Of a stretch of DNA of 64,000 nucleotides, positions 1-64,000 are shown piece by piece. Below the pieces are notes generated by a model. The model ran no database searches. It saw only the letters and a list, made by a program, of their open reading frames with translations, and was not told the DNA's origin. The first letter of the stretch is position 1. Every line of letters begins with the position of its first letter. A program made the translations under genes and the position numbers. Source of the stretch: Nevskia sp. (GTDB lineage: Bacteria; Pseudomonadota; Gammaproteobacteria; Nevskiales; Nevskiaceae); NCBI GenBank assembly GCA_031291075.1, contig JARLJS010000060.1, positions 1 through 64,000 on the forward strand, given 5' to 3'.

Positions 1-116
1 GGGTGGCCCGTTTTTTGCGCACTGGGGGGTTTACGGGACCATCCCTAACCCCTTTCGCGGGCCCCGGCGCGCCCGTGCCGGCCCCCCACCCCCGGGCCCA
101 ACGCAGCGCCAAAGTA

Positions 117-257
117 ATGGTCAACAGGCCCTGGTTCGAAACGACCAACCAGAACGCCTTGATGCTGTTGTTCATCGCCGACCGCCTCCACGCCGGCCTC
201 GACGGCCGCAGCTCGATGGCAAGCGGGCCGCTCCGCAAGATGGCGCAAACCAACTGA
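117..257 (+). CDS. Unassigned coding tail at the window edge
   Basis: An open frame that runs in from the left edge ends in TGA at 255-257. From about position 117 (ATG in a GTAATGG context) its codons are almost all G or C in the third position, as in the neighbouring real genes, so this part looks translated. The peptide contains NRPWFETTNQNALML followed by a hydrophobic and then an Arg-rich end. Before position 110 the sequence is an unusual run of C- and G-rich blocks that does not look like the same gene. I do not recognise the family. It may be the end of a longer gene broken at the window or contig edge. Confidence 0.25.
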   Translation: MVNRPWFETTNQNALMLLFIADRLHAGLDGRSSMASGPLRKMAQTN

Positions 258-271
258 TATGGAGCACTTCA

Positions 272-553
272 TTGAGCGAATCGTGCAAGCAGGAGGCCGG
301 CCGCTTCCGGCCGGTGATCGACCGCAACCGCTGCGAAGGCAAGGCCGAGTGCGTCGAGGTCTGTCCTTACGACGTCTTCACCGTCGGCACACTGCCGGTC
401 GAGCAGCGCGCCGCACTCGGCTTTCTCGGCCGGATCAAGGGACGTGCCCACGGCTGGCAGCAGGCGTTCACGCCCAAGGCCGATGCCTGCCATGCCTGCG
501 GGCTCTGCGTGGAGGCGTGTCCGGAGCGGGCCATCACGCTGGCTCGCGTCTGA
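272..553 (+). CDS. Small ferredoxin with two Fe-S motifs
   Basis: A 93-residue soluble electron carrier. The second cluster motif is complete (CHACGLCVEACP, CxxCxxCxxxCP). In the first (CEGKAECVEVCP) the second Cys is replaced by Lys, so it should hold a 3Fe-4S or an altered cluster; this is a known pattern in short proteobacterial and actinobacterial ferredoxins. Between them lies a linker of about 40 residues. The start is TTG at 272, chosen because GGAG lies at 261-264 with normal spacing; no ATG fits. The redox partner is not obvious from the neighbours, although a pyruvate:ferredoxin oxidoreductase is present 13 kb away. Confidence 0.85.
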   Translation: MSESCKQEAGRFRPVIDRNRCEGKAECVEVCPYDVFTVGTLPVEQRAALGFLGRIKGRAHGWQQAFTPKADACHACGLCVEACPERAITLARV

Positions 554-733
554 CAAAGCCCGACAGGCACATCCATATCCAAGCCACTTGGCGGACAACC
601 CTCGCCACTGGGCAATACGGCGCCTACACGTCCGGAAATAGCCGCTAGATTTGCGCCATTACGCGCTGATCACAGCGGTAGATTGGGACGGAACCCACGT
701 TTACATGGCATTCGGTACCTGCAGAAAATGCTT

Positions 734-2026
734 ATGAACAAGGCGCCCAGCGAGCCGGAAGCGGGGCCGCCGACGGTGGATTCCGGCCGCCTTCCCGGAA
801 TCGACCGCGCCGTGGTGGAGCCCCAGGTATTCGCCGAACGCCTGCGCCTGCTCGCCAAGCAGTGCCGGGGACTGATGCTCTCCGGGGCGATCGTCTCCAC
901 GCTCCTGGCCATCCTGCAGTGGCGCATCGTCGAGCATGAGCGGATCGTCGAATGGCTGGTTTTGCTCGCGCTGGCCGACCAGCTCAGTTTCCGCTACACC
1001 GGTTATTGGATGCGTCACTTTGACGATCCCGGTCAGCAGCGCCGGGCGCTTCGTCACATCCTGTCGACGCTCGCCTGCACCGGCGCGGTATGGGGCCTTG
1101 CGTCCTGGATGCTGTACGTGCCCGGAAATTTCGAATATGAGCTGGTCACCATCCTGGTCCTGTTCGGCGTGACCATGGCGACGGTCGTGCTGTTTTCGAC
1201 GTTCGGCATCGCCATCGTGACCCGCGCCATCGCCGTCTGGATCCCGCCGATCGCGCACACCCTGTATGTGGGCGACCGGCTGCACATCTACCTGGGCGCG
1301 GGCTACCTGGCGTTCGTGGGCTTCACCATCACGTTCGGCTGGCGTGTCTCGAACGAGCACATCGCCAGCATCTTCCGGCTGTTCGAGAACCGCTTGCTCA
1401 ACCAGCGCCTGGCCGAATCGCAGGCCAGCCTGGCCCGGAGCAATACCGACCTGCAGCGCAACAACGAAGCACTGAAAACCGCCTTGCAGCGCATCGAGGA
1501 AATGTCGGTGCGCGACGAACTGACAGGGGTCCACAACCGGCGCTTTCTCACCAGGCGCCTCGACGCCGCCTGCGACCGGCGCCAGCAATACGGCCGCACC
1601 ATGTCGATCGCCCTGGTCGACGTGGATCATTTCAAGAAGATCAACGACACCTACGGACACAACGTCGGCGACGACGTGCTCAAGTTCCTGGCGGTGGAGG
1701 CGCGCTCGCGCCTGCGCCCGGATGACCTGTTTGCGCGCTACGGCGGCGAGGAATTCGTCTGCCTGCTGCCCGATACCGACGCCGACACCGCCGCCGCGGT
1801 GGGCGAACGACTGCGCAAAGCCATCGCCGAGGAGTCGCCGCGCCGCACTCCGCACGGGATCGAGGTGACCGTCTCCATCGGCATCGCCGTATACGAACCG
1901 GGCGAATCGGTAAAGGACTGGCTGCGCCGCTCGGACGAAGCCCTCTACAGCGCCAAACACCAGGGGCGTAACCGCCTCGTCGTGGCACCGAAGCCTCCGC
2001 CGGTGCAGTTGCAAGCCGCCGGCTGA
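734..2026 (+). CDS. Membrane-bound diguanylate cyclase (GGDEF)
   Basis: Makes the second messenger c-di-GMP from two GTP. The N-terminal half is a block of hydrophobic helices (about residues 60-210) that anchors and probably senses at the inner membrane. A short coiled coil (about 225-255, ending EEMSVRDELTG) leads into the GGDEF domain. The catalytic GGEEF is intact at about residues 337-341, and the product-inhibition I-site RxxD (RPDD) lies nine residues before it, so the enzyme should be active and feedback-inhibited. ATG at 728 or 734 are both possible; neither has a strong ribosome binding site. It is transcribed alone. The input signal is unknown. Confidence 0.88.
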   Translation: MNKAPSEPEAGPPTVDSGRLPGIDRAVVEPQVFAERLRLLAKQCRGLMLSGAIVSTLLAILQWRIVEHERIVEWLVLLALADQLSFRYTGYWMRHFDDPGQQRRALRHILSTLACTGAVWGLASWMLYVPGNFEYELVTILVLFGVTMATVVLFSTFGIAIVTRAIAVWIPPIAHTLYVGDRLHIYLGAGYLAFVGFTITFGWRVSNEHIASIFRLFENRLLNQRLAESQASLARSNTDLQRNNEALKTALQRIEEMSVRDELTGVHNRRFLTRRLDAACDRRQQYGRTMSIALVDVDHFKKINDTYGHNVGDDVLKFLAVEARSRLRPDDLFARYGGEEFVCLLPDTDADTAAAVGERLRKAIAEESPRRTPHGIEVTVSIGIAVYEPGESVKDWLRRSDEALYSAKHQGRNRLVVAPKPPPVQLQAAG

Positions 2027-2068
2027 CACTCTCCTGATACCGAACCCGCCGCATCGATTCTGGCGCGT

Positions 2069-2082
2069 GTGATGCGCATCAC
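2069..2082. promoter_or_regulatory. 14-bp perfect palindrome
   Basis: GTGATGCGCATCAC reads the same on both strands. It lies between the diguanylate cyclase stop and the imuA promoter. The form fits an operator for a dimeric regulator, but no known consensus is matched well, so the role is open. Confidence 0.3.
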
Positions 2083-2171
2083 GTCATGGTGACGTAAAGC
2101 CGGATTCGCTCAAGTCGCCTCCCCACCAGGCGACCGAAGCGGCCGATAAACCGGAAGCATTTGCCCAGATA

Positions 2172-2187
2172 CTGTACATTTGTATAG
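2172..2187 (+). promoter_or_regulatory. LexA (SOS) box before imuA
   Basis: CTGTACATTTGTATAG fits the beta/gammaproteobacterial LexA consensus CTGT-N8-ACAG with one mismatch (ATAG for ACAG). It ends 10 bp before the imuA ATG, so LexA bound here would block transcription or its initiation. imuA-imuB-dnaE2 cassettes are classically LexA-controlled, which supports the assignment. Confidence 0.75.
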
Positions 2188-2197
2188 TCTATAGGCC

Positions 2198-2872
2198 ATG
2201 CTGCTCGAACTCGCCTCCAGCCACCGCCCGGCACCTGCGCCATCACCCCGGCGCGGTGGTGGGGAAAGCGCCCCGCCCGCCTCCATCCCCGGCGTCTGGC
2301 GCGGGCTGGGGCGGGCGCGGCCGGAATCGGAGCCGACCGGGTTCGCCGCGCTGGATGCGGCGCTGCTCGGCGGCTGGCCGGTAGGCGCGCTGAGCCAGCT
2401 GGTGGGCGGCGAAGCCGGGCTGGGTTTCTCCATCGTGGTGCCGCTGCTGGCGCGGTTGACGCAGGCCGGGCGGCATGCGGCGCTGGTGGCGCCGCCGTAC
2501 ATCCCCTACGCGCCGGCGCTGCGCGATGCCGGCGTCGAGCTGCAACGGCTGCTGTGGATCGCGCCGCAAGATCGCGTCGACGCGCTGTGGGCCGCCGAGC
2601 AGATGTTGCGTTCCGGCGTGTTCGGCGCGGTGGCGCTGTGGAGTCCGCCGCTCGACGCGCCGGTCGAGCGACGCCTGCAACTCGCCGCCGAGACCGGGCG
2701 CAGCATCGGCATGGCCTGCCACAGCGTCGGCTACGGTGCGCATTCCATCGCGGCGGTGCGGCTGCAGCTGCGTACTGCGGCCACGGGACTGGAAATCGAA
2801 GTGCTGCGCTGCCGCGGCGCGCGTCCCGGCCAGCGCGTGGAATGCCCTTTCCCTTTGCGACGAGTCGCCTAG
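2198..2872 (+). CDS. imuA: ImuA, translesion synthesis accessory protein
   Basis: A 224-residue RecA/SulA-like accessory protein of the ImuA-ImuB-DnaE2 mutasome, which copies past DNA lesions during the SOS response. The family signature is seen in the stretch about 45-75 (TGFAALDAALLGGWPVGAL), the RecA-like fold entry typical of ImuA. The Walker A position (VGGEAGLGFS) is degenerate, as in other ImuA proteins, so strong ATPase activity is not expected. First gene of a three-gene SOS operon: the LexA box is just upstream, and imuB starts 12 bp after its stop. Confidence 0.85.
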   Translation: MLLELASSHRPAPAPSPRRGGGESAPPASIPGVWRGLGRARPESEPTGFAALDAALLGGWPVGALSQLVGGEAGLGFSIVVPLLARLTQAGRHAALVAPPYIPYAPALRDAGVELQRLLWIAPQDRVDALWAAEQMLRSGVFGAVALWSPPLDAPVERRLQLAAETGRSIGMACHSVGYGAHSIAAVRLQLRTAATGLEIEVLRCRGARPGQRVECPFPLRRVA

Positions 2873-2884
2873 TGCAGAGTCCCT

Positions 2885-4282
2885 ATGCTCTGGCTCTGCA
2901 TCCACCTGCCGGCTCTGCCGCTGGAGGCGCTGTCGCCGCCGCCGGATGAACCGCTGGCGGTGGTCGAAACCAGCGGCGCGCGCCGCCTGGTGCTGGTGCC
3001 GAATGAGGTGGCCCGCGAGCGCGGCCTGCGGGCCGGCACGCCGGTCAACAGCGCGCTGGCCCTGATCCCCGAACTGCGCCTGCTGCCGCGCGATCCCGGC
3101 GCGGAGTTGCAGGCTTTGCAGGGGATCGCCTGCTGGGCCTACCACCTGGGGACACCGGTGACGATGGATGCGGATGCGTTCAACGTCGAGGTCGAAATCC
3201 GCCGTAGCCTGCGCCTGTTCGGCGGCTGGCCGGCGCTGCGCCGGCATATCGCCGGCGAGGTCGCGGCCCTGCCTTATGCCAGGCGCTATGGCGTCGCCCC
3301 CACGCTGAGCGCGGCGGCGCTGCTGGCACGGACCGACGCCGGGCTGGAGCGGCCCATCGCGCGCAGTGGCGAGATCCATGCCGCCATCCGCAACTGGCCG
3401 CTGCAGTTGCTGCCGCTGGAGCACGATGCGCTCGACATCCTGCATGGCTCCGGCCTGCGCCGCATCGGCGAGGTGCTGGCCCTGCCGCGCGATGCGCTCG
3501 GCCGCCGCTTCGGCCTGCAGGCGCCGCTGGCGCTCGAACGCTTGTTGGGCCGTGCCGCCGAAGCCTGGGAATCGTTCGAGCCGCCACCGATCTACCGGCG
3601 CCGCCTGGAGCTGCACGGCAGCGCCGAGACCACCGGGGCGCTGCTGTTCCCCCTGCGCAAGATGCTGGGCGATTTCGCTTTCTACCTGCGCGCACGCGAC
3701 CTGGCGGTGCAACGCTTCCGGCTCGGCTTTCGCGATCTCGGCCGGCGCCTGACGCAGCTTGACCTTGGCCTGCTCGCGCCGACGCGCGATCCCGACCGGC
3801 TGCTGCTGGTGCTGCGCGAGCGATTGGAGAAAATCTCGCTCACCGAACCGGTGCAGGAGCTGCTGCTCGAAGCCAAGCGCTTCGAACCGGCCGATGCCGC
3901 ACAGGACGACCTGTTCCAGAACGGCACGCAGCTGGCCGAGGACTTCGCCACCCTGCAGGAACGCCTGCTGGCGCGGTTGGGCGAAGCCGCGGTGCGCCAC
4001 GTTGCCGCCACGCCGGACCACCGGCCGGAGCGCGCCTGGCGGACATCCGCCGAGCCATCCACCGGCGCCCATCCGCCGCGCCCGCCGTGGCTGCTGCCGC
4101 AGCCGCGGCCGATCCCGCCGCCGCGCCTGCTGGGCCCGCCCGAGCGCATCGAGTGCGGCTGGTGGGAAGGCCGCCACGAAGTCCGCGATTACCACCTCGC
4201 CGAGGACGAGTCCGGACGCAAGCTGTGGGTCTACCGCGAGCTGGGTGGTGCGCGCTGGCACCTGCACGGCCTGTGGCAGTGA
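2885..4282 (+). CDS. imuB: ImuB, catalytically inactive Y-family polymerase adaptor
   Basis: A 465-residue Y-family polymerase homologue that acts as the hub of the mutasome, binding ImuA, DnaE2 and the beta clamp. The extreme N terminus (MLWLCIHLPALPLEAL) has the fold of the Y-family palm but lacks the catalytic Asp found in Pol IV/V, as is typical of ImuB. A candidate clamp-binding motif QDDLF is visible at residues 340-344. The C-terminal tail is Pro/Arg-rich and then ends in the conserved WWEGRHEVRDYHLAEDE block. It is followed almost immediately by dnaE2 (ATG 2 bp after the stop), which indicates translational coupling. Confidence 0.9.
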   Translation: MLWLCIHLPALPLEALSPPPDEPLAVVETSGARRLVLVPNEVARERGLRAGTPVNSALALIPELRLLPRDPGAELQALQGIACWAYHLGTPVTMDADAFNVEVEIRRSLRLFGGWPALRRHIAGEVAALPYARRYGVAPTLSAAALLARTDAGLERPIARSGEIHAAIRNWPLQLLPLEHDALDILHGSGLRRIGEVLALPRDALGRRFGLQAPLALERLLGRAAEAWESFEPPPIYRRRLELHGSAETTGALLFPLRKMLGDFAFYLRARDLAVQRFRLGFRDLGRRLTQLDLGLLAPTRDPDRLLLVLRERLEKISLTEPVQELLLEAKRFEPADAAQDDLFQNGTQLAEDFATLQERLLARLGEAAVRHVAATPDHRPERAWRTSAEPSTGAHPPRPPWLLPQPRPIPPPRLLGPPERIECGWWEGRHEVRDYHLAEDESGRKLWVYRELGGARWHLHGLWQ

Positions 4283-4284
4283 CC

Positions 4285-7200
4285 ATGACTCCCGCCTACG
4301 CCGAGCTGCACTGCCTCAGCAACTTCTCCTTCCAGCGCGGCGCCTCCCACCCGCAGGAGCTGGTGCGGCAGGCGCGGGCGCTGGGCTACCAGGCGCTGGC
4401 GCTGACCGACGAGTGCTCGCTCGCCGGCATCGTGCGCGCCTGGGAGGCGGCCAGGGAGGAGGAGCTGCCGCTGATCGTCGGCGGCGAGTTCCAGCTCGAA
4501 CGGGGACCCAGGCTGGTGCTGCTGGCGCCGACCGTGTCCGCCTACTCGCAGCTGTGCGCGCTCATCACCCGCGCCCGCCGCAGCAGCGCCAAGGGGCGCT
4601 ATCGCCTCGGCCTGGACGATATCCGCGATAACACCGGCGAGCTGCTGGCGCTGTGGCTGCCGCGCTGGAACGTGCAGAACCTGCCCGAAAGTATGTTTGC
4701 CGACGAGATCGAAAACCTGCGCGAACGCTTCGCCGGGCGGCTGTGGCTGGCCTGGGAGCGCCACCTGCACCCGCAGGACCGCCAGCGCCTCGAGCTGCTG
4801 CAGCGGCTGGGCCGGCGCTATACCCTGCCCCTGCTCGCCGCGGGCGACGTGCACTACCACGTGCGCGGGCGCCAGATGCTGCAGGACACGATGGCCTGCA
4901 TCCGCGCCGGCTGCAGCCTGCGCGACGCACAGGCGCCGCTGTTCCCCAACGCTGAGCGCCACCTGCGTCCCCTCGCCGCACTGCAGCGCCTGTACCCGCC
5001 TGAGCTGCTGCGCGAGACCCTGGTCGTGGCGGAACGCTGCAGCTTCCACTTCGGCCAGCTGCGTTACGACTACCCGCACGAGCTGGTTCCGCCAGGAGTG
5101 GACTCCAGGCAGCACCTGCGCAATCTCACCGAAGCCGGCATCCGCTGGCGCTGGCCGGCGGGCTGCCCGCCGAAGGTGCGTGCCGACATCGAGAAGGAGC
5201 TGGGCCTGATCCGCGAGCTGCACTACGAGAACTATTTCCTCACGGTGCACGAGATCATGCAGTTCGCGCGCTCGCGCGACATCCTGTGCCAGGGCCGCGG
5301 CTCGGCGGCGAACTCGGTGGTGTGCTACGTGCTGGGCATCACCGAGATCGACCCCGAACGCGTCAAGCTGCTGTTCGAGCGCTTCATCTCGAAGGAGCGC
5401 GGCGAGCCGCCGGACATCGACATCGACTTCGAGCACCAGCGGCGCGAGGAGGTGATCCAGCACATCTACGCCAGGTACGGCCGCGAGCGCGCCGCCATCG
5501 CCGCCACCGTCATCAGCTACCGCCGGCGCAGCGCGATGCGCGACGTCGGCAAGGCGCTGGGCCTGTCGCTGGACCAGGTCGACGCGCTGTCCAAGGCCTA
5601 TGCGCACTGGGACGACAACGCGCGCCTGGTGGAGCGCCTGGCGGCGCTGGGTTTCGCGCTGGAAGGCGCTCTGCTGCACAACTTCGTGCGGCTGGTGAAC
5701 GAGATCGAGGGCATGCCGCGGCACCTGTCGCAGCACGTCGGCGGCTTCGTCATCTCGCACCATCCGCTGCACACCCTGGTGCCGGTGGAGAACGCCGCCA
5801 TGCCGGACCGCACCATCATCCAGTGGGACAAGGACGACCTCGACACGGTCGGCCTGTTCAAGGTGGACGTGCTGGCGCTGGGCATGCTCAGCGTCCTGCG
5901 CCGCGCCTTCGAGCTGGTGGCGCAGTTCCACGGTACGCCGCGGCTGAGCATCGCCAGCGTCCCCGCCGAGGACGCGAAGACCTACGACATGATCTGCCGC
6001 GCCGAGACCATCGGCGTGTTCCAGATCGAATCGCGCGCGCAGATGAGCATGCTGCCGCGCCTCAAGCCACGCAATTTCTTCGACCTGGTGATCGAGGTCG
6101 CCATCGTCCGTCCCGGCCCGATCCAGGGCGACATGGTGCACCCCTACCTGCGGCGCCGGCAGGGGTTGGAGCCGGTCGAATATCCCAGCGAAGCCCTGCG
6201 CGAGGTGCTGCAGAGCACGCTCGGCATCCCCCTGTTTCAGGAGCAGGTGATGAGCATCGCCATCGTCGCCGCCGGCTTCAGCCCCGGCGAGGCCGACCAG
6301 GTGCGGCGCTCGATGGCGGCCTGGAAGCGCAAGGGCGGGCTGGAAAAGTTCCGCGACAAGCTCATCGCCGGCATGCGCAGCCGTGGCTACTCCGACGAGT
6401 TCGCGGAGCAGATCTACCAGCAGGTGCTCGGCTTCGGCTCCTACGGCTTCCCACAGAGCCATTCCGCCTCGTTCGCCCTGCTCACCTACGTCTCCTGCTG
6501 GCTCAAGTGCCACCAGCCCGCCGCCTTCTGCGCCGCCCTGCTCAATTCGCAGCCGCTGGGTTTCTACGCGCCGGCGCAGCTGGTGAACGAGGCACGACGC
6601 AACGGCGTGCGCTTCCGTGCCGCGGACGTGAACTGCAGCGCATGGGACTGCATGCTGGAACGCGGCGAGGACGGCGCACCCGAAGTGCGGCTGGGACTGC
6701 GGATGGTCGGCGGCCTGGGCGAAGCCGAGACGCAGCGGCTGCTGCAGGCACGGACCCAGGCGCCGTTCCGCTCGGTGGAAGACCTGGCCAACCGCGCCGG
6801 CCTGGGCCGCCACGCCCTCGACGCCCTGGCCGGGTCCGGCGCCCTGCAACCCCTGGCCGGGCACCGTCACGCCTCGCGCTGGGCCGTGGCCGGCGCGCAG
6901 CGGCTGGACCACGTGCTGGCCGGAACCCGCCTGGCGGAGAATCCGGTCGCGCTGCCGACGCCGACCGAGGGGCAGTCCCTGGTCGCCGACTACCGCAGCC
7001 TGGGCCTGACCCTGGGCCGCCATCCGCTGGCCCTGCTGCGCGGCCGCCTGGCGCGGCTGCGCGTACTCACCGCGGAAAAGCTGCGCGACGTACCCGATGG
7101 CAGGAAGGTGCGCGTCGCCGGCATCGTCACCCACCGCCAACGCCCGGGCACCGCCTCGGGCGTGGTGTTCGCCACCCTGGAGGACGAGACCGGCTCCGCC

Positions 7201-7383
7201 AACCTTGTCATCTGGCCCAAGGTGCTGGAGGCGCAGCGTGAGGTCATCCTCGCTTCCAGCCTGATGCTGGTGGAAGGCCGGCTGCAAAGCGAACAGGGCG
7301 TGATCAACGTGGTGGCCAGCCGCATCCACAATTACAGCGAGTGGCTGGGACAACTGCAGACCAGCTCGCGGGATTTTCACTGA
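4285..7383 (+). CDS. dnaE2: Error-prone DNA polymerase III alpha (DnaE2/ImuC)
   Basis: The catalytic subunit of the mutasome; performs mutagenic translesion synthesis after DNA damage. It has 1032 residues, usual for DnaE2 and shorter than replicative DnaE. The N-terminal PHP domain (AELHCLSNFSFQRGASHP, residues 4-21) is followed by the polymerase core with the catalytic acidic motif PDIDIDF (Asp 377/379/381), a helix-hairpin-helix region near 835-870 and a C-terminal OB fold (about 945-1020). ATG at 4285 follows the imuB stop by 2 bp. An in-frame GTG at 4279 would overlap imuB. Much longer open sequence upstream in this frame is antisense-free read-through of the imuB gene, not coding. Confidence 0.93.
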   Translation: MTPAYAELHCLSNFSFQRGASHPQELVRQARALGYQALALTDECSLAGIVRAWEAAREEELPLIVGGEFQLERGPRLVLLAPTVSAYSQLCALITRARRSSAKGRYRLGLDDIRDNTGELLALWLPRWNVQNLPESMFADEIENLRERFAGRLWLAWERHLHPQDRQRLELLQRLGRRYTLPLLAAGDVHYHVRGRQMLQDTMACIRAGCSLRDAQAPLFPNAERHLRPLAALQRLYPPELLRETLVVAERCSFHFGQLRYDYPHELVPPGVDSRQHLRNLTEAGIRWRWPAGCPPKVRADIEKELGLIRELHYENYFLTVHEIMQFARSRDILCQGRGSAANSVVCYVLGITEIDPERVKLLFERFISKERGEPPDIDIDFEHQRREEVIQHIYARYGRERAAIAATVISYRRRSAMRDVGKALGLSLDQVDALSKAYAHWDDNARLVERLAALGFALEGALLHNFVRLVNEIEGMPRHLSQHVGGFVISHHPLHTLVPVENAAMPDRTIIQWDKDDLDTVGLFKVDVLALGMLSVLRRAFELVAQFHGTPRLSIASVPAEDAKTYDMICRAETIGVFQIESRAQMSMLPRLKPRNFFDLVIEVAIVRPGPIQGDMVHPYLRRRQGLEPVEYPSEALREVLQSTLGIPLFQEQVMSIAIVAAGFSPGEADQVRRSMAAWKRKGGLEKFRDKLIAGMRSRGYSDEFAEQIYQQVLGFGSYGFPQSHSASFALLTYVSCWLKCHQPAAFCAALLNSQPLGFYAPAQLVNEARRNGVRFRAADVNCSAWDCMLERGEDGAPEVRLGLRMVGGLGEAETQRLLQARTQAPFRSVEDLANRAGLGRHALDALAGSGALQPLAGHRHASRWAVAGAQRLDHVLAGTRLAENPVALPTPTEGQSLVADYRSLGLTLGRHPLALLRGRLARLRVLTAEKLRDVPDGRKVRVAGIVTHRQRPGTASGVVFATLEDETGSANLVIWPKVLEAQREVILASSLMLVEGRLQSEQGVINVVASRIHNYSEWLGQLQTSSRDFH

Positions 7384-7414
7384 GCCGGCAGAAAAGGCCG
7401 TGCCGCGACACACC

Positions 7415-9838
7415 TCAGGCCGTGACGTCGCTCCCCTGCGGCATGCACTGGTTGCGGCCTGCCGCCTTGGCGGCATACAGGGCCTGGTCCGCCCGTTCCA
7501 GGGTGAGGGCGACCGGTTCGTCGCGGCGATGGCCGGCGATGCCGGCGGAGACCGTGACGGCGACCTCCGGCGCGCCAGGGCACAGGCGCTGGCTGGCGAC
7601 ATGCTCGCGCAAACGGTTCAGGGCCTGCATGGCGTTCGGACCGGACTCCGTGTCGGGGAGCAGGATCAGGAACTCCTCGCCGCCCCAGCGGCAGATCTTG
7701 TCGGTCTCGCGCAGGACGTCCTTGGCTGCCCGGGCGAATCCGATCAAGGCCTCGTCGCCGATGCGGTGGCCGTAGGTGTCGTTGATCCTCTTGAAATGGT
7801 CGAGATCGACCAGGGCCACGCAGAAACCGGGGTCGGAGCGGCGATGGCGGTCGCGCTCGCGCTCCAGCAGATCCTGCATGTGCTGGCGGTTGAGGATGCC
7901 CGTCAGGGGATCGTGGATCAGGACCTGGGTGATCTGCTCGGTGGCCTCGGCGAGCTTGCGCTTGTCGTTCGACAGGCGCTCGCTGACCCGGCTGAAGTTG
8001 TAGGCCTGCAGGCTCAGCACCAGGATGACCGAGCAGGCCATCGCGACCTCCAGAGACTCGACCCGCGGGTCGAAGCCGGCGGGATGGGCCGTGACCCGCA
8101 CCGCCAGCACGCACAGCATCATGGCGACGTAGGCCCCGCCGACGATGCGGATCTCGCGCGGGCGCAGGTTGAAGCCGAACACCACCCCCAGGCAGATCAT
8201 CTGGAAGGTGCTGGGGCTGGTGGCGGGCATGAAGCCGTAGGCGGCGATCAGGCCGGCGCCGGCCCACAGGATCTGCAGCAGGTTGAGGGCGGGATCGCGC
8301 AGATGGGCGGTGACGCCCGCGCGCAGGAACACGAAGGGGACTACCGCCCCCAGCACGCTGTGGGCCGAGAACAGCATGCCCTGCAGCGGCGTCAGCAGCC
8401 CGGTGGGAACGCAGTACAGCAGGAACCCGCAGATGCACATCACGTAGACGCCGGCCGAGTAGAAATTCATGTACTGGTAGCGGCGCAGGCGGGTGTTGCG
8501 ACCCAGGACCAGGCTGACCATGCCCTCCAGCAGCACGTTCGGCCGGCTCGGCGCGGATTCGGCACGGACCGACGGACGGGCTGGCGGCACGGAGAGGCTG
8601 GGGATGGAGATGGCTTCCGATCCGGCCGGAACCAGGTCCACCGGCTGCGGCGCCCCGCCGCCGGTGGAGGACATGATGCGGTCGCGGCCGGCGGCCTTGG
8701 CGGCGTACAAAGCCCGGTCGGCGCGCTCCAGCGCCTTGGCGAGCGTGCTGCCCTCGCGGTATTCGTAGAGGCCGGCGCTGAAGCTCAGCTTCAGGCCCCG
8801 GGCGCACTGGTTCCAGTCGTACCGGTGCACCGCCTCGACCAGCCGGGCCACCGCAGCCTCGGCCTCCTGCGGGGTCTTGTGGCATTGCAGCAGCAGGAAC
8901 TCCTCCCCGCCCCAGCGGGCCAGCACGTCCGCCCGCCCGGGAAACGCGGCCAGGCAGATCTGGGCGAACGTCTGCAGCACGGCATCGCCTGCGGCATGCC
9001 CGAACTGGTCGTTGACCCGCTTGAAATGGTCGATGTCGATCAGCGCGACATGAAAGGAGCGCCCGCTGCGCTGCCAGCGTTTGACCTCGCTTTCGAGCAG
9101 GCTGTGCATGTGCCGCCGGTTATAGAGCCCGGTCAGGCCGTCGCGCACCGACAACTCCTGCAGCTGCTTCAGCATCTGCGCCATCTGCGCCTTGTGCTGG
9201 ATCTGGAGCTGGTAGACCCGGCGCGCCCGCGCCGATACGATCAGTAGGATCGGCAGGATGATCAGCAGCAGGCCCATCGTCCAGATTTCGTAACGCCAGG
9301 TATTCCCGCCGGCGTGCAACCAGCCGCGTGCCACGGTGGTGAGCATCAACAGCACGGCGCAGAACGTTGCCGCGATCCACATGCGGCGCGGCGGCAGGCG
9401 CCGCATGTCGAACACGATGATCACGGTCAGCCAGAGCAGGGCGGCGCTGCGCAGCCCGTCGAGCGTACCGTAGCCGAGGGCCACCAGGCAGATGCCGACC
9501 AGCACCTGCGCGAACACCAGCATCGGGTCGCTGGAACGGACCATCGCGCCGCTGCGCAGGATGGAGTAGAAGACCGCCACCGTCAGGCAGATGAGGGTGC
9601 CCAGCAGCTCCGCGACGACCGGGCGCACGACCCCAAGAGCGGCGCCGATGCCGAGAGCCAGCAGGATCGCCGCGTGAACAGGCAGCGTCAGCGCCAGGCG
9701 CTTGAGGCCCTGGCGCCGTACCCTTTCCCACTCGGAAATCCCCGGAGCGCCGATCCGGTCGGACGCCCCCGCTCCTGCCGGCCCGGCATCCCAGACGGCC
9801 GGCATGCCGTTGCGGGCCCCGCTGGAACCATGGGCCAC
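7415..9838 (-). CDS. Double membrane diguanylate cyclase (TM-GGDEF-TM-GGDEF)
   Basis: An 807-residue protein with two complete membrane-cyclase modules in one uninterrupted frame. Module 1 has hydrophobic helices at about 48-205 and GGEEF at 310-314. Module 2 has helices at about 460-620 and GGEEF at 719-723. Both retain the catalytic GGEEF. Only the second has an I-site (RETD); the first has GRAD, so only module 2 should be product-inhibited at this site. The two GGDEF domains are related to each other (both end with RADxALYAAKAAGR), which suggests fusion of tandem paralogues. The linker at 400-445 is Ser/Pro-rich. Start is GTG at 9838; a downstream ATG near residue 13 is possible. Convergent with dnaE2. 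Confidence 0.88.
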   Translation of the reverse strand: MAHGSSGARNGMPAVWDAGPAGAGASDRIGAPGISEWERVRRQGLKRLALTLPVHAAILLALGIGAALGVVRPVVAELLGTLICLTVAVFYSILRSGAMVRSSDPMLVFAQVLVGICLVALGYGTLDGLRSAALLWLTVIIVFDMRRLPPRRMWIAATFCAVLLMLTTVARGWLHAGGNTWRYEIWTMGLLLIILPILLIVSARARRVYQLQIQHKAQMAQMLKQLQELSVRDGLTGLYNRRHMHSLLESEVKRWQRSGRSFHVALIDIDHFKRVNDQFGHAAGDAVLQTFAQICLAAFPGRADVLARWGGEEFLLLQCHKTPQEAEAAVARLVEAVHRYDWNQCARGLKLSFSAGLYEYREGSTLAKALERADRALYAAKAAGRDRIMSSTGGGAPQPVDLVPAGSEAISIPSLSVPPARPSVRAESAPSRPNVLLEGMVSLVLGRNTRLRRYQYMNFYSAGVYVMCICGFLLYCVPTGLLTPLQGMLFSAHSVLGAVVPFVFLRAGVTAHLRDPALNLLQILWAGAGLIAAYGFMPATSPSTFQMICLGVVFGFNLRPREIRIVGGAYVAMMLCVLAVRVTAHPAGFDPRVESLEVAMACSVILVLSLQAYNFSRVSERLSNDKRKLAEATEQITQVLIHDPLTGILNRQHMQDLLERERDRHRRSDPGFCVALVDLDHFKRINDTYGHRIGDEALIGFARAAKDVLRETDKICRWGGEEFLILLPDTESGPNAMQALNRLREHVASQRLCPGAPEVAVTVSAGIAGHRRDEPVALTLERADQALYAAKAAGRNQCMPQGSDVTA

Positions 9839-10137
9839 GGTCAGCCCCCCACCCCGGCCAGAGCCGGCACGGCGGCGATCAAAGCGACCTTCGGGCCCGT
9901 TGCCTGCATCGGTATGCTGCTGCCTCCCTGCTCAGGAGCTCCCAGGGAGCGCGTAAGCTTTGCTAATCATTGAGGCTTTTGGGGCCGATTGACCACCCGG
10001 CCGCCGATATGTGGTCCGCTCAGGCTGCCCGAAGGTGTGGGCACGGAGCCTACCCGCCCGCGGTCATATTCCCTCCCGACACGCCCCCATATAACCGATA
10101 ATCCGGCATCCCAACCGATCCACTCCGACCCGAGCGC

Positions 10138-12051
10138 GTGCCCGACTCCCCTCCCGCCATCTCCCCCGCCATCCTGGCCGATACCCTCAAGCGCTGGTTC
10201 GGCTTCGACGCCTTCCGGCCGGGGCAGGAGGCGGTGGTGCGCGATGCCCTGGCCGGGCGCGACCTGCTGGCGGTGATGCCCACCGGCGGCGGCAAGAGCC
10301 TGTGCTTCCAGCTGCCGGCGCTGCTGCGCCCCGGCACCATGATCGTGGTGTCACCCCTGATCGCGCTGATGCAGGACCAGGTGCGGCTGCTGCGGGACAT
10401 GGGTATCCCGGCGACCTTCCTCAACTCCAGCCTGGACGGGCGCACGGCGGCGGAGCGCTGCGCGGGCCTGCTGCGCGGCGAATACAAGCTGCTCTACCTG
10501 GCGCCGGAGCGGCTGCTGCTGCCGGATTTCTGCGGCGGCTTCCTGCCACAGCTGCAGGCGGCGCAGGGCCTGTCCGGCTTCACCATCGACGAGGCGCACT
10601 GCGTCTCCGAATGGGGCCACGACTTCCGCCCGGAATACCGCCAGCTCGGCCAGTTGCGCGAACGTTTCCCCGGCATGCCGGTGTTCGCCTTCACCGCCAC
10701 CGCGACGGCGCGGGTGCGCCAGGACATCGTGGCACAACTGCGGCTGCACGAGCCGGCGCTGCATGTCGCCAGCTTCAACCGGCCCAACCTGCAGTACGCG
10801 GTGCGCGCCAAGACCGGCCACACCTATGCCGAGCTGCTGGAACGCGCCCGCCGCGGTGGCTCCGGCATCGTCTACTGCCTGTCGCGCAAGCGTGTCGACG
10901 AGCTGGCGGACAAGCTGGCCGCCGATGGCGTGCGTGCCCTGCCCTACCACGCCGGCCTCGACGGCGAGACGCGCCGCCTCAACCAGGAGGCTTTCATCCG
11001 CGACGACGCCCAGGTGATCGTCGCCACCATCGCCTTCGGCATGGGCATCAACAAGCCGGACGTGCGCTGGGTGGTGCACTACGATCTGCCCAAGACCATG
11101 GAAGGCTACTACCAGGAAGCCGGCCGCGCCGGGCGCGACGGCGACCACGCCGACTGCATCCTCTACTTCGGCGTGGGCGACATCCGCACCGCCGAGTTCC
11201 TGATCGCGCAGAAGATCCATCCGGAAACCGGCGAGCCGCTGGAGCAGGAGCAGCGCATCGCGCGCCAGGCCCTGCGCCGGGTGCTCGACTACGCCGAATC
11301 CACCGAATGCCGCCGCGCCATGCAGCTGCGCTACTTCGGCGAGGAGTTCCAGCCGCCCTGCCACGCCTGCGACAACTGCCTGGCGCCACGCCCGCTGGAG
11401 GACTGGAGCCGCGAGGCGCAGCAGTTCCTGTCCTGCGTGGCGCGGCTGGCCCAGCGCGGCAGCCGCTTCGGCGTGGCCTACATGATCGACCTGCTGCGCG
11501 GCGCCGAGAGCCAGAAGATCATCGACCGCGGTCACCAGCAGCTCAGCACCTACGGCATCGGCAAGCACCGCTCGCAGGACGAGTGGAGACTGCTGGCGCG
11601 CACCCTGCTGCACCAGGGCCTGGTCGACGAAACCAGCGACGGCTACCCGGTGCTGCTGCTCAACGCCGCCAGCCGCGCGGTGATGAAGGGCGAGCGCAAG
11701 GTCATGCTGGCGGTGCCGCCCAAGCGTGAACGCGCCCCTTCGCGCCGCTCGCGCCCCCAGGCCGCCGCCGACATCGTGCCCACGCCGCTGGGCGAAGACT
11801 TGTTCGAACGCCTGCGCACCCTGCGCAAGCGCCTGGCCGACCAGCAGGGCGTGCCTCCCTACGTGGTATTCGCCGACGCCGCGCTGCGCGCCATGTCGGA
11901 ACAGCAGCCGCAGACCCTGGCCGCCTTCGCCGAAATCTCCGGCGTCGGCAGCCACAAGCTGGAGCGCTACGGCGAGGTGTTCACCACCGAGATCCGCGCC
12001 TTCCGCGGCGAGCGTGGGCTGGTGATCGAAGACGCCGGCCTGCCCGGCTAG
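10138..12051 (+). CDS. recQ: ATP-dependent DNA helicase RecQ
   Basis: A 3'-to-5' superfamily 2 DNA helicase of recombination and fork repair. 637 residues. Walker A MPTGGGKS at 47-54, DEAH box at 151-154 (IDEAHCVSEWGH), helicase motif VI in the QEAGRAGRDG segment, a four-Cys zinc site (CRRAM...CHACDNC) in the RecQ C-terminal region, winged helix, then an HRDC domain at about 545-620. The start is GTG at 10138; the N terminus aligns with the usual RecQ beginning (FGFDAFRPGQEAVV). It stands alone, with a 300-bp upstream spacer that also holds the start of the divergent cyclase gene. Confidence 0.95.
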   Translation: MPDSPPAISPAILADTLKRWFGFDAFRPGQEAVVRDALAGRDLLAVMPTGGGKSLCFQLPALLRPGTMIVVSPLIALMQDQVRLLRDMGIPATFLNSSLDGRTAAERCAGLLRGEYKLLYLAPERLLLPDFCGGFLPQLQAAQGLSGFTIDEAHCVSEWGHDFRPEYRQLGQLRERFPGMPVFAFTATATARVRQDIVAQLRLHEPALHVASFNRPNLQYAVRAKTGHTYAELLERARRGGSGIVYCLSRKRVDELADKLAADGVRALPYHAGLDGETRRLNQEAFIRDDAQVIVATIAFGMGINKPDVRWVVHYDLPKTMEGYYQEAGRAGRDGDHADCILYFGVGDIRTAEFLIAQKIHPETGEPLEQEQRIARQALRRVLDYAESTECRRAMQLRYFGEEFQPPCHACDNCLAPRPLEDWSREAQQFLSCVARLAQRGSRFGVAYMIDLLRGAESQKIIDRGHQQLSTYGIGKHRSQDEWRLLARTLLHQGLVDETSDGYPVLLLNAASRAVMKGERKVMLAVPPKRERAPSRRSRPQAAADIVPTPLGEDLFERLRTLRKRLADQQGVPPYVVFADAALRAMSEQQPQTLAAFAEISGVGSHKLERYGEVFTTEIRAFRGERGLVIEDAGLPG

Positions 12052-12201
12052 GGCCTGCTTGCCCGCCGCTTCATGTCCGATTGTTACGCGCCACCGCGCC
12101 CGTAGCATTCGGTAACAAGCCAGTACGGCCTTTGAAACCAAGCCGCGGTGCGGCAAGGGTAGTTTTCCAGCGTCAGAACACCACCGCTGGAGACACCGGG
12201 C

Positions 12202-13428
12202 ATGAACACCGAAGAAATCCACTGCACCCGCACGTGCGCTGCGGTCCCGCGGCCGCCGTCCTGGCCGACGCCGGCACTCCTTGCAGCTTTGCTGGCCGCG
12301 ACGCTGACCGCCTGCGGCGGCTCGTCCGGCGGGGATCCCGGCTCTTCCGGCAGCAGTTCGGGTTCGTCGAGCTCCTCCGGCGGCTCGTCCTCTTCCTCCG
12401 GTGCCGGAGCCCTGTCGCTGACGCAGCGCATCTCCGCCGCCACGCAGACCGCGGAGACTGCCAGCTTGTGTATGGCGGTGACGCCGTTCTACTGGGAGAT
12501 CGGCTACGCCGGTGGTTCCTACGCCGCAGGTTCGGTCGGCGGCAACACCTACACCGCGAACTCGCCGATGGCCATCGCCTCCGCGTCAAAATGGATGTAT
12601 TCGTCCTACGTGGTACAGGCCGAGGGTGGCAAAGTCACCGCTACCGACATCCCTTTCCTCCACTTCACCAGCGGCTATACCAACATGCATCCGGGGGGCT
12701 GCGCGGCGAACCCTGTCGTCGGCCCGCCCCAGCAGACCATCGATGAATGCCTGGCGCAGCCGGGCATCAAGACGGTCAGCGGGGGAAGCACGCAGGGCTC
12801 GCAGGACAATACCACTGCCGGTTTCTTCTATTACAACAGCGGCCACATGACCCACCACGCCAGCGCCGTCATGGGGCTGGGCCATGACACCACCGCGGAC
12901 CTGACGTCGCTGATCCAGCCGGTGCTGGAGCAAGGCAGCACCTTCGGTACCTTCGAATACACCCAGGTCGACATGGCCGGCGGCGTGGCGACCACTCCGG
13001 CCGACTACGCCATCTTCCTGCGCAACATCCTGAACGGGAAGCTGGCGATGCTGACCCTGCTCGGCAGCAACGCCGTCTGCACCAATCCTTCCACCTGCCC
13101 CACGGCGCTGTACAGTCCGATCGACGGTTCGCCCGGCAGCTTCGTCTCCAACGAAAGCTGGCACTACTCGCTGGGCCACTGGGTGGAAGACGACCCCACG
13201 CCTCAACCTGACGGCAGCACCCTCGGCGATGGCGCCTTCAGCAGTCCCGGCGCATTCGGCTTCTACCCCTGGATCGACGCCGGCAAGACGTACTACGGCA
13301 TCCTCGCCCGCAAGTCCTCGTCGGAGTCCGGCGAAGGACTCCAGTCCGCCGCCTGCGGGCGGATGATCCGCAAGGCCTTCCTGACCGGTAATCCGCAGCT
13401 CGCGCCGCCGGTGGAACCGGCATCCTGA
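12202..13428 (+). CDS. Serine-hydrolase (beta-lactamase-like) lipoprotein
   Basis: A 408-residue exported protein. A long basic/Pro-rich leader precedes a hydrophobic stretch and a lipobox LTAC with Cys38, so it should be a lipoprotein; signal peptidase II would cut before Cys38. Residues 41-68 are a Ser/Gly linker. The rest resembles the penicillin-binding/class C beta-lactamase fold: SASK at 127-130 fits the SxxK nucleophile motif, and YYN at 210-212 fits the YxN motif. A clear KTG equivalent is not seen; a GKTYYG segment near 376 is the nearest candidate. Substrate unknown. It probably acts on a periplasmic ester or amide rather than giving drug resistance. Confidence 0.65.
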   Translation: MNTEEIHCTRTCAAVPRPPSWPTPALLAALLAATLTACGGSSGGDPGSSGSSSGSSSSSGGSSSSSGAGALSLTQRISAATQTAETASLCMAVTPFYWEIGYAGGSYAAGSVGGNTYTANSPMAIASASKWMYSSYVVQAEGGKVTATDIPFLHFTSGYTNMHPGGCAANPVVGPPQQTIDECLAQPGIKTVSGGSTQGSQDNTTAGFFYYNSGHMTHHASAVMGLGHDTTADLTSLIQPVLEQGSTFGTFEYTQVDMAGGVATTPADYAIFLRNILNGKLAMLTLLGSNAVCTNPSTCPTALYSPIDGSPGSFVSNESWHYSLGHWVEDDPTPQPDGSTLGDGAFSSPGAFGFYPWIDAGKTYYGILARKSSSESGEGLQSAACGRMIRKAFLTGNPQLAPPVEPAS

Positions 13429-13464
13429 TCATCTTCCGGACAGGGCGACGCGGTTTCCGCGCGC

Positions 13465-16400
13465 CTAGGACCCCGGCTTGATGCTCGCCATCTCTTCGTA
13501 GCTGCGGTACTTCGCCTCGATGTCGGTCTGCGCCTGGCGCAGCAGCTGTTCGGCTTCCTGCGGCCGCGTCGTCGCCAGGCTGCGGTAGCGCAGCTCGTTG
13601 TAGGCGTAGTCCTTGAACGCAATGCTCGGCCGGGGCGAGTCCAGGCGGAACGGATTTTCGTGCGAGTCACGCAGCGCCGGGTTGTAGCGGAACAGCGGCC
13701 AGTAGCCGCTGGCCGTGGCCAGGTCCTGCTGCTTCATGCCGTTGCGCAGGTCGAAGCCGTGGGCGATGCAGTGGCTGTAGGCCAGGATCAGCGACGGCCC
13801 CGCATAGGCCTCCGCCTCGCGGAACGCCAGCAGCGTCTGCTGTGGGTTGGCACCCATCGCCACCTGCGCCACATAGACGTGGCCGTAGGCGATGGCTTGC
13901 AGCGCCAGGTCCTTGCGCCCGATGCGCTTACCGGCGGCGGCGAACTTGGCGACGGCGCCCAACGGCGTCGCCTTCGAGGCCTGGCCGCCGGTGTTGGAAT
14001 AGACCTCGGTGTCGAGCACCAGCACGTTGACATCGCGGCCGCTCGCCAGCACGTGGTCGAGACCGCCGTAGCCGATGTCGTAGGCCCAGCCGTCGCCGCC
14101 GACGATCCAGACGCTGCGTCGCACCAGGTGGTCGACGACGGACAGCAGCTCGCGCGCCCGCTCGTCGTGCTCGGCCAGCTTCAGCAGCACCGCTTTCAAC
14201 TCTGCCACGCGGATGCGTTGGGTGCGGATCTCCGATTCCTGGATCTGTGGCGCGCCCAACAGCTCGGTGACGCGCCCCTCGCCCAGCTCGGGCGACAGCG
14301 CGCGCAACAGGCTGGCGGCGAGCTCCAGGTGCTTGTCGGCCGCCAGGCGGAACCCGAGCCCGAACTCGGCGTTGTCCTCGAACAGCGAGTTCGACCAGGC
14401 CGGGCCGCGCCCTTCGTTGTTCTTGGTCCAGGGCGTGACCGGCAGGTTGCCGCCGTAGATGGAGGAGCAGCCGGTCGCGTTGGCGACCATCATGCGGTCG
14501 CCGAACAGTTGCGACAGCACCTTCAGGTAAGGCGTCTCGCCGCAGCCGGCGCAGGCGCCGGGGAATTCGAACAGGGGCTGCAGGAACTGCACCCCGCGCA
14601 CGTTGGCGAAATCGATGCGGGCGCGGTCGTTGACCGGCAGGCGCTCGAAGAAGGCAATGTTCTCCCGCTCGGCCTCCAGCAGCGGGGCCTTGGCGTCCAG
14701 GTTGATCGCCTTCACGCCGGGCTGCGCCTGGTCCTGCGCGGGACAGGTTTCCACGCACAGGCCGCAGCCGGTGCAATCCTCGACGTAGAACTGCAGGCTG
14801 AAGCGTACGTCCGGATAGCCGCGGGCATTGACCGGGGCGGACTTGAAGCCGGCGGGGGCCTCCCCCAGCCGCGCGCGGTCGTAGTACTTGGCGCGGATCA
14901 CGCTGTGCGGGCAGACGAAGCCGCAGTGGCCGCACTGGATGCACAACTCCGGCTTCCACACCGGCACCTCGTCCGCGATGTTGCGCTTTTCCCAGGCCGC
15001 GGAGCCGGACGGGAAAGTGCCATCGGCGGGAATCAGGCTGACCGGCAGCTCGTCACCCAGGCCCTCGAACATCCTGGCCGTGACCTGCCGCACGAATTCG
15101 GGCGCAGTGGCCGGCACCGGCGGAGGCCGCTCGATGCGGCTGGTGGCGGTCGCGGGCAGCTTGACCTCCTGCAGCCGCGCCAAGGTGCCGTCGACGGCGG
15201 CGAAGTTCTTGCGCACCACCATTTCGCCCTTGCTCTGGTAGGCCTTGCGGATCGAGTGCTTGATCCGTTCGATCGCCTCGTCATGCGGGAGCGCGCCGGA
15301 AATGGCGAAGAAACAGGTCTGCAGCACGGTGTTGGTGTGCGCGCCCAGGCCCAGCTCGCGCGCGACGGTACTGGCGTCGATCACGAACAGGCGCAGGTGC
15401 TGAGCGAGGATCCGCTCCTGCGCCGACCGCGGCAGCCGGTCCCAGACTTCCTCGGCTCCGTACGGGCTGTTGAGCAGGAACACAGCGCCGGGCGCGGCCA
15501 GCCGCAACACATCCTGCCGCTGCAGGAAATGGAACTGGTGGCAGGCGACGAAGTTCGCCCGGTCGATCAGGTAGGGCGCGCGGATCGGGTGCGGCCCGAA
15601 GCGGAGATGCGACACCGTCTGCGCACCGGACTTGTGGGAGTCGTAGACGAAGTAGCCCTGGGCATACAGCCCGGCATCCTCGGTCAGGATCTTGACGCTG
15701 TTCTTGTTGGCACCCACCGTCCCGTCGGAACCGAGGCCGTAGAAGACGGCGCGTATCACCTCGTCCGGCTCGATCGAGAAGGACGGGTCGTAGTCCAGGC
15801 TGGTGTGGGACACGTCGTCGACGATGCCGACGGTGAAGCCGTTCCTGGGCTCGGCTTTCGTCAGCTCGTCGAACACGGCCTTGACCATCGCCGGCGAGAA
15901 ATCCTTCGACGACAGGCCGAAGCGGCCGCCGACGATTCTCGGCATGGTCTTGCGCCGCCCGCCTGCCACCGCCTGCGCCAGCGCTTCGACCACGTCCAGA
16001 TAGAGGGGCTCGCCGGCGGCCCCCGGCTCCTTGGTCCGTTCCAGCACTGCCAGCGCACGGCAGCTCTCCGGCAGCGCCTCCAGCAGGTGCGACGCCGCGA
16101 AGGGGCGGTACAGCCGCACCTGGATCACGCCCACCTTGTCGCCGCTGCGGCGCAGCACCGCAGCGGTCTCGCGCACGGTTTCCGCGCCCGAGCCCATCAG
16201 AACGACCACGCGCTCGGCATCGGCGGGGCCATCGTAGTCGAACAGGCGGTATTGGCGGCCGGTCAGGCCGGCAAACCGGTCCATCGCGGACTGCACCAGG
16301 TCGGGCAAGGCGGCGTAATACGGGTTGGCGGCTTCCCGTCCCTGGAAAAAAGTATCGGGGTTCTGCGCCGTGCCGCGGATGAAGGGATGCTCCGGGTTCA

Positions 16401-17022
16401 AGGCCCGGGACCGGTGCGCGCGCACCAGTTCGTCGTCGACCATTGCCCGGATCTGCTCGTCGGCAAGCAGCTCCAGGGTGTTGAGCTCATGCGAAGTACG
16501 GAAACCGTCGAAGAAATGAATGAAGGGCACGCGCGCCCGCAACGTCGCGGCCTGCGCAATCAATGCCGAATCGTGCGCTTCCTGCACTGAGCCGGAACAC
16601 AGCAGGGCGAAGCCGGTACTGCGCGCGGCCATCACGTCCGAGTGCTCGCCGAAGATCGACAGCGCGTGGGTGGCCACCGAGCGCGCCGCGACATGGAACA
16701 CGGTCGAGGTCAGCTCGCCGGCGATCTTGAACATGTTCGGCAGCATCAACAGCAGGCCCTGCGAGGCGGTGAACGTGGTGGTCAGCGCGCCCGCCTGCAG
16801 CGCGCCATGGACGGTGCCGGCGGCGCCGCCCTCGCTCTGCATCTCCTGCACCACCGGCACGTTGTTCCAGATGTTGCGAAGGCCGGCGGCCGACCACTCG
16901 TCGGCGGCCTCCGCCATCGCCGAGGAGGGCGTGATCGGATAGATCGCGCAGACCTCGTTGACCCGGTAGGCCACGTGGGCCACCGCGGCGTTGCCATCCA
17001 TCGTCGCAATCTTCTTGCTCAT
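13465..17022 (-). CDS. nifJ: Pyruvate:ferredoxin (flavodoxin) oxidoreductase
   Basis: Converts pyruvate, CoA and oxidised ferredoxin/flavodoxin to acetyl-CoA, CO2 and reduced carrier, an oxygen-sensitive reaction. 1185 residues, the full single-chain NifJ length. N-terminal domain I begins DGNAAVAHVAYRVNEVCAIYPITPSS. Two 4Fe-4S motifs (CIQCGHCGFVCP, CTGCGLCVETCP) lie near 680-760. The C-terminal TPP domain contains GDGWAYDIGYGGLDH and the SNTGGQASKATP segment. Its ATG overlaps the stop of the GltD-like gene as ATGA at 17019-17022, so the two are translationally coupled. The upstream dyad at 18769-18782 probably controls both. Confidence 0.95.
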   Translation of the reverse strand: MSKKIATMDGNAAVAHVAYRVNEVCAIYPITPSSAMAEAADEWSAAGLRNIWNNVPVVQEMQSEGGAAGTVHGALQAGALTTTFTASQGLLLMLPNMFKIAGELTSTVFHVAARSVATHALSIFGEHSDVMAARSTGFALLCSGSVQEAHDSALIAQAATLRARVPFIHFFDGFRTSHELNTLELLADEQIRAMVDDELVRAHRSRALNPEHPFIRGTAQNPDTFFQGREAANPYYAALPDLVQSAMDRFAGLTGRQYRLFDYDGPADAERVVVLMGSGAETVRETAAVLRRSGDKVGVIQVRLYRPFAASHLLEALPESCRALAVLERTKEPGAAGEPLYLDVVEALAQAVAGGRRKTMPRIVGGRFGLSSKDFSPAMVKAVFDELTKAEPRNGFTVGIVDDVSHTSLDYDPSFSIEPDEVIRAVFYGLGSDGTVGANKNSVKILTEDAGLYAQGYFVYDSHKSGAQTVSHLRFGPHPIRAPYLIDRANFVACHQFHFLQRQDVLRLAAPGAVFLLNSPYGAEEVWDRLPRSAQERILAQHLRLFVIDASTVARELGLGAHTNTVLQTCFFAISGALPHDEAIERIKHSIRKAYQSKGEMVVRKNFAAVDGTLARLQEVKLPATATSRIERPPPVPATAPEFVRQVTARMFEGLGDELPVSLIPADGTFPSGSAAWEKRNIADEVPVWKPELCIQCGHCGFVCPHSVIRAKYYDRARLGEAPAGFKSAPVNARGYPDVRFSLQFYVEDCTGCGLCVETCPAQDQAQPGVKAINLDAKAPLLEAERENIAFFERLPVNDRARIDFANVRGVQFLQPLFEFPGACAGCGETPYLKVLSQLFGDRMMVANATGCSSIYGGNLPVTPWTKNNEGRGPAWSNSLFEDNAEFGLGFRLAADKHLELAASLLRALSPELGEGRVTELLGAPQIQESEIRTQRIRVAELKAVLLKLAEHDERARELLSVVDHLVRRSVWIVGGDGWAYDIGYGGLDHVLASGRDVNVLVLDTEVYSNTGGQASKATPLGAVAKFAAAGKRIGRKDLALQAIAYGHVYVAQVAMGANPQQTLLAFREAEAYAGPSLILAYSHCIAHGFDLRNGMKQQDLATASGYWPLFRYNPALRDSHENPFRLDSPRPSIAFKDYAYNELRYRSLATTRPQEAEQLLRQAQTDIEAKYRSYEEMASIKPGS

Positions 17023-18668
17023 GCCGGAACCTTCTGGACTTCGGCGATCATGCCGATGGCGTGGCACGGGCACTGCTCGAAGCACACGGCGCAGCCGGTG
17101 CACTTGGCGGAATCGACCAGATAGCCCTGGCCGGGCCCCACCTTGACGATGGCGTGCTCGGGGCAGGCGGCGTAGCAGTTGTCGCATTCGTAGCAGTTGC
17201 CGCACGACAGGCAGCGCTGCGCCTCGTAGCGCGCCTGCGGCTCGCTCAGCCCACCGACGATCTCGCCGAAACCGGACAGGCGCCGCTCCGCTACCAGCGT
17301 CTTCTGAATACCGGGCTCGGCGTCGCTGTAGACCGGCAGATGCAGCATGTCGAACGTGACCACCTGGTGCGGCAGCGGCCGGTGCAGCCGCTCACCGCGC
17401 AGCCAGGCGTCGATGTTCCGCGCCGCCTTCTTGCCGTGGCCGACCGCAGTGGTGACCGACTGCTCGCCCGGCACCATGTCGCCGCCGGCGAAGATGCCGG
17501 CATGCCCGGTCATCATGTTGGGCGCCACCTTCACCGCGCCGTCCCCGGTGAATTCGAGATCCGGGATCCCGCGCAGGAAACCGCTGTCCGTCTGCTGACC
17601 CAGGGCCAACACCACCGCGTCGGCCTGCAGGGTCTCGAAGCGGCCGGTCGGTTGCGGGTGGCCGTCCGCATCGAGCTCCATCACCTCGACCGTGAGCTCG
17701 GCGCCGACGACCTCCTTGATGGTCGTCAGCCACTTGATCTTGACCCCCTCCTCGACCGCCTCGTCGGCTTCGAAGGCCTGGGCCGGCATGTGGGCGCGGT
17801 CGCGGCGGTAGACGATCAGCGCCTCGGCGGCGCCCAGGCGACGGGCCGTGCGCGCGGCATCCATCGCCGTGTTGCCGCCGCCGTACACCACTACGCGTCG
17901 GCCCAGGCGTGGCGCCTCGCCGGACTTGACGTTGTGCAGCAGCGAGACCGCGTCGAGCACGCGGGCGGCGTCGCGGGCCGGGATGCCCACGCGCTTGCCC
18001 TGCCCGGCGCCGATGGCCACGAACACCGCGTCGAACTTGCCGGCCGCCCGTTCGGCCAGCACGTCCTCGACCTTGTGGTTGACCACCAGCTTGACGCCCA
18101 TCGCCTCGATGCGGGCGATCTCGCACATCAGGTCCGCCCGCGGCAGCCGGTAGGCCGGGATGCCGAAATGCATCATGCCGCCGGGCAGCGGGCCGGCCTC
18201 GTGGATCTCAACGCCGTGCCCCATCAGGGCCAGATGGTAGGCGGCGGACAGCCCGCTCGGCCCGGCGCCGATCACCAGCACGCGCTTGCCGGTCCTGACC
18301 TCCGGCAGTGGAAACTGCCAGCCCTCGCGCACCGCCATGTCGCCCAGGAAACGCTCGGCGGCATGGATACTGACCGGAGCGTCGAGGGCGGCGCGGTTGC
18401 AGTTGCTTTCGCAGGGGTGATAGCAGACACGGCCGTGCACCGCCGGCATCGGGTTGTCGCGCACCAGCGCTTCCCAGGCTTTGCGGTATTCGCCGGCCTG
18501 GGCCAGTGCCAGCCAGCCCTGGATGTCCTCGCCCGCCGGGCAGGCACGGTTGCAAGGCGGCAGAAGCTGGATATAGACGGGACGCCGCGTCCGGACCGCG
18601 CCGGTTTCGGTGCCCTTCTCATGCGCCAGGTCCACCTTCGGCGTCATGTCGCTGCGTTTGAAGCTCAT
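17019..18668 (-). CDS. GltD-like FAD/NAD(P) Fe-S oxidoreductase
   Basis: A 549-residue flavoprotein of the glutamate-synthase small-subunit family. The N-terminal Fe-S domain has CNRACP...CYHPCESNCNR. An FAD Rossmann motif VIGAGPSGLSAA lies near 151, and an NAD(P) motif VYGGGNTAMDAA near 290. The C terminus adds a Cys-rich segment CLSCGNCYECDNCYAACP and a second CTGCAVCFEQCP, so it carries extra 4Fe-4S clusters beyond classical GltD. No glutamate synthase large subunit is nearby. Coupling to nifJ suggests it passes electrons between reduced ferredoxin or PFOR and NAD(P)H (inference). ATG at 18668 was chosen because the conserved part begins there. Confidence 0.85.
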   Translation of the reverse strand: MSFKRSDMTPKVDLAHEKGTETGAVRTRRPVYIQLLPPCNRACPAGEDIQGWLALAQAGEYRKAWEALVRDNPMPAVHGRVCYHPCESNCNRAALDAPVSIHAAERFLGDMAVREGWQFPLPEVRTGKRVLVIGAGPSGLSAAYHLALMGHGVEIHEAGPLPGGMMHFGIPAYRLPRADLMCEIARIEAMGVKLVVNHKVEDVLAERAAGKFDAVFVAIGAGQGKRVGIPARDAARVLDAVSLLHNVKSGEAPRLGRRVVVYGGGNTAMDAARTARRLGAAEALIVYRRDRAHMPAQAFEADEAVEEGVKIKWLTTIKEVVGAELTVEVMELDADGHPQPTGRFETLQADAVVLALGQQTDSGFLRGIPDLEFTGDGAVKVAPNMMTGHAGIFAGGDMVPGEQSVTTAVGHGKKAARNIDAWLRGERLHRPLPHQVVTFDMLHLPVYSDAEPGIQKTLVAERRLSGFGEIVGGLSEPQARYEAQRCLSCGNCYECDNCYAACPEHAIVKVGPGQGYLVDSAKCTGCAVCFEQCPCHAIGMIAEVQKVPA

Positions 18669-18768
18669 GTACGGTTCCTGGGTCAGGAGGCCGTCATCCG
18701 GCCTGCCGCCACGCGACGTGGAACGCTCCACTTCCGCTTATTCTCGGTGCAAGGCCGACCCCGATGGG

Positions 18769-18782
18769 TTGACCCAGGTCAA
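18769..18782 (-). promoter_or_regulatory. FNR/CRP-family dyad before the nifJ operon
   Basis: TTGACCCAGGTCAA is a perfect 5-4-5 inverted repeat of the FNR/DNR/FixK type (TTGAY-N4-RTCAA). It lies between the divergent GltD-like/nifJ operon and nfeD. On the minus strand a weak -10 (GAGAAT, 18745-18740) lies 23 bp beyond the dyad edge, about the class II activator spacing. On the plus strand GATAAT at 18808-18813 is 25 bp away, a slightly poorer fit for nfeD. Confidence 0.5.
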
Positions 18783-18876
18783 GCGCTCGTGCGTACCGCA
18801 AATGCGTGATAATCGCCGGGTAGCAGCCGCGGTCAGGAATCGGAACCAGCCGTTCCGGGGATCGGGAGTTGCAGCC

Positions 18877-20250
18877 ATGGTTCGCTTGGCGTTTTGGTGG
18901 ATGGGCAGCATGTGCGCCCTGTGGGCGGCCCCGCTGCAGGCGGCCGGCCAGCCGGGTGCCGCCCTGATCGAGATCCAGGGCCCCATCGGGCCGGCCACCT
19001 CGGGCTACTTCGCCAAGGCGCAGCAGCAGGCCGTAGCCGCGGGCGACAGCGTGATCGTATTGCGCCTGGACACGCCCGGCGGCCTGGACAGCGCAATGCG
19101 CGACATCGTGCAGAGCATCCTGGCTTCCCCGATCCCGGTGGTCGCCTGGGTCGGCCCGGGCGGAGCGCGCGCCGCCAGTGCCGGAACCTACATCCTTTAT
19201 GCCACGCAGGTGGCGGCAATGGCTCCGGCGACCAACCTGGGCGCGGCCACGCCGATTCCCCTGAACGGCTCGTGGCCCGCACCCAAGGCGGGCGATTCCG
19301 AAAGCCACGAAGGCGCCGACGGGAAAGCTCCGTCGAAGCCCGCGGCCATCCCACCCGGCGACACCGCCGAGCTCAAGGCGGTGAACGACGCCGTGGCCTA
19401 CATCCGCGGGCTCGCCGAGCTGCGCCGCCGCAACGCCGACTGGGCCGAGAGCGCGGTGCGGGGCGCCGCCAGCCTGAGCGCCGAACAGGCGCTCAGGCTC
19501 AAGGTGGTGGAGCTGATCGCGGACGATGTGCCCGACCTGTTGCGGAAGATCGACGGGCGCATGGTCAAGACCTCGCTCGGCACGATCACCCTCCACACTA
19601 CGGGCGCCGCCGTCGACCGGCTCACGCCGGGCTGGCGCATGCAGCTGCTGGCCACGCTGACCAATCCCACCATCGCCTACGTGCTGCTGCTGGAAGGCTA
19701 CCATCCCGGCGCCGTCCTGCCCGGCGTTACCGGCGGCATCGCGCTGCTGCTGGCGCTGTACGCCTTCCAGATGCTGCCGGTGAACCTGGCCGGGCTGGCG
19801 CTGATCGTGCTGGGCGTGGCGCTGTTGGTGGCGGAAGTGCACGCGCCCACCTTCGGCGCTCTTGGCTCCGGCGGCGTGATCGCCTTCGTGCTAGGCTCGC
19901 TGCTGCTGATGGACACCGACGTACCCGGCTTCGGCGTCAACCTGGGCGTAGTGCTGGGCATTGCGCTGAGCGCCGTGCTGCTGCTGGCGCTGACCCTCTA
20001 CCTGATCTGGCGCGCCCGCCGCGCGCCGGTGGTGACCGGCAACGACGGCTTGGTCGGCGAAATGGCGGAGCTGCTGGAGCCGATCGCCGGCGGCGGCGAG
20101 GGCTGGGCGCGTGTACACGGCGAGCGCTGGCGCGTGCACAGCAAGGCGGCGCTGCCGGCCGGCACCCATGCCCGCGTCACCCGCAGCCAGGGGCTGCTGC
20201 TGAGCATCGAACCCTGCGACGGCTCCGCGTCGACGCACCAACGGGAGTGA
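18877..20250 (+). CDS. NfeD-family membrane serine protease (ClpP class)
   Basis: A 457-residue long-form NfeD protein. It has a signal peptide (about 1-24) and a ClpP-like protease domain with the Ser-containing segment GARAASAGTYI near 92-102 and a Lys in ELKAVNDAVAYIRGLAE, matching the Ser-Lys dyad of archaeal 1510-N proteases. Four or five membrane helices follow (about 265-380), then a C-terminal soluble OB-like domain (about 385-450). Long-form NfeD proteins cleave the C terminus of partner stomatins. The partner slipin gene starts 3 bp downstream, so the pair is an operon. ATG at 18877 has a GGGAG ribosome site at 18864-18868. Confidence 0.9.
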   Translation: MVRLAFWWMGSMCALWAAPLQAAGQPGAALIEIQGPIGPATSGYFAKAQQQAVAAGDSVIVLRLDTPGGLDSAMRDIVQSILASPIPVVAWVGPGGARAASAGTYILYATQVAAMAPATNLGAATPIPLNGSWPAPKAGDSESHEGADGKAPSKPAAIPPGDTAELKAVNDAVAYIRGLAELRRRNADWAESAVRGAASLSAEQALRLKVVELIADDVPDLLRKIDGRMVKTSLGTITLHTTGAAVDRLTPGWRMQLLATLTNPTIAYVLLLEGYHPGAVLPGVTGGIALLLALYAFQMLPVNLAGLALIVLGVALLVAEVHAPTFGALGSGGVIAFVLGSLLLMDTDVPGFGVNLGVVLGIALSAVLLLALTLYLIWRARRAPVVTGNDGLVGEMAELLEPIAGGGEGWARVHGERWRVHSKAALPAGTHARVTRSQGLLLSIEPCDGSASTHQRE

Positions 20251-20253
20251 ACC

Positions 20254-21006
20254 ATGCTGGGATTGACTGGCGTCCTGATCATCTTCGCCGCCTCGCTGTT
20301 CTTCGCCGCGGTCAAGATCCTGAATGAATACGAGCGCGGCGTGGTGCTCACGCTGGGGCGCTACACCGGCACCAAGGGGCCGGGCCTGATCCTGCTGCTG
20401 CCGGTGATCCAGCGCATGATCAAGGTGGACCTGCGCACGGTGGTCATGGAGGTGCCGCCGCAGGACGTCATCTCGCGCGACAACGTCACCGTCAAGGTCA
20501 GCGCGGTGATCTACTTCCGGGTGGTCGAGCCCTCGCGCGCCATCCTGCAGGTGGCGCGCTTCTACGAGGCGACCAGCCAGCTGGCCCAGACCACCCTGCG
20601 CTCGGTGCTGGGCGAACACGAGCTGGACGATCTGCTGGCCGCGCGCGAGGCGCTCAACCGCGACCTGCAGACCATCCTCGACAAGCAGACCGACGCCTGG
20701 GGCATCAAGGTCAGCAACGTCGAGATCAAGCAGGTGGACCTCGACGAAAGCATGGTGCGGGCCATCGCCCGCCAGGCCGAGGCCGAGCGCACCCGCCGCG
20801 CCAAGGTCATCCACGCCGAGGGCGAGCTGCAGGCGGCGGAAAAGCTCAAGGAGGCGGCGGCCGAGCTCTCCCAGCAGCCGCAGGCGATGCAGCTCCGCTA
20901 CCTGCAGACGCTGATCGACATCGCCGACGAGAAGAACTCGACCATCGTGTTTCCGCTGCCGATGGATCTCATCACGCCGTTGCTGCAGAAGCTGAACAAG
21001 AATTAG
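20254..21006 (+). CDS. Slipin / stomatin-like SPFH protein
   Basis: A 250-residue band-7 membrane scaffold protein. One N-terminal hydrophobic helix (residues 1-22) is followed by the SPFH domain ([23 protein letters not shown] onwards), an Ala/Glu-rich coiled coil (about 165-210) and a short C-terminal segment with a hydrophobic stretch, the expected substrate site for the NfeD protease. Stomatin homologues oligomerise in lipid microdomains. It is coupled to nfeD (3-bp gap) and ends in a 4-bp convergent overlap with the thioesterase gene. Confidence 0.92.
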
Positions 21007-21425
21007 CCCTTCACCGGCAAGGCATAGCTGCCGGTGACGTGCGCCACCAGCGTTTCCGGCTCGGCGGAGGAATACAGCAGGGCTTCCATCACCGCCAGCC
21101 GCCGCCCCAGCTTGATCATGCGGCCCTCGCCGACGATATCGCCGGGCTTGGCCTTCGCCACGAAATTGATGTTGCAGTTCGCCGTCACCGCCATCAGTTC
21201 CGGCCCGAGGTGCGACAGCACCAGCGCGTACATCACCAAGTCCGCCGCGCTGAACAACGCCGGCCCGGACAGCACGTTGCCCGGCCGCAGCATCGAGTCC
21301 CGGTACGGCAGCCGCGCCCTCACATAGTGAGGACGCACTTCCTCGATCGCCAGCATCTTGCGCTTGGCGGCGAAGCCCAGGTGGATCAGGTCCTCCACCT
21401 GCTGGGCCGTCATCTTCAAATCCAT
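21003..21425 (-). CDS. PaaI/YiiD-type hotdog thioesterase
   Basis: A 140-residue single hotdog-fold protein. The central segment [29 protein letters not shown] is the long hotdog helix with its preceding loop, and [39 protein letters not shown] forms the beta sheet. This pattern matches DUF4442/PaaI acyl-CoA thioesterases. It probably hydrolyses acyl- or aryl-CoA; the substrate cannot be told. A single gene, starting 28 bp from tRNA-Arg and converging with the slipin gene. Confidence 0.8.
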
Positions 21426-21452
21426 GCTTTCGTATAGGCCTTCTTATGAGAA

Positions 21453-21529
21453 TGGCGCGCCCGGAGGGAATCGAACCCACGACCCAGTGCTTAGAAGGCA
21501 CTTGCTCTATCCGACTGAGCTACGGGCGC
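21453..21529 (-). tRNA. tRNA-Arg (anticodon TCT)
   Basis: A full cloverleaf on the minus strand. Acceptor GCGCCCG pairs with CGGGCGC, with discriminator G and encoded CCA. The anticodon arm AGTGC-CTTCTAA-GCACT gives TCT (reads AGA). The T loop is GGTTCGATTCC. Length 77 nt. Confidence 0.97.
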
Positions 21530-21545
21530 CCGACGGCGGGTAAAA

Positions 21546-21635
21546 TGGCGGAGAGGGAGGGATTCGAACCCCCGGACGGGATGAACCGTCAACGGTTTTC
21601 AAGACCGCCGCAATAGACCGCTCTGCCACCTCTCC
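21546..21635 (-). tRNA. tRNA-Ser (anticodon TGA)
   Basis: A 90-nt type II tRNA with a long variable arm. Acceptor GGAGAGG pairs with CCTCTCC, with discriminator G and encoded CCA. The anticodon loop CTTGAAA gives TGA (reads UCA). It lies 16 bp upstream of tRNA-Arg on the same strand, so they are probably co-transcribed. Confidence 0.97.
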
Positions 21636-21762
21636 GGAGCGCGGACGCGGCATAGTTTATTTCAAACCGCGCAGGCGGACGAACAAACGTCCGGCCGGCC
21701 GGTCCGCTGGCGAGGCCGCCGGCCGTAGCCCGCAGGCGTCCTTTTTCCCACCGCGATTGGCT

Positions 21763-21768
21763 TATAAT
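21763..21768 (+). promoter_or_regulatory. Promoter -10 of tRNA-Thr
   Basis: A perfect TATAAT 12 bp before the tRNA, followed by the GC-rich discriminator GCGCGCCCCG typical of stringently controlled stable-RNA promoters. The -35 is weak (a T-rich run near 21741-21747). Confidence 0.7.
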
Positions 21769-21779
21769 GCGCGCCCCGT

Positions 21780-21855
<76 letters not shown>

Positions 21856-22132
21856 ATAAATCAACTACTTACGTCGGTTTTTTCAAGAATCGGGCTTCTC
21901 ATATTCCGGGCGTTTTCTTATATTCGCCAGGGAATTGGGCTGCCCCCTGCGGCCGGCATGTGCCGTGCTTGATCGGGCGTCTGGCGATCGTTGTTACCCT
22001 GGTCCCTCATGGGTTACATCCGGTTGTGTGCATGCACCCCGGTGGATGCAGTCCAATTTAAGCCCCAGCGCCGACATTACCTTTACCAAGCGCACGGACT
22101 GGCCTGACCGGCGACTGCAGCGGCGCCGATCC
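21856..22132. other. Spacer without recognised genes
   Basis: About 280 bp between tRNA-Thr and the tacA operator. I see no open frame with coding bias, no RNA fold I recognise and no clear terminator directly after the tRNA. G+C is lower than in the surrounding genes. Confidence 0.5.
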
Positions 22133-22151
22133 TGCCGTACAATGTACGGCA
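22133..22151 (+). promoter_or_regulatory. Palindromic operator/promoter of the tacA-tacT pair
   Basis: TGCCGTAC-AAT-GTACGGCA is a perfect 8-bp inverted repeat. It contains the likely -10 (TACAAT, 22138-22143), so a bound antitoxin would cover the promoter. This fits the conditional autoregulation known for DUF1778-GNAT modules. Confidence 0.65.
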
Positions 22152-22174
22152 CAAACGCCGCTGGAGAAATCGCC

Positions 22175-22450
22175 ATGGCCGCCACTGAGCGCCTGGAAAT
22201 GCGCCTGCCTTCTGAAGAGAAGGGCCTGCTGACCCGCGCCGCGCAGATCGAAGGGGTCAAGCTAAGCCAGTTTGTGCTGGCGCCCGCGCTCAAGCGCGCT
22301 CGCAAGGTGATCGCCGATGCCGAGCAGGTCACGACTACCGCCCAGGGCTACAAGGATGTCCTCGATGCGCTCGCCAAGCCGCCGAAGCCAACCAAGGCTT
22401 TGATCACAGCGATGCTCGACTACGAGGCTGCCGGCATTCAGTGGCGCTGA
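22175..22450 (+). CDS. DUF1778 (TacA-type) antitoxin
   Basis: A 91-residue ribbon-helix-helix antitoxin. The N terminus ATERLEMRLPSEEKGLLTRAAQIEGVKLSQFVL is the DUF1778 RHH DNA-binding fold, and the C-terminal tail (about 60-91) is the part that normally wraps the acetyltransferase toxin. It should neutralise the downstream GNAT toxin and repress its own promoter through the palindrome at 22133-22151. ATG at 22175 has a GGAG site upstream. The gene overlaps the toxin start by 10 bp, which ensures coupled synthesis. Confidence 0.88.
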   Translation: MAATERLEMRLPSEEKGLLTRAAQIEGVKLSQFVLAPALKRARKVIADAEQVTTTAQGYKDVLDALAKPPKPTKALITAMLDYEAAGIQWR

Positions 22451-22959
22451 TCGTCGGCAGTCTCGACAAGGCTGTCCATGACCAGACAGCCTTCGACTGC
22501 GGTGAACCGCCGCTCAATGATTTCTTCAAGACCAAGGCCGCCAAGCATCAGGCGCAGCGCGTCTCGCGCACCTTTGTCCTGACCCACTCGGACGCGCCTG
22601 GGCGCGTCCTCGGCTATTACAGCTTGAGCAATAGCCAGATCGCAGGCGAGCAGCTGAGCGAGGACGAAGCCAAGACCCTGCCGCGGCATGCGGTACCGGC
22701 GGTCATGCTGGCACGGCTGGCGGTGGATCGCAGCCAGCAGGGCAAGCGTTATGGGCAGTGGCTGCTGATGGACGCGATCAAGCGCTGTGCCCTGGTTGGA
22801 CAACAGAGCGGTGTGTACGCACTGCTGGTCGATGCCAAGAACGACACAGCCAAACGCTTCTACGAGCGTTTCGGTTTTACCGCTATCGTCGGGCATCCGA
22901 TGACGCTGTACCTGCCGCTGGAGACCGGTCTCAAAGCATTGCAAATGGCGCAGGGTTGA
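22441..22959 (+). CDS. GNAT (TacT-type) acetyltransferase toxin
   Basis: A 172-residue GNAT enzyme of the type II toxin-antitoxin class whose members acetylate the amino group of charged tRNAs and stop translation. The N terminus has the family pattern FDCGEPPLNDFFKTKAAKHQ. The acetyl-CoA site lies around LARLAVDRSQQGKRYGQWLL (Q/R-x-x-G-x-x), and the C-terminal NDTAKRFYERFGF contains the conserved Tyr. GTG at 22441 overlaps the antitoxin. The specific tRNA target cannot be read from the sequence. Confidence 0.88.
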   Translation: MALIVGSLDKAVHDQTAFDCGEPPLNDFFKTKAAKHQAQRVSRTFVLTHSDAPGRVLGYYSLSNSQIAGEQLSEDEAKTLPRHAVPAVMLARLAVDRSQQGKRYGQWLLMDAIKRCALVGQQSGVYALLVDAKNDTAKRFYERFGFTAIVGHPMTLYLPLETGLKALQMAQG

Positions 22960-23024
22960 TACCGATACCGGGGACACGCATTGGACCGGCTTCAAACCAT
23001 CGATATCGGACCCGGCGGAATCTC

Positions 23025-24089
23025 CTAACCCCCGTCCAGGCTCTTGAGATCCCCCTCCACCATCGCATACGCGTCACTGCCCGGCGCCAGGCTGGCCTCC
23101 AGCTTTGTCCAGATCTCCCGGGCGGTGGATCTGTCGCCCTTGACGCGTGCAGCCAGTCCGGTCAGGTAGCGGATTTCCGGCGCGTCCGGATATTGGGACC
23201 CGAGCGACTTGAGGCTGTCCACGGCCGCCTGCGGCAAGGTCGTCCGTTTCTTCGACTCCGTATCCAGCAACAGGGCCCGCAGGTAGTTGCAGCGTGCCGC
23301 CATGTCGTCCGGCTTGAGCTTTAGCGCATGCTCGTACGCGGCGAGCGAGCCCGCCGTATCGTTCAGCACCCTGAGGGAGCGGCCGAGCATCATCCAGCCG
23401 TCGAAGTCCTCGGGCTGCTTCGCCAGCCGATCCTTCAGACGCTGGACCATGCCGTCAGGCCCCATCGCCGGGGCCGGGGGCGCTGCCGCGGAAACACTGC
23501 CGGACCTGAGCTTCGCCGCGCGCTCGTAGGCCGCCTTGGAACCTTCGGGGTCGTTCATCACCTGCAGCGAGCGGCCCAGCATCATCCAGCCGTCGTAGTC
23601 GTCAGGCTGGCGCGCCAGGCGATCCTTCAAGTGCTGGACCATCACGGCCGGGTCCATGGGCATGCTCTCGGCCGACGATCCTGGCGTCTGCGATCCGGCC
23701 CGCGGCTTCAGCTGTGCCGCGCGCGCATACGCCGCCTTGGAGCCTTCGGGGTCGTTCATCACCTCCAGCGAACGACCCAGCATCATCCAGCCATCGTAGT
23801 CGTCAGGCTGACGCGCCAGGCGATCCTTGAGGTGCTGCACCATCTCCGCGGGATCGGAGCCCATGGGAGCGGACTCGGCGCCCGCATCGCCCGGCGGCGC
23901 CGTGTTGGGAGAATGCGAATCGGTCCAGGGCACGAATGCCGCGCCGCCCTCGCCGGCCAGCAGCCGGGGACTAAGCAGGGCGGCACAGCAGGACAACGCA
24001 GCGACCGACCACCAAGCCGGACGCGTGCGGCCGCCGCACCGCGTCCGGACCATCACCTTGCCGGCGACCACCCGCGTGGCGCGCCGCAT
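23025..24089 (-). CDS. TPR protein with three near-identical modules, end of the mtr-like operon
   Basis: A 354-residue exported or membrane-anchored protein with a basic N terminus and a hydrophobic helix at about 25-45. Three modules begin MVQ-L-KDRLA-QP and contain DGWMMLGRS, the motif seen in the CcmH/CcmI and NrfG family of cytochrome c maturation TPR proteins; a fourth TPR-like part closes the chain. Modules 1 and 2 are nearly identical also in DNA (repeat period about 201 bp), a recent duplication. ATG overlaps the stop of the barrel gene (TGATG), so it is coupled to it. A role in assembling the multiheme cytochromes is likely (inference). Confidence 0.75.
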   Translation of the reverse strand: MRRATRVVAGKVMVRTRCGGRTRPAWWSVAALSCCAALLSPRLLAGEGGAAFVPWTDSHSPNTAPPGDAGAESAPMGSDPAEMVQHLKDRLARQPDDYDGWMMLGRSLEVMNDPEGSKAAYARAAQLKPRAGSQTPGSSAESMPMDPAVMVQHLKDRLARQPDDYDGWMMLGRSLQVMNDPEGSKAAYERAAKLRSGSVSAAAPPAPAMGPDGMVQRLKDRLAKQPEDFDGWMMLGRSLRVLNDTAGSLAAYEHALKLKPDDMAARCNYLRALLLDTESKKRTTLPQAAVDSLKSLGSQYPDAPEIRYLTGLAARVKGDRSTAREIWTKLEASLAPGSDAYAMVEGDLKSLDGG

Positions 24090-26392
24090 CAGAACTTGTA
24101 GATGAAGGCGGCGTTGACGGTCGACACGTTATAGCGTGCCGGCAGGTCGCCCGTGATCACCTGTCCGACGGTCATACCGGGCAGCGTCCAGTCGGTCATG
24201 TCCAGGCTGTCGAAGCGATAGCCGAGGTACACCGACATCCGCTTCGAGTAGTCGTAGACCGAGTAGACCTTGAACTGGTTGTCCGACGAATGCGCCCCCA
24301 GCAGCGGGTCGCCCGTGTTGGTCGCAGCGGCGGGGAAGGACTGTGTGAACGCCTCGTTGCCGTAGGAGTACGTGTAGTCGGCGCCCAGCTTCACCTTGGT
24401 GTTCAGCCTCCACGTGGTGCCGACGCCGGCGGTGTGGATGTCGTAGGTGTTGCTGTCGTAGTAGTACTGCGGGACGGCCGCCGTGGTGTTCGAGGCCAGC
24501 GCGTTGATCGAGCGGTAGGTACGCAGGAACGAGTAGAACAGATGGACCTCGCGGTCCTCGTCGATGCGGTACGCGAGGTCCGGCCCCGCCTTGGCGCTAT
24601 AGTCCCTGCGGGTGCCCACCGGAGCCGAGCCGGCCAGGCTGTTTGTCAGGTTCGGGTCGTGGTAGTGGTTGTAGGTGTACTTGCCGAACAGGCTGAGCGA
24701 CAGCTTCTGGTGCAGCGTCGTCGCCAGGTGCAGGGTGGCGGAGTCCTCGGTCCGTGCCGCCTCGTAGAACGGCACTTCCTGGCAGCCCAGCAGGTTGGTG
24801 GCGGCCGAGTAGCAGTCGGACACGATCTGCAGGGTCCACAGGCTGAAGTCCGGGGCCGACGCGGTGCGGTTGGCATGCAGCAGCGCCAGCGAGCCGGTGG
24901 TGTTCGGCAGGAACGTCGTGTTGACCTTGAACGTCTCCTCGTTGTCCTTGGCATGCCGGGTGATGGCGTTGTCCCGGCGGGTGTCCTTGTAGGTATAGCC
25001 GAGCTGCAAGCGCGTCGAAGGCAGCAGGTGATATCCCGCGGTGAGTGCCATCGCCTGCTTGGCCCACGATTCCGGCACCGCCTGTCGGAACTTGAGCGAA
25101 GCCGCCGGCGTGCTGGCCGAGGCGGTATCGGTCGGGTCGCCGTAGATGAACATCGGCTGCGTCTGCGGATCGCGCAGGTCGGTGGTGTAGCTGGCGCGGA
25201 TGTCCAGCTTCGGCAACGGCCGCGTGGTCACCGCCAGGCTGCCGAAGTAGGTCTGGACGATGCCGTCGAGCGATCCGGGATTGGAGGCCAGCAGCCCCTG
25301 CGTGGTCTTGTTGACGGTGGTGACGTAGGGATCGTTGGTGGCGTTGACGAAGCCGTCGTCCTGCAACTGCAGGCTATACACCATGGTGGCGCTGACGCGG
25401 GTGGTCGGCGTCAGGTTGTAACCCGCCTCGCCGGTGATCGTATGCGCCTGGTTGCTGGGCGGCAGGCTGTAGACGCCCGTCTGCGGGTACTGCGTGCCGG
25501 AGACGATCTTGAAGTTCCAGGGCTGGAAGCCGAAGCCGCCGCCGTTGTTGTCCGAGAAATTGGAGAACTCGTAGGCCAGCTTCGCCTGCAGGCGTTCGGT
25601 GTTGTACGCCGCCGCCACCGTGAGGGTGTCGGTGTCGTAGTTGATCGGCATCGGGAAGCTGATGAACCCGGTGTTGCTGCCCGCCGTGGTCATCGCCTGC
25701 TCCAGCGTTCCCTCCTTGTGCTCGTGCACCACATCGCTCGACAGGTCGATATGACCGATGTGGTAGGTCCACCCCAGCATGCCCTTGTCCCGGCGCGTAC
25801 CGACGTTGGTGGTCAGCTCGGTGCCGTTGCAGTTGGTGGTGGTGCCGCAGACCACGGTCAGGCCATTGGTGGTGGTCGGCGTCAGCTTGGCCTTGAAGCC
25901 GGGTGAAAGGTTCCCGTTGTTGTCGAGGATCGAGGTGAAGTGATCGCTCCCCCAATACGTCATCGCGTCGTAACCGGCGCTGATCCCCCAGTGTCCCTGC
26001 TCGCCCACACGCAGGTTCAGCGAGGCCTCAGGTGCCAGCCGGCCGGGCTGGAAGTCGACATTGTCGCCGGTGAACACGAAGTAGTGGGTGGTGCCGCTAT
26101 CCCAGGCGTCGCGGTCCTGGTAGGTCCAGCCGGCGGTGGCCCCGCCCCCCTCCTTGAGACCGTTGTACTTGCCGAACGTGGCCCAGTTGTTGGCGCTGCC
26201 GAACACCCCCAGGCCTCCGAGCCGCACCTGGTTCACCGGGGCCGGCTGGGCCGGGGCCGCGGCGGCTTCCGGCGCCGCGGGCGCCGAGACGTCGAAGCCG
26301 CTGTCGTCCTTGGACTGTGCCACCGCCGCGAACGGCAGGATGCAGAATGCACTCGCCAGGACGGTAACCGACTGTTTCGTTTTCTTGCTCAT
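24089..26392 (-). CDS. MtrB/PioB-family outer-membrane beta-barrel
   Basis: A 767-residue outer-membrane porin of the decaheme-associated MtrB/PioB family, the sheath through which a decaheme cytochrome passes electrons across the outer membrane. Signal peptide at 1-25 (ending AVAQ), an Ala/Pro-rich linker, then many amphipathic strands with alternating Tyr/Thr. The C terminus is AAFIYKF, with the terminal Phe needed for Bam insertion. There is no CxxC near the mature N terminus, unlike Shewanella MtrB. It lies 14 bp after the decaheme gene, as in mtrAB, mtoAB and pioAB. Confidence 0.87.
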   Translation of the reverse strand: MSKKTKQSVTVLASAFCILPFAAVAQSKDDSGFDVSAPAAPEAAAAPAQPAPVNQVRLGGLGVFGSANNWATFGKYNGLKEGGGATAGWTYQDRDAWDSGTTHYFVFTGDNVDFQPGRLAPEASLNLRVGEQGHWGISAGYDAMTYWGSDHFTSILDNNGNLSPGFKAKLTPTTTNGLTVVCGTTTNCNGTELTTNVGTRRDKGMLGWTYHIGHIDLSSDVVHEHKEGTLEQAMTTAGSNTGFISFPMPINYDTDTLTVAAAYNTERLQAKLAYEFSNFSDNNGGGFGFQPWNFKIVSGTQYPQTGVYSLPPSNQAHTITGEAGYNLTPTTRVSATMVYSLQLQDDGFVNATNDPYVTTVNKTTQGLLASNPGSLDGIVQTYFGSLAVTTRPLPKLDIRASYTTDLRDPQTQPMFIYGDPTDTASASTPAASLKFRQAVPESWAKQAMALTAGYHLLPSTRLQLGYTYKDTRRDNAITRHAKDNEETFKVNTTFLPNTTGSLALLHANRTASAPDFSLWTLQIVSDCYSAATNLLGCQEVPFYEAARTEDSATLHLATTLHQKLSLSLFGKYTYNHYHDPNLTNSLAGSAPVGTRRDYSAKAGPDLAYRIDEDREVHLFYSFLRTYRSINALASNTTAAVPQYYYDSNTYDIHTAGVGTTWRLNTKVKLGADYTYSYGNEAFTQSFPAAATNTGDPLLGAHSSDNQFKVYSVYDYSKRMSVYLGYRFDSLDMTDWTLPGMTVGQVITGDLPARYNVSTVNAAFIYKF

Positions 26393-26406
26393 GTCACCAC
26401 CCCCGA

Positions 26407-27411
26407 TCAACGGAAGAAGGTAGAACCGCTGGGGCTGTTGGAGCCGTGAATCTGCGAATGGCAGTTCAGGCAGCTACGGTCGCCCGAGAGGTAGAAGTTG
26501 CCGCTGTGCGCCGCCACGTCGCTGTTCTTGTAGCCGTAACCGCCCATGTCGTTGGTGGCGGCATGGCAATCCAGGCACAGGAATGGCACCTTCTCCTTCA
26601 ACAGGCGCGCGTTCTGCGAGCCGTGCGGGTTGTGGCAGTTGGTGCAGTCCTCGCGCACCGGCTGGTGCTCCCACAGCATCGGACCGCGCTTGTCGGCATG
26701 GCAGGTGTAGCAGGTGTCGGTGACGCGGACCTTCTTCAGCGAGTCGGGCCCGGCCGAGCCGTGCGGATTGTGGCAATCCGAGCAGGCCACCTTGCCTTCG
26801 CGGATCGGGTGGTGCGAGAACTGCAGGGTCAGCGCCTGTTGCTCGGCATGGCAGGTGAAGCACTTGTCCGGCTGCGTCTGCTTGACCAGCACCGGATCCT
26901 TCTGCACGTGGATGGTGTGGCAGCTGTTGCAGGCGATGTTGTTTGATTCGTGCTGGCTGCCCTGCCAGTTCATGCGCAGGCCGTTCTGGTGACAGGCCAG
27001 GCACTTGGCATTGCGGTCCGCCACCGGCGAGGCGAACTCGCCCTTGAACACCACCGCCGGCGACGGCCGCCGCTGGCCTTCGGCCGGATGTGCCTCGTAG
27101 TGGTCGCGGCTGACGCCGTGGCAGGACTCGCAGGCATGCTTGCCGAACGGCGTGCGTGGATCGGCCTTCATCGCATGCGGCGTCGCCAGGATATCGGTGA
27201 CCGGCGCCTTGTCGTGGCAGCGCATGCAGGTCTGCTCGCCGCGCGCGGCAAAGTCCGACGCGCCCTCGGCCGCCTCCCCTGGCCCGCCGGCGCTGGCGAC
27301 CTTGCCGTCCGCCGCAGTGCTGCTGTCGGCCCAGGCCGCGTTGCAGCCCACCGACGCTCCCAACAGGAGCGCCAGGCCGCCGAATGCCGCGATCGTTCGT
27401 TTCAGTCCCAT
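26407..27411 (-). CDS. Decaheme c-type cytochrome, MtrA/DmsE/PioA family
   Basis: A 334-residue periplasmic cytochrome with exactly ten CxxCH heme sites (CMRCH, CESCH, CLACH, CNSCH, CFTCH, CSDCH, CYTCH, CTNCH, CLDCH, CLNCH), the number and size of MtrA/DmsE. Signal peptide at about 1-28. Such proteins form the heme wire inside the MtrB-type barrel encoded next. ATG at 27411 has AGGAG about 9 bp upstream; an upstream extension is not supported. Electrons should come from or go to the NapC-type protein of the same operon. Confidence 0.93.
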   Translation of the reverse strand: MGLKRTIAAFGGLALLLGASVGCNAAWADSSTAADGKVASAGGPGEAAEGASDFAARGEQTCMRCHDKAPVTDILATPHAMKADPRTPFGKHACESCHGVSRDHYEAHPAEGQRRPSPAVVFKGEFASPVADRNAKCLACHQNGLRMNWQGSQHESNNIACNSCHTIHVQKDPVLVKQTQPDKCFTCHAEQQALTLQFSHHPIREGKVACSDCHNPHGSAGPDSLKKVRVTDTCYTCHADKRGPMLWEHQPVREDCTNCHNPHGSQNARLLKEKVPFLCLDCHAATNDMGGYGYKNSDVAAHSGNFYLSGDRSCLNCHSQIHGSNSPSGSTFFR

Positions 27412-27480
27412 GGCATGACTCTCCTCGTCAGGGCCCCCGCCCCGTTGCCACAGCGGAGGCCGGTTAATCCCCAATCAATC

Positions 27481-28431
27481 TCACTTGCCGGCCGCTACGA
27501 AGTCGGCGGCGCCGGAATCCAGCACCAGCGTCCGCTCGAACGACACGTAGTGGAAACGCCCCTCGGTGTGCCCCGCATGGACGGCGAAGCCCACCGTATA
27601 GGTCTTGCCGGGCACGATGTCCTTGTAGACACCGCCGGCGTGCAGCGGCCTAGCGATCGTCACCGACCAGTGGCCCTTGTCGCCGGTTGCTTCGGCCGTG
27701 ACCTTGTTGTCGGCGATCGGCTCGCGCTTGTCGAGGATCGTGCCGCTCTCGGCCGCAGCCGGCTTGCCCGGATTGAGGCGGGCCTGGTCATACTCGAGGT
27801 AGTAGCCGGCCGCCTTGAGCTTGGCCAGCTCGTCGGCGGACTTGGCGTCGCCGCCACCCTGGCGCGACATCTTTTCGCGGCTCTTCATCAGGTACATGGT
27901 GCGGCTGGCACCGCCGGCGCCCGGCATGTTGGTCAGGTCCTCGTGGCAGCCGACCCAGCAGGTGGTGCGGTTGGCTTCCGGCACCCCGCCGTCGTTCAGC
28001 ATCATGGTGACCTTGGTCTCGAACTTCTTGTCCTGCCCGGCATCCGGTTGGGTGCCGGTATCGAAGTCGAGATGCACGTAGAGGTTGCTGGCGTCATGCG
28101 CGAACTTCACGGTGGCCGTCATCGAACCGGGCTTGCCGGCGATCGGCGACGCCTCGTTCTTCTTGCCGGACACCAGGTTCTTGCCCATGTCCGGCTCGTC
28201 GCCGGTATGGCACTTGCGGCAATCCTTGCCCGACTTGAAGTTGGGCGCGCCGCTGTGGTCGGCAGGGGTCAGCACCCACTCCCACGACGACTGACCGGGA
28301 TAGAACAGGTTGATGTCCTGGCCCTTCACGCCGGACCAGTCGATGCCGGCGGCCTGCGCCGGCTGGACCGCCGTGGCGCCAGCAAGACAAAGTCCCGCGG
28401 CCGCCAAACGCACTTTCAGCCTGTGGTTCAT
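27481..28431 (-). CDS. Periplasmic heme-binding protein (ethylbenzene-dehydrogenase-like domain)
   Basis: A 316-residue exported protein (signal peptide to about residue 28, ending QPAQAAG). It carries one classical heme c site CRKCH at 71-75 and one unusual CWVGCH at 158-163 (three residues between the Cys). The middle and C-terminal parts (VKFAHDASNLYVHLDFDT, GHWSVTIARPL) resemble the heme-binding fold of ethylbenzene dehydrogenase gamma and cytochrome c-552-like proteins. It sits between the NapC-like and decaheme genes, so it may shuttle electrons between them or be a terminal enzyme subunit (inference). Moderately sure of the fold, unsure of the job. Confidence 0.7.
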   Translation of the reverse strand: MNHRLKVRLAAAGLCLAGATAVQPAQAAGIDWSGVKGQDINLFYPGQSSWEWVLTPADHSGAPNFKSGKDCRKCHTGDEPDMGKNLVSGKKNEASPIAGKPGSMTATVKFAHDASNLYVHLDFDTGTQPDAGQDKKFETKVTMMLNDGGVPEANRTTCWVGCHEDLTNMPGAGGASRTMYLMKSREKMSRQGGGDAKSADELAKLKAAGYYLEYDQARLNPGKPAAAESGTILDKREPIADNKVTAEATGDKGHWSVTIARPLHAGGVYKDIVPGKTYTVGFAVHAGHTEGRFHYVSFERTLVLDSGAADFVAAGK

Positions 28432-28467
28432 CGCACGAATCTCCAGTTGATGATCGGTTCCCAAGCC

Positions 28468-29100
28468 CTACTTCACGTCGAAGCCGCTATCGGCAGCGGC
28501 GGCCGGCTCTTCCACGTCGAATTTCTTGTGGGTGACGCCCTTGTGGCAGTCCACGCAGTTGGCGTTGGTGGACATCGCCTCGGTGTGCATGCGCTGCGCG
28601 CGTCCGGGCTGCTCGCTCAGCACCATGTTGTTGTAGTAGTGGCAGTGCTTGCACTCGCGGGCGTTGGTGTCGGCGAAGTGCTTCCACACGTCCTTGGCAA
28701 GCTGCGGCCGCAGCGGGTTGAACTTGTCGAGGGTATTGATGCCGGTGAGGTAGTAGAACAGCTCGAAGCCGGCCTTCCATTTCACGCCCACTTCGTGGAT
28801 CCAGCTGTTCTGCGGCACGTGGCAGTCCGGACAGCCGGCGACCACGCCGAATTCGTTCTTGAAGTGCTTGGACTGGGTGTATTCCTCATACACCGTGTCC
28901 TTCATGATGTGGCAGCGGATGCAGAACTCGGTGTGGTTGGTCCACTCGATGGTGCTCATCCAGGCACCGAAGCTGGCCCAGCCGACGAACATGGCGGCGA
29001 CCATGCAGGTCAGGAGCACGCGGTGAGCCCGTACCCAGGCCCAGAGACCCTTCTTTTCGCTTCCGGCCCCTTTTGAGGGGTCCTGCGCTGCGTTGGCCAT
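28468..29100 (-). CDS. NapC/NirT/CymA-type tetraheme cytochrome
   Basis: A 210-residue quinol-linked cytochrome anchored in the inner membrane. One N-terminal helix (about 27-50) is followed by four CxxCH sites (CIRCH at 60, CPDCH at 90, CKHCH, CVDCH). Family members take electrons from the quinol pool and pass them to periplasmic carriers, or the reverse during Fe(II) oxidation. First gene of the five-gene electron-transfer operon. The tail SGFDVK is echoed by SGFDVSA in the barrel N terminus, perhaps by chance. Confidence 0.93.
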   Translation of the reverse strand: MANAAQDPSKGAGSEKKGLWAWVRAHRVLLTCMVAAMFVGWASFGAWMSTIEWTNHTEFCIRCHIMKDTVYEEYTQSKHFKNEFGVVAGCPDCHVPQNSWIHEVGVKWKAGFELFYYLTGINTLDKFNPLRPQLAKDVWKHFADTNARECKHCHYYNNMVLSEQPGRAQRMHTEAMSTNANCVDCHKGVTHKKFDVEEPAAAADSGFDVK

Positions 29101-29458
29101 CGTTCCGCCCCCTTTACTCGTACTACGTCCTGCGTACGTTCAGCAAACAACCACTTGCTTCGAGAGGCGCACCGCGCGCCAAGGTTAACCGATTTCCCCT
29201 CCGAAATGTTCTGGAATCAGACCGGCCATCGCTCCGCTCCCCCACAGGATCGATGCCACCCACGGCTTCAAGCGCGCCGCCGCACCCGGGCCCGATGCCC
29301 AAAGGATGCGGAAACAACCAAAGCTTGAATTTCGATTGACTCGCATGTGCTTGTTCTTCTTCTTCGTCGCTCGCGTTCGCCTTTCGATACTACTCGCGGA
29401 GTACAGCCCTTCCTTTACATTCGCTGCAGGAAAGTACCCGCATCAAGACACAGGTGCC

Positions 29459-29472
29459 TTGATCTAGATCAA
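29459..29472 (-). promoter_or_regulatory. Perfect FNR/ANR box upstream of the mtr-like operon
   Basis: TTGATCTAGATCAA equals the FNR consensus TTGAT-N4-ATCAA at all ten fixed bases. On the minus strand a possible -10 (TACTTT, 29436-29431) lies 22 bp beyond the box, the class II activator spacing, which would start transcription near 29424 and give a leader of about 320 nt before the tetraheme gene. The remaining part of the 29101-29635 spacer has lower G+C and no gene I can support. Confidence 0.7.
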
Positions 29473-29635
29473 TCGGGCGTCATTTTTTATTCGAAAAGCT
29501 GACGGCGGGATGAAACACCGCGCACACGGGGCCGCCGGGGCCTGCGCCCCGGCATCGTCGATGGATCATGCGCGGGCGGCCGATCACCCCCGATCGGTCC
29601 GCCCGCACCGGCCCCGAGGGGACCGGCCGCGCGGT

Positions 29636-30442
29636 TCAGCCGCCGCGCGCGAATTCCGGATACAGCGTCATGCCGCCGTCGACGAAGATGGTCTGGCCAC
29701 TGACGTAGTCGGAGTCGTCCGAGGCCAGCCACACCGTGGCCTTGCCGATGTCCTCCGGCAGGCCGATGCGGCCGTAGGGGATCAGGGTGAGCAGGGAGCT
29801 GAGGGCTTCCGGGGTCTCCCAGGCGGAGCGGTTGATCGGCGTCTGGATCGCACCGGGGCCGATGGAGTTAATGCGGATCTTCTGCGGCGCCAGCTCCTGC
29901 GCCAGCGACTGCATGAACAGCTTCACGCCGCCCTTGGACGAGGCGTAGTTGACGTGGCCGGCCCAGGGGATGGTCTCGTGCACCGAGGACATGCAGATGA
30001 TCTTGCCCATGGCGCGCGAGAGCTCCGGCTGCATGCCGCGGCGTACGAACTCCTTCACCGCCAGGCTGGAGCACAGGAACATGCCGGTGAGATTGATGCC
30101 GATGACCTTGTTCCACTGCTCCAGCGTCATGTCGACGAAGGCCGCGTCCTGCTGCAGGCCGGCGTTGTTGACCAGGATGTGGATGGTGCCCCAGGCCGAG
30201 ATCATCTGCTTGAACATGGCGGCGACCTCGTCCTCCTTGGACACGTCGGCCTTGATCGCCAGCGCCTGGCGGCCGAGGGCGGTGATCTCCTTGACCACCT
30301 TCTCCGCCCCCGCCGCGCTCGACGCGTAGTTGATCACCACGTCCGCGCCGGCCTGCGCCAGCGACAGCGCCACGCCGGCGCCGATACCCGAGCTCGCGCC
30401 GGTGACCAGTGCCTTCTGCCCCTTCAATGGTTGGTACGACAT
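29636..30442 (-). CDS. SDR oxidoreductase, glucose 1-dehydrogenase-like
   Basis: A 268-residue classical short-chain dehydrogenase. Cofactor motif TGASSGIG at 14-21, NNAG at 92-95, catalytic Ser near 152, Tyr166 and Lys170 (YASSK). The overall sequence is closest to bacterial glucose 1-dehydrogenases (ends SDYVSGQTIFVDGGMTLYPEF). The phosphate-discriminating residue after the glycine loop is not clear, so NAD versus NADP is open. It is transcribed after the GH63 glucosidase (82-bp gap), so oxidation of released glucose is a plausible job. Confidence 0.85.
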   Translation of the reverse strand: MSYQPLKGQKALVTGASSGIGAGVALSLAQAGADVVINYASSAAGAEKVVKEITALGRQALAIKADVSKEDEVAAMFKQMISAWGTIHILVNNAGLQQDAAFVDMTLEQWNKVIGINLTGMFLCSSLAVKEFVRRGMQPELSRAMGKIICMSSVHETIPWAGHVNYASSKGGVKLFMQSLAQELAPQKIRINSIGPGAIQTPINRSAWETPEALSSLLTLIPYGRIGLPEDIGKATVWLASDDSDYVSGQTIFVDGGMTLYPEFARGG

Positions 30443-30524
30443 TGCTCTGCTCTCCTGGTTTGCCGGCCGCAGCGGTGCGTCGGCCAATGCTGGTGGAACT
30501 GACAAAGGTGCCGCGGGACCCGCC

Positions 30525-33194
<2,670 letters not shown>

Positions 33195-33246
33195 GTGTCC
33201 CCCCCTCGTCGATCCGTAGTGTCCAGGCCTGGCGGCCCGGTGAGCT

Positions 33247-34374
33247 TCAAGCTTTGCCGCCCGCCTCTCCCTGCGCCTGCGCCAGCCGGCGGCCGGTCTG
33301 GTCGATGCGCTGGCACAGCTGCCGCAGCAGGCGCACCGTCTCGGCCGGATGCTCGGCGATGACGTGCTCGAAATTCTTCAGGGTGACCTCGCGCAGCTCG
33401 GAGTCCTGCGTCGCCACCACCGTGGCCGAGCGCGGCTGGTTCAGCAGCAGCGACATCTCGCCCACCCAGTCACCCGGTCCGAGCACGGCCAGCACCTGCT
33501 GGCTGCCGTCGGGGCCGCGCTTGCGCACCTCCAGCGCGCCGCGCTCCAGCACATAGGCCCGGTCGCCGGCGCCGCCTTCCTCCAGCACCACCGAGCCGGC
33601 CTTGGCGTGCGAATGCACGCAGTCGGTGAAAATGCACTTGTAGCGTTCGGTGTGGTAAAGCTTGGCGCAGCCGGCGCGCTGCTGGCCGGTCACCCAGCCC
33701 GCCAGCTTGACCGCGATCAGCGCCCCCGCCATCGGCCCCACCAGGTACAGCCACTGGTGCTGGAACAGCTGGGTCAGCAGCGCCGGGGCGAAGCTGCGGG
33801 CCGGGTTCAGGCTGGTGCCGGAAACCGGGGCTTCCACGAACACCAGGAAGGCCACCAGCGCGCCGGCCAGGTAAGGCGTCCTCCTGGCGAAGCGCTGGTT
33901 GCTGACGCAGTACAAGATAAGGAACACCAGCATGAAGGTGATCAGCGTTTCGGCGGCCAGCGCCACCGCCACCGAGTAGCCGTCGCCGGGCAGGGTGAGG
34001 CCGAGCTGGATGCTGCGCGCCGCTGTGCCGCCCACCGTGGCCACGATGTACACGCCCAGCACCGCTCCCAGCACCTGCGCCACGACGTACAGCACGGCGT
34101 CCGCGGTGGGCACCTGCCCCTTCCACCAGAAGGCGAAGGTCACCGCCGGGTTGAGGTGACCGCCGCTGCGCTGGCCGAGCGGCGACAGCACCACCAGGGT
34201 GCCGCCGCCGGCGAACATCATGCCGGTGAGCAGGCGCCGCAGGTTGTCGGACGGGATCAGCCCGCGCATGGGCGTACCCTGCCCCCACATCAGCGCCACG
34301 GCGCCGATGCCGATGGCCATCATGATGGCAGTGCCGACGAACTCGGCGAAGTATTCGGGCAGATGGGCTTTCAT
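33247..34374 (-). CDS. Aquaporin fused to a cyclic-nucleotide-binding domain
   Basis: A 375-residue fusion. Residues 1-235 are a MIP channel with both NPA motifs (HLNPAV at 73-78, SLNPAR at 188-193), the conserved Arg after the second, and six membrane helices. Residues about 245-365 are a Crp-type cyclic-nucleotide-binding domain; the phosphate-binding cassette keeps GE (305-306) and PRSAT (314-318), so nucleotide binding is plausible. No helix-turn-helix follows. The frame is continuous across the join. ATG at 34374 begins the first helix. Lead gene of a probable operon with the glucosidase and the SDR. Confidence 0.85.
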
Positions 34375-34690
34375 CGGGCTGCTATCCGGCACACTCCCAG
34401 TCGAACCCGGCCCAGGCGGGGTCCTAAATAATGAGGAAGCAATATTCAATCCGCGCCGCTGCGCGAAGCCCCCGGGCCATCGTCTTACTCTACTCCGGAT
34501 CGGCGGGGCCTGCCCCCTGTGCAGGCCCCGCCTCCGGGTCCCCCTCGGCATCGATACGGCGGCCTTGCAGGCCACCGTACCGCAGCTGCGGCGGCGATGA
34601 TGGGACTGTGTCCGGCGGCCCGACCCTGCCGCAAGGCCCCGGAGCGGGTCTTTTCTACTGCCCGGTCTATGCGCTAAAATGGTCGTCTTT
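34375..34690. other. Spacer with hairpin, upstream of the aquaporin and tRNA genes
   Basis: No gene is supported. It holds a perfect 11-bp inverted repeat (GCGGGGCCTGC at 34503-34513 and its complement at 34521-34531, 7-nt loop), which forms a strong hairpin without a T tract. At the right end lies the tRNA promoter. Confidence 0.5.
34675..34680 (+). promoter_or_regulatory. Promoter -10 of tRNA-His/tRNA-Lys
   Basis: TAAAAT (five of six to consensus) 10 bp before tRNA-His. The -35 is weak, in the T-rich stretch near 34651-34657. Confidence 0.5.
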
Positions 34691-34768
34691 GGTGGACGTA
34701 GCTCAGTTGGTTAGAGCTCCGGATTGTGATTCCGGAGGTCGTGGGTTCGAGTCCCATCGTCCACCCCA
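34691..34768 (+). tRNA. tRNA-His (anticodon GTG)
   Basis: Acceptor GTGGACG pairs CGTCCAC. An encoded extra G at -1 (34691) faces C73, the hallmark of tRNA-His. Anticodon arm CCGGA-TTGTGAT-TCCGG gives GTG. CCA encoded. It is followed by tRNA-Lys after 11 bp. Confidence 0.98.
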
Positions 34769-34779
34769 AGTTCGCGCTT

Positions 34780-34854
34780 GGGCTGTTAGCTCAATGGTAG
34801 AGCAGCTGACTCTTAATCAGTAGGTTCGGGGTTCGAGTCCCTGACAGCCCACCA
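34780..34854 (+). tRNA. tRNA-Lys (anticodon CTT), island insertion target
   Basis: A 75-nt cloverleaf with acceptor GGGCTGT pairing ACAGCCC, discriminator A and CCA. Anticodon arm CTGA-CTCTTAA-TCAG gives CTT (reads AAG). Its 3' part from the anticodon arm onward is repeated at 43226-43277, which marks it as the attachment site of the island that follows. The gene remains intact because the island brought an identical 3' end. Confidence 0.98.
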
Positions 34855-34857
34855 ATC
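34806..34857 (+). repeat. Left attachment repeat (attL) inside tRNA-Lys
   Basis: 52 bp, running from the anticodon stem to just past CCA (ending ACCAATC), that recur at 43226-43277 with one mismatch (34828 G versus 43248 T). Integration by a tyrosine recombinase into a tRNA 3' end produces exactly such a repeat. Confidence 0.92.
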
Positions 34858-34879
34858 AAATCAATAAGTTAGAGAACAT

Positions 34880-34904
34880 CGGTCGTCCTTCGGCGACCGT
34901 TTTT
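34880..34904 (+). terminator. Intrinsic terminator after tRNA-Lys
   Basis: Stem CGGTCGTC/GGCGACCG (34880-34887 with 34892-34899, one G-T pair), tetraloop CTTC, then TTTTT. It ends the tRNA-His/tRNA-Lys transcript, yet lies beyond the attachment repeat, so it belongs to the island side. Confidence 0.85.
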
Positions 34905-34910
34905 CGTTTC

Positions 34911-34932
34911 TGGGTTCCTCTGTGGGTTCCTT
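34911..34932. repeat. Left integrase arm-type sites (paired)
   Basis: Two copies of TGGGTTCCT spaced 12 bp apart, start to start, near the left attachment repeat. The same pair with the same spacing occurs at 43077-43097 by the right repeat, as expected for arm-binding sites of the integrase. Confidence 0.55.
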
Positions 34933-35190
34933 GAATGGTCACGCTGAATAATACGGGCCATCGGATGAAAGAGTGGCTTCCGGCAAATGCGCGTCCGACC
35001 CGGCCCCATGCCAGACCATGCCTTGCCGCGATCCTGGCGAGCCGCGAGCCGCCGTCGTGCTGCACAGGCAAGATAAAAGGGCACGGCACGTGAGTTGCCG
35101 ACAAGCCGCGTCTGCACAGGGGATGAGGCGGCACGTGTCGCGTGTGGGAGCGTGCCGTGTGTGAGCCGTGGCGGAAACACCGTGGCAATC
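34933..35190. other. Island left-end spacer
   Basis: No convincing gene. An inverted repeat CACGGCAC (35082-35089) / GTGCCGTG (35152-35159) is the only structure seen; role unknown. Confidence 0.4.
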
Positions 35191-35493
35191 TCAGACGCCG
35201 CGTCTCTCCGCCCTCAAAACGCGCTTGCGCGCCTCTTCCAGCGCATCCCGTAATCCCGGTACGCCGACCGAACCCGCCAATTCAGTACGGGCAAGCTTAG
35301 GCACGGCGTACTCGATCATCCGCAGGTACAAGTCCAGCGCCCGGCCGGGATCGTTTGCGGCCACAGCATCAAGCCAGCGCTGCACGTGTTCTGCGTTGCG
35401 CTCGGCGAGAAGGGCCATCGTTCCGCGGATGTCAGCGGTTACGCGGTTCGGGGTGCCTTTCTGGCGACCGCCCGTTTTAGTGCCCTTTGCCAT
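35191..35493 (-). CDS. Phage-type small protein of the GxQKGTPNR family
   Basis: A 100-residue basic protein beginning MAKGTKTGGRQKGTPNRVTADIR, followed by a helical part (LLAERNAEHVQRWLDAVAANDPGRALDLYLRMIEYAVPKLARTEL). This pattern is common in prophages and plasmids and is sometimes called small-terminase-like or DUF5681-like; the function is not proven. ATG at 35493 is chosen because conservation starts there; an upstream extension to 35535 is possible. No packaging genes are nearby. Confidence 0.6.
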   Translation of the reverse strand: MAKGTKTGGRQKGTPNRVTADIRGTMALLAERNAEHVQRWLDAVAANDPGRALDLYLRMIEYAVPKLARTELAGSVGVPGLRDALEEARKRVLRAERRGV

Positions 35494-35564
35494 CGGTCTA
35501 CTGCTGTCTAGTTTAGACGCGAGACATTGTGTCACACGGCCGAAGCTGGCGACAGAATAGAGCC

Positions 35565-35819
35565 TCAGCTCGGTACAGATCGCGCCGCCGCAGCGTAGTT
35601 CTTTGCGAACCTAACCAGATCGCCCCCGCAAGCGGCAAGCGCTTCATCGACAGCAACCCAGTCCAGGCGGCGGTGTCTGCGCTCATAGTCGCTGACGTAA
35701 CTTTGATGCCGCCCCAATCGCTGCGCCAATTGCATCTGGGTCAAGCCCGCGTCAACGCGAACCTGCTTCAGCAGGTCGCGGAAAAGCTCGCGCTTGGCGC
35801 TGTAGAGCTGCTTGCCCAT
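35565..35819 (-). CDS. XRE-family helix-turn-helix repressor
   Basis: An 84-residue Cro/CI-type DNA-binding protein. The HTH is RVDAGLTQMQLAQRLGRHQSYVSDYERRHRRLDWVAVDEAL (about residues 21-61), with Gln and Ser residues at the usual contact positions. No second domain. It is divergent from the exported-protein gene, and the 96-bp spacer between them holds a perfect 11-bp inverted repeat that is the natural operator candidate. Confidence 0.85.
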   Translation of the reverse strand: MGKQLYSAKRELFRDLLKQVRVDAGLTQMQLAQRLGRHQSYVSDYERRHRRLDWVAVDEALAACGGDLVRFAKNYAAAARSVPS

Positions 35820-35830
35820 GCAGCGACCCT

Positions 35831-35866
35831 AATATCTGCTTCTCAGTTATCTAAAAAGCAGATATT
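35831..35866. promoter_or_regulatory. Operator candidate between the XRE gene and the divergent exported gene
   Basis: AATATCTGCTT (35831-35841) and its exact complement AAGCAGATATT (35856-35866) with a 14-bp spacer. AT-rich in a GC-rich island. It begins 11 bp upstream of the repressor ATG and ends 50 bp before the exported gene, so one bound repressor could control both. Confidence 0.65.
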
Positions 35867-35915
35867 GTCCCGAGCAAATCGCTCTAATTCTCAGCGCCAA
35901 AAGGTGGGCTAGGTC

Positions 35916-36875
35916 GTGAACAGGCTATTGTCGGTGCCACGGTGCCTTGCGCCATTCTTAGTCGGCATAGTCGGAGCGACTACGCTTCAGGCCAAAGCTA
36001 CTGACCCACAGCTGGCGGCGGCCAAAGCACACGCTGCACAGGCTCACGCAGACTTTCTTGCAGCCGAGCGCGCCCAGGTGCTTTGTACGGCGACCCGCGA
36101 ATACCGCTTCTTCGCAGCCGCGGTAAATCTGCAAAGAGCATCAGTAACAAGGGAACTGGCTGACGCGGCCGAGCAGCTAGGTTCGTTGCCCGATGACAAG
36201 ATGAAGGAAATGGCGGATTCCGGAGCAAGAGCCCAAGCGACAATTTCCGAAAACTGGCCGGTGTATCTGTCGCTCGGCGGAACGGCATCTGCGCCTAAAG
36301 ATGTTACACCCCCAGAAAATCCGTGTGCTGCGCAAATTGATGTCGTGACCTCGACCAACGCTGCAGCGAAGTCCGCAGACGACACCGTGGCGCAATTGGC
36401 GCAATTGGCGGATGGCTCAGAGCAGTCCCCAAAAAACGGTAAGCAAATAGCCGGCGCTCGCAGGGAGATTGAAAACGCACTACGGCTCGCAACGACAGCC
36501 GCGAGCAGAGCAACAGACAGCGCCGTTGATGCTCTTCAAGCTGCGCAGGACGCCAATAGCCGAAAGAAGGCCAAAAACAATTTGACATACGCCCAGGCAG
36601 CGGCTGTCGCAGCAGCCGTAACGGCTGTCTACGCGCGCATCGCGGATGGTGATGAGGCGATAGAGGGCATTAACCGCCTCGCCGTCTTGGCAGGTTACCG
36701 CTATCTTGAGGCGTCACGCTTCGATGCCGCTATTGAGAAGGCTGTGCCGACGACAGACGCCGTGACTGCGCTACGCGGAGAGAGGGCCGATGCGCGAAGA
36801 GCGGCACTTTGGCTGGAAGCACCGCCTGGGTCGCGCACCCCTCTAATTGTCGGAGCTGAAGGAACGCGGCCATGA
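35916..36875 (+). CDS. Exported Ala-rich helical protein of unknown function
   Basis: A 319-residue protein with a signal peptide (basic MNRLLSVPR, hydrophobic core to about 22, cleavage near LQA-KA). The mature part is Ala/Asp/Thr-rich, with long predicted helices (about 28-85 and 170-240) and only two Cys apart from the signal. The codon choice and lower G+C differ from the flanking chromosome, which points to separate ancestry. GTG at 35916 is the start. It is the only island gene on the plus strand, divergent from the XRE repressor, so it is likely cargo under that repressor. I do not recognise the family. Confidence 0.65.
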   Translation: MNRLLSVPRCLAPFLVGIVGATTLQAKATDPQLAAAKAHAAQAHADFLAAERAQVLCTATREYRFFAAAVNLQRASVTRELADAAEQLGSLPDDKMKEMADSGARAQATISENWPVYLSLGGTASAPKDVTPPENPCAAQIDVVTSTNAAAKSADDTVAQLAQLADGSEQSPKNGKQIAGARREIENALRLATTAASRATDSAVDALQAAQDANSRKKAKNNLTYAQAAAVAAAVTAVYARIADGDEAIEGINRLAVLAGYRYLEASRFDAAIEKAVPTTDAVTALRGERADARRAALWLEAPPGSRTPLIVGAEGTRP

Positions 36876-36948
36876 TTGGGTTGTGCCGCCGCCATTCTAA
36901 TTAGATTCAATGCCGTTGTGGACGCGCGTTGCCGCCCACGTCGTGCCC

Positions 36949-37278
36949 TTAGTGCAACCGGTAGTCCCCCGGCAGATCGAAGTTCGCCAAGGTACGCCCC
37001 CAGGCGCTACGGTTCGCGTTGTCCCTCGACAGCCCCGCGTCGTATTCCATGATAGCCGCCCGCTCCTCGTAAGCCTCTCGGACAGCCTCGGGGTCAAGCG
37101 TGAGGGCGGGTTCGGTCGCGGGAATTACCAGCGCCATAACTTCGGCCTTGCGCCGACGCAGTTCAGCCATCAGCGCGTCGGGCAGCGGTGCCGGCGCCTC
37201 CACGATCAGCCGGCCGCCATGAACGCTGAATCGCGCCCCGCGCTGGTAAGCTTCGTTCAGCAAGGCGGCTGCGTTCAT
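36949..37278 (-). CDS. TubC-N-like docking-domain protein
   Basis: A 109-residue protein. The first 50 residues (LLNEAYQRGARFSVHGGRLIVEAPAPLPDALMAELRRRKAEVMALV) have the pattern of the TubC N-terminal docking domain, often found as a free-standing protein beside phage and plasmid replication genes. The remainder (EAYEERAAIMEYDAGLSRDNANRSAWGR) looks helical. Its start overlaps the end of the DUF3631 gene by 4 bp, so it is made with the replication module. Function unknown; an adaptor role is a guess. Confidence 0.6.
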   Translation of the reverse strand: MNAAALLNEAYQRGARFSVHGGRLIVEAPAPLPDALMAELRRRKAEVMALVIPATEPALTLDPEAVREAYEERAAIMEYDAGLSRDNANRSAWGRTLANFDLPGDYRLH

Positions 37279-38780
37279 AGCTCGACCCTCCAGCACATGC
37301 CGGCCGTGTCTTGCGGCGGATTCGACGGTCTGGAGCCGTCACACGGTAACAACGCAGCAACGGCGCCGGTTTCAGCGGTTTCCGCTGCCGTCACAGCCGC
37401 GCCGATGTGACGGCTCGAAAAATCGCTGGAAGCCTTGGCAGTATCGGCTTGTGACGGTGTAACGGTAGAAAAGCCGCTTTGCGGTGTGGATGCAGGCAGA
37501 TAACGGGCGAAAGCGTCGGCGAACTGCTCTCGCTTGTAGCCCTTGGCGGTTCCATCGCCGGTTCGGATCGTGCCCGGCGCGATCCCGTAGCGCTTCAGCA
37601 GCTTCGCGATCTGCGGCCCGGTGATGGGCTTGCCGCGGTCGTACTCGGCCCAGTAAGCTGCATCGTCGGCGATCAGACGTTCGATCAGGCGTGTGGTGTA
37701 AAGGCGGTCACAATGTTCAGCGTCGAATGCCGACCGGATGTCACGCAACAGTTCCGTGCCGGTGCTATCGGGGACGTGTCCGGCGCCAATCAGAGATTGC
37801 ACCGCGGCGGCGACTCGCTCGGCCCAGCTTCCGCCGGCCGCGTGGGCGATGGCGAACAATGGCTCCCAATTATCGGCGGCGCGGTTGTGCAGAGTTTCCG
37901 GCAAGGAAGGCCGGGCCGCGCGTAGGTCGGCCACATGGTCGCCGGCCCAGCGCGCCAGCTTACGGCGCAGGTCCGGGAATTGGTGCATGTGGCGCAGCTT
38001 CTCGACCCGCTCGCCGGGCGCCAGACGTTGCATGCTGAGAATCACGGCGCGGTCTTCGATGGTTCCCGGCAACCGGCCGATGCCGGCGATCGCTTTGGCG
38101 CACCATGTCGAGAATGTGCGCGGCTCGTGGTTATCGCCCACCACGCGGATGACGAAGGCAGCGCTGCGCGTGTGCCCGCTATCGATGATGCCGCGCATTT
38201 CCTCGTTGTCACGCAGAAAGCTGTCGGCCTCGTCCAGCAGCAGCGTTGGCTTGGCAATCTCAACGGTGCGGAATAGCGCCGCGCCGGTGATGTTGGACGC
38301 GGGCAGCGGGCGGTTGCAGACGCGGCCCACCAGATCGAGCACAGTAGATTTGCCGCAACCTTTTTCCGGCGCTGTGATAAACAGCAGCGGCAAGCATTCG
38401 AAAGACTCGCTGACGTAGGTCAGCGCTACCCACAGCGCAACCACGGTGTCGCCGTGTCTGGGTAGGTGTAGGAAGCGCGCGCACAGTGTCACGATTTCGT
38501 CGAGCACGTCGGCGCCGCAAACGGGATCGGGCCAGGGTTCCATTTCTGGGAAGCTCAGCGGTTGCCCGGCGCTGGTATCTTCAGATTCGCCGCGAGCCCT
38601 TTTCACCTCGGCGTCCAGCACGGACACGCGCTTGATGCCGAGTGCTTCGGCTTCTCTCTCCCGCACACGTTCATATTCGAGCGGCGGGAGTCTCGACAGG
38701 CGGGACACAGCTTCGGAAAGATCAGGCAAGGGCGCTTCCACGCCCGGCGGCGGTGGGCTGCTCGAATTTTCAGGCGACAC
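37275..38780 (-). CDS. DUF3631 ATPase of the island replication module
   Basis: A 501-residue P-loop ATPase. Walker A is APEKGCGKST at 137-146, with Walker B LLLDEAD about 35 residues later and an arginine-rich sensor region (GTIEDRAVILSM). The C-terminal third is the DUF3631 region (DIRSAFDAEHCDRLYTTRLIERLIADDAAYWAEYDRGKPIT), followed by a low-complexity Ala/Thr tail. DUF3631 proteins pair with Toprim primases in mobile elements and are thought to be replicative helicase-like. GTG at 38780 overlaps the primase end by 11 bp. Confidence 0.8.
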   Translation of the reverse strand: MSPENSSSPPPPGVEAPLPDLSEAVSRLSRLPPLEYERVREREAEALGIKRVSVLDAEVKRARGESEDTSAGQPLSFPEMEPWPDPVCGADVLDEIVTLCARFLHLPRHGDTVVALWVALTYVSESFECLPLLFITAPEKGCGKSTVLDLVGRVCNRPLPASNITGAALFRTVEIAKPTLLLDEADSFLRDNEEMRGIIDSGHTRSAAFVIRVVGDNHEPRTFSTWCAKAIAGIGRLPGTIEDRAVILSMQRLAPGERVEKLRHMHQFPDLRRKLARWAGDHVADLRAARPSLPETLHNRAADNWEPLFAIAHAAGGSWAERVAAAVQSLIGAGHVPDSTGTELLRDIRSAFDAEHCDRLYTTRLIERLIADDAAYWAEYDRGKPITGPQIAKLLKRYGIAPGTIRTGDGTAKGYKREQFADAFARYLPASTPQSGFSTVTPSQADTAKASSDFSSRHIGAAVTAAETAETGAVAALLPCDGSRPSNPPQDTAGMCWRVEL

Positions 38781-39783
38781 GGCGCACCTCCAGGGCAGAC
38801 AGTAGCGCCTCGCGCGCAGCCGCAATGCCGTAGCTCGCTGCGTAGTCGTTCCAATCGGTGCCGGTGTCGCCGTCGTTGAAGTTCGGATAGACGATCACTC
38901 CCGACACAGCTGCTGCCGCTCGGCGCGCTTTGCATAGACCCGGATTGCCGGGCGTCTCGGTGTCGTTGTCGGCGCAGATCACGAAACGCGCGGTCGGGTG
39001 AACCTTCACCACCGCACGCGCGACCGGTTCCAGGTTCCCGGCGTCGAAGGCACAAGCCACTGACCAGCCCGCAGCAGCGTGAATCGTCGCGGCGGTGGCG
39101 TAGCCCTCTGCAATCGCCAGCACTTCCCCAGCGGCCTGCGGCGGGCTTCCAAGTAGATAGAAACACCCGGCCTTTGCCGTGGCGGTCAGGAATCGCTTAC
39201 CGCCGTCCGGTGCGATGAATTGCAGGCCGTGGAGCGTTCCCGCAACATCCGTCACCGGAACAATCAGCAGATCACCACGCTGCCGCAGCGCGTGCGTGCC
39301 GACATCCTTGCGCCGAAGGTAGGGGTGGTCGCCGCGAGCCCCGCCAGCGGCCCGCCAGAGCGTTGCAGCGCGTTGCCGGCAGGCCAGTTGCTCCCGCGCG
39401 TGCTCTGCATCGCGTAAGGCTCGCGCGGCCGTCATGCGCTTCCGATGCGCGGCCAGCTCGGCGCGGGTCAGCGTGCGCCCAACGTCGGCCCGCCAGGTTG
39501 AACAGGCGCCCGTTCTCCAGTGACCGAATGCGCCCGCGGGCACACCGTCAAAGTGCAGCACATACCAGCCGTTCCGGGTTCCGTGTTTGTCGCCCTCGCC
39601 GTGGAAGCGGTGCAGCACGCCATCGGCGACAATCTCGGCATCGGTAACGAGGCCGGCGGCGTGCATGGCATCGCGGAATGCTATCTCTACACTGGCGAGC
39701 GTGCGATACCTGTGCGTGTCGGATGTTGAGGTATCAGGCCGCCCGGTGGACCAGACCGGCGCGGCCATTTGGTTTGCGGCCAC
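38770..39783 (-). CDS. Toprim-domain DNA primase
   Basis: A 337-residue primase-like protein. The N-terminal half includes a Trp/His-rich segment (HGTRNGWYVLHFDGVPAGAFGHWRTG) found in plasmid and phage primases. The C-terminal Toprim domain shows the acidic Glu in LAIAEGYATAATIHAAAGW and the DxD-like ICADND motif. It should lay primers for island replication together with the DUF3631 ATPase. It starts directly after the AlpA-like gene. Confidence 0.82.
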   Translation of the reverse strand: MAANQMAAPVWSTGRPDTSTSDTHRYRTLASVEIAFRDAMHAAGLVTDAEIVADGVLHRFHGEGDKHGTRNGWYVLHFDGVPAGAFGHWRTGACSTWRADVGRTLTRAELAAHRKRMTAARALRDAEHAREQLACRQRAATLWRAAGGARGDHPYLRRKDVGTHALRQRGDLLIVPVTDVAGTLHGLQFIAPDGGKRFLTATAKAGCFYLLGSPPQAAGEVLAIAEGYATAATIHAAAGWSVACAFDAGNLEPVARAVVKVHPTARFVICADNDTETPGNPGLCKARRAAAAVSGVIVYPNFNDGDTGTDWNDYAASYGIAAAREALLSALEVRRVA

Positions 39784-40023
39784 CTATTCGGCAGCCTCGC
39801 CGGCACCTTCTTTCATATTCGCTAGAACAGTGCGCAGTTCGCCCACACTCCATGCAGTTGTCCGGCCGAACTTACGGGGCCGCGGCAGCAACCCGGATCG
39901 AACGCGACGCCAGACTGTCGCAGCGCTTATAGAAAACAGCGACTCAACAACGGGTTGCCTTACATGTGCGGACGATGGCAGTTCGTCAAAATTACGAAGT
40001 GAATCTGATATGCAGCGGTTCAT
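39784..40023 (-). CDS. AlpA-like helix-turn-helix regulator
   Basis: A 79-residue protein with a MerR/AlpA-type winged HTH: LFSISAATVWRRVRSGLLPRPRKFGRTTAWSVGELRTVL (about residues 29-68). AlpA-family proteins activate or direct excision of tRNA-integrated islands. It is directly followed by the primase gene, so it may lead that operon. Confidence 0.75.
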   Translation of the reverse strand: MNRCISDSLRNFDELPSSAHVRQPVVESLFSISAATVWRRVRSGLLPRPRKFGRTTAWSVGELRTVLANMKEGAGEAAE

Positions 40024-40140
40024 ACCGGCTCCCTGTGGTGTGGTGTGTGCCGGTGTGAATTGAATGCCATAACTTCGGCATGGGACAAATCGCGGCGACG
40101 GGACGCGGTATTTCCCCCACTGCTGGTTCGGGCCCCGCTT

Positions 40141-40956
40141 TCAGCCCCGAAGGTCTTTGATGCCCCTGAAAAAATCCCGCACGGTTTCCGCCGAAATGAC
40201 TGACTCGTCTGGTATCTCGAACCCCACGCGCGTTGTGGTGGCGATGGCACGGAACAGCTCTTGATCGGGCTCCTGGTCGTGATATTCCTTCAGAAACAAT
40301 TTTGCAAAAGCCTTCGGTGCCGCCTGCTCATCCTGCGGGCGCGGCAGAATGTGAAAGCCTTTCTCTGCCTTGATCCGTTCCCCTTTCATTTCCAGCACCA
40401 TGGCTTCGAGCACGTCCTTCAAATCAGCTCCGGGCAGCATCCCGTCGGAGCTGGAATCCTTTGCCCATGCCAGTGCATTTGATTCGTTGGCGGGTTCACA
40501 GAAATTGCCCTTGATTTTCAAGAGCACCGCGGCACCGTATTCGGCCGGCAAGTAGCGGAGCACGCAACGATCTTCCAGCCGCGTGCATTGCAGTTCCGAG
40601 AGTAGTACATGCGCCGCCTTTTCGACACGCTCGAACCGCTTTGCATCTAGGGCGCGGCCTCCGGTGTTATTGCGCTTCGGCGCTGTTTTCTGTTCGTCAC
40701 GCAGTCGGTATAGTTCAAAATGCGCATGCTGCCAATACCACCACATGGAGCCGGCTGCCACAATCGCGCCCTCGCCGGGCACCCGCTTCTCGAATGCGTC
40801 CCAAACAGTGCGCATCAATGGCGAGTCACGCCACCGCTCGATAGCTTCCGCGAAGCTATACCATTGAAGATCTTCGCGGGCAGCTTGGGCACAGTCACTC
40901 AAGTAGCGGTGCAGTTGGGCATTCTGATCACCCGATTTCTCGAAGCTAGCGGGCAT
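40141..40956 (-). CDS. Unknown 271-residue island protein
   Basis: A soluble, charged protein that I cannot place. Residues 4-26 (FEKSGDQNAQLHRYLSDC...) closely resemble the N terminus of the HigA-like antitoxin 450 bp upstream (FEKSRDLNAELRAYLEE...), and the DNA is also similar there. The rest, starting WYSFAEAIERWRDSP, shows mixed helices and no catalytic motif I know. ATG at 40956. It may be cargo, possibly a toxin- or defence-related protein joined to an antitoxin-like head (inference). Confidence 0.6.
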   Translation of the reverse strand: MPASFEKSGDQNAQLHRYLSDCAQAAREDLQWYSFAEAIERWRDSPLMRTVWDAFEKRVPGEGAIVAAGSMWWYWQHAHFELYRLRDEQKTAPKRNNTGGRALDAKRFERVEKAAHVLLSELQCTRLEDRCVLRYLPAEYGAAVLLKIKGNFCEPANESNALAWAKDSSSDGMLPGADLKDVLEAMVLEMKGERIKAEKGFHILPRPQDEQAAPKAFAKLFLKEYHDQEPDQELFRAIATTTRVGFEIPDESVISAETVRDFFRGIKDLRG

Positions 40957-41018
40957 GTTCCGGCGCTCGGTCAGATGTTTAGATGTGCTCCGAGTTGTGC
41001 ATGCCTATCGTTCGCCGC

Positions 41019-41426
41019 TCAGCCATTGACCGCTTCGCGCAGCACGCGCGGATGCTTGGCCGCGATCTTGAGCAAGGTCTGCGCGGCACCGCTCGGTTCG
41101 CGCCGGCCCTGTTCCCAGTCCTGAAGAGTACGCACGGAAACGCCCATAGCCATGGCAAACTCACCTTGGGAAAGGCCGGTGCCAGCTCGCGCGGCGGCAA
41201 TCGAGAGCCGCCCGGCCGGAATGATCTGCTCCTTTTCCACGGTGCCGTCGCTGCGGGTGATTCGGCGCAGGATCGTGCCATCCGGTTGCGGAATGAAGTC
41301 CGTTTTGCGCGCCCAAAGGGGCTTGCCCGCACGCTTGGTTTCTTCGAGATAAGCACGCAGCTCGGCATTCAGATCGCGCGACTTCTCGAATGCAGCGAGC
41401 GCCTTACCGCTTAGTTTCTTGCTCAT
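41019..41426 (-). CDS. XRE-type antitoxin (HigA/NadS-like)
   Basis: A 135-residue DNA-binding antitoxin. The N terminus is FEKSRDLNAELRAYLEETKRAG. The C-terminal XRE HTH spans about 83-120 (LSQGEFAMAMGVSVRTLQDWEQGRREPSGAAQTLL). The 5' end overlaps the toxin gene by 23 bp, the usual coupling of HigBA-type pairs in which the toxin comes first. It should bind its toxin and the promoter repeats at 41759-41787. Confidence 0.82.
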   Translation of the reverse strand: MSKKLSGKALAAFEKSRDLNAELRAYLEETKRAGKPLWARKTDFIPQPDGTILRRITRSDGTVEKEQIIPAGRLSIAAARAGTGLSQGEFAMAMGVSVRTLQDWEQGRREPSGAAQTLLKIAAKHPRVLREAVNG

Positions 41427-41751
41427 CGTCATGCCTCTTGCGGATCGCCTTTAGGACACCCGCATCAATGTTTGCCGTCACGTTCTTGGCGTAGAGCATG
41501 ACCAGCACCACTTGCCCATTGGCGAGGCGCAGGAAGTAGATCACGCGCACGCCACCTCTCTTGCCCCGGCCCGGCGCGCTCCAGCGCAACTTGCGGCAGC
41601 CGCCCGATCCGGGGATTACATCGCCGGCATCGGGCTGCTCGGTGATAAAGCGCTGCAACTCGCCGAACTCGTCATCGCTCAAATACAGTTCGCGGACTTT
41701 CGAGAATGGCGGCAACTCGACAAAGGTAAATAGGGGCTTAGTGTACGGCAT
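41404..41751 (-). CDS. RelE/HigB2-like toxin
   Basis: A 115-residue member of the RelE/HigB2 superfamily, mRNA interferases that act at the ribosome. The core strand pattern is CRKLRWSAPGRGKRGGVRVIYFLRLANGQVVLVMLYAKN, with the basic residues that typically form the active site. First gene of the toxin-antitoxin pair, reading out of the spacer next to the integrase gene. It probably stabilises the island in the host. Confidence 0.85.
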   Translation of the reverse strand: MPYTKPLFTFVELPPFSKVRELYLSDDEFGELQRFITEQPDAGDVIPGSGGCRKLRWSAPGRGKRGGVRVIYFLRLANGQVVLVMLYAKNVTANIDAGVLKAIRKRHDDEQETKR

Positions 41752-41758
41752 TGCGGTA

Positions 41759-41787
41759 TATCATGCCAGTTCGTAGCGTATCATGCC
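41759..41787 (-). promoter_or_regulatory. Operator repeats of the toxin-antitoxin pair
   Basis: TATCATGCC occurs at 41759-41767 and 41779-41787, 20 bp apart (two helical turns, same face), just upstream of the toxin start. This fits a binding site for the antitoxin HTH. Confidence 0.5.
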
Positions 41788-41790
41788 GTC

Positions 41791-43047
41791 TCAGTGTGCC
41801 GGCTTGTGCGGGAAAGCTACCACCTTGCCCTGCTGCTTCCCGGTCAGCAGCTCGGACAGCGCGGCGCCCCACCGCTCCAACGCCTGCCGCTTCTCGCGGT
41901 CGTACTCATGCAGGTCGTAAGTCGCGCCGATACTGCGGTCCTTGTGGTTCAGCACCTTGTCTTGCACGAACCGCGTAACGCCCAGCCGCCCCATGTTCGT
42001 GGCGCAGCTGCGGCGCAGATCGTGCGGCGTCCACCGATCTTCGACGCCGCGTTGATTCAGCCAGTCGCGCACGGCATGGGATAGCGCCACGACGGTCAGC
42101 GACTTGGCAGCGTCGCGGGCGCCGGGGAATACCCAGCGCTCGGACAGCGCCAGGGTCTTGAGTTCGGCCAGCACGCCTTGCGCGAGCGCCGGCAGGTAGA
42201 CACGATGCGCCAGCTTGTTCTTCGACTTGGCGGCCGGGATCGTCCACCACTGCCCTTCGATTTCCGGCCATTCCAGGCCGGCCACCTCGCCCGGCCGCTG
42301 CCCGGTGACAAGAATCAGCTTGAGCGCCAGCGCCGTATGCCGGGCCATCGGCGCGGTATCCAGGCCGCACCATGCCTCCCGGATTTCCTCGTCGCTCAGC
42401 ACGCGCTCGCGCGGTGCTTCCACTGCACGCCGTTCCACCAGCGCAGCCGGGTTCGCCTGGTTGTTCATCAGGTCGCGCGCAATGGCGAAGTTGAACAGCT
42501 TGCGCACCAGCGCCAGCGTGCGGTTCGCCATGACTCCCGCCCCGCGCGACTTGATCCCGTCCAGCAGCCGGTTTACCTCCGCGCGGGTAATGTCCCTCGC
42601 CTTGCGGCTGCCCCAGGCCGGCAGCACGTCGGCGTCAAGGATCCGCTGGTCCTCGCGCCAGGACCGTTTTTTCGCCCGCGCGTGGTGCTCCATGTAGAGC
42701 GCGGCCAGATCGCGCACGGTCGGATGCCGGACCGATTCGGAGTGCGCCCGGATCGCCGTCTCGCGCTTGCGCTGCTTCGTCGCGGCGGGATCGTCACCCT
42801 CGGCCAGCAGCTTCGCCGCCGCCGCGTGCAGCTTGCGCGCGCCGGTCAGATCGAGCCCGGCTTTGGGGTCGTACTCGCCATATACGAGGCGCCGGCGGCG
42901 ACCGTGGAAGTCGTAGACGAACTCGAACGACTTGCGCCCGCTCAGGCGCACCCGCACCCCGAAGCCGGGGGCGGAAGGATCGCGGAGGAAGTAGTCGGCG
43001 TCCCTCGGTTGCAGGGCGCGGATCGTCAGATCGGTCAGTTTCTTCAT
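41791..43047 (-). CDS. Tyrosine integrase of the island (DUF4102/P4 type)
   Basis: A 418-residue site-specific recombinase. The N-terminal DUF4102 arm-binding domain is followed by a core-binding domain and the catalytic domain with Arg in TGQRPGEVAGLEW, HDLRRS, the second His in LNHKD and the Tyr in TYDLHEYDREKRQALERW. Recombines the 52-bp tRNA-Lys repeats. It lies 180 bp from attR, with arm-type repeats in between, the classical order for such islands. Confidence 0.95.
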   Translation of the reverse strand: MKKLTDLTIRALQPRDADYFLRDPSAPGFGVRVRLSGRKSFEFVYDFHGRRRRLVYGEYDPKAGLDLTGARKLHAAAAKLLAEGDDPAATKQRKRETAIRAHSESVRHPTVRDLAALYMEHHARAKKRSWREDQRILDADVLPAWGSRKARDITRAEVNRLLDGIKSRGAGVMANRTLALVRKLFNFAIARDLMNNQANPAALVERRAVEAPRERVLSDEEIREAWCGLDTAPMARHTALALKLILVTGQRPGEVAGLEWPEIEGQWWTIPAAKSKNKLAHRVYLPALAQGVLAELKTLALSERWVFPGARDAAKSLTVVALSHAVRDWLNQRGVEDRWTPHDLRRSCATNMGRLGVTRFVQDKVLNHKDRSIGATYDLHEYDREKRQALERWGAALSELLTGKQQGKVVAFPHKPAH

Positions 43048-43059
43048 GGAGTCGCCTCA

Positions 43060-43135
43060 AAGGAACCCAGCCGTTCTGGGTTCCTCTCTGGGTTCCTCCA
43101 CATGCTGCACTGTCCTGAAACGAAAAGGAACCCAG
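43060..43135. repeat. Right integrase arm-type sites
   Basis: TGGGTTCCT at 43077-43085 and 43089-43097, matching the left-end pair, plus two inverted copies (AGGAACCCA near 43061 and 43126). Together they form a likely integrase and excisionase landing zone beside attR. Confidence 0.55.
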
Positions 43136-43225
43136 TGAGACGATAAAACACGTCAACTTATTGATTTTACGTGATACTAAACTGACTTGTGAGACGGTGC
43201 GAAACCGCCTGAAACCGTATATTTC

Positions 43226-43277
43226 CTGACTCTTAATCAGTAGGTTCTGGGTTCGAGTCCCTGACAGCCCACCAATC
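43226..43277 (+). repeat. Right attachment repeat (attR)
   Basis: A copy of the tRNA-Lys 3' half (one mismatch to attL over 52 bp), left at the distal end of the island. It has no 5' half, so no functional tRNA is made here. Confidence 0.92.
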
Positions 43278-43324
43278 CCCCCGAAACTCCGGCCGGCTTC
43301 GCCGATTCACTGGCGATCCGTGCT

Positions 43325-45814
43325 TCAATGCCGCAAGCCGCGCCCGCCCCTTCCGGCACGCCACGTCCCGACCACCAACACCAGCAAGCCAAGCGCCAAC
43401 TCGGCCCACGGCGGCAGCACCGGGATGTTCACCGCGTATCCCGGAGAATCCAGCGAGGTCGCCACCGAGTTGTTGGCCGGATCGAGGTCGCCCTGGCTGG
43501 AGCTGACCGCGAAGCTGAGATTGATCACCGCCGGTGAACTGCCCGGCTGGATCACGATGGTGACCGGCGCGGTGGAACCGCCGGCCAGCGTGCTGATCGT
43601 GCAGGTGACGGTCTGCCCGCCCTGGCTGCAGCCCGGGCTGCTGGACGCCACGACCAGCACCAGGCCGGCGGGCAGCACGGTGGTGACCACCACGTTGGCG
43701 GCGGCCTGCGGGCCGCTGTTGCCGACGGTCAGCGCATAGGACAGCAGGCCGCTGGGCAGCACGCCGCCGCTGCCGAGCGACAGCACGCCGTTGGTGCCGG
43801 AAGGCAGGTAGCAGTCGTAGCCGGTGCCGGACAGGGGCAGGCAGTTGACGTCCATATCGCCCAGGGTGACGTCGTAGAAGACGCAGCCGCTGGCCGCCGT
43901 ATTGCCCAGGCTGGAATTGCAGGACAGGCCGCTGGCGCTCTGACTCGCCGCCAGGGCGTAGTAGGTGGGGTTCGGATTGCCCTGGGGCGTGCCGACGCGC
44001 TGGTTCACCAGGGCCTGGACGCCGGCCAGGATGGGGGCCGCGAACGAGGTGCCGCCGGCGCCGGACCAGGAACTGGCCGTGCCGCTGCAGGCAGCGCCGC
44101 CGCGCTGGTGGGTATTGGACCAGCAGTAGACGTAGTAGTGACCCCACACGCCGTTGGCGGCGAACAGCGACAGGTCCGGCAGGTCGCGCACGCCGTCGGC
44201 GGGGATGCCCGGCACGCCGGACTGCCAGGACGGCTTGGGCGTCCCGGCGCAGCTGCCGCCCACCACGCCGGACACCGCCGGTGCACCGGTGACGCAGCCG
44301 CTGGGTCCGCCGCTGCCGGACGCGGTGCTGAGGAAGTTCTGGCCGGCGGCGCTGTTGCAGAAGCCGCCGCTGCCATAGGGCGCGGCGTAGCCCTCGACAG
44401 TGGAGATCAGCGTGCTGGCGCAGGAGTCGTTCCAGGGGATTTCCGGGATGTAGGACAGGGCGGAGCCGTCGCTGGGGGTGTTGGTCGAGCTCCAATACGT
44501 CGAAGTGCTGCCGGCGTAGCTGTCGCCGAAATCGGTGCCGCCGACGGCGACGTTGTACGGCGTGGAGGCCAGCCCGCTGACGCCGATGCCGTGGCTGGCG
44601 GCGCCCTGGTCGGCGTCGCAGCTGGCCGCGCCCTCGTCGCCCGCGGACACGAACACCGACACGCCCTGGGCCACGGCCTGCTGGTAGAGCGAGCTCCAGG
44701 CGCTGTTGGCCGCGGCGCCTTCGAGCGCCTCGCACTCGCCGTAGCTGATGCTGATGATCGCCGGCGGCGTGGTGCTGGCGTCGACCAGGTTCTGCAGGGC
44801 GATGAACACGCCGGAGCTGCCGGCGCAGGACGCCAGCTCGATGGCCGCGTTCGGCGCCGCGGCGCTGGCCCATTCCACGTCAAGCGTGGCCTCGCCCTGG
44901 TCGCCGGTGGCGCCAGGATCACCGCAGTTGTTAGTGCCGCTGGGCGGCGCGGGATGGACCTGGCTGAGCGAGCCGGAGCTGTAGCCGGACAGGCCGAACA
45001 CCTGGCGGAAGCGGGTCCAGTCCGCCGTGTTGTAGACGTTGGAATCCTCGATCACCGCAACGGTCTGGTTCTGGCCGGTATAACCGGCGCCGAACAACGG
45101 GTTGAGGTTGTAGATGGTGGCGAGGTCGGCCGGCACCACCAGGTGCGTGCCGCTCGACACCGTGTAGTCGGCCCGTGGCTGGTGCAGGGCGTGGGGTCGG
45201 AAGTCGTGCAGCGCCACTACGCCGGCCACCACCGGCGCGAGCGCGGCCGGAACCTGCGGATCGCTCATGTTGGCGATGTGGCTTTCGCCGCCGACCTGCA
45301 GGAAATGGATCTCGCTGTGGAAAGCGCTCCGCACCTGGCCCGCGGTGCCGGAGAAGTCGATCATCCGCGTGCTGGGATAAACCGTGTTCACGGCAAACCC
45401 TTGCCCCTTCAGCCAGGTCACGACGGCATCGACGTCCTGCTGCGCCAGGCCGAAGCGCCGCCCAAGCTCGGCAGGATCGAGCCAGCGATGGAAGTCAGGC
45501 GAGCGGTGGTCGTGGAGCTGCTCGATGGTCCGCTGCAGCGCCAGCTCCCGCTCCGGCGGTCGTTTCAGCAGCAGCTGCAGGTGCTCCAGCGGCAGCGCAT
45601 CGGGCACCCGGCCGCGGTCGTTCTCCGGGTTGGCCTCGGGCCGCGTGTTGCCTTCCAGCCGCACCAGCCGGGTTGTGTCCACCGGCGCGACGACCAGGGG
45701 GCGGGCACCGGCGGATTGAGCCCAGGCGGCGGCTGGGAGCAGCGCGCAACATGCGAGCCCCGACAGAATTACGGTTCGCAAGCTTCTGCCTGCCCAAGAC
45801 GATCTGTCGCGCAT
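43325..45814 (-). CDS. Sedolisin-type (S53) secreted peptidase
   Basis: An 829-residue pro-enzyme. It has a signal peptide (about 8-33, ending AWAQ), a pro-kumamolisin activation domain (LPLEHLQLLLKRPPERELALQRTIEQLHD to about 200) and an S53 catalytic domain with the GEATLDVEWA (Glu/Asp) segment, the GDEGAAS region and the Ser in GGTSFAAP. A DUF11-like beta domain follows near 700-790, then a hydrophobic helix and basic end (IPVLPPWAELALGLLVLVV...RAGRGGRGLRH), an IPTL/PEP-CTERM-like sorting tail. ATG at 45814. Its 5' part has been copied to 47217-47631. Confidence 0.87.
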   Translation of the reverse strand: MRDRSSWAGRSLRTVILSGLACCALLPAAAWAQSAGARPLVVAPVDTTRLVRLEGNTRPEANPENDRGRVPDALPLEHLQLLLKRPPERELALQRTIEQLHDHRSPDFHRWLDPAELGRRFGLAQQDVDAVVTWLKGQGFAVNTVYPSTRMIDFSGTAGQVRSAFHSEIHFLQVGGESHIANMSDPQVPAALAPVVAGVVALHDFRPHALHQPRADYTVSSGTHLVVPADLATIYNLNPLFGAGYTGQNQTVAVIEDSNVYNTADWTRFRQVFGLSGYSSGSLSQVHPAPPSGTNNCGDPGATGDQGEATLDVEWASAAAPNAAIELASCAGSSGVFIALQNLVDASTTPPAIISISYGECEALEGAAANSAWSSLYQQAVAQGVSVFVSAGDEGAASCDADQGAASHGIGVSGLASTPYNVAVGGTDFGDSYAGSTSTYWSSTNTPSDGSALSYIPEIPWNDSCASTLISTVEGYAAPYGSGGFCNSAAGQNFLSTASGSGGPSGCVTGAPAVSGVVGGSCAGTPKPSWQSGVPGIPADGVRDLPDLSLFAANGVWGHYYVYCWSNTHQRGGAACSGTASSWSGAGGTSFAAPILAGVQALVNQRVGTPQGNPNPTYYALAASQSASGLSCNSSLGNTAASGCVFYDVTLGDMDVNCLPLSGTGYDCYLPSGTNGVLSLGSGGVLPSGLLSYALTVGNSGPQAAANVVVTTVLPAGLVLVVASSSPGCSQGGQTVTCTISTLAGGSTAPVTIVIQPGSSPAVINLSFAVSSSQGDLDPANNSVATSLDSPGYAVNIPVLPPWAELALGLLVLVVGTWRAGRGGRGLRH

Positions 45815-45909
45815 CCCCCGCCCCCCAGTCACGGATTCCCAGGCGGATACCACTTGGAGATGACAGTATCGTGGCCGCAGTCGCACGGCGGCGCCCGTCG
45901 CACCGGGCT

Positions 45910-45932
45910 TTTCAGCCGGCCGGCGGCTGAAA
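45910..45932 (-). terminator. Hairpin after the sulfotransferase gene
   Basis: A perfect 9-bp stem TTTCAGCCG/CGGCTGAAA with a 5-nt loop, located in the gap downstream of the sulfotransferase stop and before the peptidase gene. There is no long T tract, so termination would be modest. Confidence 0.4.
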
Positions 45933-45970
45933 CGGCGGGCGCCGCCAAGCTGCGGGCCCGCTATGGGCGA

Positions 45971-46867
45971 CTATGCCTGCGTCGTCGTCTGCGGAGCGGC
46001 CGACACCCGCGCACCTGCCTTCGGCGGAGCCCGCCAGCGCGAAAGGTCCTGGCCCAATATCTGTTCCAGTTCACCGATCTCCTGTTCGTAGCGCTGCACG
46101 ACGTGCGAAGGGAATTCGGCCAAGTGACCGCTCCAGCCTTGCGCATCCACCGAGTCCCTGTAGAGAGCCCGGCGCACCGCCGACCGCAGCCAGCGGATCC
46201 GCTTGAGTCTTGCCACAACCCCTGACAGACCGAGCTGCCGGGCATAGGCGTCCATCCTAGCGACAAATCTCGCCAGGATCCGCGAGCGCGGCGCCGCCGC
46301 GGGATTGACGCGTTTGAGCAGAGAAGCCGGCACGAAGCTGCCATCCACACCGATGAACTCGTACAAACGGCGGGCAACCGTTTCCGGATACGCGGCGATC
46401 TCACCGAAGAAAAAGATCAGCACCTGGTCGCGGGGAAAGGCAGCGAACACGTTCGCCAGATGCGTGGCGTAATAGCCTTCCTCGAAGACGCTGGGCATCT
46501 CCTGACCCTGCTCGGCCAATGTTGGCCGGTCGAGTCCATTGCGCTGATAGAACTTCCACGACGAGACGGCACGTTCGTAAGGATGACGCAGACAGCAGAT
46601 AAGCCGCATATCCTTCCGGTAGGCGCGGATCCGGGCGAGCGCCTGCGGGTCGGAAAGGTAATCGTGGCACACCTCGCCAACGACCTGGCCGGCCTCGGCG
46701 TCCGCGAAGCAGCCCTCATACCAGCCGCTGCCGCGATGGTGAAAACGATCGAAAAAGAAAGTGCCCTTTTCATGGGGAACGAATACTGATGGATGCTCGC
46801 GCAGGACTTCGAAAAACCAGGACGATCCCGACTTGCTGGGACCGATGAAAAGGAACGCCGGCTTCAT
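45971..46867 (-). CDS. Sulfotransferase-domain protein
   Basis: A 298-residue soluble enzyme that should transfer sulfate from PAPS to a hydroxyl or amine. The 5'-phosphosulfate loop is PSKSGSSW (residues 10-17) and the 3'-phosphate motif is RHPYERAVSSW near 93-103. It resembles bacterial heparan/deacetylase-type sulfotransferases. ATG at 46867 begins the first beta strand directly before the PAPS loop; an upstream ATG at 46897 is less likely. Acceptor unknown. No other polysaccharide genes are nearby. Confidence 0.82.
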   Translation of the reverse strand: MKPAFLFIGPSKSGSSWFFEVLREHPSVFVPHEKGTFFFDRFHHRGSGWYEGCFADAEAGQVVGEVCHDYLSDPQALARIRAYRKDMRLICCLRHPYERAVSSWKFYQRNGLDRPTLAEQGQEMPSVFEEGYYATHLANVFAAFPRDQVLIFFFGEIAAYPETVARRLYEFIGVDGSFVPASLLKRVNPAAAPRSRILARFVARMDAYARQLGLSGVVARLKRIRWLRSAVRRALYRDSVDAQGWSGHLAEFPSHVVQRYEQEIGELEQILGQDLSRWRAPPKAGARVSAAPQTTTQA

Positions 46868-47093
46868 GTTCTTGTATTCTCGCAATCTGCGCGGCACCGG
46901 CGTCCGCAGCCACGGTGCCTACGCCCAGTGAGGGAGGCTCGACCTGACATTCAAAACTTATAAATAGCGCATCAGAATCGATCGGGGCAGCATAAGCGCC
47001 TGCCTTTTCAGTTCTTTACACGAATGCGCTGAGCCGATCGATAATCATCATACCGCGTCGCAGCCCCTCCGGCATATTTGGAACAACAGCCCA

Positions 47094-47219
47094 TGGAATT
47101 CCAGACCCTCAAGATCACCTGCAGGACCACGTCGCCTGGCTCCGTCTAAACCGGCCCGACAAGGCCAACGCCTTCTCGCTCACCATGTGGGAGGAGCTGC
47201 CGCGCGCCGTCGCCTGGCT
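47094..47219 (+). pseudogene. Broken 5' copy of the dienoyl-CoA isomerase gene
   Basis: About 126 bp matching the first 42 codons of the intact gene at 49486, including MEFQTLKI and the AFSLTMWEELPRAVAWL segment, with upstream similarity from about 47040 (ATAATCATCATACCGCG). One base is missing after CTCAAGATC, which breaks the frame, and the copy stops abruptly where the sedolisin fragment begins at GCT. It cannot make a product. Confidence 0.85.
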
Positions 47220-47565
47220 CGGCAGGATCGAGCCAGCGATGGAAGTCGGGCGAGCGGTGGTCGTGGAGCTGCTCGATGGTCCGCTGCAGCGCCAGCTCCC
47301 GCTCCGGCGGTCGTTTCAGCAGCAGCTGCAGGTGCTCCAGCGGCAGCGCATCGGGCACCCGGCCGCGGTCGTTGGCCGGGTTGGCCTCGGGCCGCGTGTT
47401 GCCTTCCAGCCGCACCAGCCGGGTTGTGTCCACCGGCGCGACGACCAGGGGGCGGGCGCCGGCGGATTGAGCCCGGGCGGCGGCTGGGAGCAGCGCGCAG
47501 CATGCGAGCCCCGACAGAATTACGGTTCGCAAGCCTCTGCCTGCCCAAGACGATCTGTCGCGCAT
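47217..47565 (-). pseudogene. Broken 5' copy of the sedolisin gene
   Basis: Codes for MRDRSSWAGRGLRTVILSGL and on to FHRWLDPAE, about 98 percent like the first 116 codons of the intact peptidase by eye. At 47217 it runs into the isomerase fragment and loses the rest. Any translation would yield a signal peptide and a part of the propeptide with a foreign tail. Confidence 0.88.
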
Positions 47566-47631
47566 CCCCCGCCCCCTAGTCACGGATTCCCAGGCGGATA
47601 CCACTTGGAGATGACAGTATCGTGGCCGCAG
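47217..47631 (-). repeat. 415-bp duplication of the sedolisin 5' region
   Basis: Matches 45466-45880 on the same strand at high identity, including about 66 bp upstream of the start codon. It ends at GTGGCCGCAG on the outer side in both copies. Confidence 0.88.
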
Positions 47632-47650
47632 CCCGTAGGTAGGGATGAAG

Positions 47651-47713
47651 AAGCGCAGCGAATCCCGGCGAATCCACGATGGAGCTGAGAAATGTGCTGG
47701 GTTCGCTGCGCTT
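47651..47713. repeat. Inverted repeat of the GCGCAGCG intergenic type
   Basis: AAGCGCAGCGAA (47651-47662) is exactly complementary to 47702-47713, with a 39-nt loop. The surrounding wording (GGATGAAG...GCTGGGTTCGCTGCGC) resembles short palindromic intergenic repeats widespread in proteobacteria. Confidence 0.5.
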
Positions 47714-47776
47714 GAACCCGGCCCACCCGCTCGAGGTCTAGCGGATGATTTAGCGTCTCCCCCTGAAGCTTCCGGT

Positions 47777-49145
47777 CTAACCCGCGGGCGCAACAGGCGT
47801 CGCGCTGACGACCTTCGAAACAGGGCCATAGACGAAACGGCTTTTCCCCCTGATATCGAAGTAGTAAGTCCTGCCATTGGTCAAACCGGTAATGGTCGCG
47901 CCGGTCCCAGTGACGGCGGATTGCACAACGGTACTCGGTCCAGCACCGGCTGCCGTACCTTCATAAACTGTATAAGAAACCGCATCAACATCGGCTGACC
48001 AACTCAAAGTGACTTGCCCGTTTCCGGGGGTCGCCGTGACCCCGGTTGGCGCTGTCGGCCCAAAAAGCTCAATCAGGATGTACTCGATGATCGATACAAG
48101 GCCGGGCGTGGCGCTAACTTCTGCAGAGGCCAGACCAGAGCCGCGCTGGTTGGTCGCTGTTACAGTGAAGTAGTACATGCTGCGGTTGGTCAAACCAGTG
48201 GCTGTGTAGTCAGTTCCGGTGACGTGCGTCGCAATCGGCTTCTCACTGCCTAAAGTCGTACCCTGTGAGACGATGTAGCCGGTGGCGCCGGGAACCGCAG
48301 TCCAGCTCAGGCTGATCTGGCCGATGCCGGGGGTTGCCGCCAGTCCGGTCACTTGCCCTGGCGGAGAGGACGATCCCGAGCTTCCGCCACTGGACGAGCC
48401 GCCAGAGGAAGAGCCAGACGAGGAGCCGCTCGACGAAGAGCTGGAGGATCCTCCAGACGAACCACCACCGCTGGAGCCCCCGCTAGACGACCCGCCGCTG
48501 GAAGATCCCGCGGTCGGAGTCAGCAGCAACACCACGTTTTTTTTGATACGGAGTTGCATTGACATACCCATCCACGAGGATTTGGCCGTTGTCATTAATG
48601 GCTTGTCCCGAAACGAGGGTATACAACGAGGCGGCGCCGCCGATTTCAGCAGATGAATTCAGATCGAGCATTGTCCCGTTGCTGTATAGGAACGCATGAG
48701 TTGCGCCGTATGCAGTGTAGGAGTCACCGGTCACCTGTCCCCCGGCGTTGATGCCATTGCCGTAACTATTCGTTCCACCCAGCGTGCCGAGGTCCTGCAT
48801 CGTCCCGCTGCTATAGAGGAACGCATGATATGCGGCGTTGCCCGGGGGAGTGGAGAACCCGGTCACCTGACCGCTGGCATTGATGCCGTTGCCTTGGCTA
48901 TCCGATCCACCCAGAGTGCCGAGGTCCTGCATCGTCCCGTTGCTGTAGAGGAACGCATGAAGTGGGCCATCGCCTGCAGTCTCGGACTCGCCGGTCACCT
49001 GTCCGCTGTCGTTGATGCCGTTGCCAACGATACCCGTGCCACCCAAAGTACCTAGGCTTGTGACCGTGTACTGTTGGGCGTGCGCGGTTGCAACGAAAAA
49101 GAACAAACTGCTGGCGAGGACGCGTCGCAAGTACAGAGCGAGCAT
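47777..49145 (-). CDS. HAF-repeat / fibronectin III surface protein, frame split at an A8 tract
   Basis: Two frames that join into one protein. The first has a signal peptide (ending TAHAQ) and HAF-family repeats (HAFLYSNGTMQDLGTLGG and variants, period about 132 bp) to VNATPYQKK. The second continues KNVVLLLTPTAG, then a Ser/Gly linker of about 55 residues and two fibronectin type III domains (PGQVTGLAATPGIGQISLSW; PTGVTATPGNGQVTLSW). The switch is at eight consecutive A on the coding strand (48544-48537). Seven would restore a single frame. It may be a true frameshift, slippage or a sequencing error. It probably lies at the cell surface or is secreted. Confidence 0.75.
48537..48544 (-). repeat. 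A8 homopolymer at the frame break
   Basis: Eight A on the coding strand inside CAAAAAAAACGTGG. Loss of one A joins the HAF part to the Ser/Gly-FN3 part. Such tracts change length easily in replication and transcription. Confidence 0.8.
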
Positions 49146-49485
49146 GGAAATTCCCCGAACGTTCAAGGCGCACATCCGGCCGCAATGACTTGCGCGCTAA
49201 TCCCGAGAAACTTCAGACCTGATCCCTTCAGCAAAAACACGCCTGGCATCTTCATCTTCTTCCCCCTTGCGTCCGAACTCTCGCAGTAGAATCGCGCAAC
49301 AGGTTCGCGCACGACGACCGATCAACTACCATTCGTCACTATCAATGCGACATGACGAGCGATCAGGGCCTGACGAAGCGAACGAATGCCCCGTTTTTTT
49401 TAGATTCCTTAGACGAACGTGTGAAATCGACCCATAATCATCATACCGCGCACGCGTTAGCTCCGGCACATCGTTTAAACAGACC

Positions 49486-50301
49486 ATGGAATTCCAGACC
49501 CTCAAGATCGACCTGCAGGACCATCTCGCTTGGCTCCGCCTCAACCGACCGGACAAAGCCAACGCCTTCTCGCTCACCATGTGGGAGGAGCTGCCGCGCG
49601 CCGTCGCCTGGCTGAACGAACAGTCGGCTGTGCGGGTGGTGATCCTGTGCGGCGAGGGCCGCCACTTCACCGCCGGCATCGACATGGAAGCGCTCATGCA
49701 CCTGGGCCAGATGGTCGGCAACAAGGGCTGTGCCGCACGCGCCCGCGAAAACCTGCGCAATTTCATCCTGAGCGCGCAGGACTGCTTCAGCAGCCTGGAA
49801 CGGCTGCGGGTACCGGTGATCGCCGCGGTGCACGGCGCCTGCATCGGCGCCGGCGTGGACCTGATCGCGGCCTGCGACCTGCGCTACTGCACCGCGGACG
49901 CCAAGTTCTCGATCAAGGAAGTGGACCTGGCCGTCACCGCGGACGTGGGCACGCTGCAGCGGCTGCGTCATGTCATCGGCCTGGCGCGCCTGAGCGAGCT
50001 GAGCTATACCGGCGACACCTTCGACGGCCACAAGGCGCTGGACATGGGCCTGGTGGGCGCGGCCTACGCCAGCCGCGAGGAGCTGATGGACCACGCGACC
50101 CAGCTCGCGCACCGGATCGCCGCCAAGTCGCCGGTCACCGTGCGCGGCATCAAGCACAATCTCCTGTACTCGCGCGACCATTCGGTGCGGGACGGCCTGG
50201 AGATGGTCGCCACCTGGAACGCCGCCATGCTGGTATCGGACGATCTCGGCGAAGCGCTGGCCGCCTACATGCAGAAGCGCGAGCCGCGCTTCGCCGACTA
50301 G
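49486..50301 (+). CDS. Delta(3,5)-delta(2,4)-dienoyl-CoA isomerase (crotonase family)
   Basis: A 271-residue crotonase-fold enzyme of fatty-acid beta-oxidation that moves double bonds in dienoyl-CoA. The oxyanion-hole segments are HFTAGID (60-66) and HGACIGAGVD (116-125). The three acidic residues that mark ECH1-type isomerases align as Asp125, Glu145 and Asp153 (in IKEVDLAVTADVGTLQRL), which favours isomerase over hydratase. ATG at 49486. A broken copy of its first 126 bp is at 47094. No other beta-oxidation gene is adjacent. Confidence 0.85.
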   Translation: MEFQTLKIDLQDHLAWLRLNRPDKANAFSLTMWEELPRAVAWLNEQSAVRVVILCGEGRHFTAGIDMEALMHLGQMVGNKGCAARARENLRNFILSAQDCFSSLERLRVPVIAAVHGACIGAGVDLIAACDLRYCTADAKFSIKEVDLAVTADVGTLQRLRHVIGLARLSELSYTGDTFDGHKALDMGLVGAAYASREELMDHATQLAHRIAAKSPVTVRGIKHNLLYSRDHSVRDGLEMVATWNAAMLVSDDLGEALAAYMQKREPRFAD

Positions 50302-50329
50302 GGCCTGTTACGCAGCACGTTTTGATCGC

Positions 50330-51307
50330 TCAGGCCGCGAACTCCGTGGGCTGCACCCGCCGGTTCGGGCCCGCGGGATCCAGGCCCCGATCCGGATACC
50401 CGGCAGGCAGGGTGCCCGCTTCACCGAGGACCGCGAGCTCTTCCGCCGTCAGCCGTATGTTGGTGGCGGCGATACTGTCATCGAGCTGCCCCAAGTGCCC
50501 TGCCCCGACGATGATGCTGCCGACGCCTTCCTGGTGCAGCAGCCAGGCCAGCGCGAGCTGCTCCAGCAAGACTCCCTTGCCCTGCGCGATGCGGCGCCAG
50601 GCATCGGCGCGCTCGCGCGCCGGGCCGGGTCCTGCCGGCAGGGAATCCAGGCGCGCGGGGCCAGCCGCCGTCGGCGCAGCCACCAGGCGGAGCTTCTCGC
50701 CGCGCAGCATGGCGATGAACTCGCCCGCGGGATCGCGGCGCGCCGCGCCGTAGCATGCCTGTACCGACTCGAAGCGCGTCCGCCCCAGCCAGGCCGGGAT
50801 GCCCAGCGCCTGCATGATCTGCCGGGCCGCCTGATCGGACACGCCGACGTAGCGCACGTGGCCCCGCTCCACCAGGGCATCGAGTGCGTGCATGGTCTCC
50901 TCGAGCGGCGTTGCCGGATCGAAGCGGTGGAACTGGTATAAGTCGATGTAGTCGAGCCGCAGGCGCCTCAAGCTTGCCTTGACGCCGTTCATGACGCCGC
51001 GCCACGCCGCAGCGGAACCGGCCGCCCGGTTGCCACCGCGGGCCGTGGTGGCGACGACGACGCGGTCGCGCGGCAGCCTCAGCTTGGTCAGCGCCCGGCC
51101 GGCGGCAAGCTCGGCATGACCTGCCGGGTCGATGCAGGTGGCGTCGATGAAGTTGATGCCGGCCTCGAGCGCGCGCCCGACGATACGGTCGGCTTCTGCT
51201 TGCTGCGCCGTCCGGCTCCGGCGGATGCCGCCTTCGCCGAGGCTCATGGTGCCAAGGCACAGCTCCGAGACCAGCAGCGCGGTGTTTCCCAACTTTGCGT
51301 AACGCAT
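50330..51307 (-). CDS. Aldo/keto reductase-like protein lacking catalytic Tyr and Lys
   Basis: A 325-residue (beta/alpha)8 AKR-family protein (LGNTALLVSELCLGTMSLG at the start, YQFHRFDPATPLEETMHAL in the middle). Asp55 and His127 of the catalytic tetrad are present, but the Tyr position in the usual DTADVYG motif is Asp60 (IDATCIDPAGHAE) and the Lys position is Thr88 (VVVATTARGG). It should not work as a normal NADPH reductase. Other parts of the fold look intact. Divergent from an AraC regulator gene, whose relatives often control a neighbouring AKR. Confidence 0.75.
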   Translation of the reverse strand: MRYAKLGNTALLVSELCLGTMSLGEGGIRRSRTAQQAEADRIVGRALEAGINFIDATCIDPAGHAELAAGRALTKLRLPRDRVVVATTARGGNRAAGSAAAWRGVMNGVKASLRRLRLDYIDLYQFHRFDPATPLEETMHALDALVERGHVRYVGVSDQAARQIMQALGIPAWLGRTRFESVQACYGAARRDPAGEFIAMLRGEKLRLVAAPTAAGPARLDSLPAGPGPARERADAWRRIAQGKGVLLEQLALAWLLHQEGVGSIIVGAGHLGQLDDSIAATNIRLTAEELAVLGEAGTLPAGYPDRGLDPAGPNRRVQPTEFAA

Positions 51308-51568
51308 GGGCAGCTCCTGTACTCTGCACCTTCGTCGCCGGCGTATGGAAGGATTGCGAACGACACCGGGGAGGGCCCGCCGGGCCTGTGCTGTCCCCGC
51401 GCGACGGGCATGGGACTACGAAGGGGTGGCAAAGTATGGGCTCGCCGCTCGTGGGCCCGGGCATCCGATCCTGCCGATTTTCTGCCTATTCCTGCAAAAT
51501 TGGATGGCGCCGCGCGCCAGCGCGGCGACGCCCGCCTATGCTTACGCGGCCCTTCCCTTCTTGCTCCC

Positions 51569-52543
51569 ATGGCCTTCAACGAAATTCCGCGCCTTGCTTC
51601 GCATCCGCCCGATGGGCTCGATCCGCTCGACGAGTCGACACTCGACCGCGGGCGGCAGGAACTGGTGGGGCTGATCGACCAGCTCACCAGTGGCGTCGAA
51701 GGCACGCGCGAAACCGGGATTGCCGGCCTGCGCCTGCACCGGATCATGCATCCGGGTGGCCCCAAGCACGGCATCCAGTTGCCGGCGCTGGCCCTGATCG
51801 CCCAGGGCTCCAAGCAATTACTGGTCGGCGGCGAGCGGTTCGAATATGACCCCCTGCACTACCTCGTACTGTCGGTGGATCTGCCGGCGGTGGGCAAGGT
51901 GACGGTGGCCAGCGCAACACAGCCCTACCTCGGCCTGGGCCTGGACCTCGACGTCGACGAGATCGCCGCCCTCATCCGCGACGAGAACCTGCCGCCGGCG
52001 GCGCATGCGGACACCTCCCGCGGCCTGTTCGTGAACCGGCTCAACGCCGCCATGCTGGACGCCGTGCTACGCCTGCTGCGTCTGCTGCAGACCCCGCGCG
52101 ACATCCCCATCCTCGCGCCGCTGGTCAAGCGCGAAATCCTGTACCGCCTGCTGCTGGACGGACACGGCGCGCGACTGCGCCAGATCGCCTTGCAGGACAG
52201 CCAGACCCACCGGGTGGCGAGAGCGATCCGGCTGCTGCGCGAACGCTTCGAGCAACCGCTGCGGATGGAGACGATCGCGCGCGACGTGCACATGAGCGTG
52301 TCGTCCCTGCACCACCACTTCAAGGCGGTGACCGCGATGAGCCCGCTGCAATACCAGAAGCACCTGCGCCTGCAGGAGGGAAGAAGGCTGCTGCTGCTCG
52401 GCGACATCGACGTGGCGACTGCGGCGCACCGCGTGGGCTACGAAAGTCCCTCCCAGTTCAGCCGCGAATACAGCCGGCTGTTCGGCGCCTCGCCGCTGCG
52501 CGACCGGCGCCGCTGGCTGGAGGCCCCGTCACAGCACCAGTGA
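51569..52543 (+). CDS. AraC-family transcriptional regulator
   Basis: A 324-residue regulator. The N-terminal sensing domain is of the AraC_N cupin-like type (HRIMHPGGPKHGIQLPALALIAQGSKQLLVGGERFEYDPLHYLVLSVDLPAVG). The C-terminal pair of HTHs spans about 225-310 (ETIARDVHMSVSSLHHHFKAVTAMSPLQYQKHLRLQEGRRLLL, then AHRVGYESPSQFSREYSRLFG). ATG at 51569 fits the family start. The 261-bp spacer to the divergent AKR gene should contain its operator; the ligand is unknown. Confidence 0.88.
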   Translation: MAFNEIPRLASHPPDGLDPLDESTLDRGRQELVGLIDQLTSGVEGTRETGIAGLRLHRIMHPGGPKHGIQLPALALIAQGSKQLLVGGERFEYDPLHYLVLSVDLPAVGKVTVASATQPYLGLGLDLDVDEIAALIRDENLPPAAHADTSRGLFVNRLNAAMLDAVLRLLRLLQTPRDIPILAPLVKREILYRLLLDGHGARLRQIALQDSQTHRVARAIRLLRERFEQPLRMETIARDVHMSVSSLHHHFKAVTAMSPLQYQKHLRLQEGRRLLLLGDIDVATAAHRVGYESPSQFSREYSRLFGASPLRDRRRWLEAPSQHQ

Positions 52544-52631
52544 CGGTGCCAGCCGCCAGGTCGCGGGTCGCCGCACGAAAGCGCCGCGGCACAGGACCGC
52601 GGCGCTTCGCCCGCCGGACGGATGCCGGCCG

Positions 52632-53090
52632 TTAGCGGTGATGCTCCACGTCGGAGATGGCGTGCTCGGTGGCGTGGATGGCCCCGTCGACATGCCCCAC
52701 CGCCCGGTTGCGCAGGCCCTTGGTGAGAGGATCGTCCTCCTCGCGGGCGACATCGGAGTGCACCTTGCGCAGGATCTCCAGCGCCTTGTGCAGGCGGCCC
52801 GGATGGTCGGCCGGCACGTCCATTGCGGGATGGTCGTGGACGTCCTTGCCATCGTCGATGGCGGCCTTCTTGATCTCACCGATGGCGGCGTCGATCTCGG
52901 TGATCGCCACGTCCTCCTGGCCGCTCACCGCGGCGTCACCGGGGCGGTGCTCCAGCATCCAGCGCGCACTGCGCAGGTCGGACAGGGCATGCAGGTAGAA
53001 GGGGTGCTTGCCCGGCAGGTCCGCATTCGCCGCGAACGGCAGCGACAGCAGCAGCAACAGGCCCGACAGCAGTTTGGTTCTCTGGCGCAT
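52632..53090 (-). CDS. Exported helical protein of unknown function
   Basis: A 152-residue protein with a signal peptide (basic MRQRTK, Leu-rich core, cleavage after NADL or ANA). The mature part is His/Asp-rich with helices (HPFYLHALSDLRSARWMLEHRPGD, AITEIDAAIGEIKKAAIDDGKD, LHKALEILRKVHSDVA). Histidines may bind a metal or be structural. No known catalytic motif. A single gene. Confidence 0.65.
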   Translation of the reverse strand: MRQRTKLLSGLLLLLSLPFAANADLPGKHPFYLHALSDLRSARWMLEHRPGDAAVSGQEDVAITEIDAAIGEIKKAAIDDGKDVHDHPAMDVPADHPGRLHKALEILRKVHSDVAREEDDPLTKGLRNRAVGHVDGAIHATEHAISDVEHHR

Positions 53091-53183
53091 CGTCTTGTTC
53101 CTTGATCTTGATGAGGCGGCAACCGTTGGCCGCACGGTTGATCCTATCCGTCTGCGCTGAACCCCGGATGAACGTTAGGGAGC

Positions 53184-54146
53184 CTAAGGATGCGGCGCGG
53201 CGGCGCGTGGATGCCGGACGAAGAAGTTCCAGATCTCCCCGGTGCTGTCGAAGGCGTCGCTGGCCGGACCGGCCGCGCTGCCCGCCGGATCCGGCAAACC
53301 TCCACCCCAGTGGTGGCCGAGGTCGGCGACGTTCACCGCTTGCACCTCGGCGCCGCCATCGCAGGCCGGCCAGGTCTGGCGCTCGACGCGGGGGTTCGGG
53401 CTTTCGGGCTGCGACTCGCCGGCGCAATGCAGGTCGCGTATCCAGGAGGCGATCACGGCGGACGACGACGGCTCCGGCGTACCGGCGACCGGGCGCAGGC
53501 TGCCGCCTCCAGCCGCCGGCAGCTGGGGATCGAGCCGGCCGTAGATCAGCATCACCGACAGCGGCACCCGCGGCGCCTGCGTCCCGAAGCGCCTCGCCGA
53601 GGCGGAGGCGATGGCGGCAAATTCGCCGCCCAGTTCCACCGCCAGTCGCTGCGTCATGGCACCGCCGCCGGAGAAACCGGCGGCGTAGGTATGGGCCGCC
53701 TCGATGGTGAAGCGGCGCTTCAGCTCGTCCAGCACCGCCTTGGTGTAGCCAACGTCGTCGCTGCGGGTGATGGCTTCCGGGTTGGCCGGATCGCCGTCGT
53801 TCCAGATCCGTGGATTCAGGCCGGAACCTTGCGGCAGCCACGACCGCGCCGCCTGCGCCTCCAGGCCGACCAGCAGGAAACCGTACCGGTCCGACGCCTC
53901 GATCCAGCGCTGCCGGGACAGCGCCGCCGGAGCATTGCCGCCCTCGCCGTGCAGCACCAGCACCAGCGGCCAGGGTGCGGCCCGGCTGCCTTCCGGGATG
54001 TGCAGGTAGTAGTCGCGGTGGTGCCCCTGCACTTCGATCGACAGGCGCTCCGAAGGCGGATTGGGCTTGGTCCGCGTGTAGCCGGACGCCGGCGCCACCA
54101 CAACGGCAGCGGCAGCGAGCAGGGCGGCAACGGCACGCGGTTTCAT
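53184..54146 (-). CDS. PHB-depolymerase/LpqC-like secreted esterase
   Basis: A 320-residue alpha/beta hydrolase with a signal peptide (to about 23). The nucleophile is in AAGFSGGGAMT (GxSxG), the acid in YGRLDPQLP and the His in ADLGHHWGGG, which gives a full triad. The family includes poly(3-hydroxybutyrate) depolymerase and feruloyl esterases; the substrate is not clear. Its ATG overlaps the hutG stop as ATGA (54143-54146), so it is translated with the histidine operon, an unexpected partner. Confidence 0.78.
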   Translation of the reverse strand: MKPRAVAALLAAAAVVVAPASGYTRTKPNPPSERLSIEVQGHHRDYYLHIPEGSRAAPWPLVLVLHGEGGNAPAALSRQRWIEASDRYGFLLVGLEAQAARSWLPQGSGLNPRIWNDGDPANPEAITRSDDVGYTKAVLDELKRRFTIEAAHTYAAGFSGGGAMTQRLAVELGGEFAAIASASARRFGTQAPRVPLSVMLIYGRLDPQLPAAGGGSLRPVAGTPEPSSSAVIASWIRDLHCAGESQPESPNPRVERQTWPACDGGAEVQAVNVADLGHHWGGGLPDPAGSAAGPASDAFDSTGEIWNFFVRHPRAAAPHP

Positions 54147-54949
54147 GCCGGTGGCTTCCAGTCCAGCAGGCAGCGCACCAGCCTGCGCAGCACTCCACCG
54201 AGAGCACGGGCGCGCAGCGGCTCCCAGGCATAGGGCGGCTGCTCGTCCATATAGCACTCCTGCGCCAGTTCCAGCTGCAACGCATGCACCCGTTGTTGCG
54301 GTCGGCCGTAGTGGCGCGTGATGTAGCCGCCCTTGAAGCGGCCGTTGCAGACCGCGCTGAAACCGCCAACACTCTGCAGCACTTCCATCGCCGCCTGTTG
54401 CAGGGCCGGGGCGCAACTGGCGCCGTCGGCCGTGCCCAGGTTCAGGTCCGGCAGGCGGCCATCGAAGAAACGCGGCACCCGCGAGCGGATCGAATGGCCG
54501 TCGAGCAGGACGGCATAGCCGTGCCGGGCCACCACCTCGTCCAGCGCCGCCCGTAGCGCGCGATGATAGGGTCGCCAGTAGCGTTCGCGGCGCCGCTCGA
54601 TCTGCGCCGGATCCGGCCTGCAGTCCGGCAGGTGGATGTCGGCGTTGTCGAAGGTACGGATGGGACACAGCTCGGTATTGTCGGCAGCCGGATAGAGCGC
54701 AGCGCCGCCGGGGTCGCGGTTGAGGTCCACCACGTAGCGCGAATGCGTGGCCACCATCAGGCCCGCACCCTGCTCCAGGGCGAACTCGTAGAGCAGGTGC
54801 ACGTGCCAGTCGGTGTCCGGCAGGATCTGCGCGGCGGCGCCGAGCCCGGCGCGCAGGTCCGTGGGCACATACGTACCGGCATGCGGCACGTCGATCAGCA
54901 GCGGTGTGCTGCCCGCTGCGAACGTGTACAGGGCGACTGCGTCGCTCAT
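54143..54949 (-). CDS. hutG: N-formylglutamate deformylase HutG
   Basis: Last step of the five-step histidine pathway: N-formylglutamate to glutamate and formate. 268 residues. The FGase fold shows [13 protein letters not shown] (15-27), a [15 protein letters not shown] metal-binding segment and [15 protein letters not shown]. Overlaps hutI by an ATGA at 54946-54949. Confidence 0.92.
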
Positions 54950-56172
54950 CGCGGCATCGCCACGCCGCCGATGTAGCGGCCGGTGCAGGGATTGGCCCCG
55001 AAAGCGTATGCCAGCTCCGTAGGGTGGGACACCTCCCAGCAGGCGAGATCGGCGCGCAGGCCCACGGCGATCCGCCCCACCTCATCCGCCAGTCCCAGCG
55101 CCTGCGCCGCGCTGCGCGTCACGCCGGCCAGCGCTTCGGCCGGCGTCAGGCGGAACAAGGTGCAGGCCATGTTGAGCATCAGCAGCAGCGAGCTGCATGG
55201 CGAGGTGCCCGGATTGCAGTCGCTCGCCAGCGCCAGCGGCACACCGCGCGCACGCAGAGCCGCGATCGGCGGGGCCCGTGTCTCGCGCAGGAAGTAGAAC
55301 GCTCCCGGCAGCAGCACCGCCACCGTGCCGGCTTGCGCCAGCGACTCCACGCCCTCCTCGGAACTGTATTCCAGGTGATCGGCCGACAGCGCCCGGAAGT
55401 GCGCCGCCAGCGCCGCGCCGCCGCTGTCGGACAACTGGTCGGCATGCAGCTTCACCCGCAGGCCGAGCGTGCGCGCCGTCTCGAACACGCGCGCCACCTG
55501 CTGCGGCGTAAAGGCGACGGTCTCGCTAAAGGCGTCCACCGCGTCGGCCAGCGCCGCCGCGCCCACCGCCGGCAGCATCTCCTCGCATACCAGCGCGATG
55601 TACTCGTCGGCACGCCCGGCATACTCCGGCGGCAGCGCGTGGGCGCCGAGCAGCGTGGTCTTCACCGTCATGCCGCAGATCGGCCCGAGCTGGCGGGCCA
55701 CGCGCAGGATGCGGCTCTCGCTGGCGGTGTCGAGTCCATAGCCGGACTTGATCTCAACCGTGGTGACGCCTTCCGCGCCGAGTGCCTGCAGCCGCCTGGC
55801 GCTCTCCTGCAGGAGCCGGTCGTGGTCGGCGGCACGGGTGGCGCGCACGGTGGAGAGGATGCCGCCGCCGGCACGGGCGATCTCCTCGTAACTTGCTCCC
55901 TGCAGGCGCTGCTCGAACTCCCCGGCCCGGCTGCCGGCGTAGACCAGGTGCGTATGGCAATCGATCAGGCCCGGCGTCAGCCAGCCGCCGCCGCAATCGA
56001 GCTCCAGCTCGGCCCGCCAACCCACGGGCAGCTCGCTGCGCGGGCCCACCCAGGCGATCCGCCCATCGCGGACGGCGACCGCGCCGTCCACGATCCCGCC
56101 GTAGCCGCCGCTGCCCGTGCCGGGGTCCAGGGTGGCCAGGCTGGCGTTGAGCCAGATGGTGTCCCAGCGCAT
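54946..56172 (-). CDS. hutI: Imidazolonepropionase HutI
   Basis: Hydrolyses 4-imidazolone-5-propionate to N-formiminoglutamate. 408 residues, amidohydrolase superfamily with metal ligands in [14 protein letters not shown] and later HADQLSD. Its ATG shares bases with the hutF stop (TGATG), so it is coupled. Confidence 0.94.
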
Positions 56173-57548
56173 CAGTGCAAGAGCCGCCGGATCACCGCGC
56201 GGTAGCGCTGCAGGCTGGCCTCGCCCTGCGCATGTACGCCGTCCCGCACCTGCCAGCGCCCGCCGACCATGACGTCGCGCACCGGCGCGCGGGCCGGCCC
56301 GAAGATCGCGGCGTCCAGCAAGCCGTCGCCCTGCTGCTCGGCCAGCGCGGGGTCGTCGCCGTTCAGCACCACCCAGTCGGCGCGCGAGCCGGGCGCCAGT
56401 TGGCCGATGTTCTGCCCCAGCGCCTGCGCGCCGCCGCTACAGGCCAGCCGGTACAGGTGCCCGCCGAGCGAGTCGCCGATGGCGAACGCCAGCACGTTGC
56501 GCCGCTCCAGCTTGAGCCGCTGGCCGTATTCGAACAGCCGCAGCTCGAGGAAGGGATCCACCGCGGCGTGACTGTCGCCGCCCACGCCCATGCGGCCGCC
56601 GGCGCGCAGGTAGGAGGCGGCGTTGAAGAAGCCGTCGCCAAGATCGCCCTCGGTGGTCGGGCACAGGCCCGCGACCGCGCCCGAACGCGCCAGCGAAACC
56701 GTCTCCACCGCGTCCATGTGGGTGGCGTGCACGATGCACCAGCGCTCGTCGATCTGGGCGTGGTCGAGCAGCCAGGCCACCGGCCGCATGCCGCTCCAGC
56801 TGACGCAATCTTCCACCTCCCGCTGCTGCTCGGCGGCGTGGATGTGGATCGGCGCCCGCGGATCGATGCGGTTCATCGCCGCCAGCACCGCTTTCAGCTC
56901 CTCCGGCATCACCGCGCGTAGCGAATGCGGCGCTGCGCCGATGCGCTGCAGCGGATTGCCGTGCACGCGCGCCGCCAGCGATTCCAGGATCCTGCCGTAT
57001 CCGTCCAGCGAATTGATGAAGCGGCGCTGGCCCGGCATCGGCGCCGCACCGCCGAAATTGCCGTGCGCATAGAACACCGGCAGCAGGCTCAGCGCGATGC
57101 CCGCCGTCTGCGCCGCGGCGACGATGCGGTCGCCGGTCTCGGCACGGTTGGCGTAAGGCCGGCCCTGGGTGTCATGGTGGAGGTAGTGGAACTCGGCGAC
57201 GGCGGTGTAACCGGCGCGCAGCATCTCGACATAGAGCTGGGTGGCGATGACCTCGACGTCGTCCGGCGTCAGATCCTCCAGGAAGCTGTACATGAGCTTG
57301 CGCCACGACCAGAAGCTGTCACCCTGCGGCCCGCCCTTCTCGGTGAGCCCGGTCATGGCGCGCTGGAATGCGTGCGAATGCAGTTGCGGCATGCCGGGGA
57401 TCACCGGTCCGCGCAGGCGCTCGGCGGCGGCCGGCTGCGCCGCCGGGGTGGCGGCGGCGATCGTGCCGTCCTCCGCCACCTCGAACAGCACGTCGCGCGC
57501 CCACCCGGACGGCAGCAGCGCGGACTCGGCGAAATAACTGTTGCTCAT
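56172..57548 (-). CDS. hutF: Formimidoylglutamate deiminase HutF
   Basis: Converts N-formimino-L-glutamate and water to N-formylglutamate and ammonia; with HutG it defines the five-step Pseudomonas-type route. 458 residues, amidohydrolase fold: [16 protein letters not shown] metal site, [23 protein letters not shown] and [18 protein letters not shown] at 57548, 25 bp after hutH. Confidence 0.93.
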
Positions 57549-57573
57549 GTTGACCGGTTCCTCCCTTTCCTGT

Positions 57574-59118
57574 TCAGGCCGACGACGGCAGTACGTCGCC
57601 CGCCAGCCGCCGCAGCTCTCCACCCGCCAGCAGTTGCGTGATCGCCGCGATGTCCGGCGCGAAGTAGCGATCTTCAGCGTAAAACGGCACGCGCGCGCGC
57701 ACCAGTGCGTGCACCTGCTGCAGCGCCGGCGAGGTCCGCAGCGGCAGGTGGAAATCGATGCCCTGCGTGGCCGCCAGCAGCTCGATGGCGACGATGCCGC
57801 GTGTATTGGCGGTCATGTCGAGCAGGCGCCGGGCGGCGAAGGTGGCCATACTGACGTGGTCCTCCTGGTTGGCCGAGGTCGGCAGGCTGTCGACGCTGGC
57901 CGGATGTGCCAGCGACTTGTTCTCCGAGGCCAGCGACGCCGCGGTGACGTGCGCCATCATGAAACCGGAATTGAGGCCCGCCTCGCGCACCAGGAACGGC
58001 GGCAGGCCGGACAGCGTGGAGTCGATCAGCAGGGCGATGCGCCGTTCGGACAGGGCCCCGATCTCGGCGATGGCCAGCGCCAGGGTGTCGGCCGCCAGCG
58101 CCACCGGCTCGGCGTGGAAGTTGCCGCCGGACAGCACCTCGTCGCCCTCCCCGCCGGCGAACACCAGCGGGTTGTCGGTGACGGCGTTGGCCTCCACCAT
58201 CAGCGTCGCCGCCACGTGGCGGATCAGGTCGAGGCAGGCCCCCATCACCTGCGGCTGGCAGCGCAGGCTGTAGGGGTCCTGCACGCGGTCGTCGTTGACC
58301 AGGTGCGAACGGCGGATGGCGCTGCCTTCGAGCAGTTGGCGGTACTCCGCCGCCGCGTCGATCTGCCCGCGCAGGCCCCGCACCTCGTGGATGCGCGGAT
58401 CGAACGGCGCATCGCTGCCGCGGGCGGCATCCACCGCCAGCGCGCCGGTGGCCACCGCGGCGGCGTACAGGTCCTCCGTCTCGAACAGCCCGCGCAGGGC
58501 CAGCGCGGTGGAAACCTGGGTGCCGTTGAGCAGGGCCAGGCCCTCCTTGGCGGCCAGCACCAGCGGCGCCAGGCCGGCGTGCGCAAGCGCATCCGCCGCC
58601 GGCAGCCTTTGCCCGTGCAGCGTCGCCTCGCCCTCGCCCATCAGCGCCAGCGTCAGGTGCGCCAGCGGCGCGAGGTCGCCGGAGGCGCCGACCGAACCCT
58701 GCGAGGGCACGCAGGGCAGCACGCCGGCGTTGTAGCAGGCCAGCAGGGCTTCGATCACTTCCGGCCGCACACCGGAAAAGCCGCGCGCCAGGCTGGCCGC
58801 CTTCAGCGCCAGCACCAGGCGCACGGTAGCGTCGTCGAGCAGGGCGCCGGTGCCCACCGCGTGCGAGCGCACCAGGTTGACCTGCAACTGCTCCAGCTGG
58901 GCGTCGGGGATGTGGGTCCTGGCCAGCTTGCCGAAGCCGGTGTTGATGCCGTAGGCCGGCGCGCCCTGCGCCACCACGCGCCGCACCGCTGCGGCCGCAG
59001 CCAGCACCGCCGGCCCGGCGGCCGGCGCGATCTCCAGGTGCACGCCGCCGGCCGCGATGCGGCGCATCCAACCCAGCGTGAGATGGCCGGGGTTGAGCTG
59101 CAGCATGTGCTCAGCCAT
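57574..59118 (-). CDS. hutH: Histidine ammonia-lyase HutH
   Basis: First step of histidine breakdown: histidine to urocanate and ammonia. 514 residues. The Ala-Ser-Gly triad that cyclises to the MIO cofactor is at 145-147 ([12 protein letters not shown]), with the active-site Tyr in [11 protein letters not shown] near 56. The start overlaps the hutU end by 8 bp. Confidence 0.96.
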
Positions 59119-60823
59119 CGATCATCGGCAGCTTGAGACCGTGCCGCCTGGCGCAGTCGATGGCGATATCGTAGCCGGCGTCGGCGTGACGCATCACGCC
59201 GGACGCGGGATCGTTGGTGAGCACGCGCTCGATGCGCCGCGCCGCGGCCGGGGTACCATCGCAGACGATCACCATGCCGGCGTGCTGCGAGTAACCCATG
59301 CCGACGCCGCCGCCGTGGTGCAGCGATACCCAGGTGGCGCCGCTGGCGCAGTTGAGCAGGGCGTTGAGCAGCGGCCAGTCGGACACCGCGTCCGAGCCGT
59401 CGCGCATCGCCTCGGTCTCGCGGTTCGGGCTGGCGACGGAGCCCGAGTCCAGGTGATCGCGGCCGATCACCACCGGCGCGCGCAGCTCACCCTTCGCCAC
59501 CATCTCGTTGAACGCCAGGCCGACGCGGGCGCGGTCGCCCAGGCCGATCCAGCAGATGCGCGCCGGCAGACCCTGGAAACGGATGCGCTGCTGCGCCATG
59601 TCCAGCCAGTGGTGGAGGTGACGGTCATCCGGCAGCAGTTCCTTCACCCGGGCATCGGTGCGGTGGATGTCCTCCGGGTCGCCCGACAGCGCGGCCCAGC
59701 GGAACGGACCGATACCGCGGCAGAACAGCGGGCGGATATAGGCCGGCACGAAGCCCGGGAAGTCGAACGCGTCCTGTACGCCTTGCTCCAGCGCCATCTG
59801 GCGGATGTTATTGCCGTAGTCGAAGGTCGGGATGCCGAGCCGGCGGAAACCGAGCATGGCCTGCACCTGCAGCGCCATCGAGGCCTTGGCCGCGCCTACC
59901 ACTCCCGCCGGGTCGATACCGCGCCGCTCCGTCGCCTGCTCCAGCGTCCAGCCCGCCGGCAGGTAGCCGTTGAGCGGATCGTGGGCGCTGGTCTGATCGG
60001 TCACCAGGTGCGGGCGGCCGCGGTCGTCACCCGCCTGTACCCGCTGCAGCAGTTGCGGATAGACCTCGGCGGCGTTGCCGAGCAGGCCGATGGACAGCGG
60101 CTGCGCCCGCGCCTGCGCGATCATCTCCAGCGCCTGCTCCAGGCTGTCGGCGCGGCGGTCGAGGTAACGCGTGTCGAGCCGCATCTGGATGCGCCGCGGA
60201 TCGCATTCGACCGCCAGCATGGAGGCGCCGGCCATGGTCGCCGCCAGCGGCTGCGCCCCGCCCATGCCCCCCAGGCCGGCGGTGAGGATCCATTTGCCAC
60301 CAAGGTCGCCGCCGTAGTGCTGGCGGCCGGCCTCTACAAAGGTCTCGTAAGTGCCCTGCACGATGCCCTGGCTGCCGATGTAGATCCAGGAACCCGCCGT
60401 CATCTGCCCGAACATCATCAACCCGCGCGCGTCGAGGGCGTGGAACTGCTCCCAGGTAGCCCAGTGCGGCACCAGGTTGGAATTGGCGATCAGCACGCGG
60501 GGAGCATCGGCGTGAGTGCGGAACACACCGACCGGCTTGCCGGACTGGATCAGCAGCGTCTCGTCGTCCTCCAGGCGCAGCAGGGTCTCGACGATGCGGT
60601 CGTAGCAAGCCCAGTTACGCGCCGCGCGGCCGATGCCGCCATAGACGATCAGGTCCTCCGGCTTCTCCGCCACCTCGGGATCGAGATTGTTCATCAGCAT
60701 GCGCAGCGGCGCCTCGGTCAACCAGGACCGGGCGTGCAGCTCGCCGCCCCGCCAGGCGCGGATCTGCCGCGCCGCGCCGGGGTTGCTTCCCGCCAGCGGG
60801 CGGGACTGGTCGTTCGTACCCAT
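59111..60823 (-). CDS. hutU: Urocanate hydratase HutU
   Basis: Second step: urocanate to imidazolonepropionate, with tightly bound NAD+. 570 residues; conserved [18 protein letters not shown] nucleotide motif and [17 protein letters not shown]. First gene of the hut operon, with GGAGGAG before ATG at 60823. In the 74-bp spacer to the SPOR gene I find no clear HutC operator and no hutC gene is in the window. Confidence 0.95.
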
Positions 60824-60897
60824 CGCTCCTCCATTTGCGGGAAGGTGCGTACGTGGCGCGCCTTCTCCCCTGGGTCAATGCCGCACGGCCCCCCAGC

Positions 60898-61608
60898 TCA
60901 ACGCCTGCCGCCCACCTCCGACAACATCCTCGCCTGAGGGTAGCCCTGGTGCGTGACCTTGTCGAACGCCTGCTGCGCCGCCGCCTCGCTGGTGAACGGG
61001 CCCAGGCGCACCCGGTACAGGGTGGCACCGGTCGGGCTGGTGACCGCGCGCGACTCGCCGCGGTAGCCGATGTTGTGCAACAGGTTCAGCGTGGTCTGCG
61101 CGTTGCCGGCGTCCGAGTAGCTGCCGATCTGGACGTACCAGGCCTTGAGGGCGGGCGAAGCCGCGGTCGGTTCCGCCGGCTTTACCGTCGCCGGCACCGG
61201 GGGCTTGGGCGCCTGCGGCAGCGCCGGCGCGAGCTTGAGGGATGGCAGCTTCTGCTCAGGGACCGGCCCGCGCGCGACCGGCACGGGCGGCTTGGCCTGA
61301 TCGGCGGCAGGCCTGGGCGATGGGGCCGCCGCCGACGGCGCAGCCGGTGCCGACGGCCGAGCGGCCGTGGCAGGCAGCGCCGGTGCCGAGGCGTCCGGCG
61401 TTGCGGGCACGGCCGCCGCCATGTCGGGCGCTGGAGTCGGGGCGGCCGGCTCCCCGCCGACCCCGTTCACCGCCAGCGGCAAGGTGGTGCTGGGCACGTC
61501 CTTCTCGCCCGACTCGGGCCAGTTCGCCGGCAGCAGCCAGGACAACCCGAACAGCAACACCAGCAGTACGGCGAGACCCACCAGGCGGCGCTTCAAGGTG
61601 TCGTTCAT
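60898..61608 (-). CDS. SPOR-domain cell-division protein (DedD-like)
   Basis: A 236-residue inner-membrane protein with one N-terminal helix (about 10-28), a long Pro/Ala-rich periplasmic linker (about 45-150) and a C-terminal SPOR domain (about 153-230: WYVQIGSYSDAGNAQTTLNLL...LYRVRLGPFTSEAAAQQAF), which binds denuded septal peptidoglycan. It follows folC by 10 bp, the usual dedD place in the accD-folC-dedD cluster. ATG at 61608. Confidence 0.9.
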   Translation of the reverse strand: MNDTLKRRLVGLAVLLVLLFGLSWLLPANWPESGEKDVPSTTLPLAVNGVGGEPAAPTPAPDMAAAVPATPDASAPALPATAARPSAPAAPSAAAPSPRPAADQAKPPVPVARGPVPEQKLPSLKLAPALPQAPKPPVPATVKPAEPTAASPALKAWYVQIGSYSDAGNAQTTLNLLHNIGYRGESRAVTSPTGATLYRVRLGPFTSEAAAQQAFDKVTHQGYPQARMLSEVGGRR

Positions 61609-61618
61609 GTCCCTTGGA

Positions 61619-62869
61619 TTAAAAAAGTGCCGCCACGGCGGCAACGGTCAGAAACGAGCCGCAGACCACGATGCGGTCCTGCGGTCCGGCCAATGCCTGC
61701 GCCGCGCGGTAGGCCTGCTCCACGCTGTGCCAGGCACGCCCGGCAAGGCCGGCACGGGCGGCACATTGCTGCAGGCTCGGACCATCCAGCCCGCGCGGCA
61801 GCGGCAGGCCGCCGAACTGGGCTTCGCGCACCAGCGGCGCCAGTACCGCGCAGACCTGTTCCACCGGCTTGTCGGCGAGCATACCCAGCACCAGCAGGGT
61901 CGCGCCCGGCCCGCTCTCGCTGCGCAGATTATCCGCTAGAACCTCGGCGGATTCGACGTTGTGGGCGACGTCGAGAATGGTGTTGCCGATGCGCTGGTAG
62001 CGCCCCGGCAGCGCCAGTACGGCCAGCGCCCGCCGTACCGCCTCTTCGCCCACCGGCAGGCGCGGTTGCAGGGCCTGCACCGCCGCCAACACCCCGGCGG
62101 CATTGCGGTACTGCGCCGCGCCGCCGAGCGCCGGTGCCGGCAGCCGCGCGTACGCGGCACCGGCGCCGTGCCAGTTCCAGCCACCGTCCTCGCTGCGCTC
62201 GAAGGAAAAATCGCGACCCGCCAGCAGCAGCCGCGCGCCGACGGCTTCGGCGTGCTGCAGCAGCCGCGCAGGTGGCAACGCCTCCGCGTACACCGCCGGC
62301 CTGTTCCCGCGCATGACACCGGCCTTTTCGTAGCCGATGCTGTCGCGATCGAGCCCCAGCCACTCGGTGTGGTCCAGTCCGATGTTGGTGACCAGGGCGC
62401 AGTCGGCGTCGACAATGTTGACCGCGTCGAGACGCCCGCCCAATCCCACCTCCAGCACCTGCACCTCGACCCCTGCGCGGCGGAACAACCATAGCGCGGC
62501 CAGCGTGCCGAATTCGAAGTAGGTCAGCGCGATGGCGCCGCGCGCCGCCTCCACCGCCGCGAACGCCTCGCACAGCGCCTCGTCCGGCACGTCCTGGCCG
62601 TCGATCGCCACGCGCTCGTTGTAGCGCAGCAGGTGCGGGGAAAGATAACGCCCGACGCGGTAGCCCGCGGCGCGGTAAATCTCCGCCGCCAGCGCCACGC
62701 TCGACCCCTTGCCGTTGGTACCGACCACGGTCAGCGTCACCGCCCTGGCCGGCAGCAGGTCGAGCCGCAGCGCCACCTCGCGCACACGCTCCAGGCCAAG
62801 CTCGATCGCCTTGGGGTGGAGGCGTTCCTGGTAGGAGAGCCAGTCGGCCAAAGACCAGGAAGAATTCAC
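61619..62869 (-). CDS. folC: Dihydrofolate/folylpolyglutamate synthase FolC
   Basis: Adds glutamate to dihydropteroate and to folates with ATP. 416 residues, Mur-ligase-like. The P-loop VGTNGKGS lies at 49-56, with SPHLLRYNERVAIDG and a conserved TNIGLDHTEWLG. GTG at 62869 is taken as start because a strong AAGGGGG site precedes it; TTG at 62890 would add seven residues and destroy that spacing. Placed between accD and the SPOR gene. Confidence 0.93.
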   Translation of the reverse strand: MNSSWSLADWLSYQERLHPKAIELGLERVREVALRLDLLPARAVTLTVVGTNGKGSSVALAAEIYRAAGYRVGRYLSPHLLRYNERVAIDGQDVPDEALCEAFAAVEAARGAIALTYFEFGTLAALWLFRRAGVEVQVLEVGLGGRLDAVNIVDADCALVTNIGLDHTEWLGLDRDSIGYEKAGVMRGNRPAVYAEALPPARLLQHAEAVGARLLLAGRDFSFERSEDGGWNWHGAGAAYARLPAPALGGAAQYRNAAGVLAAVQALQPRLPVGEEAVRRALAVLALPGRYQRIGNTILDVAHNVESAEVLADNLRSESGPGATLLVLGMLADKPVEQVCAVLAPLVREAQFGGLPLPRGLDGPSLQQCAARAGLAGRAWHSVEQAYRAAQALAGPQDRIVVCGSFLTVAAVAALF

Positions 62870-62894
62870 GCGCCCCCTTGCTTGTTTCAACAGT

Positions 62895-62914
62895 CCGGGC
62901 CACGGATGGCCCGG
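62895..62914. promoter_or_regulatory. Hairpin upstream of folC
   Basis: CCGGGCCA-CGGA-TGGCCCGG, a perfect 8-bp stem with a 4-nt loop just before the folC ribosome site. No T tract. It may affect folC expression or act with the larger repeat beside it. Confidence 0.35.
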
Positions 62915-62934
62915 TGCTTGTCAGAACGACATCA

Positions 62935-62997
62935 GCACTTCTCGCCTGCAGCGCATTGGCGTCATGCAGAGATCAATGCACTGCAGGCGAGAAGTGC
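62935..62997. repeat. 24-bp inverted repeat spanning the accD end
   Basis: The left arm 62935-62958 pairs with the right arm 62974-62997 with one mismatch and a 15-nt loop. The right arm covers the last codons and stop of accD. In RNA it makes a long hairpin at the accD-folC junction, without a terminal U run. Confidence 0.75.
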
Positions 62998-63839
62998 GTC
63001 ATCATGCCGAGCAACCGGTGAATCTTCTCGCGCAGCTCGCGCCGGTCCACGATCATGTCGACGGCGCCCTTCTCGAGCAGGAATTCGGCGCGCTGGAATC
63101 CTTCCGGCAGCTTCTGCCGCACGGTCTGCTCGATCACGCGCGGGCCGGCGAAGCCGATCAGCGCCTTGGGCTCGGCGATGTGGATGTCGCCCAGCATGGC
63201 CAGGCTGGCGGACACACCGCCCATGGTCGGATGGGTCAGCACCGAGACGAAGGGCAGGCCGCGCTCGGCCAGCTTGGCCAGCGCCGCGCTGGTCTTGGCC
63301 ATCTGCATCAGCGAGAACAGGGACTCCTGCATGCGCGCGCCGCCGGAGGCGGCGAAGCACACCAGCGGAATGCCGTGCTCCAGGCAGGCGTTGACGCCGC
63401 GCACGAATTTCTCGCCCACCACACTGCCCATCGAGCCGCCCATGAAGCCGAACTCGAACGCCGCCGTCACCAGCGGCAGGCCCATGAGCTGGCCGCGGAT
63501 CACGATCAGCGCATCTTCCTCGTCGGTGTCTTCTCGCGCCTCGGCCAGACGCTCGGTGTACTTGCGGCTGTCCTTGAACTTGAGCGGATCGACAGCGCGC
63601 ACTTTCGGCGCGATCTCCACCCGCGGCTCCACATCGAGGAAATGGTTGAGGCGGGCGCGGGCGCCGATGACGCGGTGGGCGCCGCACTTCGGGCACACCT
63701 CCAGTGTCCGCTCCAGCTCGGCGCGATACAGCACCGACTGGCAGGTATCGCACTTCATCCACAAGCCTTCCGGCACGCTCTTCTTGCGCACACCGCCGGT
63801 CAGCAGCTTCGATCCTGAAATCTTTTCGAGCCAGCTCAT
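62973..63839 (-). CDS. accD: Acetyl-CoA carboxylase carboxyltransferase beta subunit
   Basis: Transfers carboxyl from biotin to acetyl-CoA in fatty-acid synthesis, in complex with AccA. 288 residues. N-terminal four-Cys zinc finger Cys30, Cys33, Cys49, Cys52; the crotonase-like core includes [22 protein letters not shown] and [21 protein letters not shown] at 63839. Upstream neighbour trpA ends 9 bp away. Confidence 0.96.
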
Positions 63840-63848
63840 GGCCGCATC

Positions 63849-64000
63849 CTATGACTTGTCGAGCGCGGCGCGCATGGCGCCGAGCTGTTGAGTGAGAAGC
63901 TCCGGCAACGCGGCGGGTTCGTCGCGGTGCCGCTCGATCTGCGCCACCAGGGCGCTGCCGACCACCACGGCGTCGGCCACCCGGCCCACCGCCGCCGCCG
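63849..64000 (-). CDS. trpA: Tryptophan synthase alpha chain, C-terminal end
   Basis: The last 50 codons or so, cut by the window end. The peptide VGRVADAVVVGSALVAQIE is the typical TrpA C-terminal strand and phosphate-binding helix region, ending AMRAALDKS. The trpA-accD-folC order is common in proteobacteria. Partial gene; the rest lies beyond the window. Confidence 0.85.
   Translation of the reverse strand, partial: AAAVGRVADAVVVGSALVAQIERHRDEPAALPELLTQQLGAMRAALDKS

Follow-up and report, generated by a model that had tools for sequence, protein, structure and literature searches.

An MtrAB-type operon of Nevskia with a probable diheme EB_dh-fold cytochrome between its NapC and MtrA genes, a candidate for anaerobic electron export

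The window analyzed here is a 64-kb stretch of DNA from a Nevskia genome, and five genes on its minus strand, within 23025-29100, follow one another in the order napC - EB_dh - mtrA - mtrB - TPR. The first encodes a tetraheme NapC/NirT-like protein (28468..29100; PF03264, 1.5e-49; 4 CXXCH), which shows a single hydrophobic segment at the N terminus as judged by eye, and which is probably a quinol dehydrogenase. It is followed by the gene of a probable diheme c-type cytochrome of the EB_dh fold (27481..28431; PF09459, 1.7e-29; CXXCH and CX3CH), referred to below as EBdh, by an mtrA/dmsE-like gene of a decaheme cytochrome (26407..27411; TIGR03508, 3.1e-91, over cut-off; 10 CXXCH), by an mtrB/pioB-like gene of an outer-membrane barrel (24089..26392; PF11854, 3e-87; TIGR03509, 8e-81, over cut-off), and by the gene of a CcmI-like TPR protein (23025..24089; PF23914 TPR_CcmH_CycH, 1.4e-39). 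The likely starts are at 29100 for NapC, 28431 for EBdh, 27411 for MtrA, 26392 for MtrB and 24089 for the TPR protein. The spacing between the five genes is small, and the mtrB stop and the TPR start share TGATG, an overlap that suggests translational coupling of the two. The Pfam and NCBIfam profiles confirm what had been predicted from the letters, namely a five-gene set on one strand with short gaps or overlaps. No outer-surface MtrC/OmcA cytochrome is present in the operon, in line with the same prediction, and a search of the genome itself, which is 96.86% complete, gives no match to PF22113. The operon thereby shows the trait of Mto and Pio, i.e., MtrA and MtrB homologues without MtrC; the small periplasmic carriers MtoD and PioC are not in it, and its sole further cytochrome is the EB_dh-fold protein. 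In addition, DmsA/DmsB molybdoenzyme genes were not found in the operon or among the scanned neighbour genes. With an MtrAB conduit and a NapC-type quinone partner, the locus looks like the extracellular-electron-transfer operon that was predicted, and it is a real and probably working one of the MtrAB kind.

The EB_dh-fold protein had been described as carrying one or two hemes, and the comparison with its relatives argues for two. All 81 EBdh proteins compared, the window's included, contain a CXXCH and likewise a CX3CH of the form C[W/F]xxCH, with W in 71 and F in 10. Among 32 aligned sequences, C71/C74/H75, C158/C162/H163, H285 and H294 are invariant. Since both motifs are universal in the 81 proteins and the Cys and His residues are invariant in the 32, the protein probably binds two covalent hemes. 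Its N terminus is signal-peptide-like by eye. The AlphaFold model (mean pLDDT 82.5, pTM 0.82) has as its best fold matches in the PDB, by Foldseek, the gamma subunit of ethylbenzene dehydrogenase (2ivf_C, E 3.5e-09) and NxrC (7b04_C, 3.7e-07); a sequence profile search agrees with the fold (2.7e-08 and 1.1e-06, respectively), and a match to TIGR03477 is below cut-off. However, unlike these two proteins, EBdh stands in an operon without a molybdenum enzyme and carries two c-type motifs; the gamma subunit of ethylbenzene dehydrogenase has a non-covalent heme b according to a survey (PMC10654088), which names ethylbenzene dehydrogenase for the archaeal FoxC and once in a reference. The candidate role of gamma subunit of a molybdenum dehydrogenase was rejected, no gene for such an enzyme being found among the scanned neighbours.

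We then present an account of how often EBdh is found beside NapC and MtrA. A scan of GTDB genomes with the EBdh alignment gives 212 relatives, and the best 80 of the 212 were retained for neighbourhood counts. As these loci were picked by EBdh similarity, the counts are biased; several loci stop at contig edges, two of them (L128 and L146) duplicate L034 and L037, and the neighbour labels come from phmmer with only a few query proteins, so that distant NapC or MtrB homologues may be missed. Within this EBdh-selected set of the best 80, 58 loci have MtrA and 54 have NapC at no more than 6 kb from EBdh, while NapC, EBdh and MtrA are directly consecutive in 37, with MtrB next in 32. This recurrence led us to reject a chance insertion of EBdh. 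On the other side, 22 of the best 80, some of them ending at a contig edge, have no MtrA within 6 kb, so that MtrA is not an obligatory companion of EBdh; a PQQ-dehydrogenase-like gene, by a query named by eye, or a diheme cytochrome c is the neighbour in some of these 22. Among 321 genomes sampled evenly over the class, 35 contain EBdh matches and 22 contain MtrA/DmsE matches. EBdh adjoins MtrA in only 3 of these 22 MtrA-bearing genomes (the present one, G096 and G141), and in G152, G213 and G269 both are present on different contigs of draft assemblies. Therefore, the set with EBdh is a recurrent variant and not the rule among MtrA loci, and the co-occurrence that the original prediction proposed to score for the heme gene holds in the EBdh-selected set, with just these three cases in the even one. 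The extra heme protein does lie outside the Mtr, Mto and Pio sets as described; it is not well called inserted, however, since it recurs beside NapC and MtrA in alpha- and gammaproteobacterial loci.

EBdh has other partners as well. Around the EBdh matches of the even class sample, 34 gammaproteobacterial loci were fetched, and in 18 of them NapC and EBdh are one fused protein. All 18 fusions have a NirS-like gene in the same locus by phmmer, a label that may include NirN/NirF-like proteins; a cytochrome d1 domain is confirmed by Pfam in L041, the one fusion locus of the 18 scanned, and also in L049, a locus with NapC and EBdh unfused. A search of plasmids gave five records, and the three opened (Azospirillum WP_059399791.1, Ruegeria and Aliiroseovarius) are NapC-EBdh fusions with the same two domains, 34-41% identical in the EBdh part. 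They sit in loci with cytochrome-d1/nitrite-reductase genes, whereas the pair in the present operon is unfused and goes with an outer-membrane conduit. Among the loci compared, a fusion beside MtrAB is not seen, and the argument from fusions draws on loci other than the MtrAB ones. Nevertheless, the fusion to an inner-membrane-anchored NapC in 18 of 34 loci leads us to place the EB_dh domain in the periplasm, and the position of the fused forms beside a reductase-like gene points to an outward flow from quinol in those loci. It is likely from these sequences that EBdh is a general periplasmic relay from NapC to a next partner, MtrA in the present operon and a reductase in other loci, and that it also serves in nitrite respiration. 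In 3 of the 34 loci (L034, L035 and L036), a separate NapC/EBdh pair precedes a Cyc2-like fused cytochrome-porin with one CXXCH ahead of the porin-like part, and L142 contains an EBdh/Cyc2-like pair truncated by the contig edge. The motif described for Cyc2, an iron oxidase, has AXPXFAR[Q/K][T/Y] ahead of the heme site and PXL behind it (PMC8406198). The four Cyc2-like proteins hold most of it, but the Q/K place is taken by L, S or A, the distance from the motif to the heme site is three residues where five are given, and there are other single departures; of the three scanned, two match Porin_4 of Pfam below cut-off, and NCBIfam gives no match for any of them. We use the label Cyc2-like and not Cyc2.

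The TPR protein, which the original prediction counted as a coupled member of the set, is better described as CcmI-like. It has 354 aa and matches PF23914 with 136 bits against a cut-off of 42, in three stretches; three closely similar units start from residues 83, 150 and 214. By eye it consists of TPR units and one N-terminal hydrophobic stretch and is not a full-length CcmI, the CcmI-like proteins of the compared loci having mostly 420-500 aa. In 7 of the best 80 of 212 loci (L070, L072, L073, L074, L077, L085 and L088, the last with another gene intervening), ccmF and ccmI-like genes lie 3' of mtrB on the same strand. For L073 and L070, Pfam confirms the TPR domain of CcmI as well as CcmF, the latter sharing its frame with a redoxin part, and in L073 it also finds CcmH on the other strand. 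Counted over the best 80, 18 loci have ccmF or ccmI at most 6 kb from EBdh. As the window has a CcmI-type domain at the place where its relatives have ccmF...ccmI, a role in cytochrome maturation is likely, and judging from its domain the protein is most likely a CcmI-like maturation helper, proposed here as an apocytochrome chaperone. A part in electron transfer was rejected, the protein having no heme motif and a CcmI-type domain. The TPR gene as such is not a conserved partner of mtrAB loci: elsewhere in the best 80 of 212, some of which are contig-edge loci, phmmer finds no TPR match (E up to 1e-8) that follows mtrB immediately in the same orientation with no ccmF intervening; at E 1e-5, L109 yields a TPR match of 689 aa, close to an mtrB and encoded on the opposite strand.

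Upstream of napC, an intergenic region of 535 bp separates it from the SDR gene and contains a perfect FNR/ANR-type palindrome, TTGATCTAGATCAA (29459..29472). As an exact match, the pattern TTGATNNNNATCAA is present just once in the 64 kb, at this place, and in none of 100 shuffles; we take TTGAT-N4-ATCAA to be the FNR/ANR consensus. With at most one mismatch allowed, such a site is found in 9 of the 55 regions upstream of MtrA-linked loci, whereas 200 dinucleotide shuffles give 0.98 regions on average and never more than 4. All nine regions are among 19 gamma-like loci, a list set by hand from record titles that includes at least one titled alphaproteobacterial order (L120, Sphingomonadales) and in which L120 and L123 are close kin with one site in common, and none of the 36 regions outside these 19 has such a site. 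A version against the genome background, which ignores base make-up unlike the shuffles, gives 15 upstream sites over 76 loci, a rate 4.5 times as high as in the remaining sequence of these loci. The genome itself has three Crp/FNR-family matches, all below the Fnr equivalog cut-off, and the two proteins read (L215 and L216) have an N-terminal cysteine cluster by eye; a regulator of this family might act on the site. In the napC leader, the one Rfam match has 17.6 bits against a gathering score of 40 and was rejected as an RNA element; sigma-70 promoter or terminator signals are no more frequent than in shuffles.

MtrAB, MtoAB and PioAB look alike, and either direction of electron flow is possible for such a conduit. 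The original prediction left the choice between Fe(II) oxidation and acceptor reduction open, and the FNR-type box, together with the lack of matches to the RuBisCO large chain (PF00016), MtrC/OmcA (PF22113) and cd1 (PF02239) in the 97% complete genome, favours anaerobic export over Fe(II)-fed autotrophy. Uptake, in which Fe(II) or another outside donor would be oxidised and the quinone pool fed in an Mto/Pio-like way, would suit the absence of MtrC, as Mto and Pio are likewise without it, and also the Cyc2-like neighbours in some EBdh loci, given the iron-oxidase role ascribed to Cyc2 in PMC8406198. A further likeness is with Sideroxydans, where a published report (PMC13390432) places the monoheme PmcA between ImoA and MtoA in a line of three steps; that system comprises an inner-membrane tetraheme protein, a small periplasmic cytochrome and MtoA in MtoB, without MtrC, and so parallels the operon here. 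However, PmcA and MtoD are monoheme and the direction proposed is opposite to ours. Against uptake stand the FNR-type site upstream of napC, the missing RuBisCO match and the reductase-like gene beside the fused forms, with the outward flow it implies there, so we regard uptake as rather improbable, albeit the strongest of the alternatives.

For anaerobically induced electron export we thus have a reading that seems moderately probable as a whole, comprising a path from quinol through NapC, EBdh and MtrA/MtrB to a surface acceptor, a CcmI-type helper, and an alphaproteobacterial source with insertion in a tRNA array. To our knowledge, the route across the periplasm from a NapC/CymA-type protein to an MtrA-type conduit has been established for just a small number of model bacteria. 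In the proposed path, NapC would draw electrons from the inner-membrane quinol pool, and the diheme EB_dh-fold protein, soluble in the periplasm, would accept them and hand them to the decaheme MtrA, which inside the MtrB barrel would carry them to the cell surface. Because no MtrC-type surface cytochrome was found, we suppose that a soluble or shuttle-type acceptor (an Fe(III) chelate, a flavin, humic matter or the like) would be reduced directly there. The TPR protein, as a CcmI-type helper, would deliver the many-heme apocytochromes to the heme lyase. The Mtr pathway of Shewanella consists of CymA, FccA/STC and MtrCAB. It agrees with the operon here in a NapC/NirT quinol dehydrogenase and in MtrA within MtrB, but it has MtrC, and FccA or STC takes the place of the EB_dh-fold carrier proposed here.

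The closest case in the literature is the Telmatospirillum MAG SA7853_bin3, for which a 'cytochrome c-552' with two hemes, MtrA and MtrB are reported together (PMC6933298). From the MAG name, the gene order and the heme count we infer that this cytochrome is the EBdh of our locus L075. L075 shares with the operon here the order EBdh-MtrA-MtrB without MtrC; on the other hand it has no NapC match, a seven-heme protein lying upstream, and no TPR match, while the operon here has both. The authors of that work propose the diheme protein as an extracellular substitute of MtrC, and this is the only published reading of an EBdh-type protein that we found; a periplasmic relay differs from it. That EBdh replaces MtrC as an extracellular cytochrome at the outer face of MtrAB would fit the order EBdh-MtrA-MtrB, which mirrors mtrC-mtrA-mtrB, the localisation program that put the Telmatospirillum protein outside the cell (PMC6933298) and the lack of an MtrC match in the Nevskia genome. 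Yet the fusions in 18 of 34 loci locate the domain to the periplasmic face of the inner membrane, and its other neighbours are NirS-like and PQQ-dehydrogenase-like genes. Enzymes of these two kinds are periplasmic. In addition, MtrC-type cytochromes are lipoproteins, whereas a lipobox-like motif precedes the domain in only 8 of 81 EBdh proteins by a crude pattern. Finally, L124 (by Pfam) and L139 (by phmmer) have an MtrC/OmcA-like gene beside MtrAB as well as EBdh, showing that EBdh does not stand there in the stead of MtrC. On this evidence the extracellular reading is unlikely.

With EBdh taken as periplasmic, the domain fusions give a specific candidate for the periplasmic link in mostly uncultured alpha- and gammaproteobacteria, and the published model of goethite reduction in Telmatospirillum would have to be read in another way. 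As a wider and more tentative proposal, possible though a little short of probable, NapC and the diheme EB_dh protein may form a transferable electron-delivery unit that is plugged into cd1-type nitrite reductases, mostly in fused form there, and into Cyc2-like cytochrome-porins and MtrAB, with the Telmatospirillum cytochrome c-552 as the missing periplasmic link. If this is true, extracellular respiration in these bacteria arose or vanished when a single periplasmic relay exchanged its terminal partner for another. In a full-text search of the literature outside subscription, we recognised no description of the NapC-EBdh-MtrA-MtrB set or of the NapC-EBdh fusion; neither 'ethylbenzene' nor 'Telmatospirillum' occurs in the text of an MtrCAB survey (PMC8805035), and a Methylobacter bioanode cluster (PMC13322032) is a different set, with a four-TM monoheme protein instead of NapC.

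As to its origin, the operon lies in a 12.8-kb insertion-like stretch (21856..34691) between tRNA-Thr and tRNA-His, which also holds GNAT, SDR, MGH1-like glycosidase and aquaporin-cNMP genes. Compared with these 12.8 kb, the distance between the two tRNA genes is 90-91 bp in L210 and L211, two of the five congeners fetched; the other three (L212, L213 and L214) have a different tRNA order or no tRNA-Thr there and are therefore neutral on the empty site. The SDR - MGH1-like glycosidase - MIP/cNMP block (29636..34374, minus strand) is 84% identical over 4.7 kb to contig C149 of one congener, G011, without other matching sequence around; as the block is found there in another setting, the insertion looks composite. 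Contamination of the MAG was rejected as the source of the operon, for the left flank matches the genus with best pieces of 73-86%; the right flank has the tRNA pair and, at 72%, a 2.6-kb piece that matches G004. EBdh has no match at E 0.001 in 60 other genomes, 17 of the same genus and 43 of the family or order. MtrA is over the family cut-off in two of these 60, namely G020 (at two sites) and G031, which share a genus other than Nevskia; EBdh is absent from the stretches fetched around it, and one of them (L207) has MtrC/OmcA-like and NapC-like genes, showing that a classical MtrC-bearing set is present in the same family. In the EBdh tree of 81 rows, four of which (L125, L131, L133 and L145) were trimmed to the last 345 residues, a 100/99 split puts the window's EBdh on a side of 48 rows; this side is without any gammaproteobacterial-titled record, and the other contains gammaproteobacterial and some alphaproteobacterial rows. 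Among the fetched loci, MtrB is 46-52% identical to the best eight loci versus 24-25% to three Lysobacterales loci, MtrA 64-77% to the best loci versus 46-53% in four Lysobacterales loci, and the best matches of NapC, at 51% and less, are alphaproteobacterial records. Taken together, the cytochromes and the barrel of the operon come closest to records of that class. The operon was thus apparently acquired from an alphaproteobacterial source, the set having presumably entered the lineage on the insertion in the tRNA array, in the direction from that class to this one; the insertion at the tRNA site looks like a complete electron-export line moved between classes as one piece. The operon as a silent or decaying passenger, which the lack of EBdh in the 60 genomes and the position inside the insertion-like stretch might suggest, is very improbable in view of its five open frames, tight overlaps and spacings, complete motifs and clean FNR-type site upstream. 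None of the nine genes scanned within the 12.8 kb is an integrase; one integrase is located farther right and may belong to a second element.

Among the best 80 of the 212 EBdh relatives from the GTDB scan, a set of loci thus selected by EBdh (the EB_dh-fold probable diheme c-type cytochrome of the operon), 28 have a homologue of a MocR-type regulator within 6 kb of EBdh, mostly immediately upstream, including L073, L074, L077 and L084; the query was the L084 protein, with GntR and aminotransferase domains. This regulator possibly provides lineage-specific control at the loci where an FNR-type site is not found. EBdh is also seen in settings without MtrA: in three loci (L103, L105 and L111) it adjoins a gene judged by eye to be PQQ-dehydrogenase-like, and in four others (L102, L106, L114 and L115), which are records of Magnetospirillum, Paramagnetospirillum, Phaeospirillum and Terasakiella, it is divergent from a cytochrome with two heme motifs. 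In addition, two loci, L147 and L130, each have NapC and MtrA with two EBdh-type genes, the second in L130 being a weak match. In the tree, the EBdh of two records titled Candidatus Marinimicrobia (L110 and L112) is placed on the side that is mostly alphaproteobacterial, corresponding either to misbinned contigs or to transfer. Within the same family as the window, one genome has MtrB-like, MtrC/OmcA-like decaheme and NapC-like genes together (L207, G020:C14), with no EBdh beside them at this locus.

Below we report the other genes around the operon. An MGH1-like glycosidase gene (30525-33194) lies near napC in the window, and its homologue adjoins napC in another locus (L036:6320-9025), which may reflect either chance or shared cargo. 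The insertion-like stretch carrying the operon also includes a gene at 33247-34575, for the most part common to the congener G011, with domain matches to MIP (aquaporin family) and cyclic-nucleotide binding in a single protein; to our knowledge this pairing is unusual. Close to the left boundary of this stretch, still within it, a small gene is followed by an overlapping GNAT acetyltransferase gene (21935-22959), and judged by eye the two resemble a toxin-antitoxin pair. Immediately to the right of the stretch, the region of about 34.8-43.3 kb is probably a second integrated element, since it has a phage-type integrase gene (41791-43047, PF00589) with an adjoining copy of a tRNA-Lys end: the tRNA-Lys is located at 34780-34854, and about 50 bp at 43226-43277, beside the integrase gene, copy its end and match the tRNA-Lys 3' ends from four congeners at 88-96%.
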